In this document: piece by piece, positions 1 to 64,000 of the stretch | Numbering within the stretch: position 1 is the first letter of the stretch | Layout of the letters: every line of letters begins with the position of its first letter | From: Candidatus Accumulibacter phosphatis | Lineage (GTDB): Bacteria > Pseudomonadota > Gammaproteobacteria > Burkholderiales > Rhodocyclaceae | Assembly (NCBI RefSeq): GCF_012939955.1 | Contig: NZ_SPMY01000045.1 | Span: forward strand, 62,001 to 126,000 | Direction of reading: 5' to 3' | DNA length: 64,000 nucleotides | The notes under the pieces: model-generated | What the model was told of the DNA's origin: nothing | Databases searched by the model: none | The model's input: only the letters and a program-made list of their open reading frames with translations | Program-made: the position numbers and the translations under genes

Positions 1-1707
1 CGCGTTCAGCAGCGTCTCATAGGCGATGGTCTCACCCTTGGGCTTTTCGTTAGCCAGTTTCTTCCACGGAGCGCCCTTGTCGCTCAGCCACTTGCTCGGG
101 TCGCTCTTCGGGTTCAGCTTCGGTGGGCAGTGAGCCATGCCGGCGCGCTCGAGGCGAGCCATCACCTGGTCCATCTCCTCGGCGAGGTTGTCCATCGCCT
201 GTTGTGGAGTCTTCTCGCCGGTCACGGCGACAGCCACGTTCTTCCACCACAACTGCGCCAGCTTCGGGTAATCCGGCACGTTGGTGCCGGTCGGCGTCCA
301 CGCGACGCGTGCCGGGCTGCGATAGAACTCGACCAGGCCACCCAGCTTGGGGGCCATGTCGGTCATCGCCTGGCTCTGGATGTCGGACTCACGAATCGGC
401 GTCAGGCCGACGATGGTCTTCTTCAGCGAGGTCGTCTTGGCGGTGATGAACTGCGCGTACAGCCAGGCAGCGGCCGTCTTGTCGGCGTCGTGCGCCGCAA
501 AGAAAGTCCATGAGCCGACGTCCTGGTAGCCGTTCTGCATGCCCTGCTTCCAGTACGGGCCGTTCGGGCCGGGGGCCATGCGCCACTTCGGAGTGCCGTC
601 GGCGTTAACCACCGGCAGGCCGGCCTTGATCATGTCGGCGGTGAACGCCGTGTACCAGAAGATCTGCTGCGCGATCTGGCCTTGCGCGGGCACCGGGCCG
701 GCTTCGCCGAAAGTCATGCCGGTGGCCTCTTTCGGGGCGTATTGCTTCATCCAGTCGACATACTTGGTCAAGGCGTACACCCCGGCCGGCGAGTTGACGG
801 CGCCGCCGCGCGAGACCGAGGCGCCGACCGGCGTGCACTTGTCGTCGGCGACGCGAATCCCCCATTCGTCGACCGGCATGCCGTTCGGGATGCCGATGTC
901 GGCCGTGCCGGCCATCGACAGCCAGGCGTCGGTGAAACGCCAGCCCAGCGAAGGATCTTTCTTGCCGTAGTCCATATGGCCGTACACCGGCTTGCCTTCG
1001 ATGCTCTTCACCTCATCGCTGAAGAAGGCGGCGATGTCTTCATAGGCGCTCCAGTTCAGTGGTACGCCGAGTTCGTAGCCGTATTTGGCCTTGAACCGGT
1101 CTTTCAGGTCCTGGCGCGCGAAGAGGTCGGCGCGAAACCAGTACAGGTTGGCGAACTGCTGGTCGGGAAGCTGATACAGCTTGCCGTCCGGTGCGGTCGT
1201 GAAGCTGGTGCCAATGAAATCCTTCAGGTCCAGTCCTGGGTTCGTCCACTCCTTGCCCTTGCCGGCCATGTAGTCGGTCAGGTTCATGATCTTGCCGTAG
1301 CGATAGTGGGTGCCAATCAGGTCGGAGTCGGAAATCCAGCCGTCGTAGATGGACCTGCCCGACTGCATCGAGGTCTGCAGTTTCTCGACGACATCGCCCT
1401 CCTGGATCAGGTCGTGCTTGACCTTGATGCCGGTGATCTCCTCGAAGGCCCTGGCCAGGGTCTTCGATTCATACTCGTGGGTGGTGATGGTCTCGGATAC
1501 GACCGAGATCTCATTGACTCCCCTGGCTTGCAGCTTCTTGGCGGCGTCGATGAACCACTTCATCTCGGCCATCTGCTGATCCTTGTTCAGCGTCGATGGC
1601 TGGAACTCGGTATCAATCCATTTTTTGGCCTCGGATTCGCCGGCCCAGGCCTGACTGGCGAGCGCGCAAGCGATAGTGAGGGCCATCGTCGTGTGGCGTA
1701 GTTTCAT
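1..1707 (-). CDS. glpV: Glycerol-type ABC transporter substrate-binding protein (partial, runs off left edge)
   Basis: Periplasmic solute-binding protein of an ABC importer. The reading frame is open from the ATG at 1707 to the window edge, so the C-terminus is missing. The N-terminus is a Sec signal peptide (MKLRHTTMALTIACALASQ, then AWA and the predicted cleavage). The mature part reads as a family-1 extracellular solute-binding protein, with features such as DGWISDSDLIGTHYRYGK and a late WTPTGTNVPDYPKLAQ stretch. It is the last visible gene of a minus-strand set of two ATPases, two permeases and a small DUF2160-type membrane protein. That gene order matches the rhizobial glycerol transporter GlpSTPQUV. 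The glycerol substrate is inferred from this order; a related polyol or sugar is possible. Confidence 0.85.
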   Translation of the reverse strand, partial: MKLRHTTMALTIACALASQAWAGESEAKKWIDTEFQPSTLNKDQQMAEMKWFIDAAKKLQARGVNEISVVSETITTHEYESKTLARAFEEITGIKVKHDLIQEGDVVEKLQTSMQSGRSIYDGWISDSDLIGTHYRYGKIMNLTDYMAGKGKEWTNPGLDLKDFIGTSFTTAPDGKLYQLPDQQFANLYWFRADLFARQDLKDRFKAKYGYELGVPLNWSAYEDIAAFFSDEVKSIEGKPVYGHMDYGKKDPSLGWRFTDAWLSMAGTADIGIPNGMPVDEWGIRVADDKCTPVGASVSRGGAVNSPAGVYALTKYVDWMKQYAPKEATGMTFGEAGPVPAQGQIAQQIFWYTAFTADMIKAGLPVVNADGTPKWRMAPGPNGPYWKQGMQNGYQDVGSWTFFAAHDADKTAAAWLYAQFITAKTTSLKKTIVGLTPIRESDIQSQAMTDMAPKLGGLVEFYRSPARVAWTPTGTNVPDYPKLAQLWWKNVAVAVTGEKTPQQAMDNLAEEMDQVMARLERAGMAHCPPKLNPKSDPSKWLSDKGAPWKKLANEKPKGETIAYETLLNA

Positions 1708-1797
1708 TGGTCGTCTCCTCGGTGCACATGCATCCCCGTGAATAGCCTTGCTCAGCACGGCCCCGGGGACGCTGCGGGCCGGATTCGAGAAAACCAT

Positions 1798-2107
1798 TCA
1801 GCCTTTTCGCATCACCAGTAGCAGCGCGGCGATTGAAATGGCAAAACTGATCCAGATGCTCGGATCCTGCTCAAGCGTCAACCACTCGGCGAATTTTCCC
1901 GACAGCCCGACGAAGGCCAGATTGATGTAGGCGGCGCCGAGCAGTCCGATGAACAGGCGATCGCCACGCGTCGTTGCCATGGGCAGAAAGCCCTTGCGCA
2001 GCGTCGTCGGTGATTTGATCTCCCACACCGTCATTGCCGCCAGCAGCAGGGCAATGAAGATGAAAAAAAACAGCCACCGGTGTGGTCCATACCATCCAGG
2101 CAAACAT
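1798..2107 (-). pseudogene. glpU: GlpU-like small membrane protein (DUF2160), apparent +1 frameshift
   Basis: Small integral membrane subunit found in GlpSTPQUV-type loci. The natural start is the ATG at 2107, preceded by an AGGAG ribosome site. It encodes MFAWMVWTTPVAVFF and then runs out of frame at an 8-nt A/T run (2063-2070). The remainder (FIALLLAAMTVWEIKSPTTL and onward, two more hydrophobic helices, ending ...LLLVMRKG) is in another frame. With 7 bases in the run the two halves join into a protein of about 102 residues. The break is therefore probably a homopolymer error, although slippage or real decay cannot be excluded from sequence alone. Confidence 0.75.
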
Positions 2108-2175
2108 CGTTCAGCTCCTGTAAGCGGCAACACAACGACCTGGCGCTGCCGGAATGGAACTTGCGGCAGCGCCCA

Positions 2176-2988
2176 TCACACCCGCCCCATGGCAAAGCCC
2201 TTGGCGATGTAATGGCGGACAAACCAGATCACGATGGCGCCTGGCACGATGGTCAGGACGCCGGCGGCGGCCAGCGTCGCCCAGTCCATGCCCGATGCCG
2301 AGACGGTACGCGTCATGGTCGCCACGATAGGTTTGGCATCGACGCTGGTCAGCGTGCGCGCCAGCAACAGTTCCACCCAACTGAACATGAAGCAGAAGAA
2401 GGCCGTGACGCCGACGCCGGCCTTGATCAGCGGCAGAAAAATGGTCAGGAAGAAACGCGGGAAGGAATAGCCATCGATATAGGCGGTTTCGTCGATCTCG
2501 CGCGGAATACCGCTCATGAAGCCTTCCAGTATCCATACCGCCAATGGCACGTTGAACACCAGATGCGCCAGTGCCACCGCAATATGCGTGTCCATCAGAC
2601 CGAGGGTCGAGTAGAGCTGAAAGAAGGGCAGCAGGAAAACTGCCGGCGGCGTCATGCGGTTGGTCAGCAGCCAGAAGAAGAGGTGTTTGTCGCCGATAAA
2701 GCTGTAGCGCGAAAAAGCGTAGGCCGCGGGCAGAGCCACGCTGATCGAGATCGTCATGTTGATGGCGACGATGATCAGGCTGTTGAGGTAGCCGGAATAC
2801 CAGGCCGGATCAGTGAAGATGGTGCGGTAGTTGTCCCAGGTGAAGTCCTGCGGGAAAAACGAGAAACTGGAAAGGATTTCCGCGTTGGTCTTGAAGCTCA
2901 TGTTGACCATCCAGTAGATGGGCAGCAGCGCAAAGACGATATAGAGAATCAGGAACAGGGTGCGCTTCTGGAAGCGGTTTTCATTCAT
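2176..2988 (-). CDS. glpQ: Glycerol-type ABC transporter permease (MalG-like)
   Basis: Inner-membrane permease subunit of the importer. It has about six hydrophobic helices. The cytoplasmic coupling (EAA) loop is visible as EIDETAYIDGYSFPRFFLTI. The C-terminus ends HYIAKGFAMGRV, typical of the MalG/CUT1 branch. I place the start at the ATG at 2988 (MNENRFQKR). It overlaps the end of the upstream permease by 8 bases, which suggests translational coupling; an alternative start at 3021 adds an unlikely leader. It pairs with the permease at 2981-3874. Confidence 0.88.
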   Translation of the reverse strand: MNENRFQKRTLFLILYIVFALLPIYWMVNMSFKTNAEILSSFSFFPQDFTWDNYRTIFTDPAWYSGYLNSLIIVAINMTISISVALPAAYAFSRYSFIGDKHLFFWLLTNRMTPPAVFLLPFFQLYSTLGLMDTHIAVALAHLVFNVPLAVWILEGFMSGIPREIDETAYIDGYSFPRFFLTIFLPLIKAGVGVTAFFCFMFSWVELLLARTLTSVDAKPIVATMTRTVSASGMDWATLAAAGVLTIVPGAIVIWFVRHYIAKGFAMGRV

Positions 2989-3874
2989 GGCCGGCGCCCT
3001 CCTTGTCGGCGGTGCCGACACGCTGCATCCAATTGTAGAGGATGAAACACAAGAGCAGGATGATCAGAAAGTAAATCAGCGAGAAAGCGGCAGCCGGCCC
3101 GAGATCGAACTGGCCGACCGCTTTCTGAGTCAGGTACTGGCTGAGAAAAGTGGTCGAATTTCCCGGACCACCGCCCGTCAGAACAAAAGGCTCGGTATAA
3201 ATCATGAAGCTGTCCATGAAGCGCAGGAGCACGGCGATCATCAATACGCCGCGCATTTTGGGTAGCTGGATGTAGCGGAAGACGGCCAATTTGGAGGCAC
3301 CGTCTATGCGTGCGGCCTGGTAGTAGGCATCGGGGATGGAGCGTAGTCCGGCAAAGCAGAGTAGCGCCACCAGCGGTGTCCAGTGCCAGACATCCATGCT
3401 CAGTACGGTGAGCCAGGCATGCGTGGCATTGCCGGTGTAGCTGTAATCGAAACCCATCTTCTGCAGCATCGCACCCAGCAAACCAATGTCGGCGCGACCG
3501 TAGATCTGCCAGATCGTGCCGACCACGTTCCACGGAATCAGCAGCGACAGCGCCACCATCACGAGCACCGCCGAGGCTTTCCAGCCCTTCGCTGGCATGG
3601 CCAGGGCGAGGATGATGCCGAGCGGAATCTCCACCGTCAGAACCGCCAGCGAAAAGCCCAGTTGCCGCCACAGGGCGGCATGCAGTTCGTCATCGCGCAT
3701 GACCAGCGCAAACCATTCCGTGCCCACGAAGACCCGCCGCTCGGGCGAGAAAATGTCCTGCAAGGAATAATTGACCACCGTCATCAAAGGCAGCACGGCG
3801 GAGAAGGCGACGCAAATGACCACCGGCAGCACCAGCCACCAGGCCTTTTGGTTAACGGGCTTGGTGCTCAGCAC
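2981..3874 (-). CDS. glpP: Glycerol-type ABC transporter permease (MalF-like)
   Basis: First permease subunit, 297 residues, six predicted helices. The EAA loop reads YYQAARIDGASKLAVFRYIQ. Another family hallmark is the GGGPGNSTTFLSQYL segment before the penultimate helix. The start overlaps the end of the upstream ATPase gene (3868-4947), and the stop overlaps the next permease, so the set is clearly one operon. It most resembles sugar/glycerol CUT1 permeases. Confidence 0.88.
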   Translation of the reverse strand: MLSTKPVNQKAWWLVLPVVICVAFSAVLPLMTVVNYSLQDIFSPERRVFVGTEWFALVMRDDELHAALWRQLGFSLAVLTVEIPLGIILALAMPAKGWKASAVLVMVALSLLIPWNVVGTIWQIYGRADIGLLGAMLQKMGFDYSYTGNATHAWLTVLSMDVWHWTPLVALLCFAGLRSIPDAYYQAARIDGASKLAVFRYIQLPKMRGVLMIAVLLRFMDSFMIYTEPFVLTGGGPGNSTTFLSQYLTQKAVGQFDLGPAAAFSLIYFLIILLLCFILYNWMQRVGTADKEGAGHE

Positions 3875-4947
3875 GGGAGGAGTTCCTCATTCTTGTAGAA
3901 ACAGGTGTGTGATCCCAACACGCCCAGCCAGACCCGGTCGCCGCAGCGGGGTATCTCCTGATCGGGACGCAAGCGCGCCTTGATCGCCAGATCGCCGCAT
4001 TGGCCGGTCAACAGCACGTGGGTACCGATGTCCAGTGCCTGCGTGACCTTGACCGGCAGGGCCGTCGGGTCTTCGGCAGCGCTGAGCACGACGTATTCGG
4101 GCCGGATACCAAGTTTCAGTTCGCCTGCGGGCAAGGCAAGGTCTCGGCCCAGTCCAAGCCGGTGTTCGGCGACCAGCAGTGCCCGCTCATGGACCCGCGC
4201 CGGCAGGAAGTTCATGCCCGGCGAACCAATGAAATTGCCCACGAAAGTGTGCTGCGGCCTTTCGAACAACTCCTCGGCGCTTCCCACCTGCACCGAGCGA
4301 CCGCGCGTCATGACCATCACCTGATCGGCAAAAGTCAAAGCTTCCACCTGATCATGCGTAACGTAGATCAGCGTCAGTTTCAGCTCGAGATGAATCTGTT
4401 TCAGTTTTCGCCGCAGCTGCCACTTCAGGTGCGGATCGATGACGGTCAGGGGTTCGTCGAACAACACCGCCGACACGTCGTGCCTGACCAGGCCGCGCCC
4501 GAGCGATATCTTCTGCTTGGCGTCGGCGGCAAGGTTCGCGGCGCGCTGATCGAGTTGGCCACTCAGTTCCAGCATTTCGGCAATTTCAGCGACGCGCTTC
4601 CTGATCTGATCGCCGGGCATTTTCCGGTTGCGCAGGGGGAAGGCCAGGTTGTCGGCCACGGTCATGGTGTCGTAGATCACGGGAAACTGGAACACCTGGG
4701 CGATATTGCGTTGCTGCGGGCTGAGTTGCGTGACGTTGCGGCCGTCGAACTCGACGCTTCCCCGCGACGGCGCCAGCAGGCCCGACATGATGTTGAGCAT
4801 CGTCGTCTTGCCGCAACCCGAGGGGCCGAGCAGGGCATAGGCGCCGCCATCGGCAAAACTCATCTTCATTGGCAGTAGCGCGTAGTCCTCATCCTGTTGC
4901 GGATTGGCCAGGTAGGAATGCGCGAGGTCGAGATCGATGCGCGCCAT
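3868..4947 (-). CDS. glpT: ABC transporter ATPase, GlpT-like, with atypical signature motif
   Basis: ATP-binding subunit, 359 residues. Walker A is GPSGCGKTT (about residues 41-49), Walker B is VLFDEP (161-166), and the H-loop histidine is present (YVTHDQ, H198). The ABC signature is not LSGGQ: the corresponding site reads LAADAKQKISLGRGL (about 139-153). A TOBE-like C-terminal region follows (IRPEYVVL). The start is taken at ATG 4947 (MARIDLDLAH), two bases past the stop of the partner ATPase; an upstream ATG at 5013 would lie inside that gene. GlpT is known from rhizobial glycerol importers; I infer the same role here. Confidence 0.87.
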   Translation of the reverse strand: MARIDLDLAHSYLANPQQDEDYALLPMKMSFADGGAYALLGPSGCGKTTMLNIMSGLLAPSRGSVEFDGRNVTQLSPQQRNIAQVFQFPVIYDTMTVADNLAFPLRNRKMPGDQIRKRVAEIAEMLELSGQLDQRAANLAADAKQKISLGRGLVRHDVSAVLFDEPLTVIDPHLKWQLRRKLKQIHLELKLTLIYVTHDQVEALTFADQVMVMTRGRSVQVGSAEELFERPQHTFVGNFIGSPGMNFLPARVHERALLVAEHRLGLGRDLALPAGELKLGIRPEYVVLSAAEDPTALPVKVTQALDIGTHVLLTGQCGDLAIKARLRPDQEIPRCGDRVWLGVLGSHTCFYKNEELLPC

Positions 4948-4948
4948 G

Positions 4949-6034
4949 TCAATGCCCTCCCCGCCGTTGCGGAGCCACGAGCAAGGTCCCCTGCGCATCG
5001 AATACATAGACATGGGCGGGATTGAGCTGCAGGGTCAGCGCTGTGCCCAGCATGAAACGATGCACGCCGCCAAGCTGCGCCACCACTTCCCCGACGGCCG
5101 TGGACAGGTGCACAAAAGTGTCCGAGCCGGAGATTTCGGCCAGCTCGACGCGGCCGGCCAGGGGCACGTCGCCTGCGCTTTCCTGCAGGCGAAGTGCGCT
5201 GGCGCGTACGCCAACGGTCAGGGCGGTCGTCGCTTGTTGCGCAAGGACTGCCGGGAGGCGAATCGAAAGCGCCGGGCCGGCCTTCAATTGCACCCCATGG
5301 CTGCTTGCTGCAGCGGCGATCAGGTTCATCGGCGGATCGCTGAAGGCGCGGGCGACGCGCAAGGACTTGGGGGCATGGAAGACCTCGGCGGTGGGTCCAT
5401 ATTGCAGCAGTTCGCCGGCATCCATGACCGCCGTGTGCCCACCCAGCAGCAAGGCCTCGCCCGGCTCGGTGGTGGCGTAGATGACCGTTGAATCGCCGGC
5501 CGCAAACAGCTCGCTCAGTTCTTCGCGCAATTCCTCGCGCAGCTTGTAGTCGAGATTGACCAGGGGTTCGTCGAGCAGCATCAGCGGGGCACCCTTGGCC
5601 AGCGCACGCGCCAGCGCCACGCGCTGTTGCTGGCCGCCGGAAAGCTCGGCCGGGTAGCGGTCCAGGAAGCCATCGATGTGCAGCCGCTGCGCCAGCGCAC
5701 GCACGCGCTCATCGATATTCTTTTCGCCACGCAGCTTCAATGGCGAGGCAATGTTGTCGGCGACCCGTAACGAGGGGTAGTTGATGAATTGCTGATAGAC
5801 CATCGCCACGTTGCGGTCGCGTACCGAAACACCGGTAACATCCTGGCCATTCACCCTCACCACCCCGCGGGTGGGCGTGTCGAGGCCGGCCATGATGCGC
5901 ATCAAGCTGGTCTTCCCCGCCTGGGTGGCGCCCAGCAGCACGGTTACCGCGTTGCGCTTCGGCGCGAGGTCCATTGTGTAGAGCCAGGACTGCGCCCCCA
6001 CCCGCTTGCTGATGCCTTGCAGTTCCAATTCCAT
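4949..6034 (-). CDS. glpS: ABC transporter ATPase, GlpS-like, lacking the H-loop histidine
   Basis: Partner ATPase, 361 residues. Walker A is GATQAGKTS (35-43), the signature is canonical [15 protein letters not shown] (131-145), and Walker B is LMLLDEP (151-157). The H-loop position, normally VTHD, reads YATTEP, so the histidine is replaced by threonine (T189). Together with the GlpT-like subunit it would give one standard and one degenerate ATP site. It is the first gene of the visible glp operon; about 220 bases upstream hold a dispersed repeat and no regulator gene. Confidence 0.87.
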   Translation of the reverse strand: MELELQGISKRVGAQSWLYTMDLAPKRNAVTVLLGATQAGKTSLMRIMAGLDTPTRGVVRVNGQDVTGVSVRDRNVAMVYQQFINYPSLRVADNIASPLKLRGEKNIDERVRALAQRLHIDGFLDRYPAELSGGQQQRVALARALAKGAPLMLLDEPLVNLDYKLREELREELSELFAAGDSTVIYATTEPGEALLLGGHTAVMDAGELLQYGPTAEVFHAPKSLRVARAFSDPPMNLIAAAASSHGVQLKAGPALSIRLPAVLAQQATTALTVGVRASALRLQESAGDVPLAGRVELAEISGSDTFVHLSTAVGEVVAQLGGVHRFMLGTALTLQLNPAHVYVFDAQGTLLVAPQRRGGH

Positions 6035-6133
6035 GGCGATGGTCTCCCGGAACGCAGTTTGCTTCGAAGTCGGCGCTTCATCAAGCGACTTTTCGCTATT
6101 GGCCTCCCGATCCTCACGGACCGTGCCCGCGCC

Positions 6134-6253
6134 TAACGGTCATGACATGTCGGGATAATCCAAATCATGAAAGTCATGACCGTCCCCCTCTTCGCCCGGC
6201 CCTTCTCCCGCAGGGGGAGAAGGGAGATTCGTGAGTCGCGTACGCGACTTTCA
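6134..6253 (+). repeat. Dispersed repeat, copy A (REP/MITE-like)
   Basis: An element of about 120 bases, also found at 34258-34370 (inverted) and 50444-50564. It begins CTAACGGTCATGACATG, contains AATCATGAAAGTCATGACCG, and has a hairpin CCTTCTCCC/GGGAGAAGG. It ends with a palindrome AGTCGCGTACGCGACT inside GTGAGTCG...TTTCAC. It has no coding capacity and abuts the stop of the alcohol dehydrogenase gene. Confidence 0.85.
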
Positions 6254-6255
6254 CA

Positions 6256-7435
6256 TCAAAGCCGCGCCGCGAGAATCTGTGCAATCTCGTCATCAGTGAG
6301 CACAATGGGATTGCTCTTCATGCTGCTGCCACGACAATTGGCCACGATGCGCGGGAAGTCGGCGCGGGTGATTCGCCAGTTTGACAGGCGCGGCAAGGCG
6401 AGCGTTTGCTCCCATTGGCGCAAGCTCGTGACCAGGAAGCTGCGTGCATCCTGAGCCTTCATTCCCTTCTGCATGGCAAAGCGACGGCCGATCTCGGCGT
6501 ATTTCGGCAGCGCAGGATTCTCGGGATCGCGCCTTTCCATCGCCGCAATATTGACCGCCGTTGCCGTGGCGACCAGTGTGCCGCAGGCCGCGCCGTGGGG
6601 AATCGGAAAAAAAGGCGCCGAGGGGCGAGGCGAGGCCATGAACGGCACCGAGACCGGTCTGCGCCAGGCAGATGCCAGACAGCAGCGAGGCGTAGGCCAT
6701 CTTCTCGCGTGCCGGGGCAGATTGTTCGGCATACAGCGGCAACAGCGCATCCCTGGCCGCCATGATGCCGGAGCGCGCAAGCGCGTCCGTCATCGGGTTG
6801 CTGCCTGTCGAGACGAAGGATTCGAGGAGTTGCGTGAAGGCATCCATGCCATTGGCGGCGATGAGCTGCGGCGGACAGCTGACGAGCAGGTCAGGATCGA
6901 CGATCGCCCATTCGGCCACCAGTTGCTCATCGCGAAAGGATTTCTTGAACTGTCCTTGAATTGACAATACGGCGTTCCTGGTGGCTTCCGAGCCAGTGCC
7001 GGCCGTGCTTGGTACGGCGATCAAGGGCGTCGACGGGCCGCCATAGGGTAGCTCGGGACCGACGCCCTCGAGATGATCGAGCACCGAATTGCCTGGCTTG
7101 AGCAGGCCGGCGATGGCCTTAGCCGCATCAAGGGCGCTGCCGCCGCCGATAGCAATCACGGCATCAAACGCTTCGCCTTGCAATGCCGAGACGGTGGCAT
7201 CAATAAAAGTCGGCGCTGGCTCGGTGACGATCTTGACGATTTCCCAGCGGCAATCCCGCTGGCGCAAGGCAGCGAAGAGCCGCGGCGCATGCGCCGAGCC
7301 GAGAAAGCTCCGTGCGCCCGTGATCAGCAACAGGCGCTTGCCATAGCTGGCGGCGATGTCCGGCAAGTTGCTCAGGGAACCGCAGCCGAACCTGATCTGC
7401 GGCAGACGGGCGATGGCAAACGCAGCGAAGCTCAT
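6256..7435 (-). pseudogene. Iron-containing alcohol dehydrogenase, apparent +1 frameshift
   Basis: Group III (Fe-type) NAD(P)-dependent alcohol dehydrogenase. The start at 7435 has an AGGAGGG site. The nucleotide-binding GGGSALDAAKAI and the AVPSTAGTGSEAT segment are clear. Metal-site residues visible are the aspartate of NGMDAFTQLLESFVS, the histidine of GAVHGLASPLGAFF and, after the break, the histidine of PIPHGAACGTLV. A run of seven A/T (6607-6613) shifts the frame; with six bases the gene reads through to a stop at 6256, giving about 392 residues. The second ligand position is Q rather than H, which I believe occurs in part of this family. Substrate unknown; proximity to glp genes makes a polyol or aldehyde plausible. 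Confidence 0.8.
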
Positions 7436-7824
7436 GCAGGGACCCTCCTTCCATGTTCCAGTGGGTGCATCAAGCAGTGCAATGCAAACCCGGATTTCGC
7501 CGGCCAGGCAGTTCTTGAACCCTGTATGCCCGCTTCGCTAGTGCCGGGCTGCGCGAAGTTTGGAACCTATAAATTCCGGCTACCGCGTGGGTTTCGCGCC
7601 GCTGTAATGCTTGCTGAAGGCCGCATCGGGAACGGTGAATGCGGCACCGCACTAGCTCCGGCCGACGCGCTGCCAGGCACGCCGTGTTGACCTTCGTCAT
7701 TGCCTCCGCACTTGCTTGTGGCATTCTTCAAGCATGATCGCGGAAAGCGTGGTACGAAATTCCAGCATCGCCAGCCCTCCACAGCCATCCCCCAGCGACG
7801 CCAAGCCAGAGCCAAGCCATAGCC
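7436..7824. other. Intergenic region, no gene recognised
   Basis: 389 bases between the divergent alcohol dehydrogenase and the small CxxC protein. Short frames exist but none has a plausible start with ribosome site or a recognisable product. It presumably holds the promoters of both flanking genes. Confidence 0.5.
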
Positions 7825-8064
7825 ATGATGCCCGTTAGCAGCGACCTTCCCGATGCCTTCTGCCGACCCCTGCGGGACCTCGCCGACGCTCAGTCGATCG
7901 TCGGCGAAATCGAAGCCCTGCTCAGCACGCGGCAGCTCAGTCTGCGCCTGCCGCCGCCCGTGCCGAACACTTGCTGTGGTCGGGGCTGCAACGGCTGCGT
8001 CTGGCAGGGCTACTACCAGGCGCTGGGGTACTGGCGGGATCAGGCCCGGGCCCTCTTGGGCTGA
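7825..8064 (+). CDS. Oxidoreductase-like N-terminal domain protein
   Basis: Small protein of 79 residues. The key stretch PPPVPNTCCGRGCNGCVWQGY matches the short cysteine-rich oxidoreductase-like domain (proline-rich lead-in, CC-G-GC-xx-CVW, then an aromatic helix YYQALGYWRDQ). The four cysteines suggest metal or Fe-S binding, but the family has no settled function. Start at 7825 (MMPVSS) or the next codon. It lies 63 bases upstream of the PAS kinase on the same strand. Confidence 0.75.
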   Translation: MMPVSSDLPDAFCRPLRDLADAQSIVGEIEALLSTRQLSLRLPPPVPNTCCGRGCNGCVWQGYYQALGYWRDQARALLG

Positions 8065-8127
8065 TCAAATCGCGTCAGCACAACCACCGCCGTCGGGGAA
8101 GGATAGAATAGCCAGTTCCAAGAGGGT

Positions 8128-10029
8128 GTGACGAGCTCGTTTGCAGAGAAGGGCCGTCGCGACCAGCGGCCGTCCAGTCCTGCCGAATCCACCAATTCCG
8201 CCAATTCCGCCAATTCCACCAATTCCACCCAGCGCGAATCCGACAACACCGGAACCGACGCTGCGCCTGACTCGGAGCAAGAAGGTATGAGCATGGATGA
8301 TCTCGCCCTACTGCGACGGCAGCTCGAAGAGGAGCGCGCAGCGCGCAAGAAAGCCGAGGACTTGCTCGAAGAAACGGTCCGCGAGCTGACGCTTGCCAAT
8401 CAATTGTTGCAGCGCTATCTCGACGCCGTGCCATGCATCGTGGTCGCTCTGGACACTCGTGCTTGCATCGCGATGATCAATCGTGCGGGCTGCGCCCTGC
8501 TCGGCCAGCCGGAGAGCGCGCTACTCGGGCAGCCCTGGTTCGAGCACTGCCTGCCGCAGCCAAGCGGCAAGTCCGTCCTCCTCCCCTGCTTTCTGCAACT
8601 TGTCAGCGGCGAGGGACAGGCCCAGGAAGCACTGTCGGAATATCCCGTCGTCGACGCGGATGGGCAGCAGCGTCTGATGGCCTGGCACACGGGTATGCTG
8701 ACCGACGCTGCCGGGGTAATCGTCGGCACGCTGAGTTCCGGTGAAGAGATCAGCGAACGAAAACTGGCTGAAGTAGCGATCGCCGAATCCAGAAACCTGC
8801 TCCTGAAGGTCATTGATACCGTGCCTGCTCGCGTCTTCTGGAAGGACACCGATTTACGCTTTCTTGGCTGCAATAGGAGGTTTGCCGAGGATGCCGGGAT
8901 GCCGAGTCCTGACGACCTGATCGGCAAGGACGACTATCAGATGGTGTGGGCAGAACAGGCCGATCATTATCGCGCCGACGATCGGGAAGTCATGGCCGCC
9001 GGGGCACCGCGACTGTTCTTTGAAGAACAGCAGACCACTGCCAGCGGTGAGACCGTCTGGCTGCGGACGTCCAAGATCCCGCTGATCAATGACGACAATG
9101 AAACCTTCGGCGTGCTGGGGGTGTACGAGGACATCACTGAATGCCGCCGGATCGAAGCCGACAATCGCATCCATCTCGCCGAGTTGACTGCCCTCAATGG
9201 CATGCTCATCGAAGCGCAAAACCAGATGCTGCGATCGGTGAAGATGGCTTCCGTCGGTCGACTGGCGGCAGGCGTAGCGAACGAGATCGACAAGCCCTTC
9301 GCTTTCATCAACTCCAATCTGGAAGCCCTCAAGGGGCACGTGGCGGATCTGTTGAGCGTGCTGGAAGCCTACGAGAAAGCTGAACCGGCGCTGGCCGGGC
9401 AGGTGGCTTTCCTGGCCGCCATCGAGCAGGCGAAAGAAAAGGCGCATCTTGCCTTCATGCAGCACGATATCCTGAACCTGATCAGCGAATCGCTCGACGG
9501 TGTGCAGCGCGCCAAGACGGCCGTCGAAACTCTCAAAGAGTTTTCGCGCGTGGACACCGCCGAGTGGCAGCTTGCAAATCTTGAGAAAGGCCTGGAGAGC
9601 ACACTCAACATCGTCTGGAACGAGATCAAGTACAAGGCAAAAATCAAGAAGGACTACGCCGGCATCCCCGACATAGAATGTCTTGCTCCGCAACTCAACC
9701 AGGTCTTCCTGAATCTGGTGATCAATGCCGCGCAAGCCATCGACGAGCGCGGCGTGATCATCCTGCGCACCGGCTTCGACGAGCATGAGGTGTGGGTTGA
9801 AGTCGGCGATACCGGCAAGGGCATCGAGCCCGAAGACATGGACAAGATCTTCGACCCTTTCTTCACCACCAAAGCGACTGGCAAAGGAAGCGGCCTCGGC
9901 CTGTCACTAGCCGACAACATTGTTCGCCGCCATGGTGGGAGACTCGATACGCGCAGCAAACCGGGCAAAGGAAGCGTGTTTCGCGTCACCTTGCCGCGCA
10001 ACCGCTTGCTCAACAAGGAAGATTTCTGA
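8128..10029 (+). CDS. PAS-domain sensor histidine kinase with Asn in place of the phospho-acceptor His
   Basis: Cytoplasmic two-component sensor kinase with no clear membrane helix. Order: an N-terminal low-complexity NS(A/T) repeat, a coiled coil (about 55-95), two PAS domains (about 95-220 and 225-345, the second ending GVYEDITECRR), a dimerisation region, and a C-terminal ATPase domain. The N box (NQVFLNLVINAAQA), G1 (VGDTGKGIEPED), F box (DPFFTTK) and G2 (GKGSGLGLSLADNIV) are intact. The H-box reads SVGRLAAGVANEIDKPFAF, so the expected His is Asn385 (codon AAC at 9280-9282). The start is uncertain: GTG at 8128, or ATG at 8293 (MDDLALLRRQ), which has an AAGG 7 bases upstream. No response regulator is adjacent, so partner and signal are unknown. 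Confidence 0.85.
   Translation: MTSSFAEKGRRDQRPSSPAESTNSANSANSTNSTQRESDNTGTDAAPDSEQEGMSMDDLALLRRQLEEERAARKKAEDLLEETVRELTLANQLLQRYLDAVPCIVVALDTRACIAMINRAGCALLGQPESALLGQPWFEHCLPQPSGKSVLLPCFLQLVSGEGQAQEALSEYPVVDADGQQRLMAWHTGMLTDAAGVIVGTLSSGEEISERKLAEVAIAESRNLLLKVIDTVPARVFWKDTDLRFLGCNRRFAEDAGMPSPDDLIGKDDYQMVWAEQADHYRADDREVMAAGAPRLFFEEQQTTASGETVWLRTSKIPLINDDNETFGVLGVYEDITECRRIEADNRIHLAELTALNGMLIEAQNQMLRSVKMASVGRLAAGVANEIDKPFAFINSNLEALKGHVADLLSVLEAYEKAEPALAGQVAFLAAIEQAKEKAHLAFMQHDILNLISESLDGVQRAKTAVETLKEFSRVDTAEWQLANLEKGLESTLNIVWNEIKYKAKIKKDYAGIPDIECLAPQLNQVFLNLVINAAQAIDERGVIILRTGFDEHEVWVEVGDTGKGIEPEDMDKIFDPFFTTKATGKGSGLGLSLADNIVRRHGGRLDTRSKPGKGSVFRVTLPRNRLLNKEDF
8185..8229 (+). repeat. Five tandem 9-bp units in the kinase N-terminus
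   Basis: Five units of the form AATTCCRCC (first unit GAATCCACC), encoding a run of NSA/NST tripeptides. If translation really starts at 8293, this repeat lies in the untranslated leader instead. Confidence 0.85.
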
Positions 10030-10102
10030 ACCCACCGCCAACAAGCGCGGCTGGTAAGCTCCCCTCTCGGCCCTTCCTCTCAGCGCAACGCTGACCACTC
10101 TT

Positions 10103-10906
10103 ATGGACGCCAGCCTGATTGCCACCTACGCTTTGCTCGCCATCGCCGCTTTCTGCGCCGGGGCGATGAACTCGGTTGCCGGTGGCGGCACCTTCCTGTC
10201 GTTTCCGGCGCTGCTCGCCGCCGGCGTCCCGCCCGTGATGGCCAACGCCAGCAACTCGGTTGCCCTCTGGCCAGGCAGCCTCGCCGCCGCGTGGGCTTTT
10301 CGTACCGAACTGCTGCGCTTTCGCACGGCGCTGCCGCTGCTGACCCTGGTTGCCTTCCTCGGTGGCATCGCCGGTGGCCTGTTGCTGCTCGCCACGTCGA
10401 ACGCTGCCTTCGCGAACCTGATTCCCTGGCTGCTCCTCGTGGCCACGGTTCTCTTCGCCTTCAGTACGCAGTTCTCGGCCTTGGTCGCTGGCCTGCGCAA
10501 ACCTGCGCGCGAAGCCGATGGCGGCCCCGCCAACAGCCGGCAAGTTGGCGTCGGCGGCTTCGCGTTTCAGCTCGCGGTGTCGATATACGGTGGCTTCTTT
10601 GGCGCCGGCATGGGCATCCTGATGCTCGCCGCGTTGGCGATCCAGGGATTCGACGATGTGCACGAGATCAATGCCCTGAAGAACTGGCTATCGGCGGTGA
10701 TCTACTCGGTTGCGGTGGTCACCTTCGTCGTCGCCGATGCCGTTTCCTGGCCCCACACGATGGTGATGCTGGTGACCGGAACGCTTGGCGGCTACACGGG
10801 CGGCCGCGTCGCGCGCCGCATTCCTGCCCTGTGGTTACGACGCTTCATTGTCGCGCTCGGCAGCTTGCTGACCCTGGCGTATTTCTACAAGAGCGGAGTG
10901 AATTAG
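10103..10906 (+). CDS. TauE/SafE family membrane transporter
   Basis: Integral membrane protein of 267 residues with about eight hydrophobic helices. The duplicated TauE/SafE pattern is clear: NSVAGGGTFLSFPALLAAGV with MANASNSVALWPG in the first half, and YGGFFGAGMGILMLAAL in the second. These families export or exchange sulfite, sulfonates or other organic anions; nothing nearby fixes the substrate. It starts 73 bases after the kinase stop on the same strand. Confidence 0.88.
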   Translation: MDASLIATYALLAIAAFCAGAMNSVAGGGTFLSFPALLAAGVPPVMANASNSVALWPGSLAAAWAFRTELLRFRTALPLLTLVAFLGGIAGGLLLLATSNAAFANLIPWLLLVATVLFAFSTQFSALVAGLRKPAREADGGPANSRQVGVGGFAFQLAVSIYGGFFGAGMGILMLAALAIQGFDDVHEINALKNWLSAVIYSVAVVTFVVADAVSWPHTMVMLVTGTLGGYTGGRVARRIPALWLRRFIVALGSLLTLAYFYKSGVN

Positions 10907-11103
10907 AAGCAGCAAGCGAAGGCAGCGCTCGATTCGGCCAGGCTCAACCTTTCCTACACCGTCATCTGTTCGCCGGTGAATGGCTCCCGGGGCCAAACGC
11001 GCGATTGACGCCGCATGACCGCGGCTCATACACTCTCGCGGGCACCATCTCTCCTCCATTGATGATCTCAGCCCTCACCCCTGCGCCTTGAAGGGAGCCA
11101 CAC

Positions 11104-11694
11104 ATGGCCGATGGCCTTGGCCGCAAAGCAATCGCCAGACTGCCCATCGTCGACTACGATCAGGTTCGCGATCAGCTGCGTACCGGCGACATCGTCTTTT
11201 GCTCTGGCACCTACTTCTTCTCGCAGACCATCCAGTGGTTCACGCGATCCGTCTGGAGCCATGTCGGCATCATCTATCGCGACGACAATCTGCAGCGCAT
11301 CTTCGTGCTCGAGAGCGAAACCGCCATCGGGGTCCGCCTCGCTCCCTTGTCCAAGTATCTGCGCGATTACCACGGTCGCAACAAGCCCTACAAAGGACGC
11401 ATGGTGATCGCCCGCATCACCCCCGGCCCGGACGACGAGAAACTCAAGTCGGTGATCAGCTTCGGCATGGACGAACTCACCAGGCCTTACGACAACTGGG
11501 AGATCTGCCGCATCGCGATGCGGATTCTCTTCAGGCGCGGCCGCAAGAACCGAGACCGCAAGTACATCTGCTCGGAACTGGTCTACGAGGCTTTTCGCAA
11601 GGCGGAGGTCGCGTTCAAGTTCCACCGCAATTCGATCAGCCCGGACGACATCTGGAACGATGAACGCGTGATGATGCAGTTCCGTATCATGTGA
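11104..11694 (+). CDS. YiiX/YebB-like permuted papain-fold amidase
   Basis: 196 residues. The N-terminal LRTGDIVFCSGTYFFSQTIQ and SVWSHVGIIYRDD supply the expected histidine (about H58). The C-terminal KYICSELVYEAFRKAEV supplies the cysteine. This His-before-Cys order is typical of the permuted NlpC/P60-like (DUF830, YiiX) proteins, proposed to act on peptide or lipid amide bonds. No signal peptide is seen. The start ATG at 11104 follows a GGGAG site. Confidence 0.78.
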   Translation: MADGLGRKAIARLPIVDYDQVRDQLRTGDIVFCSGTYFFSQTIQWFTRSVWSHVGIIYRDDNLQRIFVLESETAIGVRLAPLSKYLRDYHGRNKPYKGRMVIARITPGPDDEKLKSVISFGMDELTRPYDNWEICRIAMRILFRRGRKNRDRKYICSELVYEAFRKAEVAFKFHRNSISPDDIWNDERVMMQFRIM

Positions 11695-11766
11695 CGGGAC
11701 TCGTTCCGCGGCCCTCTTCCGCTGCCCTCTTCCTCTTGCATTGAACTCTTTCCGAGAAAGAAAGCC

Positions 11767-12222
11767 ATGATCGACCAGACCGTCGCCGACTTCAGCCTGC
11801 CGGCTACCGGCGGCCAGACCTTCACGCTGTCGGCCTGCCCGGGCAGCACCGTCGTACTCTACTTCTACCCCAAGGACAGCACGCCGGGGTGCACCACCGA
11901 GGCTCAGCAATTCCGCGATCTCCACCCGCAGTTCGTCGAGGCCGGCGCCATCGTCGTCGGCGTCTCACGCGACAGCATCCGCTCGCACGAGAACTTCAAG
12001 GCCAAGCAGGACCTGCCCTTCGCTCTGCTCTCCGATGCCGACGAATTGCTATGCACACGCTTCGCGGTGATCAAAATGAAATCGCTGTACGGCAAGCAGG
12101 TCCGCGGTATCGAGCGCAGCACCTTTGTCATCGATGGCAAGGGGGTGTTGCGGCGCGAATGGCGCGCTCTGAAAGTAGCCGGCCATGCGCAGCAAGTGCT
12201 GGATTTCGTCGTTCAGCTCTGA
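11767..12222 (+). CDS. bcp: Peroxiredoxin, PrxQ/Bcp family
   Basis: Thiol peroxidase of 151 residues that reduces hydroperoxides. The peroxidatic site is YPKDSTPGCTTEAQQF (Cys about 43). The nearby resolving cysteine of classical Bcp, five residues downstream, is Gln here. The only other candidate is the cysteine in ADELLCTRFAV, so this is either an atypical 2-Cys or a 1-Cys enzyme. Downstream the ERSTFVIDGKGVLRREW strand is typical. Confidence 0.9.
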   Translation: MIDQTVADFSLPATGGQTFTLSACPGSTVVLYFYPKDSTPGCTTEAQQFRDLHPQFVEAGAIVVGVSRDSIRSHENFKAKQDLPFALLSDADELLCTRFAVIKMKSLYGKQVRGIERSTFVIDGKGVLRREWRALKVAGHAQQVLDFVVQL

Positions 12223-12265
12223 TCACCAAGCCTGACCGATAAACCCTCATCCGGAAGACCTGCGC

Positions 12266-13690
12266 ATGATCCGCTCATCTGCCACCGCCGCCGGCGACGC
12301 CGCTGCCAAGCCGAGGAAACTCTTCGTCCTCGACACCAATGTCCTGATGCACGACCCGAGCAGTGTCTACCGTTTCCAGGAGCACGACATCTTCCTGCCG
12401 ATCATGACCCTGGAAGAACTGGACAATCACAAGAAGGGGATGTCCGAGATCGCGCGCAATGCTCGCCAGGTGACACGAACGCTCGATGAAATAGTCAGCA
12501 GCATCGACGACGCCATCGACCAGGGCATCGAGCTCGACGAAGCTTCGCGCGGACTGGCCAGCGGTCGGCTCTTTCTGCAGACCGAGGCGATCGCCAGTGA
12601 GCTCCCGGCAGGACTACCGACAGCCAAGGCCGACAACCAGATTCTGGCGGTTGTCATCCACCTGCAACGCCAGCATCCCGAGCGTTCGGTGATCCTCGTC
12701 TCCAAAGACATCAACATGCGCATCAAGGCGCGCACGCTCGGGCTGCAAGCGCAGGACTACTTCAACGACAAGGTTCTCGAAGACAGCGACCTCCTGTACA
12801 CCGGCATGCGCGAACTGGGCTCGGATTTCTGGGACCAGCATGCGCAGGGGATGGAGTCCTGGCAGCAGGACGGTCACACGCTGTACCGCCTCAAGGGCCC
12901 GCTGTGCGCGCAATTTCTGGCCAACCAGTTCCTCATCCAGGACGGCGAGAGCCCGTTGCATGCGATCGTCCGCGACGCCTCTGCAATGAGCGCCGAGATT
13001 GCCACCCTGACCGACTATACGCACAGCAGGAACAGCGTCTGGGGAATCACCGCGCGCAACCGCGAGCAGAACTTTGCGTTCAATCTGCTAATGAATCCGG
13101 AAATCGATTTTGTCACCCTGCTCGGCCAGGCGGGTACCGGCAAGACGCTGCTCACGCTCGCCGCTGGACTCACCCAGGTGCTCGAAAGCAGGCGCTACAG
13201 CGAAATCATCATCACCCGGGTCACCGTGCCGGTCGGTGAGGACATCGGTTTTCTGCCAGGCACCGAAGAAGAGAAGATGGGGCCGTGGATGGGCGCCCTT
13301 GAAGACAACCTCGAAGTCCTCAATCAGAGCGATGAAGACGCGGGCGACTGGGGGCGTGCAGCCACCCACGACCTGATTCGCAACCGCATCAAGATCAAGT
13401 CGCTCAATTTCATGCGCGGTCGAACGTTCCTCAACAAGTTTCTGATTATCGACGAAGCGCAGAATCTGACTCCGAAGCAGATGAAGACGCTGATTACCCG
13501 CGCCGGGCCAGCGACGAAAGTGATCTGCCTCGGCAATATCGCCCAGATCGATACGCCCTATCTTACCGAAGGCAGTTCCGGCCTCGCCTACGTCGTCGAT
13601 CGTTTCAAGGGCTGGGCGTACGCCGGGCATATCACCCTGCAACGCGGCGAACGCTCCCGCCTCGCCGACTACGCGGCCGAGGTGCTATAA
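12266..13690 (+). CDS. PIN domain-PhoH ATPase (PhoH2/YlaK type)
   Basis: 474 residues. The N-terminal PIN nuclease domain (about 18-150) starts KLFVLDTNVLMHDPSS, with a second acidic site near TLEELDNHKKG and SKDINMRIKA. The C-terminal PhoH ATPase (about 230-474) has Walker A GQAGTGKTLLTLAAG, Walker B KFLIIDEAQNL, and a GERSRLADYAAEVL end. PhoH2 proteins are ATP-dependent RNA helicase/ribonucleases. A strong hairpin terminator follows directly. Confidence 0.92.
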   Translation: MIRSSATAAGDAAAKPRKLFVLDTNVLMHDPSSVYRFQEHDIFLPIMTLEELDNHKKGMSEIARNARQVTRTLDEIVSSIDDAIDQGIELDEASRGLASGRLFLQTEAIASELPAGLPTAKADNQILAVVIHLQRQHPERSVILVSKDINMRIKARTLGLQAQDYFNDKVLEDSDLLYTGMRELGSDFWDQHAQGMESWQQDGHTLYRLKGPLCAQFLANQFLIQDGESPLHAIVRDASAMSAEIATLTDYTHSRNSVWGITARNREQNFAFNLLMNPEIDFVTLLGQAGTGKTLLTLAAGLTQVLESRRYSEIIITRVTVPVGEDIGFLPGTEEEKMGPWMGALEDNLEVLNQSDEDAGDWGRAATHDLIRNRIKIKSLNFMRGRTFLNKFLIIDEAQNLTPKQMKTLITRAGPATKVICLGNIAQIDTPYLTEGSSGLAYVVDRFKGWAYAGHITLQRGERSRLADYAAEVL

Positions 13691-13704
13691 TTTTCTGCCA
13701 TTGG

Positions 13705-13729
13705 CGGGCCGTGTCTAGGACACGGCCCG
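13705..13729 (+). terminator. Hairpin terminator after PhoH gene
   Basis: Perfect 11-bp stem CGGGCCGTGTC/GACACGGCCCG with a 3-base loop, 14 bases after the PIN-PhoH stop and followed by a short T-rich stretch. Confidence 0.75.
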
Positions 13730-13799
13730 GTCGTTTGTAGCCACCGATCCGTGCTACCTGCTCCGTCCGACCAGGATCCCGCGCTTACCGGAGAGTCGA

Positions 13800-15021
13800 T
13801 TGAAACGACGCAATTTCCTTGCTGCTTCGGCACTTCTTTCGCTACTGGCGCCGACGTCGGTGTTGGCCGCAAAAAAAAAGCAAGACAAGCGCCAAAGCAA
13901 CGCGTAGAAGCAGCACCAAGAAGAGCAGCCGGCAAAGCGCGCCAGCCACCGCCGAAAAGCCGAAAGCGCCTGCTGCGGCCAGTTCGCCGCAGCCAGGAGC
14001 CGAGCAACCCGACGCCACCGGCCTGCCCGATGAACCAGCGACGCCCTGGCGAATCTACGACATCACCTCGACCATCGCCCTCAAGGAGGTCAAGGGCAAG
14101 CTGCGGCTGTGGTTGCCGCTGGCGCTGCACAAGGACACGCTCTGGCAGCGTTCGCTGGGCCAGAGCTGGCAAGGTAATTTCACGAATGCCGGCATCTACC
14201 GCGACCCGGCCGAGACAATGGTGGTGTTCTACGCCGATTGGAACGAGGGGGTCGATACTCCGCAGTTGCAAATCACCAGCCAGGTCGCCAAACGAGACCG
14301 TCATTTCGACATTACCCGACGCGGCAACGCCGCTGAGCGCAGCGAAGTGCTGCGCCAGAACCTGCATGCCAGCAATTTGGTCCCCACCGACGGACTCGTA
14401 CGCCGCACCGCCGAACGCGCCGTCGGTCGCATCCAGGACCCGCTGGCACGCGGCAAGGCGATTTACGACTGGGTGCTGGAAAACACCACCTACGATCCGT
14501 CGCAGCCCGGTAGCGGTCGAGGTGATATCGAAGCCATGCTCGATAGCGGCCAGTTGAGCGGAAAAAGTGCCGATATCACGCTTCTCTTCGTCGGCCTGTG
14601 TCGAGCCATTGGCATTCCTGCGCGTCCGTTTTTCGGGCAGCGCATCGACAGCTCACGATTGTTCTCCGGCCTCGGCGCGACAGGCAACCTCAGCACGGAA
14701 CAGCAGTGCCGCGCCGAATTCTATACGCCGGGCTACGGCTGGATTCCGGTCAATCCGGCCGATGTGCGCAAGGCAATCCACGACGAGCACCTGAGCAGTA
14801 ACGACCCGAAACTGGTCGTCCTGAGCAAGCTGCTGTTTGGTTTCTGGGAAATGAACTGGGTCGCTTTCAACAGCGCCCTGGATGTCAGGCTGCGCGGCGA
14901 CAACGGTAAGGCACTACCTTTTCTGGTCGTGCCGCAGGCCGAAGTGGCTGCCAACCGCTTCGACAGCCTGGATACCAAGCGCTTCAGCTACACCGTGCAC
15001 GCCAGCAGCGTCGAAGGCTAA
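13800..15021 (+). pseudogene. Exported transglutaminase-like protein, frameshifted, catalytic residues altered
   Basis: A TTG start at 13800 (GGAGAG site just upstream) encodes a Tat-like signal, KRRNFLAASALLSLLAP. The frame breaks at nine A (13871-13879); with eight it continues into a Lys/Ser-rich linker and the rest of the protein (about 406 residues). The transglutaminase core is around GKSADITLLFVGLCRAIGIP. In relatives as I remember them this site is GKCAD, so the nucleophile Cys is Ser here (codon AGT 14566-14568). The following histidine site, usually QHCRAEFY, is QQCRAEFY. The aspartate of NPADVRK is kept. If these bases are right it is a non-catalytic transglutaminase fold. Confidence 0.75.
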
Positions 15022-15057
15022 GGCCATCGCCTGAAAAGGCTGCTCCTTGCCCGGCAA

Positions 15058-16524
15058 TCAGTACGAGCCCGCGCTGGCGAAATTCTCGAAACGCGTGTAT
15101 TCACCCAGAAAAGTAAGGCGAACGGTACCGATCGGACCGTTACGCTGCTTGCCGATGATGATCTCGGCAACGCCCTTCTCGGCCGTATCCTGGTTATAGA
15201 CCTCGTCGCGATAGATGAACATGATCACATCAGCATCCTGTTCGATGGCGCCCGATTCGCGCAGGTCGGACATCACCGGGCGCTTGTTCGGACGTTGTTC
15301 GAGCGAGCGGTTGAGCTGCGAGAGGGCCATCAGGGGAACATTCAATTCCTTTGCCAGGCTCTTCAGCGAACGCGAAATCTCGGAGATCTCGGTCGCCCGG
15401 TTCTCGCCATGGCCGGTCGCGGACATCAGCTGCAGATAGTCGATGACGATCAGGCCGAGTGGACCGCACTGGCGGCGGAGGCGACGCGCGCGGGCGCGCA
15501 GATCGATCGGATTGAGCGCTGGCGTTTCGTCGATATAGATCGGCGCTTCGTGCATCTTGCCCAGGGCAAACGATAGTCGTGACCACTCGTCGTCGTTGAG
15601 CCGACCGGTACGTACGCGATGCGCGTCGAGCCGGCCCACTGAAGAAAGCATGCGCATGGCGAGTTGCGTACCGCCCATCTCCATCGAAAAAACGGCCACC
15701 GGCAGGCCGACCTCGATGGCGACATGCTCGGCGATGTTGAGCGCAAACGAAGTCTTGCCCATCGACGGCCGCCCGGCGACGATCAGCAGATCACCGCCTT
15801 GTAGACCGGAAGTCTTGCTGTCAAGATCATGATAGCCGGTGGGAACGCCAGTGATGTCCGACGGATTGTCGCGATCATGCAGTTCCTGAATACGCTCGAC
15901 AACCTGTGTCAGCAGGGGGTTGATGTGCTGGAAGCCGGTCTGGTGGCGCAAGCCGCCTTCGGCGATGGCAAAGACTTTCCTCTCGGCCTCATCGAGCAAG
16001 GTCTTCGGATCGCGACCGAGCGGATTGAGCGCGCTCCCGGCGATCTCGTCACCGGCAGTCACCAGTTGCCGCAGAATCGCTCGCTCACGAACGATCTCCG
16101 CGTAACGCCGGATATTCGCCGCCGACGGCGTATTGGCGGCGAGTTCACCTAGATAGGCGAGGCCGCCGGTATCCTTGCCCTCGCCTGCCAGGTCGAGGCT
16201 TTCGGCCACGGTCACCGCGTCAGCCGGCTTGCCACGCTCCAGCAGTTTGCAAATCTGGCGGTAGATGCGCTTGTGCTCGTCGCGATAGAAGTCGCCTTCG
16301 GCCATCAGGTCGGCGATCTTGTCGAAAGCGGCATTGTCGAGCAAGAGGCCACCAAGAACCGATTGCTCGGCCTCTATCGAGTGCGGTGGCACCCGCAGCG
16401 CAGACAACGCCGGGTCAATCTGCGGGCTACGGCCGCCGTCTCGCCGCGCACCGCGACTGCTCGCGCGTGGCCCACGTTCGGAGTTTTCCGAGGGCGATGA
16501 ATCTGAATCGAAGGGCTTGGCCAT
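15058..16524 (-). CDS. dnaB: Replicative DNA helicase DnaB
   Basis: Hexameric 5'-3' helicase of the replication fork, 488 residues. After a Ser/Arg-rich leader, the N-terminal domain starts VPPHSIEAEQSVLGGLLLDN. The RecA-like C-terminal domain has Walker A GRPSMGKTSFALNIAEHV, Walker B LGLIVIDYLQLM and the ALSQLNRSLEQRPNKRP loop. It lies downstream of rpsF-priB-rpsR-rplI on the same strand, a common proteobacterial order. A terminator separates it from rplI. Confidence 0.97.
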   Translation of the reverse strand: MAKPFDSDSSPSENSERGPRASSRGARRDGGRSPQIDPALSALRVPPHSIEAEQSVLGGLLLDNAAFDKIADLMAEGDFYRDEHKRIYRQICKLLERGKPADAVTVAESLDLAGEGKDTGGLAYLGELAANTPSAANIRRYAEIVRERAILRQLVTAGDEIAGSALNPLGRDPKTLLDEAERKVFAIAEGGLRHQTGFQHINPLLTQVVERIQELHDRDNPSDITGVPTGYHDLDSKTSGLQGGDLLIVAGRPSMGKTSFALNIAEHVAIEVGLPVAVFSMEMGGTQLAMRMLSSVGRLDAHRVRTGRLNDDEWSRLSFALGKMHEAPIYIDETPALNPIDLRARARRLRRQCGPLGLIVIDYLQLMSATGHGENRATEISEISRSLKSLAKELNVPLMALSQLNRSLEQRPNKRPVMSDLRESGAIEQDADVIMFIYRDEVYNQDTAEKGVAEIIIGKQRNGPIGTVRLTFLGEYTRFENFASAGSY

Positions 16525-16601
16525 GACTGATCAGTGAAAAAAACGGGGCGAGCAAGGCAGCGAGTTTACCCCGCTGATGAAATTTTCCCGTTGCCCGCAC
16601 G

Positions 16602-16634
16602 AAAAAAAAGCCTTGCCCCAGGGCAAGGCTTTTT
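16602..16634 (-). terminator. Bidirectional rho-independent terminator of the S6-L9 operon
   Basis: Stem GCCTTGCCC/GGGCAAGGC with a 2-base loop, flanked by eight A on the left and five T on the right. Read on the minus strand it gives a strong U-tail after rplI; it may also work on the plus strand. Confidence 0.88.
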
Positions 16635-16825
16635 CGTGGCGCCAGCAGACGGCGCCGGATCAGACTTAGGCGATTTCTGTCAAGGAATATACCATCTTGC
16701 TTGTCTTTTCGCCCGTCTTCTATGTTACGACAACAGTTACATAGTTCGACCATGCGCCTGTTGTCGCGCCTCGAAGCCGACCGAAAATCCGGCGCAATCT
16801 GGTACGTTCTTTTCCGGCAATCGCC

Positions 16826-17283
16826 TTAGATCTTGAACTGTTCGGCAACGACTGAAACCGTGATCGTCGCCAGCACATCGCTATGCAGCGCGACCTGCAA
16901 CTCGGTTTCGCCAATCATCTTCAGCGGACCCGCAGCCATGCGCACATCGGACTTGTCGACGGCGAAGCCGAGTAGACGCAAGCCATCAGCGATATCGAAG
17001 TTGCTCACCGAGCCGAAGAGACGGCCATCGACGCCAGCCTTGCGTTCGATGCGCACGACCACGCCCACGAATTTCTCGGCATAGGCCTGCGCAACCGCCA
17101 GTTTCTCGGCTGCCGCGCTCTCGAGTTCGGCGCGCTTGGCTTCGAATTCCTTCAGCGCCATCGGCGTTGCACGCTTGGCTTTACCCGTTGGAATGAGGAA
17201 ATTACGGGCATAGCCCGCTTTGACGTTGACGAGATCACCAAGCTGCCGAGGTTGCCAACCTTTTCCATCAGAATTACTTGCAT
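16826..17283 (-). pseudogene. rplI: 50S ribosomal protein L9, apparent 1-nt deletion
   Basis: L9 binds 23S rRNA near the L1 stalk. The expected N-terminus [13 protein letters not shown] starts at the ATG at 17283. It then loses frame near 17245-17248: GGC-AG where GGC-CAG is needed. The remaining [19 protein letters not shown]...VVAEQFKI continues in the next frame to 16826. One extra base restores a protein of about 152 residues. L9 is nearly universal, so sequencing error is likelier than loss. Confidence 0.85.
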
Positions 17284-17297
17284 TTCCTTGTCCTCGC

Positions 17298-17573
17298 TTA
17301 CTGGTGATTGTCGGTGTACGGCAGCAAGGCCAGGAAGCGGGCACGCTTGATGGCCACCGACAGCATCCGCTGATAACCAGCCTTGGTACCGGTCAGGCGA
17401 GCCGGCATGATTTTGCCGTTCTCGGCGACATACTCCTTGAACAGGTCGACATCCTTGTAGTCGATCTCTTCCATCTTCTCAGCGGTGAAGCGGCAGAACT
17501 TGCGCCGCTTGAATAGGCCACCACCACGCTTCTTGACGTTCTTGTCATCCTTCTTCTTGAAGAATCTTCCCAT
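17298..17573 (-). CDS. rpsR: 30S ribosomal protein S18
   Basis: 91 residues from the ATG at 17573 ([16 protein letters not shown]). The S18 core is [19 protein letters not shown] and [20 protein letters not shown]. It binds the 30S platform together with S6. The start lies inside the end of priB (29-base overlap), so the two are probably translationally coupled. An upstream ATG at 17591 is less likely. Confidence 0.96.
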
Positions 17574-17874
17574 TTTGCTTTCCTTCGACAAATTCGATCG
17601 TAGTTACATGCAGTCTCGGCTGCTTGCTGTTGCGGCTCCTGGCGGCAAGAAAGCCCGTCAGATGGAGAGCAGCGCCAGGAGTTGCCGCTTGCAGCCACTG
17701 TGCCGTTGCACCCAGGGCGATGGCCTGGATTTCGCATTCAACACGCCGTGGGCTACCCGCTTCAAGTTGCTCTGATTGATGCCTGATCAGGCATTCCACT
17801 ACCGGCACACCGGCCGGTGTAAAACGTTGCGCCTTGCGCTCGATCAGGACACCAACAAGCTCGACGCGGTTCAG
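17545..17874 (-). CDS. priB: Primosomal replication protein N (PriB), non-ATG start
   Basis: Single-stranded DNA-binding OB-fold protein of the replication-restart primosome, about 109 residues. The core is [19 protein letters not shown] and [20 protein letters not shown]. No ATG or GTG is in frame near the family start. The best candidate is CTG at 17874, encoding (M)NRVELVG, with GAGG 5 bases upstream. A second CTG (17877) or an ATT overlapping the rpsF stop (17889) are alternatives. The nearest in-frame ATG/GTG-type start would remove the first strand. It overlaps rpsR by 29 bases. Confidence 0.85.
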
Positions 17875-17888
17875 CAGAGCCTCGACAA

Positions 17889-18290
17889 TCAGGCGGCCGG
17901 TTCCGCAGCCGCTTGTTCAGCGGCAGCTTCAGCCGGTGCAGGCTCGCGCGCTTCCAGCAGCGACTTGGACTTCTCGTCCTTCATCATCGGCGACGGCCCA
18001 CTGACCGCACGCTTGGTCTTGATCGTCAGATGACGAAGAACCGCGTCGGTGAATTTGAAACCGTGCTCGAGCTCGGTTAACGTAGCGTCATCGCACTCGA
18101 TGTTCAACAGCAGGTAATGTGCCTTGTGCAGCTTCTGGATCGGGTAGGCGAGCTGGCGGCGTCCCCAGTCTTCGAGACGGTGGATCTGCCCGGCACGCGC
18201 TGTGATCACAGCCTTGTACCGCTCGACCATCGCCGGCACCTGTTCACTCTGATCCGGATGGATGATCAGGACGATTTCGTAATGACGCAT
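17889..18290 (-). CDS. rpsF: 30S ribosomal protein S6
   Basis: 133 residues from the ATG at 18290, preceded by AGGAG. It begins [38 protein letters not shown] is the S6 hallmark. The C-terminal tail is rich in Ala/Glu/Pro, as in many proteobacterial S6 proteins. It is the first gene of the rpsF-priB-rpsR-rplI operon. Confidence 0.96.
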
Positions 18291-18353
18291 GAACACTCCT
18301 TGTGGTTGAAGCCCCCCGCCATGCAAACGGTGGAGCAAGGTGGAAAACCGAGC

Positions 18354-18383
18354 ATTATAACGGTCTCGCGGCCTTCTCGGCAA
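18354..18383 (-). promoter_or_regulatory. Likely sigma70 promoter of the rpsF operon
   Basis: On the minus strand TTGCCG, an 18-base spacer, then a perfect TATAAT about 64 bases before the rpsF start. The -35 box touches the left end of the transposase remnant. Confidence 0.6.
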
Positions 18384-18640
18384 ACTGCTTTCGCCTTGCC
18401 CGGCCCTGCAGCTGCTGTTCCCGAAGATCGACACCCTGCCACACGCCGACACCCTGTTTCGGCTCCTGCGCGACCTTGACCTTCAGCCCCTCAAACAGGC
18501 CCTGGGCGGAACCCGAGGCGCAAAAGCAGGATTGCGAACTGCGCGCCTTTGCGCGCTTGAGCGAGTGCCTCAAGACCTGCTTCCCCCGCCTGCGGATTCT
18601 GCTCCTGCTCGACGGACTCTACGCCAACGGGCCCGCTTCG
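18380..18640 (+). pseudogene. Degenerate transposase remnant
   Basis: Two fragments in different frames look like parts of one DDE transposase with the middle deleted. The first (about 18380-18505) reads [20 protein letters not shown]. The second (about 18507-18640) reads EAQKQDCELRAFARLSECLK, then FPRLRILLLLDGLYANGP. The second resembles the 'KQDCE...LDGLYANGP' block I associate with a transposase family, though I cannot name the IS. No terminal repeats are visible. It lies between the divergent rpsF and glgA promoters. Confidence 0.6.
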
Positions 18641-18667
18641 GCTGGGTCATGCGTCATGGCCTCCGGC

Positions 18668-18697
18668 TTGGCCGTCCGACCCCTTTGCCGATACAAT
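18668..18697 (+). promoter_or_regulatory. Candidate promoter of the glycogen synthase gene
   Basis: TTGGCC, an 18-base spacer and TACAAT, 64 bases upstream of the start codon at 18762. The boxes are moderate matches to sigma70. Confidence 0.4.
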
Positions 18698-18761
18698 GGC
18701 AAGGTCTTCGACGCAATGCTGTCGCGTTCGACTCCACAACCTCAGCAGAGAAAGTGCCGCC

Positions 18762-19970
18762 ATGAAAGTACTGCTATTGACCCGCGAGTATCCCCCCAAT
18801 GTTTACGGTGGAGCCGGCGTTCACGTCGAGTATCTGGCCGATGAACTGGCCAGACTGATGCATGTAGAAGTGCGCTGTTTCGGTGAGCAGGACACTGTCA
18901 ACGACGGGGTACGGGTCAAGGGCTACCCATTTGGGAAAGGCAGTTTTGCGCACGTAGACAAGAAACTCAGCGGCGCACTCGACACTTTCGAGACCAACCT
19001 CGAAACCCTGAGCGAGCAGGTCGACGCCGATCTGGTGCACGTGCACACCTGGTACGCACACCTCGCCGGTATCCTGACCAAGAACCTCTACGGCATTCCT
19101 TTGGTGCATACGGTGCACTCGCTGGAACCACTGCGGCCGTGGAAGCGCGAGCAGCTCGGTTGCGGCTACGACATGTCGTCTTGGGTCGAACGCACCTCGC
19201 TGCAGATGGCGGACGCGGTGATTGCTGTTTCGGAAGGAACCAAGGCCGACATTCTCGAACATTTCGACATCGATCCGAACAAGATCGCGGTGATCTACAA
19301 CGGCATCAAGGTCGAGCAGTACCATCCGACGACCGATACCGATGCCCTCGAAAAGCACGGCGTCGACCCGAGCAAGCCCTTCGTGCTCTTCGTTGGCCGC
19401 ATCACGCGCCAGAAGGGCATCGTGCACCTGGTCAATGCCGTCAAGTACATCAACCCCGATGTGCAGGTCGTCCTCTGTGCCGGCGCCCCGGATACCAAGG
19501 AGTACCTTGCCGAGATGGAAGAGGCGATCAAAGCCGTTCGGCGGGAAGGTTTCAAGAACCTGATCTGGGTCCAGGAAATGCTCAGCAAGCCGCAGGTGAT
19601 CCAGATGTATTCGCATGCCACGGTCTTCTGCTGCCCGTCGATCTACGAGCCTTTCGGAATCATCAACCTGGAAGCGATGGCCTGCCACACAGCCGTCGTG
19701 GCCAGCGCCGTCGGCGGCATCAAGGAAGTCGTCGTCGATGGTGAAACGGGTTACCTCGTACCGCTGGAACAATTGCGCGTCGCGCCCTTCGAGCCGGTGA
19801 ATCCCGATGCCTTCTCGCGCGACCTGGCGACGGCGATCAACAAGGTCCTCGACGACCCGGCGCTCGCCGAATCGATGGCCACTGCCGGCCAGAAACGCGC
19901 GCGTGAAGTTTTCAGCTGGTCGAGCATCGCCCAGCAAACCCGCACACTCTACAACTCTCTGCTGAAATAG
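18762..19970 (+). CDS. glgA: GT4 glycogen synthase / alpha-maltose-1-phosphate synthase (GlgA/GlgM type)
   Basis: 402 residues, start ATG 18762 (MKVLLLTREYPPNVYGGAGV). The GPGTB-fold GT4 family is shown by VEYLADELARL, FVLFVGRITRQKGIVHL and the donor-binding EPFGIINLEAMAC (the EX7E motif). It lacks the KTGGLADV lead of classical GT5 GlgA. This branch, called glgA in actinobacterial-style annotation, includes GlgM, which makes alpha-maltose-1-phosphate from ADP-glucose and glucose-1-phosphate. The glgE neighbour immediately downstream strongly supports the GlgM role. Confidence 0.88.
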   Translation: MKVLLLTREYPPNVYGGAGVHVEYLADELARLMHVEVRCFGEQDTVNDGVRVKGYPFGKGSFAHVDKKLSGALDTFETNLETLSEQVDADLVHVHTWYAHLAGILTKNLYGIPLVHTVHSLEPLRPWKREQLGCGYDMSSWVERTSLQMADAVIAVSEGTKADILEHFDIDPNKIAVIYNGIKVEQYHPTTDTDALEKHGVDPSKPFVLFVGRITRQKGIVHLVNAVKYINPDVQVVLCAGAPDTKEYLAEMEEAIKAVRREGFKNLIWVQEMLSKPQVIQMYSHATVFCCPSIYEPFGIINLEAMACHTAVVASAVGGIKEVVVDGETGYLVPLEQLRVAPFEPVNPDAFSRDLATAINKVLDDPALAESMATAGQKRAREVFSWSSIAQQTRTLYNSLLK

Positions 19971-20047
19971 CGATTCGCCGCACCCTTTCGGCCACCGGCA
20001 CAGACTCAGCTCAGGGCGAAAGGGATTGCGGCAAGGGATTGCGTATT

Positions 20048-20067
20048 GACGGCCCGCAGGGGCCGTC
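20048..20067. other. Intergenic hairpin between glgA and glgE
   Basis: Perfect 8-bp stem GACGGCCC/GGGCCGTC with a 4-base loop and no T-tract. It could modulate the glgA/glgE transcript ratio. Confidence 0.35.
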
Positions 20068-20133
20068 GCCGTGCAGATCACCTATCACCCTCTGCTTCCC
20101 GCCTCGCCGGGTCAGAATTCAGGAGCGCAAACA

Positions 20134-22092
20134 ATGATTCCCCAGGACTACCCCCGCGTAAATATTGAAGCCGTCAAACCGCAGATCGACTGTGGCCGCT
20201 ATCCAATCAAACGCGTCGTCGGCGAAAAAGTCGCCGTCAGCGCGGATATCTACAAGGAAGGTCACGACAAGCTGTCGGCCGTGCTCAAGGCCCGCAAGCT
20301 GGGCGCTAAGACGTGGCAGGAAAGCCCGATGACGCTGGCCCTCAACGACGACTGGTACTGCGAGTTTTCAGTCACCGAGATCGGTCCCTGGGAATACACC
20401 ATCGAGGCCTACGCCGACCACTACCGGTCGTGGGTAGAAGAGATCAGCAAGAAGAACGTGCCGGGTGCCAAGCTCGAAAGCGAACTGCTCGAGGGAATGG
20501 CGATCATCAGGAAATCGGCCGCCTTGGCCAAGGGTGAGGATCGTGCCCGCATCGAAAGCATCATCGCGGCCATGGACAGTGCGCTGGGTGCCGGCGAGCA
20601 GCAGGGCGTGATCGACCTGGGAATCGGCGGCGTCCTGCACAGCCTGATGGCCAGGTATGCTGATCGTAGCGAGGGCTACGAGCTGGCGCCGACGCTGAAA
20701 GTGATGGTCAACCGTCCGATCAGTCGTTTTGCCGCCTGGTACGAGTTCTTTCCGCGTTCGCAGAGCACGACCCCGCACCAGCACGGCACCCTGCAGGACT
20801 GCCTTCGTCGTCTGCCCGAGGTCAAGGCCATGGGCTTCGACGTCATCTATCTGCCGCCGATTCATCCCATCGGCCACAGTTTCCGCAAGGGCAAGAACAA
20901 CAGCCTGACCGCCCAGCCCGGTGACGTCGGCAGTCCGTGGGCGATCGGCAATGAGCACGGCGGTCACACCGGCCTCGAACCCAAGCTCGGTACCTGGGAG
21001 GACTGGGATCGCTTCGTCGCCACCTGCCGGGAGCTGGAGATCGAGATTGCACTCGACTACGTGATGAATTGCTCGCCCGACCACCCCTACGTCGCCGCTC
21101 ATCCGGAATGGTTCTTCCATCGTCCCGACGGTTCGATCAAATACGCCGAAAACCCGCCGAAGAAATACCAGGACGTCTATCCGCTGAACTTTGGCACCAC
21201 GGACCGCGCCGGCCTGTGGCAGGAGATGCTCAGAGTTTTCCTGTTCTGGGTCGACAAGGGGGTGACCACTTTCCGCGTGGACAATCCGCATACCAAGCCG
21301 GTGCCGTTCTGGGAATGGGTAATCGCTCAGGTACACCGGCAGCACCCCGGGGTAATCTTCCTTGCCGAAGCCTTTACCAAGCCGAAAATGATGCGCCTGC
21401 TGGCCAAGGCCGGCTACGCCCAGTCCTACACCTACTTCACCTGGCGCAACGAGAAAGACGAAATCACCGAGTATGTCAATGAGCTGACAAACGGCGAGAT
21501 GAAGGAGTACTTTACCGGCAACTTCTTCGCCAATACGCCGGACATCCTGCCGCCAATCCTGCAATACGGCGGTCGGCCGGCATTCATCATGCGCGCTGTT
21601 CTGGCGGCGACCCTGTCCTCAGTCTATGGCATTTACAGTGGTTACGAGCTGTGTGAAAACGCGGCGATTCCGGGCAAGGAGGAGTACCTCGACTCGGAGA
21701 AATACGAAGTGAAGGTGCGCAATTGGCGGGCTCCGGGCAACATCGTCGACATCATCACCCGCATCAACAAGATCCGCCGCGAATCGCCAGCCCTGCACGG
21801 CTACAACAACGTCCTGTTCCTGGCCACCGACAACCCGAACATCCTCGCCTACGCCAAGATAAACGATGATGGCTCGGATATCATCGTCTGCGCGGTCAAT
21901 CTCGATCCTTACCATCAACAGCCAGCCACTCTGCAGATCCCGCTGGGCACTTTCGGCATCGGCTGGGATGAGCAATACCAGGCACACGATGTGCTGAACG
22001 ACCAGAGTTATCGCTGGAGCGGCCCGACCGCCTACGTCGAACTTAGCCCGCACAACCTGATGGCGCACATCATCAAGATTCGTCGCTGGTAA
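20134..22092 (+). CDS. glgE: Alpha-1,4-glucan:maltose-1-phosphate maltosyltransferase
   Basis: GH13_3 enzyme, 652 residues, adding maltosyl units from maltose-1-phosphate to alpha-glucan. The ATG at 20134 has an AGGAG site. The N-terminal beta-sandwich region (about 1-200) precedes the barrel. Barrel motifs: DVIYLPPIHPIGHSFRKGKN, DYVMNCSPDHPY, nucleophile Asp in TTFRVDNPHTKPVPFWEW and acid/base Glu in FLAEAFTKPKM. The DNPHTKP signature separates GlgE from ordinary amylases. It is 163 bases downstream of the GT4 synthase, same strand. Confidence 0.93.
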   Translation: MIPQDYPRVNIEAVKPQIDCGRYPIKRVVGEKVAVSADIYKEGHDKLSAVLKARKLGAKTWQESPMTLALNDDWYCEFSVTEIGPWEYTIEAYADHYRSWVEEISKKNVPGAKLESELLEGMAIIRKSAALAKGEDRARIESIIAAMDSALGAGEQQGVIDLGIGGVLHSLMARYADRSEGYELAPTLKVMVNRPISRFAAWYEFFPRSQSTTPHQHGTLQDCLRRLPEVKAMGFDVIYLPPIHPIGHSFRKGKNNSLTAQPGDVGSPWAIGNEHGGHTGLEPKLGTWEDWDRFVATCRELEIEIALDYVMNCSPDHPYVAAHPEWFFHRPDGSIKYAENPPKKYQDVYPLNFGTTDRAGLWQEMLRVFLFWVDKGVTTFRVDNPHTKPVPFWEWVIAQVHRQHPGVIFLAEAFTKPKMMRLLAKAGYAQSYTYFTWRNEKDEITEYVNELTNGEMKEYFTGNFFANTPDILPPILQYGGRPAFIMRAVLAATLSSVYGIYSGYELCENAAIPGKEEYLDSEKYEVKVRNWRAPGNIVDIITRINKIRRESPALHGYNNVLFLATDNPNILAYAKINDDGSDIIVCAVNLDPYHQQPATLQIPLGTFGIGWDEQYQAHDVLNDQSYRWSGPTAYVELSPHNLMAHIIKIRRW

Positions 22093-22140
22093 GCGCAGGC
22101 CAGGGCGCAGTCACTGTCTCACTGTCTCAGGCGCTGACAA

Positions 22141-22173
22141 ATGAAATGGCGGCCTCTATGGCCGCCATTTCAT
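22141..22173. terminator. Bidirectional hairpin between convergent glgE and glgP
   Basis: Perfect 14-bp stem ATGAAATGGCGGCC/GGCCGCCATTTCAT with a 5-base loop, between two converging genes. Confidence 0.75.
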
Positions 22174-22237
22174 TGTGACGTTCGCTTCTGCGCGCAGCAG
22201 GGGAAAAGCATCATTCCCCTGCGCGACTACGCTCTGC

Positions 22238-24817
22238 TCAAGGCGCGTCCGCAGCGGCGCGCTTGAAGTGCATGTCCTCTTCCGAAAGATCGGTGAGTTC
22301 GATGCGCACCGGCTCGACCCGCCAGATGTCCGTGCAATACTCCTGAATCGCACGATCGGCCGAGAAGAATCCGGAGCGTGCAACGTTGAGAATCGACATC
22401 CGCGACCAGCGCTCGTAATCGAGGTAGGCCTCGGAAACCTTTTCCTGACAATCGATGTACGACTGAAAGTCCGCCATCAGCATGTACTCGTCCTGGTTGA
22501 GAAGGTGTTCAACCAAGGGCCGGAAGACATCGCGGTCACCGCGGGTAAAGAAGCCCGAGCTGATCAGATCGATCACTTCACGCAGCTGCGGGTTCGCCTC
22601 GTAGTAGTCGCGCGGTCGGTAGCCGCAGTTGCGGAGTTCCTTGACCTCCGGCGTGTTCATCCCGAACAGAAAGAAGTTTTCTGCGCCAACCTGTTCGAGG
22701 ATCTCGACGTTGGCGCCGTCGAGCGTGCCAATGGTCAGCGCACCATTCATCTGGAACTTCATGTTGCCAGTGCCCGATGCTTCCTTGCCGGCCAACGAGA
22801 TCTGCTCCGACAGGTCCGCCGCCGGGAAGATCAACTGACCGTTCTTGACGTTGTAGTTCGGGAAGAAGACCACCTGTAGCCGGCCATGCATGGCCGGGTC
22901 CCGGCCAACGATATCGGCCACGGCAGTCGCCAGGCGAATCATCAGCTTGGCCATGCGATAACCCGGCGCAGCCTTGCCACCGAAAATCACCGTGCGCGGA
23001 GCAACCACCAGGCCCGGGTTGTCCTTGAGGCGCTTGTAGAGCGAGATCACGTGCAGCAGGTTGAGATGCTGGCGCTTATACTCATGGATGCGCTTGACCT
23101 GGACGTCGAACATCGATGCCGGATCGGCGTCGACGTGGGCAAAGCGCTTGATCTCATGGACCAGGCGCTCTTTATTGCCGCGCTTGATGCCGCGCCATGC
23201 CTCGCGGAAGGCCGCGTCCTCGGCATAGGGCTCGAGCTCGCGCAGACGCTGCATGTCGGTCACCCAGCCGGAGCCAATGGTGTCGTCGATCAGCTGCGAC
23301 ATCGTTGGATTGGCGAGCAGAACGAAGCGACGCGGGGTCACGCCATTGGTCTTGTTCCTGAATTTTTCCGGCCACAGGTCGTAGAAGTCCTTGAGGATGT
23401 CTGACTTGACGAGTTCGCTGTGCAGGGCAGCCACCCCATTGACGGCGAAGCTGCCGACCACCGCCAGGTGTGCCATGCGCACGTAACGTGCGCCATCTTC
23501 GTCGATCAACGACATCCGCCTGAGGACTGCTTCGTCACCGGGGAAGCGAATGCGCACTTCGTCAAGGAAACGCTCGTTGATCTCGCAGATGATTTCGTAA
23601 TGCCGGGGCAGGGTTTTCCGGAACAGGTGCAAGGGCCACTTCTCGAGAGCCTCGGGCAGCAAGGTGTGATTGGTGTAGGCGAAAGTCCGCTGGGTGACCG
23701 ACCACGCGTCGTCCCAGAGCATCTCGTACTCGTCGACCAGTAAACGCATCAGTTCGGCGACAGCGATCGATGGGTGCGTGTCGTTGAGCTGGACGACGAA
23801 CTTTTCGTGGAAAGCACTGAGATCTTTCTCGCGTTGCAGTTGCAGACGAATCATGTCGCGCAGCGAGCAGGCGACAAAGAAGTACTGTTGCTCGAGCCGC
23901 AGGGTCTGGCCCGCTTCCATCTCGTCGTTCGGATAAAGGACCTTGGTCAGCGTCTCGGAGAGCACTTCTGCATCCACCGCCTGGTAGTAATTGCCGGCGT
24001 TGAAGGCGGCAAAATCGAATTCCTCCGGCGCCTCGGCGCTCCACAGTCTGAGCCGGTTCGGGGTATTGACGCCATAGCCGAGCACCGGCATGTCCCAGGC
24101 CGTCCCGCGCACGACTTTTGCGGGAATCCACTGCACGCGCAGGCGGCGAGTAGCCGACGCCTCGTACTGGTGTTCGGTATGACCGCCAATCTTGATATCG
24201 AAGGCGACATTCGGTCGATGGATCAGCCACGGGCTTCCCGCACGCAACCACTTGTCGGTCACTTCGGCCTGCCAGCCGTCACGGATAACCTGGGTGAAAA
24301 TGCCGAACTCGTAACGAATGCCGTAGCCGATGGCGGGAATCTCGAGCGTTGCCAGCGAATCAAGGTAACAGGCGGCGAGACGCCCGAGACCGCCGTTGCC
24401 CAGTCCGGGCTCCTCTTCCTGATCGAGAAGCATATCCAGATCGAGCCCGAGTTCCGCCATCGCCTGCCGCGCGTTGTCGAAAATGCCCAGATTGATCAGA
24501 TTGTTGCCAAGCTGTGGACCGATCAGGAACTCGGCCGACAGGTAGCAGACCGTACGGCTGCCCTTGTTGCGGTAGGTGCGCGCGGTTTGCACCCAGCGCT
24601 GCAGCAGGCGATCGCGTACCGTCAGGGCGAGTGCCTGGAAGCAGTCACGCCGGGTTGCCACCTCCGGAAAGCGCGCCTGCGAGTAAACCAGTCTGTCCAG
24701 AAAGGCGCGCTTGAGCGCGTCTACTCCGAGTCCCATGCGCTCGTCGTCCCTGCCCACCAACGGCACCGCTGCCGGCCCCGCATGCGACTCGCCCTGCCCT
24801 TGCTTCTTCTGAATCAT
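22238..24817 (-). CDS. glgP: Glycogen/starch/alpha-glucan phosphorylase
   Basis: 859 residues, near the usual GT35 length; releases glucose-1-phosphate from glycogen. The pyridoxal-phosphate lysine lies in EASGTGNMKFQMNGALTIGT. Other hallmarks are YLSAEFLIGPQLGNNL near the N-terminus, GLGNGGLGRLAACYLDS, and VQLNDTHPSIAVAEL. The start ATG at 24817 (MIQKKQGQG) gives a short extra leader. It converges with glgE, so synthesis and breakdown genes are adjacent but separately transcribed. Confidence 0.96.
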   Translation of the reverse strand: MIQKKQGQGESHAGPAAVPLVGRDDERMGLGVDALKRAFLDRLVYSQARFPEVATRRDCFQALALTVRDRLLQRWVQTARTYRNKGSRTVCYLSAEFLIGPQLGNNLINLGIFDNARQAMAELGLDLDMLLDQEEEPGLGNGGLGRLAACYLDSLATLEIPAIGYGIRYEFGIFTQVIRDGWQAEVTDKWLRAGSPWLIHRPNVAFDIKIGGHTEHQYEASATRRLRVQWIPAKVVRGTAWDMPVLGYGVNTPNRLRLWSAEAPEEFDFAAFNAGNYYQAVDAEVLSETLTKVLYPNDEMEAGQTLRLEQQYFFVACSLRDMIRLQLQREKDLSAFHEKFVVQLNDTHPSIAVAELMRLLVDEYEMLWDDAWSVTQRTFAYTNHTLLPEALEKWPLHLFRKTLPRHYEIICEINERFLDEVRIRFPGDEAVLRRMSLIDEDGARYVRMAHLAVVGSFAVNGVAALHSELVKSDILKDFYDLWPEKFRNKTNGVTPRRFVLLANPTMSQLIDDTIGSGWVTDMQRLRELEPYAEDAAFREAWRGIKRGNKERLVHEIKRFAHVDADPASMFDVQVKRIHEYKRQHLNLLHVISLYKRLKDNPGLVVAPRTVIFGGKAAPGYRMAKLMIRLATAVADIVGRDPAMHGRLQVVFFPNYNVKNGQLIFPAADLSEQISLAGKEASGTGNMKFQMNGALTIGTLDGANVEILEQVGAENFFLFGMNTPEVKELRNCGYRPRDYYEANPQLREVIDLISSGFFTRGDRDVFRPLVEHLLNQDEYMLMADFQSYIDCQEKVSEAYLDYERWSRMSILNVARSGFFSADRAIQEYCTDIWRVEPVRIELTDLSEEDMHFKRAAADAP

Positions 24818-25067
24818 GCCCGTCCCTTTCGATAGATCCGTTTGATTATTGCCAACAATTACCCTGGTAGCGTCGTTTTTTGCTGCCTTAAAAGACCCCT
24901 GAGGGGCGAGTCTAAAGCATAGTGCGCGCCCATGCCTACCGCCCCAGGCGAGGTTTTTTTCCTGGCCAGCGCTTCGTCGGTGGAGGTGGCAGCGTCGCCA
25001 GTGTCCCGGTCGATGCTTAGGCTATTTGATTGCAGTAACAATGAACATGGCAAGCGAACGCTCAATA

Positions 25068-25091
25068 CCTGCCTGCCTGCCTACCTACCTA
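25068..25091 (+). repeat. Tetranucleotide microsatellite
   Basis: Three CCTG units followed by three CCTA units. It lies in a non-coding stretch directly next to the repeat fragment at 25094-25117; a loose complementary patch with GGCAGGCAG occurs near 25163. Confidence 0.8.
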
Positions 25092-25093
25092 CC

Positions 25094-25117
25094 GTGAGTC
25101 GCTGGCGCGACTTTCAT
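25094..25117 (+). repeat. Dispersed repeat, partial copy D
   Basis: GTGAGTCGCTGGCGCGACTT plus TCAT matches only the palindromic right end of copies A and C (AGTCGC/GCGACT stem). The rest of the element is absent. Confidence 0.65.
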
Positions 25118-25252
25118 TGTCAGGCGGCGCCGTGACGCTGGTTGGTGCTAGCATTGACGAACAGGCAGGCAGTCGGGTAGGCAGAAGTGCCTTCGGTGGC
25201 GCGTTGTCGATGCGCCGTGTTCGATCTTGTTCAAGCACAGCGAGGAAAGCAC

Positions 25253-26191
25253 ATGACTCTGAGAATCGAAAACCACCAATTGGTCGGCGAGCTGGTCAGT
25301 CATCGCAGCACACCCAACCATGGCGGCATCATGGCCCCCAGTTACCTGATCCTCCATTACACGGCCGGGCGCTCGGTTGAAGGTTCGGTGGAGTCGCTCT
25401 GCACACGCAAACCACGCGGCAACGCGTCGGCACATGTGGTGCTCGGGCGTGAGGGACAGATCGTCCAGCTGGCACCCTTCAACGTCGTCACCTGGCATGC
25501 CGGTGTCAGCCAGTGGGCCGGGCTGATGGGCCTCAATTCCCACTCCATCGGCATCGAAATGGATAATGCCGGCCTGCTCAAGAAAGTCGGTAAGCAATAC
25601 CAGGCCTGGTTCGGCAAGGTTTATCCAGAAGACGAAGTCACCCTCGCCGCGCATCGCAATGGTGGCCCGGTCTCGCCCTGGCACGCCTACAGCGAAGCGC
25701 AAATCGAACGGGCGATAGAACTCGCCGAGCTGCTCGTCGAGCACTATGATCTGCAGGATGTTCTCGGGCACGAAGACATCGCCCCTGGCCGCAAGATCGA
25801 CCCGGGCCCAGCCTTTCCGCTGGGCGCCGTACGTAGCCGGGTGCTCGGTCGTGAGCAAGACGAAGCGGCACGCTACGTGGTTACTGCCCGCAGCCTGAAC
25901 ATCCGCAAAGGGCCGGACGCCAGTTTCGAAGCCGTCGCGGCGGCGCTGAAGATCGGCACCGAAGTGCTCCTCCTCGAAGCACGTGACCGCTGGAGCCTGG
26001 TCGAGGTCGTCGCCGATCCCGAGATCGAGGGCTGGGTCAGTAACGCCTATATTGCGGCCAGCGGCGGCGGCGACAGCAGCGTCAGCCCGAGATCTGCCGT
26101 CACCGGCCCGGCGTCAACGAATCCGGGCACCGCCCCCGTCAGCCGGAAAAACGGTGGCAAGGGGAAGAAAGCACGCCGGCACGCGCAGTGA
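25253..26191 (+). CDS. N-acetylmuramoyl-L-alanine amidase with SH3b domain
   Basis: 312 residues. The Amidase_2 domain (about 20-185) shows the zinc-site residues in YLILHYTAG, SHSIGIEMDNAG and LGHEDIAPGRKIDPGPAFPL. An SH3b domain follows (YVVTARSLNIRKGPDASFEA ... GWVSNAYIA), then a Pro/Ser-rich tail ending in a basic cluster GKGKKARRHAQ. No signal peptide is visible from the chosen start (ATG 25253, GAGGA site), so export route or cytoplasmic recycling role is open. Confidence 0.86.
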   Translation: MTLRIENHQLVGELVSHRSTPNHGGIMAPSYLILHYTAGRSVEGSVESLCTRKPRGNASAHVVLGREGQIVQLAPFNVVTWHAGVSQWAGLMGLNSHSIGIEMDNAGLLKKVGKQYQAWFGKVYPEDEVTLAAHRNGGPVSPWHAYSEAQIERAIELAELLVEHYDLQDVLGHEDIAPGRKIDPGPAFPLGAVRSRVLGREQDEAARYVVTARSLNIRKGPDASFEAVAAALKIGTEVLLLEARDRWSLVEVVADPEIEGWVSNAYIAASGGGDSSVSPRSAVTGPASTNPGTAPVSRKNGGKGKKARRHAQ

Positions 26192-26265
26192 GGGATCCCC
26201 TCTCGGCTGGCAGCCTCCCGGCCCACCAGCCGCGTCGCTGAGCGGCAAAGCGCGAGCACACGCCG

Positions 26266-27291
26266 ATGGCGCAGCTGTTCATCAGCTACCGTTCGTCCGA
26301 CGGTCGCGACAAGGCAACGGCGCTGGCACGCGATCTCGGCGCCCTGTACGGCGACGCGCAGGTCTTCATCGACAAGGATGACCTGCGCGCCGGGGTCCAG
26401 TGGCGCGAAGAGATAGCCGCCACACTCAAGCAACAGCCGGTACTCCTGCTGCTGCTCACCCCGCAGCTGCTGGCCGCCAGCGACGATGACGGCAAGCGGC
26501 GCATCGACGACCCCGCTGACCCGGTGCGACGCGAAGTCGCCGACGCCCTGGCGGGCGGTGCACACCTCATCCCGCTGCTTTGCGACGGCGTCACCGCAGC
26601 GCCGCCTGCCGCCGAGCTGCCGGCACCCTTCAACCGCATCGGCGAGTTCACCTGGCGGCCGCTGCGCGCATACGACTGGGAGCACGACGTCCGGCGTCTG
26701 GTAGACGACTTGCAGGCGCTGGGCATTGCACCCGCGGCGCCGCTTAAGGCGTCCGCGCCGGCGCCAGCCACGGCGCAGCGAAGCGTCGGCGGGACGCGTC
26801 GCCGCAGGCTGATCGCCGGCATGGCGGCCGCAGCCGTCGCTCTCGGTATCGGCGGCTACACGCTGCGCCTTGCGCCAACCCCATCGAGCACCGATGTCAG
26901 CGGTTCCTGGTCCGCGACCTTGGCGCCCGACGAGACGCTCTCCCTGTCGCTACGACAGACCGGCGATCAGGTCGAGCTCAACAGTCGCCCCGTGCCGATC
27001 AGTCGACGGGCTGACTGGGCAGATTACCGCAGCTTCTGGCGCGAGCGTTTCGGCAGCGAACTCGACACCGTCAGCTACCGCGGCAAAGGGAGCGCCAGCA
27101 CCCTCCCGGGAGAGCAACTGGTCGTCGATATTGCCTTGCAGATTGTCAGCACTCCCGGCGACGTGCTGGTCGATACCGGGAACCTGCACGCCACCATCGC
27201 TGCCGATGGCAGCTCGATGTCCGGGACGGTCTGGCTGAACGGAAAACAGGTCGAACGCCCCGTTCGTCTGAAACGCGTGCCGCCCCAGTGA
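26266..27291 (+). CDS. TIR-domain membrane protein with C-terminal periplasmic domain
   Basis: 341 residues. The N-terminal TIR domain (about 1-150) begins AQLFISYRSSDGRDKATALA, has VFIDKDDLRAGVQWREEI and LLLLTPQLL, and a Glu in DPVRREVADAL where the TIR NADase glutamate is expected. A linker leads to a basic patch (GGTRRRR) and one hydrophobic helix (AGMAAAAVALGIGGYTL, about 183-200). About 140 C-terminal residues of beta-rich character (SWSATLAPDETLSLSLRQTG) lie on the far side. Function unknown; NAD cleavage and immune or envelope signalling are possibilities only. It follows the amidase by 74 bases on the same strand. Confidence 0.78.
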   Translation: MAQLFISYRSSDGRDKATALARDLGALYGDAQVFIDKDDLRAGVQWREEIAATLKQQPVLLLLLTPQLLAASDDDGKRRIDDPADPVRREVADALAGGAHLIPLLCDGVTAAPPAAELPAPFNRIGEFTWRPLRAYDWEHDVRRLVDDLQALGIAPAAPLKASAPAPATAQRSVGGTRRRRLIAGMAAAAVALGIGGYTLRLAPTPSSTDVSGSWSATLAPDETLSLSLRQTGDQVELNSRPVPISRRADWADYRSFWRERFGSELDTVSYRGKGSASTLPGEQLVVDIALQIVSTPGDVLVDTGNLHATIAADGSSMSGTVWLNGKQVERPVRLKRVPPQ

Positions 27292-27407
27292 TCAGGCTGG
27301 CATCCCGCAAAGCCCTTTGCCGCGCGCCGCTTACAGCCCCTCGCGGCAGGGGCCAACGCCGCTCGCCCCCACGGCTCGTAGCGCGAAGCTGAGCGGCGAC
27401 GCCCGAG

Positions 27408-27887
27408 TCAGCACAGTTGCGTGATCAGCACCACTGCCTCAGTAGCGATGCCTTCCCCACGCCCGACGAAGCCCAGCTTTTCGGAGGTCTTTGCCTTTAC
27501 GTTCACGCAGTCGACAGCCACCTGCAGGTCAGCGGCGATGTTGGCGACCATCTGCGCCAGATACGGCGCCATCTTCGGTTGCTGGGCAATGATCGTCGCA
27601 TCGATGTTGCCGACTTGCCAGCCTGCCTCCGCCAACAGGGCAAACGCGGCGCGCAGCAGCACGCGGCTGTCGGCGCCGCGATAACGCGGGTCGGTGTCGG
27701 GAAAGTGGCGGCCGATGTCGCCCAGCGCGGCGGCGCCGAGCAGCGCGTCGATAATCGCGTGTAGCAAGGCGTCGGCGTCGGAATGGCCGAGCAGGCCGCT
27801 GCCGTGCGCGATATCGACCCCGCCAAGGATCATCTTGCGACCGGGGACCAGCGCGTGAATGTCGCAACCCTGGCCGACGCGGATCAT
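27408..27887 (-). CDS. ispF: 2-C-methyl-D-erythritol 2,4-cyclodiphosphate synthase
   Basis: 159 residues; MEP isoprenoid pathway, cyclising the CDP-methylerythritol phosphate. Metal site [15 protein letters not shown] (Asp and His of GCDIHAL) and [23 protein letters not shown]. It overlaps the end of ispD by 4 bases (ATGA), as in the common ispDF pair. Confidence 0.96.
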
Positions 27888-28582
27888 TCGTCCACCCGCG
27901 CCCTGCCCTGCAGGATCAGTTCGGCCAGGCGCAGGTCGGCGGGGAAAGTGACCTTGAAGTTGCTGGCGTCGCCGGCAACCAGGCGCGGCTTGAAGCCGGC
28001 GGCCTCGACGGCGGAGGCTTCGTCAGTACCCTGCGGGTGCTCGGCGAGCACCTGACGCAGCAAGCCATAACGAAACATCTGTGGCGTCTGCGCCTGCCAC
28101 AGGCCGTCGCGCGACACGGTGTGCGCAACGCGCTGTTCGGCGTCGGCACGCTTGAGGGTGTCGGCCAGCGGCGCGGCCAGGAGGCCGCCGACCGGATCGT
28201 CGGCGAGCTGCTCGCATAGCGCATTTAAGTTCGCCTGCGACAGACAGGGGCGCGCGGCGTCGTGAACCAGCGCCCAGTCATCGTCGTGAGCGGCCGTAGC
28301 CGCCGCAGAGAGGCCATTGGCAACGCTGTCGGAGCGGCTTGCGCCGCCGCAATACACGGTCTCCAGTTTGTGGCCAAGACTCGTCCAATCGTATCGCCGC
28401 CACCAGCCGTCGTCCGGAGAGAGCACCACCCAGACGCGATCGATACGCTGGCAGCGACACAGAGCGGCAAGACTGTAGTAGATCAAGGGTCGGCCGGCGA
28501 GCAACTGGTATTGCTTTGGCATCTCGCCGCCAAAGCGCGATCCGCTGCCGGCGGCGGGAACGATTGCGTAGTGACGTAGCAT
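27884..28582 (-). CDS. ispD: 2-C-methyl-D-erythritol 4-phosphate cytidylyltransferase
   Basis: 232 residues. The N-terminal CTP-binding loop is [37 protein letters not shown] and [17 protein letters not shown] are further family marks. It supplies CDP-ME to the same MEP pathway as the overlapping ispF. ispG, a third pathway gene, lies at 55258-56502. Confidence 0.96.
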
Positions 28583-28727
28583 GGCGTAATTTTAACCAAA
28601 GAAGGCAGGCGGATACCAAAATGAACGCGCAGCGCTGCGCACGGGCTCTCGCCGCCGGGCAACTTTTCGGGAGACCGTCCCGAAGCCGCTCTGCCTTCCC
28701 GAGCAGCATGCCCTGAGGATCGACAAG

Positions 28728-30095
28728 ATGACCCACTCGACAGACACAGTTCGTCCGGCCGCAGTCGCCGGCACCTTCTATCCAGGATCGGCCGTCGTTC
28801 TGACGCGCACTCTGCGCCAGCTACTCGGCGACACGCCGCCAGCGCAGGAGAGTCGCGAACGGCCACCGAAAGCGATCATCGCGCCGCACGCCGGCTACGT
28901 TTATTCCGGCCCCATCGCCGCCACTGTCTATGCGCCGCTGCACGCGCTGCGCGCCACTATCCGGCGCGTCGTTCTACTCGGCCCGACGCACCGCGTCGCG
29001 GTCAATGGGCTGGCCGTGCCGTCGGTCAGCGCCTTCGCCACGCCGCTCGGCGAGGTTCCTCTGGACGCCGAGGCCATCGCCCGCATCGCGCCATTGCCTC
29101 AGGTCGTCGTCAGCGACGCCGCGCACGCCATGGAACACTCGCTCGAAGTACAACTGCCGTTCCTGCAAACAGTGCTCGAACGCTTTACGCTGGTGCCCCT
29201 GGCCGTCGGCAAGGCCTCGCCGAGCGAAGTCGCCGAAGTGCTCGAAACCCTGTGGGGCAGCGATGAGACGCTGATCGTGATCAGCTCCGACCTCTCGCAT
29301 TACCTTCCCTACCCGCGTGCCTGCGAGACCGACACCGACACCGCCCGGCACATCGTCGCGCTTGACGCCAAGCTCGACCATCAACAGGCCTGCGGCGCGA
29401 CTCCGGTCAACGGCCTCTTGCTGGCCGCGCGTCGGCACGGACTGCGAGCTCGGTTGCTCGATCTGCGCAATTCGGGAGATACCGCCGGCGACAAGTCACG
29501 CGTCGTCGGCTATGGCGCCTTCAGCTTTACGCCGGTGAGCGCCGATGCCCACTGGGACCTCCTCGGCAGCGCCCTGCTCGTCAGTGCGCGCAACGCCATT
29601 GCCGCAAAGTTCGGACTATCACCACAGCCGGTGACGCCGATGCCCGAACTCTCCGCGCTGGGAGCGAGCTTCGTCACCCTGACCCGGAACGGCCAACTGC
29701 GCGGCTGTATCGGCAGCCTGGAAGCGCATCGGCCACTGGCCACCGACGTCGCCGAGAACGCCTTCGCCGCTGCCTTTCACGACCGGCGCTTCGCGCCGCT
29801 GAGCGAGCAGGAGTTGCCGCGCACGCGCGTCGAGGTGTCATTGCTGTCGCCGGCCGAAGCCTTCCCGGTGCGCAACGAGGAAGACGCCCTGGCCCGCCTG
29901 CGACCGGGTATCGACGGCCTGATCCTGAGCTACGGCCGGCGGCGAGCGACTTTCCTGCCGCAGGTCTGGGAGTCGCTCGCCGACCCCCGGCAGTTCATGG
30001 CCCAGCTCAAGCTGAAAGCCGGCCTGGCCGCCGACTTCTGGGACCCCGAGCTCACCCTGGCGCGTTATGGAGTACGAAAATGGAAAGAGACCTGA
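28728..30095 (+). CDS. AmmeMemoRadiSam proteins B and A fused (Memo domain + AMMECR1 domain)
   Basis: 455 residues. The N-terminal Memo-like domain (about 8-270) has AGTFYPGSA, the metal-site histidines in IIAPHAGYVYSGPIAATVYA and GPTHRVAV, AMEHSLEVQLPFLQ, and SSDLSHYLPYPRACETD. The C-terminal AMMECR1 domain (about 290-455) has GQLRGCIGSLEAHRPLATDV and FHDRRFAPLSEQE. These domains usually occur as separate genes next to the radical SAM enzyme that follows here, overlapping by 16 bases. Biochemical role unknown. Confidence 0.9.
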   Translation: MTHSTDTVRPAAVAGTFYPGSAVVLTRTLRQLLGDTPPAQESRERPPKAIIAPHAGYVYSGPIAATVYAPLHALRATIRRVVLLGPTHRVAVNGLAVPSVSAFATPLGEVPLDAEAIARIAPLPQVVVSDAAHAMEHSLEVQLPFLQTVLERFTLVPLAVGKASPSEVAEVLETLWGSDETLIVISSDLSHYLPYPRACETDTDTARHIVALDAKLDHQQACGATPVNGLLLAARRHGLRARLLDLRNSGDTAGDKSRVVGYGAFSFTPVSADAHWDLLGSALLVSARNAIAAKFGLSPQPVTPMPELSALGASFVTLTRNGQLRGCIGSLEAHRPLATDVAENAFAAAFHDRRFAPLSEQELPRTRVEVSLLSPAEAFPVRNEEDALARLRPGIDGLILSYGRRRATFLPQVWESLADPRQFMAQLKLKAGLAADFWDPELTLARYGVRKWKET

Positions 30096-31189
30096 ACGAC
30101 TCGCTGAAAACCCCCGCATCGACACACCCCGCGCGCTGGTGGCACGCGCTTGCCGAGGGCCGCATTCAGTGCGACCTCTGCCCCCGCGACTGCAAGCTGC
30201 ACGCCGGCCAGCGCGGCGCCTGCTTCGTCCGTCAGAACATCGCTGGCGCGATGGTGTTGACCACTTACGGCCGTTCGTCGGGCTTCTGCATCGACCCCAT
30301 TGAGAAGAAACCGCTCAACCACTTCTACCCGGGCTCGTCGATTCTTTCTTTCGGCACCGCCGGCTGCAACCTGGCGTGCAAGTTCTGCCAGAACTGGGAC
30401 ATCTCCAAGTCGAAAGACATGGACCGCCTGCTCGATACCGCCAGCCCTGAGGGCATCGCTGCCGCTGCGGCGGCCTATGGTGCGCACGCCGTCGCTTTCA
30501 CCTACAACGACCCGGTAATTTTTGCCGAGTATGCGATCGATACCGCCGTCGCCTGCCGCGCAAAGGGCATCAAGACCGTTGCCGTCACCGCCGGTTACAT
30601 CCATCCCGAGCCAGCGCGCGAATTCTTTGCGGTCATGGACGCCGCCAACGTCGATCTCAAGGCCTTCACCGACGACTTCTATTTCAAGCTCTGCGGCGGC
30701 CACCTGCAAGCGGTGCTCGATACGCTCGCCTACATCCACCATGAGACGAACTGCTGGCTGGAAATAACCACCCTGCTGATCCCCGGCCGAAACGACTCGT
30801 CGAGCGAAATCAAGGCCCTTGCCGACTGGGTGGCGCGCGAGCTGGGAGCGAACGTGCCCCTGCACTTCTCGGCCTTCCACCCGGACTGGAAAATGAGCGA
30901 ACTGCCGCCAACGCCGCCATCAACCCTGACCCAGGCCCGACGCATCGCCATGGACGCCGGTCTGAACTACGTCTACACCGGCAATGTGCATGACACCGAA
31001 GGCGGCACCACCTTCTGCCCGCAATGCCAGGCGGCGCTGATCGAGCGCGACTGGTACAACATCCGCCATTACGACCTGCCGAGTGATGGTCGCTGTCCGC
31101 ACTGCGCGACGCCGATCGCCGGCTATTTCCGCCGCTTCGGCAAACCTTTCGGTCCCCGCCGCGTTCCGGTCAGGCTGGTGCGCCGTTGA
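30080..31189 (+). CDS. AmmeMemoRadiSam system radical SAM enzyme
   Basis: 369 residues. The [4Fe-4S] cluster motif is SFGTAGCNLACKFCQNWDIS (CxxxCxxC). An N-terminal cysteine set (CDLCPRDCKLHAGQRGACF) and a C-terminal pair of CxxC knuckles (FCPQCQ, CPHCAT) suggest extra metal sites. HFSAFHPDWKMSELPPTPP is typical of this PflA-related family. Its partners Memo and AMMECR1 are fused in the gene upstream. Substrate not established. Confidence 0.92.
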   Translation: MERDLNDSLKTPASTHPARWWHALAEGRIQCDLCPRDCKLHAGQRGACFVRQNIAGAMVLTTYGRSSGFCIDPIEKKPLNHFYPGSSILSFGTAGCNLACKFCQNWDISKSKDMDRLLDTASPEGIAAAAAAYGAHAVAFTYNDPVIFAEYAIDTAVACRAKGIKTVAVTAGYIHPEPAREFFAVMDAANVDLKAFTDDFYFKLCGGHLQAVLDTLAYIHHETNCWLEITTLLIPGRNDSSSEIKALADWVARELGANVPLHFSAFHPDWKMSELPPTPPSTLTQARRIAMDAGLNYVYTGNVHDTEGGTTFCPQCQAALIERDWYNIRHYDLPSDGRCPHCATPIAGYFRRFGKPFGPRRVPVRLVRR

Positions 31190-31869
31190 GTGAAGCGATG
31201 ACCACCGCCGACACCAGGACGCTGGCCATCGCCTGCGGCAGCACGCGACTGAACGCCGAGCTGTTCCTGCCCGCGCGGCCTTCTGCACTGGTAATCCTGG
31301 CCCACGCCGGACCGAATCCCGAGGCCCGCGATGACGCCCTCGCCGTCGTCCTCCGCCACGCCGGCATCGGCACGTTGAGCTTCGACCTGCTGAGCAGCAG
31401 CGAAGAACGCTTCGCCGACAATCATCACAACGTTTCGCTGCTCGCCAGCCGCCTGCTCGACGGCCTGGCCCTGCTCAAGCAGCAGATGCTCCTCGAAGAA
31501 CTGCCGACGCTGCCGATCGGCCTCAGCGGCGCTGCTGACTGCTCTCCGGTGGTCGTGCGCGCCGCCGCCATCCGTGACCGCGACATCTTTGCCATTGTCT
31601 GCCGCGGCGGCCTGATCGACCTGGCCGGCATGCTCTACCTGCATACCCTGATCTCGCCCCTGCTGGTCCTCGTCGGCGAAAGCGAACAGCGCGTCGAAGC
31701 CAGTAATTGGCGCGCCTTGCGCGAGCTCGCCGGGCGCAAGGAGTTGAAGCGACTGCCGGCGAGCGCCGATGCCCCCGCCTCGGCCGCGGCCTTCGAGTGG
31801 GTCGCGCGCGAAACGGCGCGCTGGTTCGTGCACCACCTGCCCACGGCGGTAAGGACGAAACGCGCTTAG
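31186..31869 (+). CDS. Alpha/beta-hydrolase-like protein, dienelactone-hydrolase style
   Basis: 227 residues. The fold is suggested by ALVILAHAGPNPEARDDALA, LSFDLLSSSEERFADNHHN and LLVLVGESEQRVEASNW. The nucleophile elbow would be PIGLSGAADCSP, which lacks the usual second Gly and may be inactive or divergent. Start TTG 31186 overlaps the radical SAM stop by 4 bases; ATG 31198 is an alternative. The tight coupling suggests it works with the AmmeMemoRadiSam genes. Confidence 0.68.
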   Translation: MSEAMTTADTRTLAIACGSTRLNAELFLPARPSALVILAHAGPNPEARDDALAVVLRHAGIGTLSFDLLSSSEERFADNHHNVSLLASRLLDGLALLKQQMLLEELPTLPIGLSGAADCSPVVVRAAAIRDRDIFAIVCRGGLIDLAGMLYLHTLISPLLVLVGESEQRVEASNWRALRELAGRKELKRLPASADAPASAAAFEWVARETARWFVHHLPTAVRTKRA

Positions 31870-32061
31870 AGGAGCAGAGCTGGAGCGCCATAACCCTTGC
31901 CGATGGAATAATCCCTGGCGCGTAACGCCAGGCCTTTATCCATGCTCGGCTTGTGGTACCAATGGTCAAGGAATAAAATTGAGGCCGAGCCAGATTCCCG
32001 CAATACCCTGGCCGCGGTCCACATTCGCACGCGCGGCGTCAACGCAAAATCGAGAAGGCAT

Positions 32062-34251
32062 ATGAAACCGGTAGAAAGCATCACGCGACCCACCTTAAAT
32101 GACCATCATCTCAAGATCATCGAGGCCAGGCATCACGATCCGTTCGAGGTGCTGGGCAAACATCCCGACGAAAACGGCGTCGCGGTCTGCGTCTATATTC
32201 CGCATGCCGTCGAAGTCTCCATCCTGGAAGGCAATCACTCCCTGGAACGGATCGGAGAAAGCGATTTCTTCAGCTGGCGCGGCGCGGTCGACGACCTTCC
32301 CGAGCACTATCGGCTGATCTGGCTGGACGATGGTCATCGCCAGCACATCTCCCATGATCCCTATTCCTACGGGCCACAGATCGGCGATCTCGACCTGCAC
32401 CTGCTGAGCGCCGGCAACCACCGCCACGCCTACAACATCCTGGGCGCGAATTGCCGCGAAGTGGATGGCGTTGCCGGCGTCTTGTTCGCGGTCTGGGCGC
32501 CCAACGCCGAGCGTGTCAGCGTGGTTGGCGACTTCAACCGCTGGGACGGTCGTCGCCACCAGATGCGCGTGCGTCCGGGCAGCGGCGTGTGGGAAATCTT
32601 CATTCCCGAGCTTGCGCCGGGAGCCTTCTACCGCTTCGAGATCAGGAATCGCAATAGCGGTGAAGTATTGCTGAAGGCCGACCCCTATGGACAGCAGTTC
32701 GAGGCACGCCCGAAAACGGCCTCGATCGTCGTCGGTGAAGCAGAGCACGTCTGGCAGGACAGCGAGTGGATGGCAAAACGTGCCGAATGGGACTGGCAGC
32801 ACGCGCCGATGTCGGTCTACGAAGTGCACCTCGGTTCGTGGCAGCGTGGAGCGGAGGGAGAATTCCTGAACTACCGCGAGTTGGCCATCCGTCTGGTTGA
32901 CTACGTCACGCGCATGGGCTTCACCCACGTCGAACTACTGCCGGTCACCGAGCACCCCTTCGACCTCTCGTGGGGCTATCAGGCAACCGGCTATTTCGCC
33001 CCGACCAGCCGTTTTGGCACGCCGGATGACTTCCGCTTCTTCATCGACCACTTGCATGCCCACAACATCGGCGTGATTCTCGACTGGGTGCCGGCGCATT
33101 TTCCGAAAGACGCTTTTGCCCTCGCCCGCTTCGACGGCACCGCCCTCTACGAGCACGAGGACCCGCGCAAGGGCGAGCACCTCGACTGGTCCACGTTGAT
33201 CTTCAACTTCGGTCGCAACGAAGTCCGAAACTTCCTCGTCGCCAGCGCCCTGTACTGGTTGCGCGAAATGCACCTCGACGGACTGCGCGTCGACGCCGTG
33301 GCATCGATGCTCTACCTCGACTATTCGCGTGAGGACTGGGTTCCCAACATGTACGGTGGCCGCGAGAACCTCGAGGCGATCGAGTTTCTGCGCGAACTCA
33401 ACAGTGTCGCGCATGTCGAGTGTCCGGGCGCCCTGATCATCGCCGAGGAGTCCACCTCCTGGCCGCAGGTGACGCGACCGGTCTATCTGGGCGGCCTCGG
33501 CTTCGACATCAAGTGGAACATGGGCTGGATGAACGACACCCTGCGCTACATCGCCCAGGAGCCGATCCATCGCCAGTACCACCACAACCTGCTCACCTTC
33601 AGCATGCTCTATTCATTCACCGAGAATTTCATGCTGCCCTTCTCGCACGATGAAGTGGTGCATGGCAAAGGCTCGATGGTAAACAAGATGCCCGGTGACG
33701 AATGGCAACGCTTCGCCAACCTGCGCACGCTCTACAGCTACATGTTCACGCATCCGGGCAAGAAGCTGCTGTTCATGGGAACCGAATTCGGCCAGGGCCT
33801 GGAATGGAACAGCGCCGGAGTGCTCGATTGGTATGTGCTCGAATACCCCCTGCACAGTGGCATGCAACGCATGGTCAGCGACCTCAACCACCTCTATCGC
33901 GACAAGGCGGCGCTACATGGTCACGAGTTCGACTGGACCGGCTTCGAGTGGATCGACTGCAACGATTCTGCCCAGTCGATCCTGAGCTTCGTGCGCCGCT
34001 CGGGGTCCGAGTTCGTGATCGTAGTGGTAAACCTGACGCCAGTGCCGCGCAGCTACTACCGCATCGGGGTCCCTGAAGAGGGTACCTACGCAGAAATCTT
34101 CAACTCCGATTCGCATTTCTACGGTGGCAGCAACCTCGGCAATGGCCAGGAGGCTCTCGTTGCCCAGTCCATGCCGTGGATGAATCGTTCGCACTCGCTG
34201 GAAATCACCCTACCGCCACTGGCGACCATCGTGCTGGCCTTGCAGCGCTAA
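32062..34251 (+). CDS. glgB: 1,4-alpha-glucan branching enzyme
   Basis: 729 residues, full length, start ATG 32062 with an AGAAGG site. N1 domain ([20 protein letters not shown]), CBM48 ([18 protein letters not shown]), and GH13_9 barrel: nucleophile Asp in [19 protein letters not shown], acid/base Glu in [12 protein letters not shown], and [14 protein letters not shown]-type region ([19 protein letters not shown]). It makes the alpha-1,6 branches and would act on the linear glucan produced through the GlgM/GlgE route. Confidence 0.97.
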
Positions 34252-34257
34252 GCTGCG

Positions 34258-34370
34258 AATCGCGCACGCGACTCACGAACGTTCCTTCTCCTTGCGGGGG
34301 AAGGGCCGGGGGGAAGGGGGGCGGTCATGACTTTCATGATCCGGGGTGTCTCGCCATGTCATGACCGTTA
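34258..34370 (-). repeat. Dispersed repeat, copy B (inverted)
   Basis: Reverse complement of copies A and C. It fills the gap between the convergent glgB and DUF3616 genes. The first TAA of its CTAACGGTCATGACATG end serves as the stop codon of the DUF3616 gene. The internal hairpin and right palindrome are less perfect than in A and C. Confidence 0.85.
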
Positions 34371-35543
34371 GCGCACCACAGTAAACGCCAGAGCTCCGCC
34401 GTCGCACATGCCGTCGGACAGAATCAGCAGCTTGTAGGCCTGTGGCGTCTCTTCGAGCACTGTCATGGCCTCCGGTTTGAGCGCCTTGTCTTCGCAGGTG
34501 TTGGCTTTGCCGGCTTTGAGTTGGCGCAGTTCCACGCCTTCGAGGTCCAGAGTGGCCAGCGTTTTTGGCGTGGCAACAGCGGCGCTGCTGGTTCCGTCCC
34601 ACCAGGCAATCGACCACTTCACGCGCTCCTGGTTGGCAGGGTCGTCGTCAGGGCCGGTCAGCAGCAGGAAACCGCCTGTTACGGCCACCATGTCGCGTAT
34701 GCCCCGCCCTGCCCCGACCTTGATTCGGGTGACGTTGGCCTTGGCGTCGCCGCCTTTGAACAGCGCTTCTGCATCGACCGCCAGGATGAGTGCCAGGCTC
34801 TTCCTGGCCGGGCCACGGAAACCGAAATACAGGCGCCCGTCGCTGACCGCCAGGCCTTCGATGTTGACGCCATCTTGCCCCGCCAACTCCGGCGCCTCGG
34901 GGGGAGGCGCCGAGCCCAGGCATTTGCCTTCCCCGACAAACGCCTTGAGTTCGGGCTGCGCTTGCATGATCGCCCACAGGCGCCCGCTGTCCGCGTAGTC
35001 GACCAGGATCCCGCTGGGGTCGCCGCTTGGCGAGCGCAGCGCGCGGCCGGTCGCCGGATCGCGACGGAAGCGGAGCACATGGCGGCTGTGCGGATTGCTC
35101 TGGCAGTCGGAACGTTTCGCCGAATGCGAGCCAGTGACATAGAAGTAGCTGCCATCGGTGGCGGCGCCTTCAGCGTCCAGTTCGCCCGCGTCGGCACGCA
35201 GCACGACGCGCTCCGAGCCAACGACCAGAGTCCCCTCGCGTAGCGTTGCGTAACGCACCTCGACACCCTCGTCGAAGACCAGCAGGCAGATGCGCTGCTG
35301 CACGGTGCTCAGGCTGCAGGCCATGCCGCTGACCGAGCGGCGGGCTTTCGCGTCTTTCTTCTTGCCCAGGCCGAAGGAAAAGCCATCGCCACTACTCCAT
35401 GGGCCACTGGTGGGCTGCACGCTGGGGACCGGGAGCGCTGCACGGGCGTCGGCACTACCTGGCACCAGTAGCAGGGAAGCGCTGGCGAACGCCAGGGCGC
35501 AGAGGTGCCAGCATCCTGAAAATTTACATACCTTCCTTTTCAT
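34368..35543 (-). CDS. DUF3616 family exported protein
   Basis: 391 residues from the ATG at 35543 (MKRKVCKFSGCWHLCALAFA), which starts a Sec-type signal peptide ending ...GSADA. The body appears beta-propeller-like with DAEGAATDGSYFYVTGSHS, NIEGLAVSDGRLYFGFRGP and GIRDMVAVTGGFLLLTGPDDD. I recognise it as DUF3616; function unknown. Its stop codon lies in the dispersed repeat. Confidence 0.78.
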   Translation of the reverse strand: MKRKVCKFSGCWHLCALAFASASLLLVPGSADARAALPVPSVQPTSGPWSSGDGFSFGLGKKKDAKARRSVSGMACSLSTVQQRICLLVFDEGVEVRYATLREGTLVVGSERVVLRADAGELDAEGAATDGSYFYVTGSHSAKRSDCQSNPHSRHVLRFRRDPATGRALRSPSGDPSGILVDYADSGRLWAIMQAQPELKAFVGEGKCLGSAPPPEAPELAGQDGVNIEGLAVSDGRLYFGFRGPARKSLALILAVDAEALFKGGDAKANVTRIKVGAGRGIRDMVAVTGGFLLLTGPDDDPANQERVKWSIAWWDGTSSAAVATPKTLATLDLEGVELRQLKAGKANTCEDKALKPEAMTVLEETPQAYKLLILSDGMCDGGALAFTVVR

Positions 35544-35565
35544 GGCAGGAAAACCGTCTGAGGGG

Positions 35566-36411
35566 TCATTGATCTTCCCGGCACATGCGGCGGATTTCAT
35601 CTTCCTTGATGGCCAACTCGACCTGTTGCAAGACCGCGTCGACATCGGCCAGGCGTTCGTCAAGAACGACTCGGCCCGTCAAGGCAAGCTCCGGGGTCAG
35701 CAGGCCACTTTCGTAGTGCGCCCAGATTTCCTTGCCGAACTGGCTGCCCACCAGCGAGGGCGCAAAACTGCTGAAGTAGCTGCGCAGATTGATCACGTCC
35801 CGCGCGAACATCTCGGCGGCGTTGCTGTTGCCCGCTGCGTCGATCGCCTGCGGCACATCGATGATCACCGGTCCGTCCTCGCCGACGAGGATGTTGTATT
35901 CGGAAAGATCGCCATGGATGATGCCGGCGCAAAGCATCCGCACCACCTGCTCGATCAGCAGGGCGTGAAATTCCAGCGCCAATTCTTCGCTGAGCTCGAC
36001 ATCGTTGAGGCGCGGTGCCGGATGGCCGTCGGCATCGACAATCAGATCCATCAGCAGGACGCCCTCATAGCAGAGATGCGGCTGTGGAACCCGCACCCCC
36101 GCAGCCGCCAGCCGATACAGGGCATCGACCTCGGCACTCTGCCAGACCTCTTCCTGCATCTTGCGCCCAAAGCGGCTGCCCTTCTCCATGGCGCGCGCCT
36201 GCCGGCTATTCCTGACCTTGCGGCCTTCCTGATAGGAGGCATTGTTGCGGAAGCTGCGCTGGCTGGCTTCCTTATAGACTTTGGCGCAACGAATGTCGTC
36301 GCCACAGCGAACGACATAGACGGTGGCCTCCTTGCCGCTCATCAACTGGCCGAGCACCTGGTCGACGAGGCCTTCTTCAACGAGTGCTAAAAGTCTTGCG
36401 GGTGTTTTCAT
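35566..36411 (-). CDS. RIO-type serine/threonine protein kinase
   Basis: 281 residues. ATP-binding region LMSGKEATVYVVRCGDDIRCAKVYK, catalytic loop GIIHGDLSEYNILV and metal-binding PVIIDVPQAID match the RIO1-like fold. Bacterial RIO kinases have few known substrates. It starts at ATG 36411 and is 22 bases upstream of the DUF3616 gene on the same strand. Confidence 0.88.
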   Translation of the reverse strand: MKTPARLLALVEEGLVDQVLGQLMSGKEATVYVVRCGDDIRCAKVYKEASQRSFRNNASYQEGRKVRNSRQARAMEKGSRFGRKMQEEVWQSAEVDALYRLAAAGVRVPQPHLCYEGVLLMDLIVDADGHPAPRLNDVELSEELALEFHALLIEQVVRMLCAGIIHGDLSEYNILVGEDGPVIIDVPQAIDAAGNSNAAEMFARDVINLRSYFSSFAPSLVGSQFGKEIWAHYESGLLTPELALTGRVVLDERLADVDAVLQQVELAIKEDEIRRMCREDQ

Positions 36412-36658
36412 GGGGTGTTCATTTTTGTGGCAATGCCGCAGTGTAGCGCCTTCCGCCGTACACCACAGCGCGGTAGGCCGCCTCGCGATCCGGCTGCAAG
36501 CTCGCCCGCCTTGACTCGGCCGACCAAGGCCAGAGATACTCTGGCTGCTATCGATGTCTTTACCGTCGCATTCTTGCCAAGCGTGGTTTCATTCGTATAA
36601 TCGCCCGACTCTGGTTCGTGCGACGTCCCACGACCTATCGACCATCCCGGGAGGTGGA

Positions 36659-37390
36659 ATGAAGGGTATCCTGAATTTTCTGGCGAGAGCAAATCTGATT
36701 GAGCTCTCGGACGATGAGCGACTGGCCGCCGCCGAAGCTGAACAGGCCGCTGCCGACACGCAATCCTACGCTGCGGAGCCCGCAAGTGCTGCCGATATGC
36801 CCGTGGAAACAGGTGACGCTTCGCCGCCGGAATTGGCGACCGTTGGCGCTCCGGCAGAGCAACTCGCAGGTAGACAGGAAGGCATCCCCTTGCCCGACAT
36901 CTACGCCGCCGCCGCTGTGCCCGCTTCGCCGTATGCGGCAGAAAAGCTCCTGCGCCTGCTCGACGGCCTGCGAGCGATGGACGCCGGGACGCGGCACGCA
37001 GCGGTCCTGGCGATGGACGCGGCTGATGACAACTGGCAGATCGTCGATTGTGTGCGCGATGCCCAGTTCAAGATCTCGGCGCTCGGCGCCTACAAGGAGC
37101 AGCTGACAGGACAGTTGCAGAACGGCGAGCAGCAAGCAGCCGAGGTGATCGACCAGATCAAGCTTTCGCTCGACAAGTCGAGCGTGGCGATTCGCCAGCA
37201 GATCACCGAACTCGAACAGTTGCTCGAACGCGAAGTGACGCGCGCTGCGCAGGAAACGACGCGAGTCGAGGCCGGCCTGCGCGCGGCGCGCGAGTCAAGC
37301 ACGCGTGAAACCCGACGCATGGACGCCGAGATCGAGCGCCTGCGAGAAATTCCGAACAATTTCAAGGCGCCTGATAGCGCTGCGCACTAA
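36659..37390 (+). CDS. Coiled-coil protein, first gene of an eight-gene membrane system
   Basis: 243 residues, not recognised. Start ATG 36659 with GGGAGGTGG upstream. A short N-terminal hydrophobic helix (MKGILNFLARANLIEL) is followed by an acidic Ala-rich linker (about 25-90), a compact helical region (AAEKLLRLLDGLRAMDAGTR), and a long coiled coil (about 145-235; QQITELEQLLEREVTRAAQE). No signal peptide. The next gene starts 15 bases downstream, so it is probably co-transcribed with the transporter. Confidence 0.7.
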   Translation: MKGILNFLARANLIELSDDERLAAAEAEQAAADTQSYAAEPASAADMPVETGDASPPELATVGAPAEQLAGRQEGIPLPDIYAAAAVPASPYAAEKLLRLLDGLRAMDAGTRHAAVLAMDAADDNWQIVDCVRDAQFKISALGAYKEQLTGQLQNGEQQAAEVIDQIKLSLDKSSVAIRQQITELEQLLEREVTRAAQETTRVEAGLRAARESSTRETRRMDAEIERLREIPNNFKAPDSAAH

Positions 37391-37405
37391 GCAAGGAGAA
37401 GACAG

Positions 37406-39121
37406 ATGGCGCAACTGACACCGATGGCCAAGGGCCTGATTACGGTCATAATTCTCGGCGTCGCCGGATCGCTGGCCTGGAACCTGGGCCTCAAGGAGCG
37501 CTTTGCCGGCGGCGGCGATGCAGCGGCGCTCTCCACGCCAGCGACCGCTACTGCAGAGGCCGCGGCCAGAGCCCAGCCGCCGACACCGACCAGGGCGCAG
37601 CCCACGGCTGCGACCGCCAAAGCGGACGCCAAGAACGCAGCGCTCGGCACCCCGGGCAACCCCCTCAAGGTGAGCCTGGTCAGCTTCCACGGCTACGCAC
37701 CCGCCCTGGTCGCCAATGGCAATTCCCTGGACACGCAGCCGGGGTCGATTTACAGCAAGATAGGCCTGAATGTGCGCTTCGTGATTCAGGACGACATTCC
37801 GACGCTGGCGACGATCTTCGAATCCGGCGCGGCGCAGTGCGCATGGCGAACCTCAGACTTCTGGGCCCAGGAGCAACCGAACCTGCGTAACGCGGGCCTC
37901 GACGGCAAGGCGGTGATGATTGTCGATAACACGCAGGGAGGCGACGCGGTCATCGCCAGCGATCCAGCGGTGAAGGCCATCGAAGACCTGGCCGGACGTT
38001 CGGTGGCGCTGCTCCAGTTCACGCCGTCGCACGGCATCCTGATCGACGCGCTGGACAACGCCTCACTGACGGCGCGCAAGAAGGAAAGTGTCAAGATCGT
38101 CTTCATCAATGCCGAGGAAGGCACGGCCGGCGTGCGCGCCGCGCTCGAGTCCGGGCACGTCGATGCGGCGGTTCTCTGGGACCCGGACCTGGCCCTGGCG
38201 CTGCGCAACGTCAAAGGCGCGCACGTCGTCTACTCGACGAAGACGGCCACCAACCTGATTTTCGACGTCATGGTCTGCGACTCGCGCCTGCTGGCGAAGC
38301 CCGAGGGACAGGCCGTGGTCCAGAAGTTCGTCGAAGGCTGGATGGAAGGCGTGCCGGCAGCACGCGCCAATCCGGACAACGCGGTGGACGCGCTGGTCAA
38401 CACCGAGGAGTTCTTCAAGTTGCTCGCCGACAAGGAAGGCCGGCCTTTTGTCAAGAACCTGTTCCCGAACGTGGTGTGGACCGGCGTCGAAGAAAACGCC
38501 CGCATTCTCGGTCTGGCCGGTGGCACCAACCACTACGAGCGTGTCTACAAGCGTTTTGACGAGATCTACCGCAAGGCCGGCGCGCTGGCCAATCCAAAAT
38601 CGCCGGTGATCGCGCCGCAGGACAGCTTCGACTACCGCTTCATCAAGGCCATTCTGGCCCGTGATCAGCCGGCTGCGACCGCCGCCGCACAACCACAGAC
38701 CAGCTTCACGCAAGCCTCGCTCAAGGAAGCCACGCAACAGCAAGCGATGGTGACCAAGCCGGTGACCGTTGGTTTTGCCTCGGGCAGCACTGACTTGAGC
38801 AAGCGCGCCCATAAGACGATCGATGCCGAGATGGTGCCGTTCATCGAGAACAACGGCAAAGCCTACTTCGAAGTCAGCGGCAATTCCGACTCGACGGGCG
38901 CTCGCGAGGTGAATCAGCGTCTTTCGGAGGTCCGCGCCCGGGCCGTGGTCGACTATCTGGTCACGCAATGGGAGTTCCCGCGCGAGCGTTTCAAGATTGT
39001 CGGCAATGGCCCTGATCGTCCGCTGTGCAACGAAGCCAACGCCGCCGCCGAAGGCTTGTCCCTCGAAGACTGCCGAGCGCTTAACCGGAGCACCCGGGTA
39101 GCTGTGTTCGGCGGCCGTTAG
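37406..39121 (+). CDS. Membrane-anchored substrate-binding protein fused to an OmpA-type domain
   Basis: 571 residues. One N-terminal helix (GLITVIILGVAGSLAWNLGL) and a Pro/Ala-rich spacer lead to a NitT/TauT-type periplasmic binding domain (about 85-410; VSLVSFHGYAPALVANGN, ESGHVDAAVLWDPDLALA). The C-terminal OmpA_C domain (about 450-571) keeps the peptidoglycan-binding Asp in VSGNSDSTGAREVNQRLSEV and Arg in LNRSTRVAVFGG. The protein should sit in the inner membrane and reach the cell wall. It is followed by its permease and ATPase. The fusion is unusual for a binding protein. Ligand unknown. Confidence 0.85.
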   Translation: MAQLTPMAKGLITVIILGVAGSLAWNLGLKERFAGGGDAAALSTPATATAEAAARAQPPTPTRAQPTAATAKADAKNAALGTPGNPLKVSLVSFHGYAPALVANGNSLDTQPGSIYSKIGLNVRFVIQDDIPTLATIFESGAAQCAWRTSDFWAQEQPNLRNAGLDGKAVMIVDNTQGGDAVIASDPAVKAIEDLAGRSVALLQFTPSHGILIDALDNASLTARKKESVKIVFINAEEGTAGVRAALESGHVDAAVLWDPDLALALRNVKGAHVVYSTKTATNLIFDVMVCDSRLLAKPEGQAVVQKFVEGWMEGVPAARANPDNAVDALVNTEEFFKLLADKEGRPFVKNLFPNVVWTGVEENARILGLAGGTNHYERVYKRFDEIYRKAGALANPKSPVIAPQDSFDYRFIKAILARDQPAATAAAQPQTSFTQASLKEATQQQAMVTKPVTVGFASGSTDLSKRAHKTIDAEMVPFIENNGKAYFEVSGNSDSTGAREVNQRLSEVRARAVVDYLVTQWEFPRERFKIVGNGPDRPLCNEANAAAEGLSLEDCRALNRSTRVAVFGGR

Positions 39122-39140
39122 AGCCAGCGATCGAACGACG

Positions 39141-39938
39141 ATGAGCGAATTCTGGAACCCCTACGCGCCGCCGGATCCGCAGCGCCGCCGCTTGCTCGGT
39201 GTCGGCTCGGTGCTCGCCGTGCTGCTGCTGTGGAGCGCCGTCGCCGCTTCCGGGCTGGTCAGTCAGACCCGGCTGCCGGCACCCTGGGACGTCGTTTCGG
39301 CCTTTGCCTACCTGGCCTGGAGCGATGGCCACAGCATGCTCCTGACGGCAACGCTGTGGTCGGGCGGTCGGCTGCTCGTTGCCGGCCTGCTGGTGATCAT
39401 CATCGGCATTCCGATCGGCATCGTCATGGGCGCCGCGCCGCAGATCAATGCGGCACTGTCGCCGCTCGTCGATCCCTTCCGCTCGGCGCCGGTGGTGGCC
39501 CTGCTGCCCATTCTGGTGATGTGGATGGGTATCGGCGAGTCGATGAAGATCGCCTTTTTGTTCATCGGCGCCGTGGTGTACCTGATTCCGATGGTCCGCG
39601 ACGCCATTCAGGCGGTGCCGCAAAGCTACTGGATCGGCGCCCGCGATCTCGGCGCCACGCCCTGGGAATGCATCCGCCAGGCGGTGGTGCCCATGGCCAT
39701 GCCGCGCATCGCCGACGCGGTGATCGTCGCCTTCTCGGTGATGTGGACCTACATCACCGTCGCTGAATACGTGAATGCCCGTGAGGGACTTGGCCAGTTG
39801 ATCCAGAATGCTCGCCGCTTCAGCGCCTGGGATCAGGTGTTTGCCGGCATCATCGTCATCATTGCGCTGGCGCTGCTCACCTACCGCTTGATGATCTGGC
39901 TCAAGCGCCGCCTCTATCCCTGGGAAACACAGCAATGA
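39141..39938 (+). CDS. ABC transporter permease (NitT/TauT type)
   Basis: 265 residues with six hydrophobic helices. Features of the SsuC/TauC branch are LPAPWDVVSAFAYLAW, the EAA loop WIGARDLGATPWECIRQAVV, and VMWTYITVAEYVNAREGLGQ. The stop overlaps the ATPase start (ATGA). It should form the channel for the upstream OmpA-fused binding protein. Confidence 0.9.
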   Translation: MSEFWNPYAPPDPQRRRLLGVGSVLAVLLLWSAVAASGLVSQTRLPAPWDVVSAFAYLAWSDGHSMLLTATLWSGGRLLVAGLLVIIIGIPIGIVMGAAPQINAALSPLVDPFRSAPVVALLPILVMWMGIGESMKIAFLFIGAVVYLIPMVRDAIQAVPQSYWIGARDLGATPWECIRQAVVPMAMPRIADAVIVAFSVMWTYITVAEYVNAREGLGQLIQNARRFSAWDQVFAGIIVIIALALLTYRLMIWLKRRLYPWETQQ

Positions 39939-40804
39939 GTGCGCCAACGACGGCGGCCGGCAGGCCAGTCGCGGCAGCTGCCGCAAAGTCGGTTGCGGTG
40001 GCCCTCAAGGACATCGTTCAGGAATATCCGGTGCACTCCGGTGCCGTCACACGGGTGATCGATCGCGTCACCCTGAGCTTCGAGCAACCGGGGATCAACA
40101 TGCTGCTCGGTCCCTCCGGCTGCGGCAAGAGCACCCTGCTGCACATGCTTGGTGGCGTGCGGCCAATGGGCGTCAAGACGCCGACTTCAGGCAGCGTGAT
40201 GATCGACGGTGTCGAGTGCCACGGCGCCCACGACGATTCGGTGATGGTCTTCCAGCGCTATGCCAATCGACCCGACCTGTCGGTGTTCGACAATGTTGCC
40301 TTCCCGTTTCGGCTCAAGCTCTGGAAGTCGCGCGAGCCGGAAGCCGAATGGCGTCAGCGCGTCACCGACCTGCTCAAGGCTGTCGGTCTGGCGGACAAGG
40401 CCGGCCTACGGCCAGCGCAGCTCTCCGGCGGACAAAACCAGCGCGTCGCGCTGGCGCGGGCCCTGGTCCTGCGGCCGAAAATCCTGCTCATGGATGAGCC
40501 CTTCGGCGCCCTCGATGCGCAGACGCGCGAGGAAATGCAGCAGCTGCTGATCGACCTCTACCAGTCCTGGCCATGCCTGGTCGTTTTCGTCACCCACGAC
40601 GTGACCGAAGCGCTGCTCCTTGGCGACCGGGTAATCGTCCTGTCGGGCCAGCCGGCGCGTGTCGCCGACGATTTTCTGATCGGCGAACCGCGTCCGCGCG
40701 CGGCGGCATGGCAGCGCTCGGCGGCGGCTCAAGGCCTCGAGGAGCGCATTCTCGCCCAGCTCCACGCCAGTCCCGGCAAGGGCCAGGTCAGGGTCAGCAT
40801 CTAG
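39935..40804 (+). CDS. ABC transporter ATPase (NitT/TauT type)
   Basis: 289 residues. Walker [15 protein letters not shown], signature [16 protein letters not shown], Walker [13 protein letters not shown] and H-loop [11 protein letters not shown] are all intact. The N-terminal extension is Ala-rich. It overlaps the permease by 4 bases, and the next gene starts 2 bases after its stop. Confidence 0.92.
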
Positions 40805-40806
40805 CC

Positions 40807-41682
40807 ATGGCTGAAGAAACACCGCCGTACGTCAGGGAAGTCCTCACCAGTCAGGCCAATCTCTATGCGTTCCTCGGCTCGCTGGCCGCCGCGGCCCTGT
40901 TGTCGATCCCCTTCGGCTTCGGCATCGGGGCAGTGCCCTTGATTGCCTTTGCTGCCGGCGAAGTGCTCGCCGCCCTGCATGTCCCGTCCCTGCCCAGTTT
41001 TCGCGACCAGGTCGACCGCCGCTGGCGGGCCAAGGCGCGGCAGGCCTCGCGCGAACAACTGTTCGCGGAACTCCAGAAACGCGCCGCCAAACTGGAAGGC
41101 TATTCGAGCAGACTACGCACCTATCAAAGGATGCTGGAACGGGTCGATTCGCTCTACCAGCGCGCGGAAACCGGTCTTTCCCGGCTGCACTACCGGGACG
41201 TCGAGCAGCTCGACGACGTGACGCTGGAGTACCTTGGCCTGTGGTTGTCGGGTTTGGTGATGGATGATCGCGTCGAATCGATCAACCTGCAGGAAGTCGA
41301 TGCCATGCTGGCTGGCATCGAAAGAGAACTCGCCGCGCCGCGCCGGGGAGCCGATCTCCGGCAACTGCAGAAAGCGCGCGCCGACTACGTGGATCTGATC
41401 GAGCGGCATAACCGGATGCAGAGCCGCCGCCGGGCGCTAGAGGCGGCGATGCTGTCGATGCCCGACCAACTCGCCGAAATCTACCAGACGATCATGACCT
41501 TGCCGGCCTCCGAAGACATCGGTAACCGGCTCGAAGAGGCTGTCGGCAAACTGCGCCTGCAGGAAGACATCGAGGCCGATCTGGCCAGCGGCCTGGCCGA
41601 AGCACTGCCCGGGGTGGCCATGCCAAGCGCTGGCAGCGGCGCACGGCGCCTGGTGGCCGTGGCGAGCGCCAGCAGAAGCTGA
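40807..41682 (+). CDS. Membrane-anchored coiled-coil protein, function unknown
   Basis: 291 residues, start ATG 40807. Two adjacent hydrophobic segments near the N-terminus (LGSLAAAALLSIPFGFGIGA and VPLIAFAAGEVLAAL, about 22-58) suggest a hairpin in the inner membrane. The remaining about 230 residues are helical and charged (QLFAELQKRAAKLEGYSSRL; ARADYVDLIERHNRMQSRRR), presumably cytoplasmic. Not recognised. It links the transporter genes to the PspA/AAA/TerB genes. Confidence 0.72.
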   Translation: MAEETPPYVREVLTSQANLYAFLGSLAAAALLSIPFGFGIGAVPLIAFAAGEVLAALHVPSLPSFRDQVDRRWRAKARQASREQLFAELQKRAAKLEGYSSRLRTYQRMLERVDSLYQRAETGLSRLHYRDVEQLDDVTLEYLGLWLSGLVMDDRVESINLQEVDAMLAGIERELAAPRRGADLRQLQKARADYVDLIERHNRMQSRRRALEAAMLSMPDQLAEIYQTIMTLPASEDIGNRLEEAVGKLRLQEDIEADLASGLAEALPGVAMPSAGSGARRLVAVASASRS

Positions 41683-41789
41683 GAGGATTTGCCTGGAAAA
41701 TAGCGACTTTTTTGAAGGGTTGATGACGATCGCCGTCATTCGCTCACTCATACTTGGCCGGGGAACCGGTTTACGAAGGGAAGAAGGCA

Positions 41790-42503
41790 ATGGTTGATAT
41801 CAGTCTTGTGGGGCGTCTCTCCAACCTCTGGTCGGGCTTTGTCGCGCTGTGGATCACCGACGTGGAAAAGCGACATCCCGAAATCGCCTACCAGAACGCG
41901 ATCGATTCGATGATTGAAAAGTATGGCAAGTTGAAGACCGCCACGGCGGCAATCATGCGCCGCCGCGAGGACGTTTCGGCGCGCCTCGAAAGTGAGCGTA
42001 GCGAACTCGCGGCGGTCACCGCCGACCTCAACACCGCCCTGGCCACCGCTCAGGATGACCTCGGCATCGTCCTGATCCAGAAGAAGAACTCGCTCGACGC
42101 GAGCATCAAGGCGCTCGAACAGGAGATGGAGCAGGCGCGTACCGATACTCAGGAAGCGAAGGACTCGCTGCTGCAGGTCAAGTCCGAAATCCAGAAACTC
42201 AAGGACGAGAAGGACCGCATGCTGGCGCAGATGCTCAGCGCGCAGGCGCGCCTCAAGATCCAGAATCAGCTCGATGGTTTGTCGGTCGACGCCGAAGTGC
42301 GCGCCCTCGACAACGTCCGCGAACATATCAAGACGACTGTCGCCGAAGCAAAAATGGGCTCCGAAATGCGTGATTCCGACCTCGACGTCAAGCTCGCCAA
42401 GCTTCGCCAGAGTAGCGGCGCGGTGACCGCGCGTCAGCAGCTCGAGGAAATGAAGCGCGCACGTGCCGGCCAGGCGGATGCTGTCGCCGGCAAGTCGATG
42501 TAG
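41790..42503 (+). CDS. PspA/IM30-like coiled-coil protein
   Basis: 237 residues from ATG 41790 (AAGAAGG site). It is almost entirely helical, with an N-terminal amphipathic stretch ([20 protein letters not shown]) and a long coiled coil ([40 protein letters not shown]). This layout fits the PspA/Vipp1 superfamily of membrane-remodelling proteins. Assignment is from architecture and composition, not from a strict motif. Confidence 0.68.
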
Positions 42504-42518
42504 CTGCCGCAGAACGCC

Positions 42519-44378
42519 ATGACCCGCAGCAGCCCCGCAGCCGCAGATCAGCCGCCACATCCATCACATTCACCGCGCCCACCACTGCCGGGCTGGGCGG
42601 AGACGCTGCGCCAGAAGTATCTGGCCGGCGAAGCTTCGGTTTTCGTCATCTACCGCAATGTCTTTGACCGCTATCAGGTCGGCGATCGCTATTACACGCT
42701 ATTGCCCTTGCTCAGCGAGGTGCTGCTCAAGGACAACAAACAGCAGATCTTCGAACTGAGCATCGACCGCGGCGTGCGCATCGTCCAGGGGAGCAGCGCG
42801 CAGGGAAAGATCGAGCTCTATCGCCATCTGGAAGGCAAGGGGCTGGCCGGGATCTTCGAATCGCTCGAGCGGCAGATGCTCGAGCAACGTTCGAGCGCCC
42901 TGCTGATTCCCTACGCGGGGACCCTTTTTCCGGCGGCCGAGCCGCACCTCCTGTCACTCGACGAGCGCGGAGCATTTACCGCCCTGCACCGCTGGTCGCT
43001 CGACGAAGAATTTTCCGATCGTGACAACGTCGTCATCCTGGTCAGCGAATCGCTGGCCGACATCAGCCCGGCTCTGCTGACGCATCCGCGCATCGTGGCC
43101 ATCGAGTTGCCGATGCCGGATCGTGAAGCGCGCCACGCGGCGATCGGGCATTACGCAGCCGGCATGCCCGCTGCTGAAGCCGATCTGCTGGCCGATCATA
43201 CCGCCGGACTACGCCTGATACAGTTGGCCAGCATCGTTGCCAGCGAAGCACCGCAGGCGCTCAGCGAGCAGCAACGACGAAGCCTGATCGTCGGACTGCT
43301 GCAGGGCAGTCCGAACGCCGAGCAGCGCGCGCAAAGACTCGCTGCGATCACCGCCGGCATGACGCCAGGCGAGATCCAGCAACTGGTCGACCCTACCCGG
43401 GCGCTGCCCGAAGAGGACCCGGCCGGCGAGATGCTGGCCGTCGTCCGCCAACGCAAGCGCGAGCTGATCGAGAAGGAGTGCGCCGGCCTGATCGAATTCA
43501 TCGAACCTCGGCACGGACTCGACAGCGTCGGCGGCAACGAGCACATCAAGAGTGAACTGCTCGAGATTGCCCGGCTGATGCGTAGCGGCGACCGAGCGCG
43601 GGCACCGATGGGTCTGCTCGCCGTGGGCCCGATGGGCGCCGGCAAGACCTTCGTCATCAAGGCCTTCCTCAAGGAGGCGGGATTGTCCGGCGTGGCGCTG
43701 AAGAACTTCCGCTCCAAGTGGGTCGGTTCGACCGAGGCCAACCTCGAACGGGTGCTGGCGACGGTCAAGGCCATGGGACCGATTGCGCTGCTCATCGACG
43801 AAGGCGACCGCAGCTTCGGCAGCACTGGCGATTCGGACGGTGGTACCGGTTCGCGAGTCATCGCCCGCCTCAAGGAGTTCATGTCCGACCCCGAGAACCG
43901 CGGCCAGGTGCTGTTCATCCTGATGACCAACCGCCCGGACAAGCTCGATACCGACATCAAACGTCCGGGGCGTCTCGATCGCAAGATTCCCTTCTTTTAC
44001 GCCGAAACGACCACTGAACGCGCCGCCGTCGTCGGCGCCATTTTTCGCCGCTACCAGGTCGCACTGCACCTCACCGACGCCGCCCTGCAAGAAGCCTGCG
44101 AAGTGCTGGAAGGCTATTCAAATGCTGACCTCGAAGCGCTCGCACTACTCGCTGCCGAATTTGCCGAACGCGCGCGGACAGCGCTGACCAGCGCGCTCCT
44201 GAAGCAGGCGATCGATGACTTCATGCCGCCGCAGGAGATCGCCATGGTGCGCTATATGGAGATGCTGGCGGTTTCGGAAACCTCTCGCCGCTCGCTGCTG
44301 CCGCAGCGCTTCCGCGCGCTATCGGTCCAGGAAGTGCAGACCCGACTCGCCGAGTTCAGGCGCCAGATCAACCTTTGA
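42519..44378 (+). CDS. AAA ATPase with degenerate N-terminal half (Ycf46-like layout)
   Basis: 619 residues. The N-terminal about 300 residues ([20 protein letters not shown] ... [20 protein letters not shown]) look like an ATPase-like domain without a P-loop. The C-terminal classical AAA module has Walker [10 protein letters not shown] (about 370-378), a pore-loop-like [19 protein letters not shown], Walker [13 protein letters not shown], sensor 1 MTNRPD and arginine-finger region [15 protein letters not shown]. Substrate unknown; a role on the PspA-like neighbour or transporter is inference. Confidence 0.82.
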
Positions 44379-44388
44379 AGGAGCTCTT

Positions 44389-44841
44389 ATGTTTCCCCAG
44401 TTCGATGATGTTTCGCTCAATGCCGCCCAGACCGTCGCCGCCACCCAAATGCTGCTGCGCATCGCGCACGTCGATGGCACAAGAAGCGCGGAAGAAGTGG
44501 CCCTGATTGGCCAGTTCTATGATGCCTGTCGCAATGCGGCGCTGGATTGGCCCGCTTTCGCCTCCCTGCAGACCGAGACGCCCGCCAGCGACGCCGCCGG
44601 CCTATTCACGGAGCCGGCGCAGCGCGACATTCTCGTCGCCACCTGCCTGCTGGTGGCCTACGCCGACGGTGCTCTGATTGACGAAGAATTGGCGGCGGTT
44701 CGCGACGTCGCCGCCGAGATCGGCATGGCCGCGGCACGCGTCGACGAACTGCTGGCCCTGGTCAAGGACTACATGCTTGCCCAACTCGCCAGTCTGCCCG
44801 ACGCCCACTCGGTGGCGGTGGTGGCACGCGAGTTGGGCTGA
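44389..44841 (+). CDS. TerB-like helical protein
   Basis: 150 residues, start ATG 44389 with AAGGAG. An all-helical protein with two acidic repeats typical of TerB-like folds: MLLRIAHVDGTRSAEEVALI and LLVAYADGALIDEELAAV. TerB-like proteins are small, acidic, often metal-binding and frequently accompany membrane-stress ATPases. It is the last gene of the run starting at 36659. Confidence 0.75.
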   Translation: MFPQFDDVSLNAAQTVAATQMLLRIAHVDGTRSAEEVALIGQFYDACRNAALDWPAFASLQTETPASDAAGLFTEPAQRDILVATCLLVAYADGALIDEELAAVRDVAAEIGMAAARVDELLALVKDYMLAQLASLPDAHSVAVVARELG

Positions 44842-45146
44842 TGGGCGGATGGGCACTGGCAGCGCCGTCCAGCTGCTAGCAAAGTCAAATGCACAACTTA
44901 AACTAGATTGATAGTTGTCTTGACTCAGGGGACCACTTTACCGCCAAACGCATGGGCGTTCGAGCGGCCAGGATCACTTCGGACAACAAGGTCGAATGGG
45001 ACGAGGTCATTGCCGCCAGCGCACGAAACGACGGTCGAGACGATATTTGCCTGACTTAATGAGAATTGTCTTGGCATTCTGCCCAAGGTCTTCCTATACT
45101 TCCTGGATAACTAGAAACCTTTGAACCTTGCCAGAGGAGACATGTA
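44842..45146. other. Intergenic region before the hemerythrin gene
   Basis: 305 bases. A 36-codon frame at 44951 (MGVRAARITSDNKVEWDEVI ...) ends in TAA but has no ribosome site; I do not call it. The hemerythrin promoter lies at the right end. Confidence 0.5.
45071..45100 (+). promoter_or_regulatory. Candidate sigma70 promoter of the hemerythrin gene
   Basis: TTGGCA, an 18-base spacer and TATACT, 46 bases before the start codon. Both boxes are close to consensus. Confidence 0.6.
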
Positions 45147-45605
45147 ATGGAGATTGCTCTTTCCCCGTTTCTGCCAGAGGCTCTGTTGGTCCATTTGCCA
45201 GAAATTGACGCCCAGCACGAGGAGGTATTTACCCGCATCGAGTCGCTCAAGGCGGGCTGTTTTGAAAACATCTCCGTAGATATCGCCGAGTTCCAAGGCT
45301 TGATCGACTGCTTCGCACTGCATTTCGCCACCGAAGAGCGACTGGCCGATGAAGCCGGGGTGGATTTCACTGCCCATGCCGAGATCCACCGCGGCACTCT
45401 TGGCCTGCTACGCAAGGCGCTGGATGATGTCCGTAACGGCGGACACGACGCGCATTCCTTCCTGCGTTATGCCGAGTTCTGGTTTGAACGTCATATTAGG
45501 GAAGACGACAAGCGGTTCATTGCCACCCTGGCGCAACGCCGACACTTCACGCTTCCGAGTAGCCACTGGCCTGCCGTCGAACACTATTTTTCCGCCCGGG
45601 TCTGA
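45147..45605 (+). CDS. Bacteriohemerythrin
   Basis: 152 residues. The di-iron ligands are visible: His in EIDAQHEEVF, His and Glu in FALHFATEERL, the two His of AHAEIHRGTL, and His/Asp in ERHIREDDKRF. It is a stand-alone O2-binding protein with no fused signalling domain. The GAGGAG site precedes the ATG at 45147. A role in O2 delivery or sensing under changing aeration is plausible. Confidence 0.92.
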   Translation: MEIALSPFLPEALLVHLPEIDAQHEEVFTRIESLKAGCFENISVDIAEFQGLIDCFALHFATEERLADEAGVDFTAHAEIHRGTLGLLRKALDDVRNGGHDAHSFLRYAEFWFERHIREDDKRFIATLAQRRHFTLPSSHWPAVEHYFSARV

Positions 45606-45633
45606 GTCCACGCCTCGCCTGGCACGTATGTGA

Positions 45634-45828
45634 CTAGCGCCCGAAGGTAATCAGGCGCGGTCCTTGCCGTTCGCCCCAGGCCCCGAGTTTTCCGTCTGTT
45701 GCCAGTGCAAGCGTTGTTCCATTGCCAGCGGCGGCGGTGGCGATACGCTCCGCAATCGTGGTCGGCTCAACCGCGAAACGGTGGCCCGACACCCGCAGCG
45801 AGCCATCCTTGACTATCCGCTTGCGCAC
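45634..45828 (-). CDS. Possible small ORF (65 residues)
   Basis: Frame with coding-like composition (LRVSGHRFAVEPTTIAERIA and DGKLGAWGERQGPRLITFG). Its only reasonable start is GTG 45828 without a ribosome site, and it overlaps the end of the deacylase by 16 bases. No family recognised. It may be non-coding. Confidence 0.22.
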   Translation of the reverse strand: MRKRIVKDGSLRVSGHRFAVEPTTIAERIATAAAGNGTTLALATDGKLGAWGERQGPRLITFGR

Positions 45829-46856
45829 CAGTGGCGAGCAGCACTTGCGGAGTGTGGAAAAGGGATGCGCTCCATCAGATAACAAAGGCAGTCCTGCCGC
45901 ACCGCACGCGCGTCGAGCGTCAGCATGGCCGGTGTCGATGTTCGCCGCAGAGTGATCGTGCCGTCGCTGCAGGCGAAATAGTCTTCGCTCACGTCACGCC
46001 GTCCCTCGTCGCGGACGTCGAGCGGAAAGGCCAGGCGTGTGCGCCCAAACGCCGTGCCGGGCTCGAGTTGCCGGAAGTTCATGTGATCGAGCCGCGGATC
46101 GAAATCGACATCGGCCAGCGCATCCCCGAAACCGAAGGAAACCGCGGCCGGCACCCTCACTGTCGCTACCGTGTGATAAAGATCGATGTCATGCTCGTGG
46201 ACGTCATGCGACGGGAACTGCGCCAGATGCAGGCAAGCATTGATAAAGCTCGTGGCGTGCGCTTCGTTCGCCGCTTTGCCGGGCTTGCCACATTCCAGAG
46301 TTAATGACGGACACAGCGGCGAAAAAGCCGTCGTCTGCGAACCGGCCAGGCCACGGAACCAGACCACCGTGCGCGAAAATAGCAAGGCCAGATGTAGAAC
46401 CGCCTGATCGAGGCTATTCACCACGCAGTAGAGGGGATTGAGGCCTGTGTTGTTGTGGACATCTACACTGGCGAAGACGCCGCGCTCGCGCATGATGCGA
46501 TGGACCTCGCTCATCGCTGCGTGCTCCGGAGCGCCGGCATGCAGCTCGGTACCCGGCCAGACGCGGTTGTAATCAGGCTGATGATCGAGTCGACGCAGGC
46601 CTTCTCGCGCCGCCGCGACATTGCCAACCAGGATCGACAGCGCCCGCGGCAGTTGCCGACCGGCGTGAGCACGCAAAACGCTTTGCAGCGCGACAACGCC
46701 GCTGTCTTCGTTGCCGTGCAGCAGCACGGAAACCAGGAGCGGAGCCTCGCGTCGTCCGGGCAGATGGATCAAGGTCGGACCGTTCAACAGGCGATGCAGT
46801 TCGCGGGCAGGGGTTTCGAGAAAGCCCGCAGGCAGGGATTCAAGTACGGTCAGCAT
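45813..46856 (-). CDS. AstE/AspA-like zinc carboxypeptidase or deacylase
   Basis: 347 residues, start ATG 46856 (MLTVLESLPAGF). The M14-related zinc site is LLVSVLLHGNEDSGVVAL (His and Glu) plus SVDVHNNTGLNP. LYCVVNSLDQAVLHLALL and LTLECGKPGK fit the succinylglutamate desuccinylase/aspartoacylase family. Only 10 bases separate it from the upstream GCS2-type ligase, so the two may act on the same amide. Substrate unknown. Confidence 0.82.
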   Translation of the reverse strand: MLTVLESLPAGFLETPARELHRLLNGPTLIHLPGRREAPLLVSVLLHGNEDSGVVALQSVLRAHAGRQLPRALSILVGNVAAAREGLRRLDHQPDYNRVWPGTELHAGAPEHAAMSEVHRIMRERGVFASVDVHNNTGLNPLYCVVNSLDQAVLHLALLFSRTVVWFRGLAGSQTTAFSPLCPSLTLECGKPGKAANEAHATSFINACLHLAQFPSHDVHEHDIDLYHTVATVRVPAAVSFGFGDALADVDFDPRLDHMNFRQLEPGTAFGRTRLAFPLDVRDEGRRDVSEDYFACSDGTITLRRTSTPAMLTLDARAVRQDCLCYLMERIPFPHSASAARHWCASG

Positions 46857-46866
46857 GAACTGGGAC

Positions 46867-48288
46867 TCATATCGGCCACTCGTGCACCGGCACGAGACGG
46901 CGTTGATGCTCAAGATAATCGGCGGTAAGCCGGAAGAAATCCTGGTACTTCGCATAGTGGGCAAGTTGCCAGGCGGCGCCGTTCTGGCGGTAGCGCAGGC
47001 GCGCGCTAATCACGTCGAGGTAGCGAGTGATGTCGCCTGCGGCAAGATCGAGCTCGGCCAGTCCTTCGCGAGCCAGCGGCAGCAGTTCGCGCAAGAGAAG
47101 TTCGGCCACATTTTGACAGCGCCCGTCGAGCCACACCACCTGCGCCTCAAGACCATACCGTGCGGCACGGTAGAAATTTTCGCGCGCAACGGCAAACGGC
47201 AGCCGGGCTTCAGGAGCTTCCGCCTGCCTGGCCAGACAGCGTACCGCGCCATAGTACAAGGCAGCATTGGCGATCATGTCGATCACGCTCGGACCAGCAG
47301 GCATGACGCGCTGCTCGACGCGCAAATGCGGCACTTGGTCTTTCTCGAGGCCGATCAGCAGCCGATTCCAACGCCAGATGGTCCCGTTGTGCAGACGCAG
47401 ATGCGCATACGAGCTCACCGGCCCCGCCTCTACATACGGCAAGAGTACCGGATACGATGACAGGTTCTCCGCAAAACACGCCATCGGGTCCTTGCCGAGA
47501 TAAGCTGAACCGAAGGTTACCCGCATATGCTCGGGATGGCCCGGTTGGCGGCAATCGACCGCCTGCTCGAACAAGGGTATCCGGGTTTCGTGCCAGAGCG
47601 CTCGCCCGAACAAGAATGGTGAATTGGCGGCCAGCGCAACCAAGGGTGCAGCGAGAAGCTGCGACGCATTGTACGTGCGCGCGACCTCGTTGACCGGTGT
47701 CTGCAGATGTACCTGAAAAGAGGTGGTCGCCGCCTCAAGCATCACATCGGAGTGGGTCGCGGTGAGCGTTTCGATGCCGGCGATATCCAGCGTCAACGGC
47801 CGCCCACCGCGTCGCCGCAAGACCTGGTCGTTGAGAGCCGCGTAGCGCTTGAAAGGAGACATGCTGCTCAGCGACAGATCTCGCTCGCGCAATGTCGGCA
47901 AGGTTCCGATGGCGATCAGTGCCACGCCCTCTTCTGCAGCCACCTGCTGGCATCGCTGCCAGGTTGCGGTCAGCTCACCTTCAAGCTGTGACAGCGCGGT
48001 AGCCCTCAAGGCCTGCGGCGTGCCGTTGATCTCGACGTTGAATAGAGAAAGCTCGGGCACCACCAGCGGGCTGGCCATGCGCTGCAGAAAAGAGACGTTG
48101 CGCGGCGACGGAAAGAAATGCTCATCAATCAGCCAGGCCTCAAGTTCGAAACCCGCGACCAGGCCGGCATTGGCGAAAGCTCCCGCCCTGTACGCCTTGT
48201 GGGCATGCGCGGTCTCTTGCTCAAGGCGCTGGCTGAAGCGCGCGAAGTCATCCGCCGTAAAGCCGTCACTGCCAATCTCCTTGCCCAT
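46867..48288 (-). CDS. GCS2-type carboxylate-amine / glutamate-cysteine ligase
   Basis: 473 residues from ATG 48288 (MGKEIGSDGF); an upstream start at 48315 is possible. The family's metal/ATP strand is AGLVAGFELEAWLIDE, followed by VPELSLFNVEINGTP, LQVHLQTPVNEVARTYN-type region (SFQVHLQTPVNEVARTYNAS) and PYVEAGPVSSYAHLRLHNGT. The fold condenses an amino acid carboxylate with an amine using ATP. Because it is paired with a deacylase rather than gshB, a product other than glutathione is possible. Confidence 0.82.
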   Translation of the reverse strand: MGKEIGSDGFTADDFARFSQRLEQETAHAHKAYRAGAFANAGLVAGFELEAWLIDEHFFPSPRNVSFLQRMASPLVVPELSLFNVEINGTPQALRATALSQLEGELTATWQRCQQVAAEEGVALIAIGTLPTLRERDLSLSSMSPFKRYAALNDQVLRRRGGRPLTLDIAGIETLTATHSDVMLEAATTSFQVHLQTPVNEVARTYNASQLLAAPLVALAANSPFLFGRALWHETRIPLFEQAVDCRQPGHPEHMRVTFGSAYLGKDPMACFAENLSSYPVLLPYVEAGPVSSYAHLRLHNGTIWRWNRLLIGLEKDQVPHLRVEQRVMPAGPSVIDMIANAALYYGAVRCLARQAEAPEARLPFAVARENFYRAARYGLEAQVVWLDGRCQNVAELLLRELLPLAREGLAELDLAAGDITRYLDVISARLRYRQNGAAWQLAHYAKYQDFFRLTADYLEHQRRLVPVHEWPI

Positions 48289-48725
48289 CGCCCCCCCCTT
48301 CGAAGTGTGCGACACCAGCCTCCATTTGACAGCCGAGTCTATTCGCTAGCCCTTATGAACGCTTGCGGTAGATCAAGTTCTTGTCACCCCGATACAGCGC
48401 CGCCGCACGCTCTTTATGCTATCGCCAGGCGTATGCTGCGACCGGCGACGGCCACAGCAATGAGCACCGCCCCCGCGAGCGTAGCCCGATTGCCGCACTA
48501 TCGGCAAGCCAGTGACAGCCGCAGGGAGGCGTTTGTACGTCGACGACCATCGCTAGCCGCTCCAGGAGGCGAGCGAGCCGCCCCGGAGCGAGCGCCGAGC
48601 GTAACGAAAATGACACCAGAAACGCCATTCTTCGCGGTATATTGCTGACTCTGATCACCCGCCCTGTCTGTGACCTTGCACGTGCCCGTCGCCCGTAGCA
48701 GCAGTCACTCTTGCGAAAGCTCTTG
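48289..48725. other. Intergenic region, no gene recognised
   Basis: About 437 bases between the divergent ligase and the FGE-like gene. Short frames lack starts and recognisable products. It should contain both promoters. Confidence 0.5.
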
Positions 48726-49547
48726 ATGTCCGCCGTCCGCCCCGGAAACACTGAAATCCTGCTCGCTGACCCGTGCCCCGCGCTATTGACGAGAGACTTC
48801 GTCGAAGACCCGTTCGGACGCTCGCTGGTGTTGCGCGTCGGTCACGCGCGCCAGGTCTTTCGCTGGATCGAAGCGGGAGAGTTTCTGATGGGTTCGCCGG
48901 CCGACGAAGCCGAGCGTGGGCACACTGAAAAGCTGCACGAAGTAAGGCTGAGCCATGGTTTCTGGCTCGCCGACACGGCCTGCACACAAGCCTTCTGGCT
49001 GGCTGTGTGGCCGGTCAACCCCAGCTGTTTTCAGGAACACGCCGACAATCCGGTGGAGAACGTCAGCTGGCACGATGCGCAAGGGTTCATTGGCGAGCTC
49101 AACCGCCGACTGCCCACCTTGCAGGCGCGCCTGCCAAGCGAAGCCGAATGGGAATACGCCTGCCGCGCCGGCACGACGACGCCCTTCGTATTCGGCCAGC
49201 AAATCACCCCTGCCGAGGTCAATTACCACGGCGGACATCCCTACGCCGGTGGCCGACAGGGGCCGTATCGCGAGCAAACGGTTCCCGCCGCCTCGCTGCC
49301 GGTAAACCCGTGGGGATTGTTCGAGATGCACGGCAACGTATGGGAGTGGTGTGCCGACTGGTACGACGAATACCCGGGTGAACGGCAGGCGGACCCGCTC
49401 GGCCCAAAGCACGGCAAGCAGCGGGTACTGCGCGGTGGCACCTGGAGCGACCCCGGCCGCTACGCACGTTCCGCCAACCGTAGCCGCATCGGACCTGCCT
49501 ATCGGCCGCGCAGCAGCGGTTTCAGGATCGCTCTCGCCCAAGCCTGA
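48726..49547 (+). CDS. Formylglycine-generating-enzyme-like (SUMF1 fold) protein
   Basis: 273 residues from ATG 48726 (MSAVRPGNTEIL); TTG 48711 is less likely. The fold is clear from EAGEFLMGSPADEAERG, RLPSEAEWEYACRAGT, GLFEMHGNVWEWCADWY and QRVLRGGTWSD. The copper-binding cysteines of true FGE, expected after the GGTW motif, are absent (DPGRYARSANRSRIG). It is therefore unlikely to make formylglycine and may have another catalytic or binding role. No signal peptide seen. Confidence 0.82.
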   Translation: MSAVRPGNTEILLADPCPALLTRDFVEDPFGRSLVLRVGHARQVFRWIEAGEFLMGSPADEAERGHTEKLHEVRLSHGFWLADTACTQAFWLAVWPVNPSCFQEHADNPVENVSWHDAQGFIGELNRRLPTLQARLPSEAEWEYACRAGTTTPFVFGQQITPAEVNYHGGHPYAGGRQGPYREQTVPAASLPVNPWGLFEMHGNVWEWCADWYDEYPGERQADPLGPKHGKQRVLRGGTWSDPGRYARSANRSRIGPAYRPRSSGFRIALAQA

Positions 49548-49612
49548 GCAATTTCGACGCGCGACAGTTCGATGCCACCCGCCAGATCCGCGTGCCGGAC
49601 GGATCGGACCCG

Positions 49613-50149
49613 TTAGCCGGTATTGTCGTGGTGATTCGGCAGCGCTTGTTCGCTGCCAGCGCTGACCGCCTCAGCGAGCAATCGTTGCTCGAGGCTCTCG
49701 ATCAAGCCATCGGCAGCATCCTCGACCATGTCCAGGACCAGATCGAAGCCGTGGCCGAGACCGTAGTAGGGATCCGGCACTTCGTCGTCGTCGAAGTTCT
49801 TCGAATAACTCATGAATAGCCCCAGACGATCGTGCTTTTCGGGCGGGCAGATGCGTTGTAAAACCGAGAGGTTATTGTGATCCATGGCCAGAATCAGATC
49901 AAAATAGTCGAGGTCCTGGGCCGCCACCTTGCGCGCGCGCATGTCGGATAGATCATAGGTGCGAATGGCAGCCGCTCGTTGGGTGCGTTGATCCGGCGGC
50001 TCGCCGACGTGATAGCCGTGCGTTCCGGCCGAATCGACCTCGACTCGGTCGTCCAGTTCCTTGCGACGCAACATCTGCCGAACAACGCCCTCGGCCGTCG
50101 GCGAGCGGCAGATATTCCCCATGCAAACAAATAGAACCTTGATCACCAT
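49613..50149 (-). CDS. Low-molecular-weight protein-tyrosine phosphatase
   Basis: 178 residues from ATG 50149. The P-loop CMGNICRSPTAEG (Cys9, Arg15) is at the N-terminus and the general acid is in DDDEVPDPYYG. It removes phosphate from tyrosine or low-molecular-weight aryl phosphates. No kinase or exopolysaccharide genes are adjacent. It converges with the FGE-like gene. Confidence 0.92.
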   Translation of the reverse strand: MVIKVLFVCMGNICRSPTAEGVVRQMLRRKELDDRVEVDSAGTHGYHVGEPPDQRTQRAAAIRTYDLSDMRARKVAAQDLDYFDLILAMDHNNLSVLQRICPPEKHDRLGLFMSYSKNFDDDEVPDPYYGLGHGFDLVLDMVEDAADGLIESLEQRLLAEAVSAGSEQALPNHHDNTG

Positions 50150-50598
50150 GCATCTTCCAGATACGTTCGTTCTTCGGCCAAGTTCGAGCCCCAAAAGTAG
50201 GCACCGGACAGGCATGCCAGGCCAATTTTTCCCGCCCCGCCCCGCCACTGCATCGGCAATCGCCTTATTCCTTGCGCGCCGTCCGCTGGCGCACCACGCC
50301 CGCCCCACACCGCAGGGGCCTTCATCATCCGTTGAAAAGCCGGTCAGCGCAACCGAAGTGCAGCGATTGTAAGGATTTAGCGACAAAAAAAATCGCAAGC
50401 ACCCAGCGCGCCGGAGGGTCCCGGGGAATCGCCAAGGCGCGGCTAACGATCATGACAGTCGAGATACCCCGGATCATGAAAGTCATGACCGCCCTCTTCC
50501 CCCTGCCCCTTCTCCCGCGAGGGGAGAAGGGAGTTTCGTGAGTCGCTTGCGCGACTTTCACATTAATGACGGTCGGCAATGCCGCGACGGCTATCGGC
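50150..50598. other. Intergenic region containing dispersed repeat copy C
   Basis: Between the phosphatase start and the possible der tail. Apart from the repeat at 50444-50564 I see no gene. Confidence 0.55.
50444..50564 (+). repeat. Dispersed repeat, copy C
   Basis: Nearly collinear with copy A: CTAACGATCATGACAG start, GGATCATGAAAGTCATGACC core, CCTTCTCCC/GGGAGAAGG hairpin, and the AGTCGCTTGCGCGACT palindrome within GTGAGTCG...TTTCAC. Confidence 0.87.
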
Positions 50599-50751
50599 TT
50601 ACCCGCGGCGAGTGACGGCTCGCCTCTTCGGCTTCGCGGCAACCGCTTCCTTGCGCGCTGATGACCCGGGCCTGGCCGGACTTCTCGCCGCGGCTGTGGG
50701 CTTGGCAAGAGATTTGTGCTGCCTCCGACCCTCGTCAGGCGCCTTTTTTTT
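50599..50751 (-). other. Probable displaced basic C-terminal tail of Der
   Basis: A frame directly after an 8-nt A/T run (50744-50751) reads [20 protein letters not shown] and ends KPKRRAVTRRG. With 7 bases in the run it is continuous with the ...NPFAEK end of Der. Lys/Arg-rich tails are usual in betaproteobacterial Der, so the annotated stop at 50735 is probably an artefact. Confidence 0.6.
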
Positions 50752-52066
50752 CCGCAAATGGGTTGCTGGAGACATTGAATTGAATGCGCAATGGCGTCCC
50801 CTGCAACTTGAACACCTCGCGAAAGATGTGCTCGAGATAACGGCGATATGATTCCGGCAGTTTGTCGAGGGCGTTGCCATGGATCACGATCAGCGGCGGA
50901 TTGCGGCCGCCCTGATGCGCGTAGCGCAGCTTCGGCCGGAACAGCCCGGCGCGAGGTGGCGCTTGCCTGGCCACCGCGTCGATCAGTGTTCGGGTCAGTT
51001 GCGGCGTCGGCAGGTCGGCGATGGCCGCCTTGTAGGCCGCATCGACCGAGCGGAAAAGCGCTTCCAGCCCCTGCGCCTGCAATGCCGAAACGTAGTGGAA
51101 ACGGGCGAAATCAATGAACGCCAACTGGCTTTCCAGAGACCCCTTGATCTGTTCGCGAACATAGGAATCCAGCCCATCCCACTTATTCACCGCAAGCACC
51201 AGCGCACGACCCGATTCGCGGATGAAACCAGCAATGTGCGCATCCTGCTCACCGATATCCTGGCGTGCGTCGACAACCAGAACCACCACGTGTGCCTCCT
51301 CGATGGCCTGCAGCGTCTTGATCACCGAGAACTTCTCGATGGTCTCGAAAACCTTGCCGCGGCGCCGCAGGCCGGCCGTATCGATGAGCGTATATTTTCT
51401 ACCGGCACGCTCGAAATCGACGTGAATGGCATCGCGCGTGGTTCCCGGCTGGTCGAAGGCGATGACCCGCTCTTCGCCGAGCAGCGCGTTGATCATCGTG
51501 CTCTTGCCAACGTTCGGGCGACCGACGATGGCCACGCGAACGATGTCACTCTCGACTTCGTCGTCCGCTGGCTCGGGAAAAAGCTCCAGCGCCAGGTCGA
51601 GAAGCGCCCGCACCCCCTCGCCGTGGGTCGCCGAGATGGCCACCGGCTCGCCAAGGCCAAGTTCATGAAAGTCGGCGATCACCAGACCGTGCTGCATTCC
51701 TTCGGCCTTGTTGACCGCCACGAAAACCGCCCCCGCCGACTGACGCAGACGCCTGGAGATTTCCTTGTCCAGCGGCGTGATGCCGGTGCGGCCGTCAACG
51801 ACCAGGATCACCACATCGGCCTCGTCGATCGCCTGTTCGGTCTGGCGCGCCATCTGGCGCATGATGCCGTCCTTGGCAAGCGGTTCGAAACCACCGGTAT
51901 CGATCACCAGATAGGGCTTGCTGCCCAGTCTTCCGTGACCGTAGTGGCGATCTCGGGTAAGACCCGGGATGTCGGCAACCAGTGCGTCACGCGTTCTGGT
52001 CAGCCGATTGAAGAGGGTGGACTTGCCGACATTCGGGCGCCCGACGAGGACGATGCTCGGCTTCAT
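50735..52066 (-). CDS. der: Ribosome-biogenesis GTPase Der (EngA)
   Basis: 443 residues as it stands; tandem GTPase required for 50S assembly. G domain 1: [15 protein letters not shown] and [13 protein letters not shown] domain 2: [19 protein letters not shown] and [14 protein letters not shown], with NKWD in [12 protein letters not shown]-terminal KH-like domain ends [10 protein letters not shown]. Start is ATG 52066 ([11 protein letters not shown]) with GAGGG upstream. The last residues are probably altered by a homopolymer error. It is the last gene of the ndk-to-der cluster. Confidence 0.95.
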
Positions 52067-52127
52067 GGGCAACGACCCTCATCTGGAAGCGCGCGGGGCA
52101 AGGCAGGTACTGCTGATTGTCTCTCGA

Positions 52128-53280
52128 TCACTGGACGCCAATCGCGTAGATGCCACCACCCTGGGTCTGCAACAACAACTCGTTACCGAGCTTTTGCAAG
52201 GGTGCCCGTACCGGGCTTCCATCGGTACTCAGACGCGCAGCGAAAGAACCATCGTCGCGATTGAGCAGGTGCACCACTCCCTCCACGTCGGCGACGGCGA
52301 CCAGACCTTCTCTGGCCAGCGGCGAAGTCAACTGGCGCAGGAAGAGCTGGTCCTGCTTCCAGATGCTCGACCCGGTCGCTTTGTCGAGGGCATGCACGGC
52401 CCCCTGGTCGTCGGCGACATACACGTAGCGGCTATCGATCGACAAACCCGCCGAACTGGAAATGTCGCGCCCCCACATCAGGTTCCCGGTGCCAAGGTCG
52501 AAACAGGAAGTGCGTCCCTGAAAAGCGACCGCGCAAATCATTTTTCCATCGATGACCGGCAGGCTGCTGACGTCGGCGATGCGGTCGAGTTCTGTGGCAC
52601 CCTTTGGCAAGGCAACCGTCCCCTCCCAGAGCGGTGCACCATTGTCGGCGTTGACAGCAATCAGTTTGCCACCGGGAAAGCCGACGAAAACATACTTGTC
52701 GACCACCACCGGAGCAGCCATCACACGCACCGAAAGCGGTGGCGTCGGACGTTGGTAGATCCACTTGCGGCTTCCGTCGACCGCGCCGTAGGCAGTCAGG
52801 CGATGATCGCCGCTGCGCACGATCACCAGCCCACCAGCCACCGCTGGCGGCGCCAAAACCTCGCTGCTGGCCTTGGCCTCCCACAGCAGTTTGCCATCGG
52901 CGGCGTCAAATGCCAGAACCTCACCCTTGACGGTGCCCACCGCCAGCAGCCGTTGATCCGCACCAACCCCCCCCCGAAAGTTGTTTCTCGGCCTTGATCC
53001 GCCACACTGGCCGGCCATCGTCGAAACGAACAACCGTGCCGTCGCGAGCTGCCGCGTAGGCGGTGGACCCGACCACGGCCGGAACGAAGGTATAGGGCTT
53101 GCCTTTGCCGACATCCTCCCGCCAGACCACCCGCGCCTGCGCTGTCGCCTGGATAGGCTGCAACTCGGCCATTTTCGGTCCGCTACTGGCGAACGGATTC
53201 AACGCATCGAAGCTCGAACAGCCAGCCAGCAACGCTGGCAGCAGTGCCGGCAGCACTGTCGCGACAAGCATACGCCTCAT
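52128..53280 (-). pseudogene. bamB: Outer-membrane assembly lipoprotein BamB, apparent +1 frameshift
   Basis: Beta-propeller lipoprotein of the BAM complex. Start ATG 53280 overlaps the upstream stop; signal and lipobox LPALLAGCSS. The propeller begins in one frame (VPAVVGSTAYAAARDGTVVR) and breaks at nine C (52967-52975). It continues in another (RLLAVGTVKGEVLAFDAADG ... GGGIYAIGVQ). With eight bases the joined protein is about 383 residues. It is essential-cluster context, so error is likelier than loss. Confidence 0.88.
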
Positions 53281-53963
53281 CAACTGCTCTCCCCGAGCGC
53301 GTCGAGCTTCAGCTGCAGCACTTCGCGGTAGGCAGCATTGGCCTGAGAAGCCTGCAGGGTGTTTCTTCCCTTGCCGCTCGGGTCGCCTTGATCGAGCCTG
53401 GCCAGGGCGCCCTGGTAGGCTTCACGCGCCTCTGTCTTTTTCCCAACGGCGCTGAACACGTCGCCACGCATGTTCAGGTACAGGGCCGAGAAGCCGGCAC
53501 CGCTACCCCCTTCAAGCTGGCGCAGCGCTTCGTCGTAGGCTTTTTCGTCAAGCAGCACCGCCGCCAGACGCAAGCGCGCCAGATCGCGCAGCTCATGCTC
53601 GCCATTTTCGACCACCCACAGCAACTGCAACTTGGCTGTTTTCATATCCCCGGCGTCGACCATGATCTTGGCTGCCGACAACGCCGCCAGCGGCGCGTAA
53701 GCCGTGCCAGCGAATTTCTCGAGCAATTCACCGCTGGCCGCCTTGACACGCTGCGAATCATCTTCAACGACCGCCTTCTGCAGCGCACCATAAACCATCG
53801 ACGCCTTGGCCGCCTGACCGCGCTGATACCAGTTCCAGCCTTGCCAGGCGATAACGCCGATCGATACGGCGGTCACAATGCCCACCATAAGATTGCCATA
53901 CTGCTTCCACCAGGCCTTGATCTCGGCGATCTGTTCCTGTTCTTCGAGGTCGTAGGTAGCCAT
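53280..53963 (-). CDS. YfgM-like TPR membrane protein
   Basis: 227 residues from ATG 53963. A cytoplasmic start ([20 protein letters not shown]) precedes one transmembrane helix (LMVGIVTAVSIGVIAWQGW), and a periplasmic TPR-like domain follows. YfgM is an ancillary SecYEG-associated chaperone factor in E. coli. It overlaps hisS by one base and bamB by three, so all three are tightly coupled. Confidence 0.9.
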   Translation of the reverse strand: MATYDLEEQEQIAEIKAWWKQYGNLMVGIVTAVSIGVIAWQGWNWYQRGQAAKASMVYGALQKAVVEDDSQRVKAASGELLEKFAGTAYAPLAALSAAKIMVDAGDMKTAKLQLLWVVENGEHELRDLARLRLAAVLLDEKAYDEALRQLEGGSGAGFSALYLNMRGDVFSAVGKKTEAREAYQGALARLDQGDPSGKGRNTLQASQANAAYREVLQLKLDALGESS

Positions 53964-55261
53964 TACGATTCGTCCCAATCCAAAATGGAGTTCATGATTT
54001 CGTCGGCGACAGCATCGACGCTGACCCGCTTCTGTTGGTTCGCTTGTTCGCCGATCGCGCGCAACGGCTTCAGCGTCACTTCGCCAGCACCGGCCTCGTC
54101 ATCGCCGATAATCACCGCAAAGCCCGCCCCCGAGGCGTCGGCTTTCTTCATCTGCGACTTGAAACTGCCGCCACCGCAATGGAAAAGCACATCGATGCCA
54201 CGGTCGCGCAGGCCCTCGGCGACTCGTGCGGCCAAGCGCGAAGCCGCAATGCCCTGGTGCACCAGATAGACATCGACCGCCGCCGCCTTGGTCTCGCCCC
54301 CTGCGTCGCGAATCAGCGCAATCAGCCGCTCGACGCCCATCGCGAAACCACAAGCCGGCGCCGGCTTGCCGCCCAGCTGTTGCACCAGGCCATCGTAACG
54401 ACCGCCGGCGCAAACCGTTCCCTGCGCGCCGAGGCGATCGGTCACCCATTCGAAAACGGTCAGATTGTAGTAGTCGAGTCCACGCACCAGGCGCGGGTTA
54501 ATCACGAAGGGCTGTCCGGCATCGCGCAAAACCTGCTGCACACCTTCAAAATGGGCCATCGATTCGCTACCCAGATGATCAATCAGTTTCGGCGCGCCGA
54601 GTATCAGTTCCTCTAGCGCCGGATTCTTGCTGTCGAGAATGCGCAAGGGGTTGCTGTGCAAGCGCCTTCTGGCGTCGTCGTCGAGCAGCTCGCAGTGCTG
54701 CTCCAGGTAAACGATCAGTTCGGCACGATGACTGGCCCGTTCCGCCGCTTGTCCCAGGGTGTTGAGTTGCAGGCTGATGCCGTCGAGCCCCAGGTCGTCC
54801 CACAGGCGGGCGCCCATCAGGATATGTTCGGCGTCGATGTCCGGCCCGGGAAAGCCAAGCGCTTCTACACCGACCTGGTGGAACTGGCGATAACGCCCTT
54901 TTTGTGGCCTTTCGTGACGAAACATCTGGCCCATGTAGTAGAGGCGCTGCGGCTGCTGGGCAATCAGATTGTGCTGGATGACGGCGCGCACACAGCCGGC
55001 AGTTCCCTCCGGGCGCAGCGTCAGCGGCTCGCCATTGAGGCTATCGACGAAGGAATACATCTCCTTTTCGACGATGTCGGTTACCTCGCCGATGGCACGC
55101 TTGAAAAGCGGCGTCGGCTCGACGATCGGCAGGCGCAGCGGTCGGTAAGCATAGCTCTTCAGCCACGAACGAATGGTCTCGTCGAACAAATCCCAGAATT
55201 CGGCTTCGTCGGGCAGGATGTCGTTCATGCCACGAACGGATTGTATCTTCTGACTGATCAT
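53963..55261 (-). CDS. hisS: Histidyl-tRNA synthetase
   Basis: 432 residues, class II synthetase. Start ATG 55261 overlaps the ispG stop (ATGA). Motif 2 [19 protein letters not shown], histidine-specific [15 protein letters not shown] and motif 3 [14 protein letters not shown] are present. The C-terminal anticodon-binding domain is ...[19 protein letters not shown]. Confidence 0.97.
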
Positions 55262-56502
55262 TCGGCGGCACACTTCCTCTGATAGCTGCGTGCCACGTAG
55301 GCATCGACAATGGCGGTGAATTCTGCGGCAATATGCTCGCCGCGCAGAGTGACCGTCTTGGCTCCATCCTCGAATACTGGCGCCACCGGCGTTTCGCCGG
55401 TACCGGGCAGGCTGATGCCGATGTTGGCATGCTTGCTCTCGCCCGGTCCGTTGACCACGCAGCCCATCACCGCCAGGGTCATGTTCTCGACACCGTCATA
55501 CTCGCTACGCCAGCTCGGCATGCGCTCGCGGACGTGCTCCTGAATCGACTGCGCCAGTTCCTGAAAGAAGGTGCTGGTTGTGCGGCCGCAACCGGGACAG
55601 GCAATGACCATTGGTGAGAAGGCTCGCAGGCCCATGGTCTGCAACATCTCCTGGGCAACGATCACCTCCTGCGTGCGCTTGCCACCCGGTTCCGGGGTCA
55701 ACGAAACGCGGATGGTATCGCCGATGCCTTCCTGCAGCAGCACCGCCATCGCTGCAGTAGACGCGACAATGCCTTTGGAACCCATACCGGCCTCGGTCAG
55801 GCCAAGATGTAAAGGGTAATCGCAGCGGCGCGAAAGCTCGCGATAAATGGCGATCAGGTCCTGCACACCGGACACCTTGCACGAAAGAATGATCCGGTCG
55901 CCCGGCAGACCGATTTCTTCGGCCCGAGCAGCCGACTCCAAGGCCGAGGCGACCATGGCCTCGCGCATCACCTTGATGGCGTCGTGTGGCTCGGCGCGAC
56001 GAGCGTTCTGGTCCATGATGCGGGCCAGTAGATCCTGATCGAGACTGCCCCAGTTAACGCCGATACGCACCGGCTTCTCGTAGCGGCAGGCCATCTCTAT
56101 CATCTGCGCGAACTGTTCGTCACGCTTTCTGCCGTGACCGACATTGCCCGGGTTGATCCGATATTTGGCCAGCAGCCGCGCACAATCCGGCTGCTCGGCG
56201 AGCAGGCGATGACCGTTATAGTGGAAGTCGCCGATCAGCGGCACAGCGACGCCCATGCGCTCAAGCTGCTCCCGAATCGCTGGCACCGCCGCCGCAGCCT
56301 CAGGCGTGTTGACCGTGATGCGCACCAGTTCCGAACCGGCACCCGCCAGCTCGGCGCACTGGATTGCCGTACGCACGACGTCAACGGTATCGGTGTTGGT
56401 CATCGACTGGACAACCACCGGCGCGTCACCGCCGACCGATACCTGGCCAACTCTGACCACACGCGTTCGCCGCCGCGCGGCCACGGGCAGCGAATTGCTC
56501 AT
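55258..56502 (-). CDS. ispG: 4-hydroxy-3-methylbut-2-en-1-yl diphosphate synthase
   Basis: 414 residues from ATG 56502. Fe-S enzyme of the MEP pathway; cluster cysteines in [14 protein letters not shown] and [19 protein letters not shown]-terminal [14 protein letters not shown] and [12 protein letters not shown] are standard. It stands between rodZ and hisS as in many beta- and gammaproteobacteria. Confidence 0.97.
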
Positions 56503-56527
56503 AGCGAGCCCACCGTTTGCCCGATTC

Positions 56528-57565
56528 TCATTTGACCGAGAGCCGCGCCACGCCCTTGCTGATATGCGGCTCCAGCGCGACGGGCTTGCCCTGGTACTCC
56601 ACCGCCACGTACTTGGCGTTGCCGAGCACCAACGAGAACGGCGGCTGCCCCTTGATTTCCTGCTGACTGCCGGCCGGCTTGACGCCGAAAGCGACGACCT
56701 CACCGCGACCGTCACGCACCTCTACCCACGCCGCCTGGGCAAAACTGAGCTTGAGGCCGTCAGCTGGCGCGGCTTCGGTTTTGAGCTCCGCAGCCGACTT
56801 AGGCTTGCTAGCTGCGGTGGCCTCGGCTTTGGGGTCTGCCTTGGTCTCGGCCTTGGCGTTGGCCTTGGCCGCGGGATCAGCGACCATGGCCACCGGGGCC
56901 CGCCCGTCAGGCGGCACGGTCGCGCTCGGCACGATGGCTGCGCCGGGCCTTTCTACAGCGCCCTGCGCCGGGATCACTGTGCTCGGCACCGTCAGCGGCG
57001 CCACTCCGGTCGACGCCGGCTCGCTAACGCTTGGCTGCAGCTCAGCAGCCGTACGCGGGGTTTCGCTGCCGGTCAGCGCCGCCAACTGCTCCCTCCAGAA
57101 GTCCTGCGGCACATAAAAATAGGCCAGCAGTGCCAGCACGAGCAATACCAGACCACCCACCACTGCCAGGTAGTCGCGCCTTTCAGCCCGATCGTCAGCC
57201 TGTGGCAAGTGCGAGCTGGTTCCGGCGGAAGCCTCCAGTTGCAGAGTCCGTTGCATGCGCGTCGCATCGAGCCCGCGCATCAGGGCATCAGCGTCCAGAT
57301 TGAGCACGCGCGCGTAGTTGCGAACGAAGCCGCGAATCATCGTGTTGCCGGGCAAGGCGCCCCAGTCCTCGCTCTCGATCGCCTCCACTTGTCTCGGGGC
57401 GAGCTTCAGAGACTGCGCCACTTCGGGGACGCTAAGTTTCCTGGCTTCGCGCGCCGAACGCAGCTGCTGCCCGACGCCACCGGCATCGGCAAAGCCCTCT
57501 ATCGAGGCGTTCCCGCCTTGCACACGAGGCTCGTCATCATTTGAAAACACGGATTGTTTACTCAT
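56528..57565 (-). CDS. rodZ: RodZ-like cell-shape protein (HTH + DUF4115)
   Basis: 345 residues. The N-terminal helix-turn-helix (about 30-100; [20 protein letters not shown]) is followed by one transmembrane helix ([20 protein letters not shown], about 130-150). A long Ala/Pro/Lys linker with [13 protein letters not shown] repeats leads to the C-terminal DUF4115 domain ([20 protein letters not shown]). RodZ links MreB to the membrane. It overlaps pilW by 4 bases. Confidence 0.9.
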
Positions 57566-58371
57566 TCGAAGTTGCCTTTCAGCAGTTCCTGAGCCTCGGG
57601 TGAAAGCGGGAATTTTCGCTTCAACTGGGCGCTATAGCGGGCTTCAGCCAGGCGATCGCCCAGCTTCCGCTCGACTCGCACGGCTAACCAGAGGGCCTCA
57701 GCATTGGGCTCGGTCTTGCGCAGCAGATCCGAAAGTTGCTGACCGGCAAGCTCTACCTGGCCGCGTCGGTAATTGATCTCCGCAAGCTGCAACAGTGCCT
57801 GCGGATTGTTCGGCCGGATGAGCAGACTGTGCTGTACGAAACCCTCGGCGGCATCCAGATCGCCGAGTTTCACGTAACAGGCACCGGCGTTCAGATAGGC
57901 CCGATCCGGGGTCTCATACAAGGCGTTTTTCATCGCTCGTTGCAAGTACGGCATGGCTTCCTTCTCTCTGCCAACCTGACAGAGAAACCAGCCATAGTTG
58001 TTGTTCAGCTCGGGATCGGTCGGGTCAAGGTTCAGCGCCTGCTGAAAGTCGCGGTCGGCAAGCGCCATCTCGCGGATGTTGTAAAGCACCAGTCCACGCG
58101 CACCATGCGCCGGCGCGTAGTCCGGATCGACGACGATGGCCATGGTCAGCTCTTCGAGTGCCACAGAGAAATTCTGGCTCTGCAAATAGAGCGAGCCCAA
58201 CTCGGTATGCAGCTTGGCACGCGTGCGATTGTCGCGCGGTGGCGTCGGCCGTCGCGAGTCCGGCTCTTCCTCGGCTGGCTTTTGCTGCGTGCTCGGCGAA
58301 GACGAGAAGAGTCCCGACGAACAGGCGCTGACGCTCAGCAAGGCAATGATCCCGAGGACGGCGCGCCTCAT
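57562..58371 (-). CDS. pilW: Type IV pilus assembly lipoprotein PilW/PilF
   Basis: 269 residues from ATG 58371. Lipoprotein signal ([14 protein letters not shown]) then six or so TPR units ([40 protein letters not shown]). PilW/PilF is the pilotin for PilQ secretin assembly. It overlaps the rlmN stop (ATGA). No other pilus genes lie in the window. Confidence 0.9.
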
Positions 58372-59484
58372 CCGCAAACCTCATGACGATTCTGGTGCAG
58401 AACAAAGCTTCGCCGGGTCGTGCGCTGCGTGCGGTCGAGAACCTGCCCGGCGAGCTGACCACAGGCGGCATCGATGTCGTCGCCGCGCGTTTTGCGGGTC
58501 GTGGTCACCACCCCGGCAGACATCAGCAACTCGGCGAAACGCCGAATCCGCGGTGCAGGCGAGCGTCGATACGGCGATCCCGGAAAAGGGTTGAAGGGAA
58601 TCAGGTTGAACTTGCAGGGGACGCCTCGGGTCAGCGCCAGCAGCTCGTGGGCGTGCGCTTCGGCGTCGTTGATGGCATCCAGCATCACATACTCGAAAGT
58701 CACAAAATCACGCGGCGCCTTTTCCAGGTAGCGCAGACAGGCCGGCATCAGTTCACGCAAAGGGTATTTCCGGTTGATTGGCACCAGCTCATCGCGCAAG
58801 CGGTCATTCGGCGCATGCAGGGAAACCGCCAAGGCCACCGGACATTCGTCACGCAATCGGTCCATCGCCGGCACCAGACCCGAGGTGGACACCGTGACCC
58901 GACGCCGTGATAAGCCGTAAGCATTATCGTCGAGCATCAGGCGCAAGGCCATCACCGTATTGTCGAGGTTGGCCAGCGGCTCACCCATACCCATCAATAC
59001 GACATTGCTGACCACCCGCTCGACGGGGTTTGCCGCCGGCTGGTAAGCGCCGAGTGCATGCCGTGCCTGCCACAACTGCCCAATGATCTCGGCCGCCGTC
59101 AGGTTGCGATTGAAACCCTGCTTGCCGGTGGAACAGAAGGAACAATCAAGTGCACAGCCGGCCTGAGTCGAGATGCACAGCGTGCCGCGGTCGTCCTCGG
59201 GAATAAACACCGCCTCGACGGCGTTGCCACCACCGACATCGAACAGGAACTTGCGCGTACCGTCGTCGGCAACGCGGTCGGCGACGACTGTCGGCGGCGC
59301 CACCGTAGCCAGCCCTTTGAGTTTTTCGCGCAAGCTTCGCGCGATGTCGGTCATGGCGTCAAAATCACCCTGCCCGAAACGATGCATCCAGCGCAACACC
59401 TGCCTGGCGCGGAAAGGCTTCTCGCCGTGCGTGGCGAAAAAAAGCCGTCAGGCTGGCGGCATCGAGATCGAGCAGATTGACCAT
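58368..59484 (-). pseudogene. rlmN: 23S rRNA/tRNA adenine-C2 methyltransferase RlmN, apparent +1 frameshift
   Basis: Radical SAM methyltransferase. The true start [16 protein letters not shown] is at ATG 59484, then a 7-nt A/T run (59437-59443) shifts the frame. With six bases it continues [20 protein letters not shown] and onward. Cluster motif [14 protein letters not shown] and the resolving Cys in [12 protein letters not shown] are intact. Corrected length about 371 residues. Without correction only an N-terminally shortened frame from 59399 remains. Confidence 0.88.
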
Positions 59485-59506
59485 CGTGGGTGCAGAAACC
59501 TGCGAT

Positions 59507-59935
59507 CTAGCGACCCGAGTAGACGGCCATGGCCGGGAAGAAGAAGGCGATTTCATTCTTCGCCGTATCTTCGCCATCGGAACCATGCACGGCGTTGGCG
59601 TCGATCGATTCGGCAAAATCAGCGCGGATCGTTCCCGGCTCCGCCTTCTTCGGGTCGGTCGCGCCCATCAACTCACGGTTCTTGGCAATGGCGCTCTCGC
59701 CTTCGAGCACCTGGATCATCACCGGCCCGGAGATCATGAACGAGACCAGGTCCTTGAAGAACGGACGCTCCTGGTGCACCGCGTAAAACGCGCCCGCTTC
59801 CTGCGGCGACAGCCAGGCCAGCTTGGCGGCGATCACCTTCAAGCCGTTGGTTTCAAAGCGGGAGTAGATCTTGCCGATGACGTTCTTGGCGACAGCGTCC
59901 GGCTTGATGATGGAAAGAGTACGTTCGATGGCCAT
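59507..59935 (-). CDS. ndk: Nucleoside diphosphate kinase
   Basis: 142 residues from ATG 59935 ([20 protein letters not shown]). The phospho-histidine is in [16 protein letters not shown]. It balances NTP pools. It heads the ndk-rlmN-pilW-rodZ-ispG-hisS-yfgM-bamB-der cluster. Confidence 0.97.
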
Positions 59936-60574
59936 AAATGATTCTCCAAACGGAAGATAGTAGAAAAAACAACAGCAAATCATATCGCTAGAAACACAAC
60001 CTCATATTATACCAACACCCGGGTGCAAATCCGAAATTGCCGGAGCACGAAATTGAGGGGCTGGGAAAGGGTCAGCATCGTCAGCCAAGGCTGACAGCAG
60101 GGTGGTGCGCGCCCGGCTGACGGGTGCCGACGATCCGGATGCCGAGCGGCTCCAGGTGATGGGGCTTCCCGTGTTGCATCTGCCTTCCTCTTCCACACAT
60201 GCCGTCACCAATACCTCGGAGGAAGCACAGACGGCGTTTCGCTCGCATTCGCCTGTGACGACGGCCTTCCCCGCATTAACGCCGGATCGGCTTCCGCATC
60301 ACCCTTTTTGAGGCCTACTCGGTGTTCATGCATATCACGGCCTGCGGGGTCGCCAAGTCCCGTCCCCTCCGTCCCAGAACCGGTCCTGGAATCGGGCTAT
60401 CGCCTTGTTGGCGACGGCAACATGACAAAAAGCTGCGGTGCCGAGTATTGTTGTGGAAAACCGCGGTCCGCCTTGGCATACGCGCACGATTTCCGTACAG
60501 CGATCATCGTCGGCCAGCCAGCCTCGCCCCTGGTGAGCGCCATTAAGGACCGCAAGGGGATGACAAGGCTCGGC

Positions 60575-60609
60575 AAAAAAGCGCGCGCACAGATTGCCTG
60601 TACGCGCGC
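60575..60609 (-). terminator. Rho-independent terminator of the dct operon
   Basis: On the minus strand a GC stem (GCGCGCG/CGCGCGC plus four more pairs after one mismatch) is followed by six T. It lies 33 bases past the dctM stop. Confidence 0.75.
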
Positions 60610-60611
60610 CC

Positions 60612-60636
60612 GCAACGGACGCCCAGCGTCCGTTGC
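60612..60636 (-). terminator. Second hairpin directly after dctM
   Basis: Perfect 11-bp stem GCAACGGACGC/GCGTCCGTTGC with a 3-base loop, between the dctM stop and the main terminator; it may protect the 3' end. Confidence 0.6.
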
Positions 60637-60641
60637 CTCAC

Positions 60642-61925
60642 TTACATCATGCCCAACCTCGTCGGCAACCAGGTCGAGATGATCGGCACATAGGTGATCA
60701 GAACCAGGAAAGCCAGCATCGACAACAGCCATGGCCAAACCGCGATGGTAAGCTCGGTGATCCCCATCTTGGTGATCCCTGAAGCAACGTAGAGATTGAG
60801 GCCGACCGGCGGATGACACATGCCCACTTCCATGTTGACCACCATGAGAATGCCGAAGTGCACCGGGTCGATCCCCAGCGTCATCGCTACCGGAAAGAGA
60901 ATCGGTGCGAAGATCAGCACGATCGACGACGGCTCCATGAAGTTGCCCGCCAGCAGCAGGATCACGTTTACCGCCAGAAGGAAGGCGATCACCCCCAGGC
61001 CGTGACCCAACATCCAGTCAGCAAGGGTTTGCGGGATGTTCTCGTTGGTCATGATGAACGAGAAGAGCACGGCGTTGGTAATGATGTAGAGCAGCATCGC
61101 CGACATGTTCGCCGAGTTGAGCAAGACCCGCGGCACATCGCTCAACGACAGGTCCTTGTAGACGAAGACGGCGACTATGAAGGCATAAACCGCGCTCATC
61201 GCCGCAGCCTCCGTCGGCGTGAACATGCCGCTGTAGATACCGCCCATGACGATAACGATCAACAGCAAACCCCAGGCTGATTCGCGGAACGCCTTCAAGC
61301 GCTCGACGAAGGATGCCTTGGCCATGCGCGGGTAGTTGTTGTTCTTCGCCCGATACCAGGTCACGCCACCGAGGACCATGGCCAGAGCAATTCCCGGAAT
61401 AACGCCGGCCATGAACAGGGCGCCAACAGAGGTGTTGGTGGCCACCGAATACATGACCATGACGATCGACGGGGGGATCAGAATGCCCAATGCTCCGGAG
61501 GTGGTGATGACGCCCGCACCGAATCTCTTCGGAAAACCTGCCTTGACCATGGCCGGCATGAGGATCGAGCCAATGGCCACGACGGTCGCCGGCGACGATC
61601 CCGATACAGCCGCGAACAGCGCGCAGGCGAGAACACCGGCCAGGCCGAGGCCGCCGAACCAATGCCCGACCATGCTCGTCGCGAAGCGGATCATTCGTCG
61701 CGCCACCCCGCCGTGCGTCAAAAAGTTGCCGGCCAGGATGAAGAACGGAATGGCCATGATCTCGAATTTCTCGATCCCGGTGAACAGCTTGAGAGCGACG
61801 GCTTCCAAAGGCACTTGAGTAAATAGGAACAGGAAGCTGAGTACCGTCAGGCCGAGCGAAATCGAGATCGGCATGCCGGTGAGCATCAGACACAGGAGAA
61901 TCGTGAAAATGATGATGGCGTTCAT
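60642..61925 (-). CDS. dctM: TRAP transporter large permease DctM
   Basis: 427 residues, about 12 hydrophobic helices; ion-coupled large subunit. Family signatures are IPFFILAGNFLTHGGVARRM, PPSIVMVMYSVATNTSVGAL and GMCHPPVGLNLYVASGITKM. It overlaps dctQ by 4 bases. It should take up C4-dicarboxylates or another organic acid. Confidence 0.95.
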   Translation of the reverse strand: MNAIIIFTILLCLMLTGMPISISLGLTVLSFLFLFTQVPLEAVALKLFTGIEKFEIMAIPFFILAGNFLTHGGVARRMIRFATSMVGHWFGGLGLAGVLACALFAAVSGSSPATVVAIGSILMPAMVKAGFPKRFGAGVITTSGALGILIPPSIVMVMYSVATNTSVGALFMAGVIPGIALAMVLGGVTWYRAKNNNYPRMAKASFVERLKAFRESAWGLLLIVIVMGGIYSGMFTPTEAAAMSAVYAFIVAVFVYKDLSLSDVPRVLLNSANMSAMLLYIITNAVLFSFIMTNENIPQTLADWMLGHGLGVIAFLLAVNVILLLAGNFMEPSSIVLIFAPILFPVAMTLGIDPVHFGILMVVNMEVGMCHPPVGLNLYVASGITKMGITELTIAVWPWLLSMLAFLVLITYVPIISTWLPTRLGMM

Positions 61926-62626
61926 GGTTGCTGGTCTCCGTTGCCCGAACGATCTTCCGGATGCCGCTTCTCGTGAGTCCGGTCATGGGGATGCCGCTTG
62001 TCTTCCATGGCAACGCTCTGAATCTCGTCCGGAATCTCTTCCTCTTCGATGCCGTCAACATGGCCGTGGTCGTGGTGTGGCAACTCGCCGGTCTTGAGGA
62101 AACTCACCGTGACCTGCAGAAAGCGGAAACACATCAGCGACGAACCGAGCGGGATGGCACTGTAGACAACCCAGGTAGGCCACTCGAGATCGGGGGTCGT
62201 CGGCCCCGAAAACATGTCCGTGGTGTCCATGCCGAGAAACTGGAAGATCGCGTAGTGGGCACCGTTGTCCCACACGAAAGCCGCCCCAAGCGAACCGACA
62301 ACGCCGGTAAACAGCGCCCCGGACAACATCCCGAAGACAATGAACCGGCCCCGGTTTCCTTCGCTCAAGCTGTTGATCAGCACGTCCACACCGACGTGGA
62401 TACCGGTGCGCACACCATAGGCCGCGCCGAACTTGGCCATCCAGACGAACATGATGATGCACAGCTCCTGTGCCCATCCGACGTTCAGCCCGAGCAGCCA
62501 GTCCTGCACGATTGGAATCTGGTAACCGGCCGCGTAGCGATGCGCGACCGAGATGAAGATGATCGTCGTTGCCGCCCCCATGAGGAAGGTGATCAGCCAT
62601 TCCTCCAGGTGATCGAGTATTCTCAT
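61922..62626 (-). CDS. dctQ: TRAP transporter small permease DctQ with His-rich tail
   Basis: 234 residues from ATG 62626 (MRILDHLEEWLITFLMGAAT). Four hydrophobic helices and the DctQ stretch NVGWAQELCIIMFVWMAKFG are clear. The cytoplasmic C-terminal tail (about the last 60 residues) is unusually rich in His, Asp and Glu: ELPHHDHGHVDGIEEEEIP and later KRHPHDRTHEKRHPEDRS. Such a tail is not part of the usual DctQ and could bind metal. Confidence 0.93.
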   Translation of the reverse strand: MRILDHLEEWLITFLMGAATTIIFISVAHRYAAGYQIPIVQDWLLGLNVGWAQELCIIMFVWMAKFGAAYGVRTGIHVGVDVLINSLSEGNRGRFIVFGMLSGALFTGVVGSLGAAFVWDNGAHYAIFQFLGMDTTDMFSGPTTPDLEWPTWVVYSAIPLGSSLMCFRFLQVTVSFLKTGELPHHDHGHVDGIEEEEIPDEIQSVAMEDKRHPHDRTHEKRHPEDRSGNGDQQP

Positions 62627-62705
62627 TCGCAAGTCCCCCGACTGCCTGAAAAAAACCCGCTGGGCCAGGCGTCCCAACGGACTATCCCTTCAGCTTGCGC
62701 TGCGC

Positions 62706-63719
62706 TCAGAGCTTGCTTGGATCGAAGCCGGTCTCCTTGTATACGGACTGGAGAAGCTCTTTGCCGATGCGGGATGCCATCTCTTCATGGACCGGTATCA
62801 GCGCTTTCTTGAAGGCCTTGCGCTGTTCCGGCGTCGGCACGTGCACTGCGGTCTTGCCGCTCTTCTTCACTGCCTCCAGATCCTTGTCGTTCTGCTCCCT
62901 GGCGATCTTGTTGGCGTAGTCGGTAGACTCCTTCATCGCTGTTTCAAGCTGACCGCGAACGTCCGCCGGCAGACCATCCCAGAACTTCTTGTTGACGATC
63001 ACCGCGTAACCCAGGTAACCGTGATCGGTAATCGCCAGATGCTTCTGGACTTCAAAGAACTTCTGGGTAAACAGGTTGGACATCGGGTTCTCAGTCCCAT
63101 CGACAACGCCGGTTTGCAAAGCCTGATAGACCTCGGAGAAAGCCATCACCTGGGGAATCGCTTTCAGCGCGCGCATCTGCGCTTCAAGCACCTTGGACGA
63201 CTGAATGCGCATCTTCTTGCCCTTCAGGTCTTCCGGCATCAGGATTGGCGTGTTGGCCGAAAACGATTTGAAGCCGTTGTCCCAGAACGCCAGGCCCGTG
63301 ACGCCCTTCGGCTCCAGTTTTTTCAACAGACTCTTGCCGATATCGCCCTGCGTTACCTTATGCAGATCAGCGTAGTTGTCGAAGATGTACGGCAGATCGA
63401 AGACCTCGAACTCCTTGACGCCAAGCGGACCGAACTTGGCCAGCGACGGTGCAAGCATCTGCACGGCCCCCAGTTGCAGCGCTTCCAGTTCCTCCTTGTC
63501 CTTGTACAGGGTCGAATTGCCATACACCTCGACCTTCACCTTCCCCTTGGTCAGTTCGCCGGCGCGCTTGGCGAAGAATTCAGCACTCAGCCCCTTGGGC
63601 GTATCGTTGGCCACGACGTGGCTGAATTTGATGACGATCGGGTCCTCGGCCAAGGCCGCCAGTGGGGTCGCCGAAACGGCGAAGGCCATCACTCCGAGCA
63701 GCAAATTCGTAACTTTCAC
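62706..63719 (-). CDS. dctP: TRAP transporter substrate-binding protein DctP
   Basis: 337 residues. GTG start at 63719 with a strong AAGGAGGAGA site. Signal peptide MKVTNLLLGVMAFAVSATPL...ALA. The solute-binding arginine region is DLKGKKMRIQSSKVLEAQMR, and GVVDGTENPMSNLFTQKFFE is typical of dicarboxylate-binding DctP. It is the first gene of dctPQM; 79 bases separate it from dctQ. Confidence 0.95.
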   Translation of the reverse strand: MKVTNLLLGVMAFAVSATPLAALAEDPIVIKFSHVVANDTPKGLSAEFFAKRAGELTKGKVKVEVYGNSTLYKDKEELEALQLGAVQMLAPSLAKFGPLGVKEFEVFDLPYIFDNYADLHKVTQGDIGKSLLKKLEPKGVTGLAFWDNGFKSFSANTPILMPEDLKGKKMRIQSSKVLEAQMRALKAIPQVMAFSEVYQALQTGVVDGTENPMSNLFTQKFFEVQKHLAITDHGYLGYAVIVNKKFWDGLPADVRGQLETAMKESTDYANKIAREQNDKDLEAVKKSGKTAVHVPTPEQRKAFKKALIPVHEEMASRIGKELLQSVYKETGFDPSKL

Positions 63720-64000
63720 AGTCTCTCCTCCTTATGAAAACTTTTTAGTTAACAAAATTATTAGCCTGTTGCGATGGCGGATATTACAGGGACTGCTGCC
63801 GACGAACATTGTGGAAATCCACAGCCCACCGCGGCTGACGAAGATGGCGCGGGCGAGCCTGTCCGAAGCAAACGCCAACCGCCCATTCACGGCATGGTCA
63901 TAGACCCCAGGAAGCGGCAGTCGACACCGCCATCACCGAGACTGCAGTCGCCAATGTGGCCCCCGGCGAGCGTGCAGCCCGGCCCGAATACAGGGATTTA
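63720..64000. other. Region upstream of dctP with a short palindrome
   Basis: No gene is evident up to the window edge. An AT-rich stretch lies just upstream of the dctP ribosome site, and a palindrome GTGGAAATCCAC at 63811-63822 could be an operator. No adjacent two-component regulator is visible. Confidence 0.4.

Follow-up and report, generated by a model that had tools for sequence, protein, structure and literature searches.

A probable eight-gene unit of Candidatus Accumulibacter phosphatis, with a wall-clipped solute-binding protein proposed to control a PspA and ATPase machine of the inner membrane

Genes of the operon

Positions 36659-44841 of the window (the whole 64,000-nucleotide stretch of Candidatus Accumulibacter phosphatis DNA that was analysed) contain eight open reading frames, all on the plus strand, preceded by a predicted promoter. 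The intergenic distances are -4 to 19 bases, with the exception of 107 bases upstream of g6; these coordinates agree with an earlier, sequence-only reading, which had described eight plus-strand genes with short gaps or overlaps and 107 bases before a PspA-like gene. The features are as follows.

36574..36601, plus strand: predicted sigma-70-like promoter (TTGCCA, 16, TATAAT; 11 of 12 matches), 57 bases upstream of g1
36659..37390, plus strand: g1, predicted cytoplasmic coiled-coil protein, 243 aa
37406..39121, plus strand: g2, N-terminal anchor, NMT1/SsuA-type solute-binding domain and C-terminal OmpA peptidoglycan-binding domain, 571 aa
39141..39938, plus strand: g3, NitT/TauT-type ABC permease (BPD_transp_1, 85.6 bits)
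39935..40804, plus strand: g4, ABC ATPase (ABC_tran, 93.4 bits)
40807..41682, plus strand: g5, membrane protein with a coiled-coil part, 291 aa
41790..42503, plus strand: g6, PspA/IM30-family protein, 237 aa (PspA_IM30, PF04012, 59.2 bits, cut-off 33.9)
42519..44378, plus strand: g7, AAA+ protein, 619 aa, with an N half lacking Walker A and an intact classical AAA domain in the C half (AAA, 87.7 bits)
44389..44841, plus strand: g8, TerB-like protein, 150 aa (TerB, PF05099, 33.3 bits, cut-off 24.4)

The promoter-like site ahead of g1, together with a scan of the 107-base gap before g6 that yielded no sigma-70-like site, provides a cue for a single transcript. Conservation across Accumulibacter-group loci was compared for the CGTATAAT element alone, which precedes g1 in 11 of the 12 loci set against the window (the exception is L005). 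Across 14 loci compared, the spacing ahead of g6 ranges between 23 and 214 bases. An inverted repeat (ATGACG-ATCGC-CGTCAT) lies inside the 107-base gap and, among these 14 loci, is complete in L002 only.

The g2 protein exceeds the Pfam cut-offs for both OmpA (45 bits) and NMT1 (25 bits), which bears out the OmpA-fused binding protein of the sequence-only reading, and has a single hydrophobic segment (residues 6-25). Because anchor, solute-binding domain and peptidoglycan-binding domain are combined in one protein, g2 would be expected to bridge membrane and wall. The best NCBIfam match of g3 is TauC (131.9 bits, under the cut-off of 342), and the ATPase motifs, read in the window copy, are intact in the g4 translation; the solute-binding protein, permease and ATPase of a NitT/TauT importer are thus all present in the window operon.

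Neither g1 nor g5 matches a Pfam family above its cut-off. For g1, a hydrophobicity check revealed no transmembrane segment, and an alignment of 16 rows (A4) contains 18 invariant residues, mostly at positions 94-138. The g5 protein, aligned over 20 rows, has two hydrophobic segments (19-41 and 42-60). The idea of g5 as a second PspA was rejected: its hhalign probability against PspA is 0.6%, and a PDB search returned no convincing match (best E 0.026).

The PspA-like, AAA and TerB-like assignments of the sequence-only reading hold at the Pfam scores listed above. The g6 profile matches Vipp1/PspA structures (E 2.5e-12), and its C-terminal end, K/R-x-L/M/I, is retained in 72 of 72 relatives (the distant group D, described below, excluded), making it a candidate recognition tail for the AAA protein. 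The g7 protein has a Cdc48/AFG2 family likeness. A KWVG-type pore loop, Walker A and B, and sensor 1 are conserved in 70 of 70 proteins compared; the Arg finger is kept in 69 of them, and no N half contains a Walker A. This half (about 300 residues) shows weak similarity to Cdc48 D1 in the PDB search (E 7.5e-4), lending weak support to a tandem AAA arrangement; hhalign with shallow profiles found no similarity between the two halves. Against CdvC, g7 scores 51 bits (cut-off 650), and no Pfam match to an MIT domain was obtained.

A constant core and an exchangeable periplasmic slot

The operon was compared in 77 non-duplicate loci, with the core defined as the coiled-coil protein (g1), the TM/coiled-coil protein (g5), PspA (g6), the AAA+ protein (g7) and TerB (g8). 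All five core genes recur in 56 loci, and the gene set of the window is therefore not a chance assembly; the remaining 21 comprise 14 cut by contig ends, four of a distant compact type (group D) and three that are incomplete. Outside group D, the TerB-like gene comes after the AAA gene in 65 of the 66 loci that could be tested. Median gaps between genes are -4 to 42 bases (outliers up to 932), and gene order is retained down to 48% PspA identity. In a search at strict E cut-offs with an AAA profile, itself built from PspA-adjacent loci, PspA adjoins the AAA gene in each of 11 genomes, including that of the window. The single conserved unit of the sequence-only reading is thereby upheld. Plasmid-borne spread was rejected: a search of 72,556 plasmid records with g7 gave no match at E 1e-30.

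The variable part of the operon is a slot for a periplasmic protein, filled by an NMT1-OmpA protein accompanied by the ABC transporter in group A (32 loci), by a PotF-like protein with PG_binding_1 in group B (30 loci) and by an SBP_bac_3-LysM protein in group C (four loci). Pfam identified the slot domains in two loci each of groups B and C, and the other loci were assigned by phmmer. The slot proteins of the three groups are mutually unrelated, and each combines solute-binding with peptidoglycan-binding domains. Where both flanking core genes are present, the binding protein, permease and ATPase lie between them in 31 of 32 group A loci (g1 is relocated in L015), a TM protein and the PG_binding_1/PotF-like protein in 27 of 27 group B loci, and the SBP_bac_3-LysM protein in all four group C loci. 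Of four pocket patterns tried, three occur in all 27 group B binding proteins and the fourth in nine.

One N-terminal membrane anchor is common to the periplasmic proteins of groups A, B and C. A profile of 28 group A N-termini, searched among 3785 ORFs, recovers 27 proteins of group B, all at E 8.1e-11 or below, and four of group C, all at E 2.1e-9 or below; the strongest hit beyond these has E 0.37, and group D proteins were not recovered. Group B carries the anchor on a small protein of its own, whose Sel1 score falls below the Pfam cut-off.

No permease or ATPase lies between the flanking core genes in any of the 31 B and C loci having both flanks. A search of the B, C and D loci for g3-like permeases was negative throughout, although an unrelated permease would escape it. 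The four group D loci carry PspA, AAA+, TM/coiled-coil and SBP-OmpA genes without transporter genes (no match to g3; one 37.5-bit match to g4, in L078, about 5 kb from the AAA gene); their TM/coiled-coil protein is a distant homologue of g5 (hhalign probability 87%). Since the solute- and wall-binding protein is retained where permease and ATPase are missing, transport looks optional in operons of this type. ABC ATPase-like ORFs outside the operon were observed in three group B loci (L036, L047 and L059), in L061 of group C and in L078 of group D. L047 and L059 each have one some 0.5-0.6 kb ahead of the g1 ORF; in L047 a further ORF intervenes.

The AAA tree (73 rows) requires a minimum of three changes among groups A, B, C and D. 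Two of the incomplete loci (L032 and L071) contain PspA, AAA and TerB, and the third (L042) PspA and AAA; no sensor gene was found beside them in any of the three, so that a sensor is apparently not strictly needed.

Relation to known systems

Ravi et al. 2024 (PMC11237479) described an operon with PspA, a two-domain AAA+ protein with an inactive N-terminal copy, an ABC ATPase, a permease and a PBPB-OmpA protein, pointed to AAA+ partners of PspA, and proposed a link to solute transport for this PspA/Snf7-AAA+-ABC-PBPB/OmpA operon. As in the window, PspA adjoins the AAA+ gene, and the ABC ATPase, permease and PBPB-OmpA protein all have counterparts; the inactive N-terminal copy may correspond to the g7 N half, which lacks Walker A and is weakly D1-like. 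Their "Snf7 homolog with TM" could not be equated with g5 by sequence: g5 has two hydrophobic segments but no detected sequence similarity to PspA. In the main text of that paper neither TerB nor a name for the unit was found, and section 18 does not include TerB, g1, the slot replacement, the common anchor or the transporter-less loci. The statement in the sequence-only reading that no named system has this composition thus stands as to the name, but the composition, TerB apart, is largely published, and the same operon has in part been described. What appears to be new is the replacement of the outer sensor by unrelated parts in which the wall-binding role is retained. Literature searches yielded nothing relevant for Accumulibacter with phage shock (judged by title) and no linked treatment of TerB and PspA, which were co-mentioned in separate places, PspA in a reference only.

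Like the canonical phage-shock system (PspF-ABC), the window operon encodes a PspA-family protein; unlike that system, its AAA protein is of the Cdc48 kind, and PspB, PspC and PspF are absent from the matches listed for the eight proteins (the best 25 for g2 and g4). As in ESCRT-III with Vps4/CdvC, the gene for a polymer protein of the ESCRT-III superfamily neighbours that of a classical AAA ATPase, whose KWxG-type pore loop resembles the Vps4 loop. In contrast to Vps4 (MIT and one AAA domain), g7 is a two-part AAA protein, and the Pfam match of g6 is PspA_IM30 rather than Snf7. The g2 binding domain, g3 and g4 correspond to NitT/TauT importers (SsuABC, TauABC), whereas the binding protein here is membrane-anchored, OmpA-fused and tied to PspA/AAA. 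The TerB domain is shared with the Ter (tellurite/stress) systems; no other Ter family occurs among the Pfam matches of the eight proteins.

A wall-tethered sensor and its alternatives

The eight genes probably form one unit, in which the wall-clipped solute-binding protein controls an inner-membrane machine of PspA and ATPase. In the reading we favour, at a little better than even odds (about 0.55), a sensor for solutes, tethered to the wall, would gate the PspA polymer, and a Vps4-like AAA+ ATPase would remodel that polymer. The common anchor would dock onto the TM hairpin of g5, and solute binding, or strain between membrane and wall, would alter g5, whose coiled coil may nucleate PspA or hold it at the membrane. 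The AAA ring could then pull out PspA subunits by their conserved C-terminal tail, via its aromatic pore loop, and this extraction would remodel or reset the polymer, by analogy with Vps4 acting on ESCRT-III. TerB and g1 may be regulators or a scaffold of the machine. In the window version the ABC importer would be an optional attachment, perhaps for the same solute, and the output would be an inner membrane locally stabilised or reshaped. We infer control between the two parts, exerted by the cytoplasmic module, as the sequence-only reading had it, or in the reverse direction.

That reading had left the outer part as a transporter or a sensor. The label "sensor" fits better, as the transporter is not constant among the loci. 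An alternative puts the importer first: a wall-tethered importer of the NitT/TauT type would couple uptake to membrane remodelling, the interpretation published by Ravi et al. (PMC11237479), and permease-less loci would use a permease encoded elsewhere. It finds support in group A, whose 32 loci all have the permease and ATPase genes, with motifs intact in the window, so that transport is probably used there; ABC ATPase-like ORFs lie near five B, C or D loci, and matching permeases may exist elsewhere in the B and C genomes. We nevertheless regard it as unlikely, given the missing permease and ATPase in the B and C operons, the lack of a g3-like permease around them within the reach of that search, and three unrelated binding domains that would each need a distant partner. 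Less likely again is a wall-to-membrane strut or strain gauge, in which the peptidoglycan-binding domain and the anchor matter and the solute-binding domain is a rigid or modulating spacer. A wall-binding domain (OmpA, PG_binding_1 or LysM) is indeed present in every version, but so is a solute-binding domain, with most of its pocket patterns kept throughout group B.

Coincidental adjacency of two unrelated modules is strongly disfavoured and carries the smallest weight of all. The three loci in which PspA and AAA, with or without TerB, stand alone would suit it, but it is at odds with the retained gene order, the short gaps, the promoter element ahead of g1, and the recurrence of PspA, AAA, TM/coiled-coil and SBP-OmpA genes in very distant loci. 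An anti-phage defence system, to which PADLOC gave a hint by weakly matching g7 with IetA, an AAA protein (33.3 bits), is scarcely more probable and was rejected: the similarity is confined to the AAA domain, and other matches reach at most 16.4 bits among the seven proteins scanned (g4 left out).

A bolder view, held tentatively and at somewhat below even odds, is that these operons encode a bacterial counterpart of ESCRT-III/Vps4, modular in build. The PspA polymer would have a disassembly ATPase dedicated to it, and solute sensors tethered to the wall, interchangeable and plugged into one conserved membrane anchor, would switch the polymer from outside. The slot would have been refilled in evolution with sulfonate/NMT1-like, polyamine-like and amino-acid-like binding domains and different wall-binding domains, while the machine was kept.

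Liu et al. 2021 (PMC8281802) described as unclear both whether PspF acts on PspA in a Vps4-like manner and whether an equivalent ATPase assists Vipp1. The classical AAA+ gene beside PspA in all 11 genomes and the candidate recognition tail make this question testable with purified proteins, for example from named Hydrogenophaga or Chitinimonas strains. As a natural experiment, the sensor replacements suggest that solute binding, wall binding and a single anchor are the properties of importance, and that transport may be dispensable. If the proposed mechanism is true, inner-membrane repair would be coupled in these bacteria to cell-wall contact and to nutrients.

Gene content and distribution of the operon

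The eight neighbouring genes described in the sequence-only reading (g1-g8, 36659-44841, plus strand) are real open reading frames on a single strand with tight spacing, and its family assignments were borne out by Pfam matches above cut-offs for OmpA and NMT1 in g2 (the solute-binding protein (SBP)-OmpA fusion), the permease (g3), the ABC ATPase (g4), PspA_IM30 (g6), AAA (g7) and TerB (g8). The coiled-coil protein g1 and the transmembrane (TM)/coiled-coil protein g5 matched no Pfam family above its cut-off. Ravi et al. 2024 (PMC11237479) have already described part of the unit. The main text of that paper contains no occurrence of TerB, LysM or tellurite, and the available text of Popp et al. 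2022 (PMC9239133) none of OmpA or TerB; by titles and abstract openings, the literature matches listed held no further description of the eight-gene unit.

Four sigma-70-like sites were observed in 36200-45200, against 1.2 expected: the best (11/12 matches) precedes g1, a weaker one lies at 36511, one is within g2 and one is 3' of the operon, with none in the gap preceding g6. The element CGTATAAT stands upstream of g1 in 11 of the 12 Accumulibacter-group loci compared. Across 14 loci compared, the length of the gap before the PspA gene varies between 23 and 214 bases. In the window it holds an inverted repeat with perfect 6-bp arms (ATGACG-ATCGC-CGTCAT, 41723-41739), intact among 14 loci solely in L002 (Ca. 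A. meliphilus), whose PspA is 98% identical to that of the window. The operon is flanked by the following genes:

35566-36411, opposite strand to the operon, upstream: RIO-domain kinase
45147-45605, downstream: hemerythrin-like protein (24.1 bits, slightly below the cut-off of 25.3)
45813-46964 and 46867-48315, minus strand: two ORFs that overlap, with matches to AstE/AspA-type deacylase and to glutamate-cysteine ligase family 2

A PspA query of genome_contigs returned 69 loci; these, the window, L071-L075, L078 and L079 make up the 77 rows compared, three duplicates having been dropped. The five core genes (g1, g5, PspA, AAA and TerB) are all present in 56 of the 77, and TerB follows AAA in 65 of 66 loci (group D excluded, contig continuing for at least 600 bases), the sole miss being L042. 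We regard the operon as a conserved unit with high confidence. Of the rows, 32 belong to class A (NMT1-OmpA with ABC transporter), 30 to B (PotF-like with PG_binding_1), four to C (SBP_bac_3-LysM) and four to D (distant compact loci), leaving seven unassigned. Four of the latter (L024, L027, L064 and L066) sit at contig ends; in L032, L042 and L071 upstream space is available, yet no sensor gene was found in it. Upstream of the sensorless PspA-AAA-TerB trio of L032 (5958-8772) are genes that we take to resemble those for a BON-domain protein, Hsp20 and a universal stress protein, which suggests a general stress context for this trio. An additional protein with the segment SWNGxFGSGVAxL is encoded immediately 5' of PspA in L020 (8088-8945) and L071 (ORF 6039-7355), which belong to different groups; a Pfam scan of the L020 copy gave no family above cut-off, and the protein is possibly another partner of the system.

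The system is sparse among the genomes sampled. The AAA profile detected it in 4/369 genomes of the class (E 1e-60), 6/300 of the order (E 1e-100) and 4/398 of the phylum (E 1e-55), counts that include the window's own Candidatus Accumulibacter genome (5.04 Mb, 149 contigs) and come from overlapping samples; a wider profile detected it in 4/369 of the class (E 1e-70). Scoring was limited to a few top candidates in each genome, such that weaker relatives may be missed. In the 11 genomes combined, PspA always adjoins the AAA gene (in G553 by coordinates only), and it is the sole PspA-family match in eight, a second occurring in G516, G399 and G367. A solute- and wall-binding protein is encoded alongside in nine of the ten whose region was read, the exception being L071. 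The plasmid collection contained no match to g7 at E 1e-30.

The exchangeable periplasmic protein

Between g1 and g5, 31 of 32 A loci encode the SBP-OmpA protein, permease and ATPase; in the exception, L015, g1 is located after TerB. The same interval in B holds a small TM protein (Sel1-like, below the Pfam cut-off) and a PG_binding_1/SBP_bac_8 protein in 27/27 loci, the latter with two PG_binding_1 stretches, an SBP_bac_8 domain and an N terminus resembling a signal peptide. In C it holds a single SBP_bac_3-LysM protein (4/4). All 31 of these B and C intervals lack both permease and ATPase. Domains were assigned by Pfam in L034, L029, L057 and L051 and extended to the remaining loci by phmmer. 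Outside the operon, both strands of the compared B, C and D loci were without an ORF matching g3, and ABC ATPase-like ORFs occur near five loci: L036, L047 and L059 (B), L061 (C) and L078 (D). Those of the two Hydrogenophaga loci lie upstream of the operon:

L047, 2234-4533: ABC ATPase-like ORF, 60.5 bits to g4
L059, 2963-3613: ABC ATPase-like ORF, 64.2 bits to g4

The ATPase-like ORF of L047 is preceded by a large ORF that begins with a hydrophobic stretch and may encode a permease; since a further ORF stands between this pair and g1, we take the pair to be a probable neighbouring transporter.

When 3785 ORFs were searched with a profile built from the N-terminal segments of 28 A-type proteins, 27 B TM proteins and four C proteins were recognised, each with an E-value of 2.1e-9 or better, and no other ORF scored better than E 0.37; the group D SBP-OmpA proteins were not recognised. 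The sharing of one anchor by three proteins that are otherwise unrelated suggests docking on a constant partner, for which g5, with its TM hairpin, is the natural candidate.

The binding domains themselves differ. That of A is nearest SsuA models (64 bits, cut-off 163.5). That of B comes closest to proteins that bind polyamines, with 229 bits to the PotF model (cut-off 636) and E 6.8e-61 to structure 3ttk, named a polyamine transport protein; the patterns NWxDY, SGD and [FI]D, which cover acidic residues of the PotF pocket, occur in 27/27 B proteins, and a fourth, around the position of PotF Glu185, in 9/27. The C domain resembles amino-acid binders, its best NCBIfam model being lysine/arginine/ornithine (49.6 bits, cut-off 256). 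These names denote nearest models, none of which fixes the ligand. The Asp and Arg that in OmpA domains contact diaminopimelate are invariant in all eight aligned SBP-OmpA proteins.

The history of the classes was read from 73 AAA proteins in a quick maximum-likelihood tree, with D as the root, SH-aLRT support only and several long branches that leave deep joins unsure. In this tree A occurs on both sides, C is a single clade and B is a single clade except for the unassigned L032 and L042 within it. The fewest changes among the four classes number three, and from the clade pattern B and C look like a single replacement apiece within A stock.

The four compact loci (L072, L073, L078 and L079) are distant loci from the same taxonomic class as the window, with adjacent PspA, AAA, TM/coiled-coil and SBP-OmpA genes in two orders. 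They contain no match to g1, g3 or TerB, and one to g4 (37.5 bits, L078, other strand, at a distance of about 5 kb from AAA). The TM/coiled-coil protein of these loci is distantly homologous to g5 (hhalign probability 87%, E 4.2e-6, 238 columns), and the SBP-OmpA protein matches g2 (E 9e-12, L072); by Pfam, run on L072 alone, its OmpA domain is above cut-off and NMT1 below (17.9 vs 20.5). From this content, four proteins seem to form the minimal system. In L079, a one-contig genome, it adjoins ORFs that we take to resemble recB and recD.

The PspA-AAA pair and a proposed mode of action

Among 70 g7 proteins of at least 560 residues, the C-terminal half carries both Walker motifs (A and B), sensor 1 and a pore loop of the KWVG type in all and an arginine-finger motif in 69, and the N-terminal half has Walker A in none. 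The N-terminal half is weakly like Cdc48 D1 (E 7.5e-4), and hhalign found no similarity between the two halves. We consider with moderate confidence that g7 may act in a Vps4-like manner. Its presumed substrate, g6, belongs to the PspA/Vipp1 family. Of its relatives in A, B, C and the unassigned rows, 72 have a complete C terminus, and all of these end in K/R-x-L/M/I; a narrower, pre-set pattern (K/R-S/T-M/L) fits 51 of them, and the group D proteins (L073, L079, L072 and L078) are without such an end. We propose that this tail may serve as a handle for g7, and it could also have been kept merely through relatedness.

In the mode of action that we consider most likely, the wall-tethered binding protein would signal solute and/or wall contact, via the anchor, to g5, which would organise PspA at the membrane; g7 would renew the PspA polymer at the expense of ATP, and TerB and g1 would modulate this process. 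The periplasmic protein would be, with moderate confidence, a sensor rather than an importer, and the importer, where encoded, may be an added output or share the ligand.
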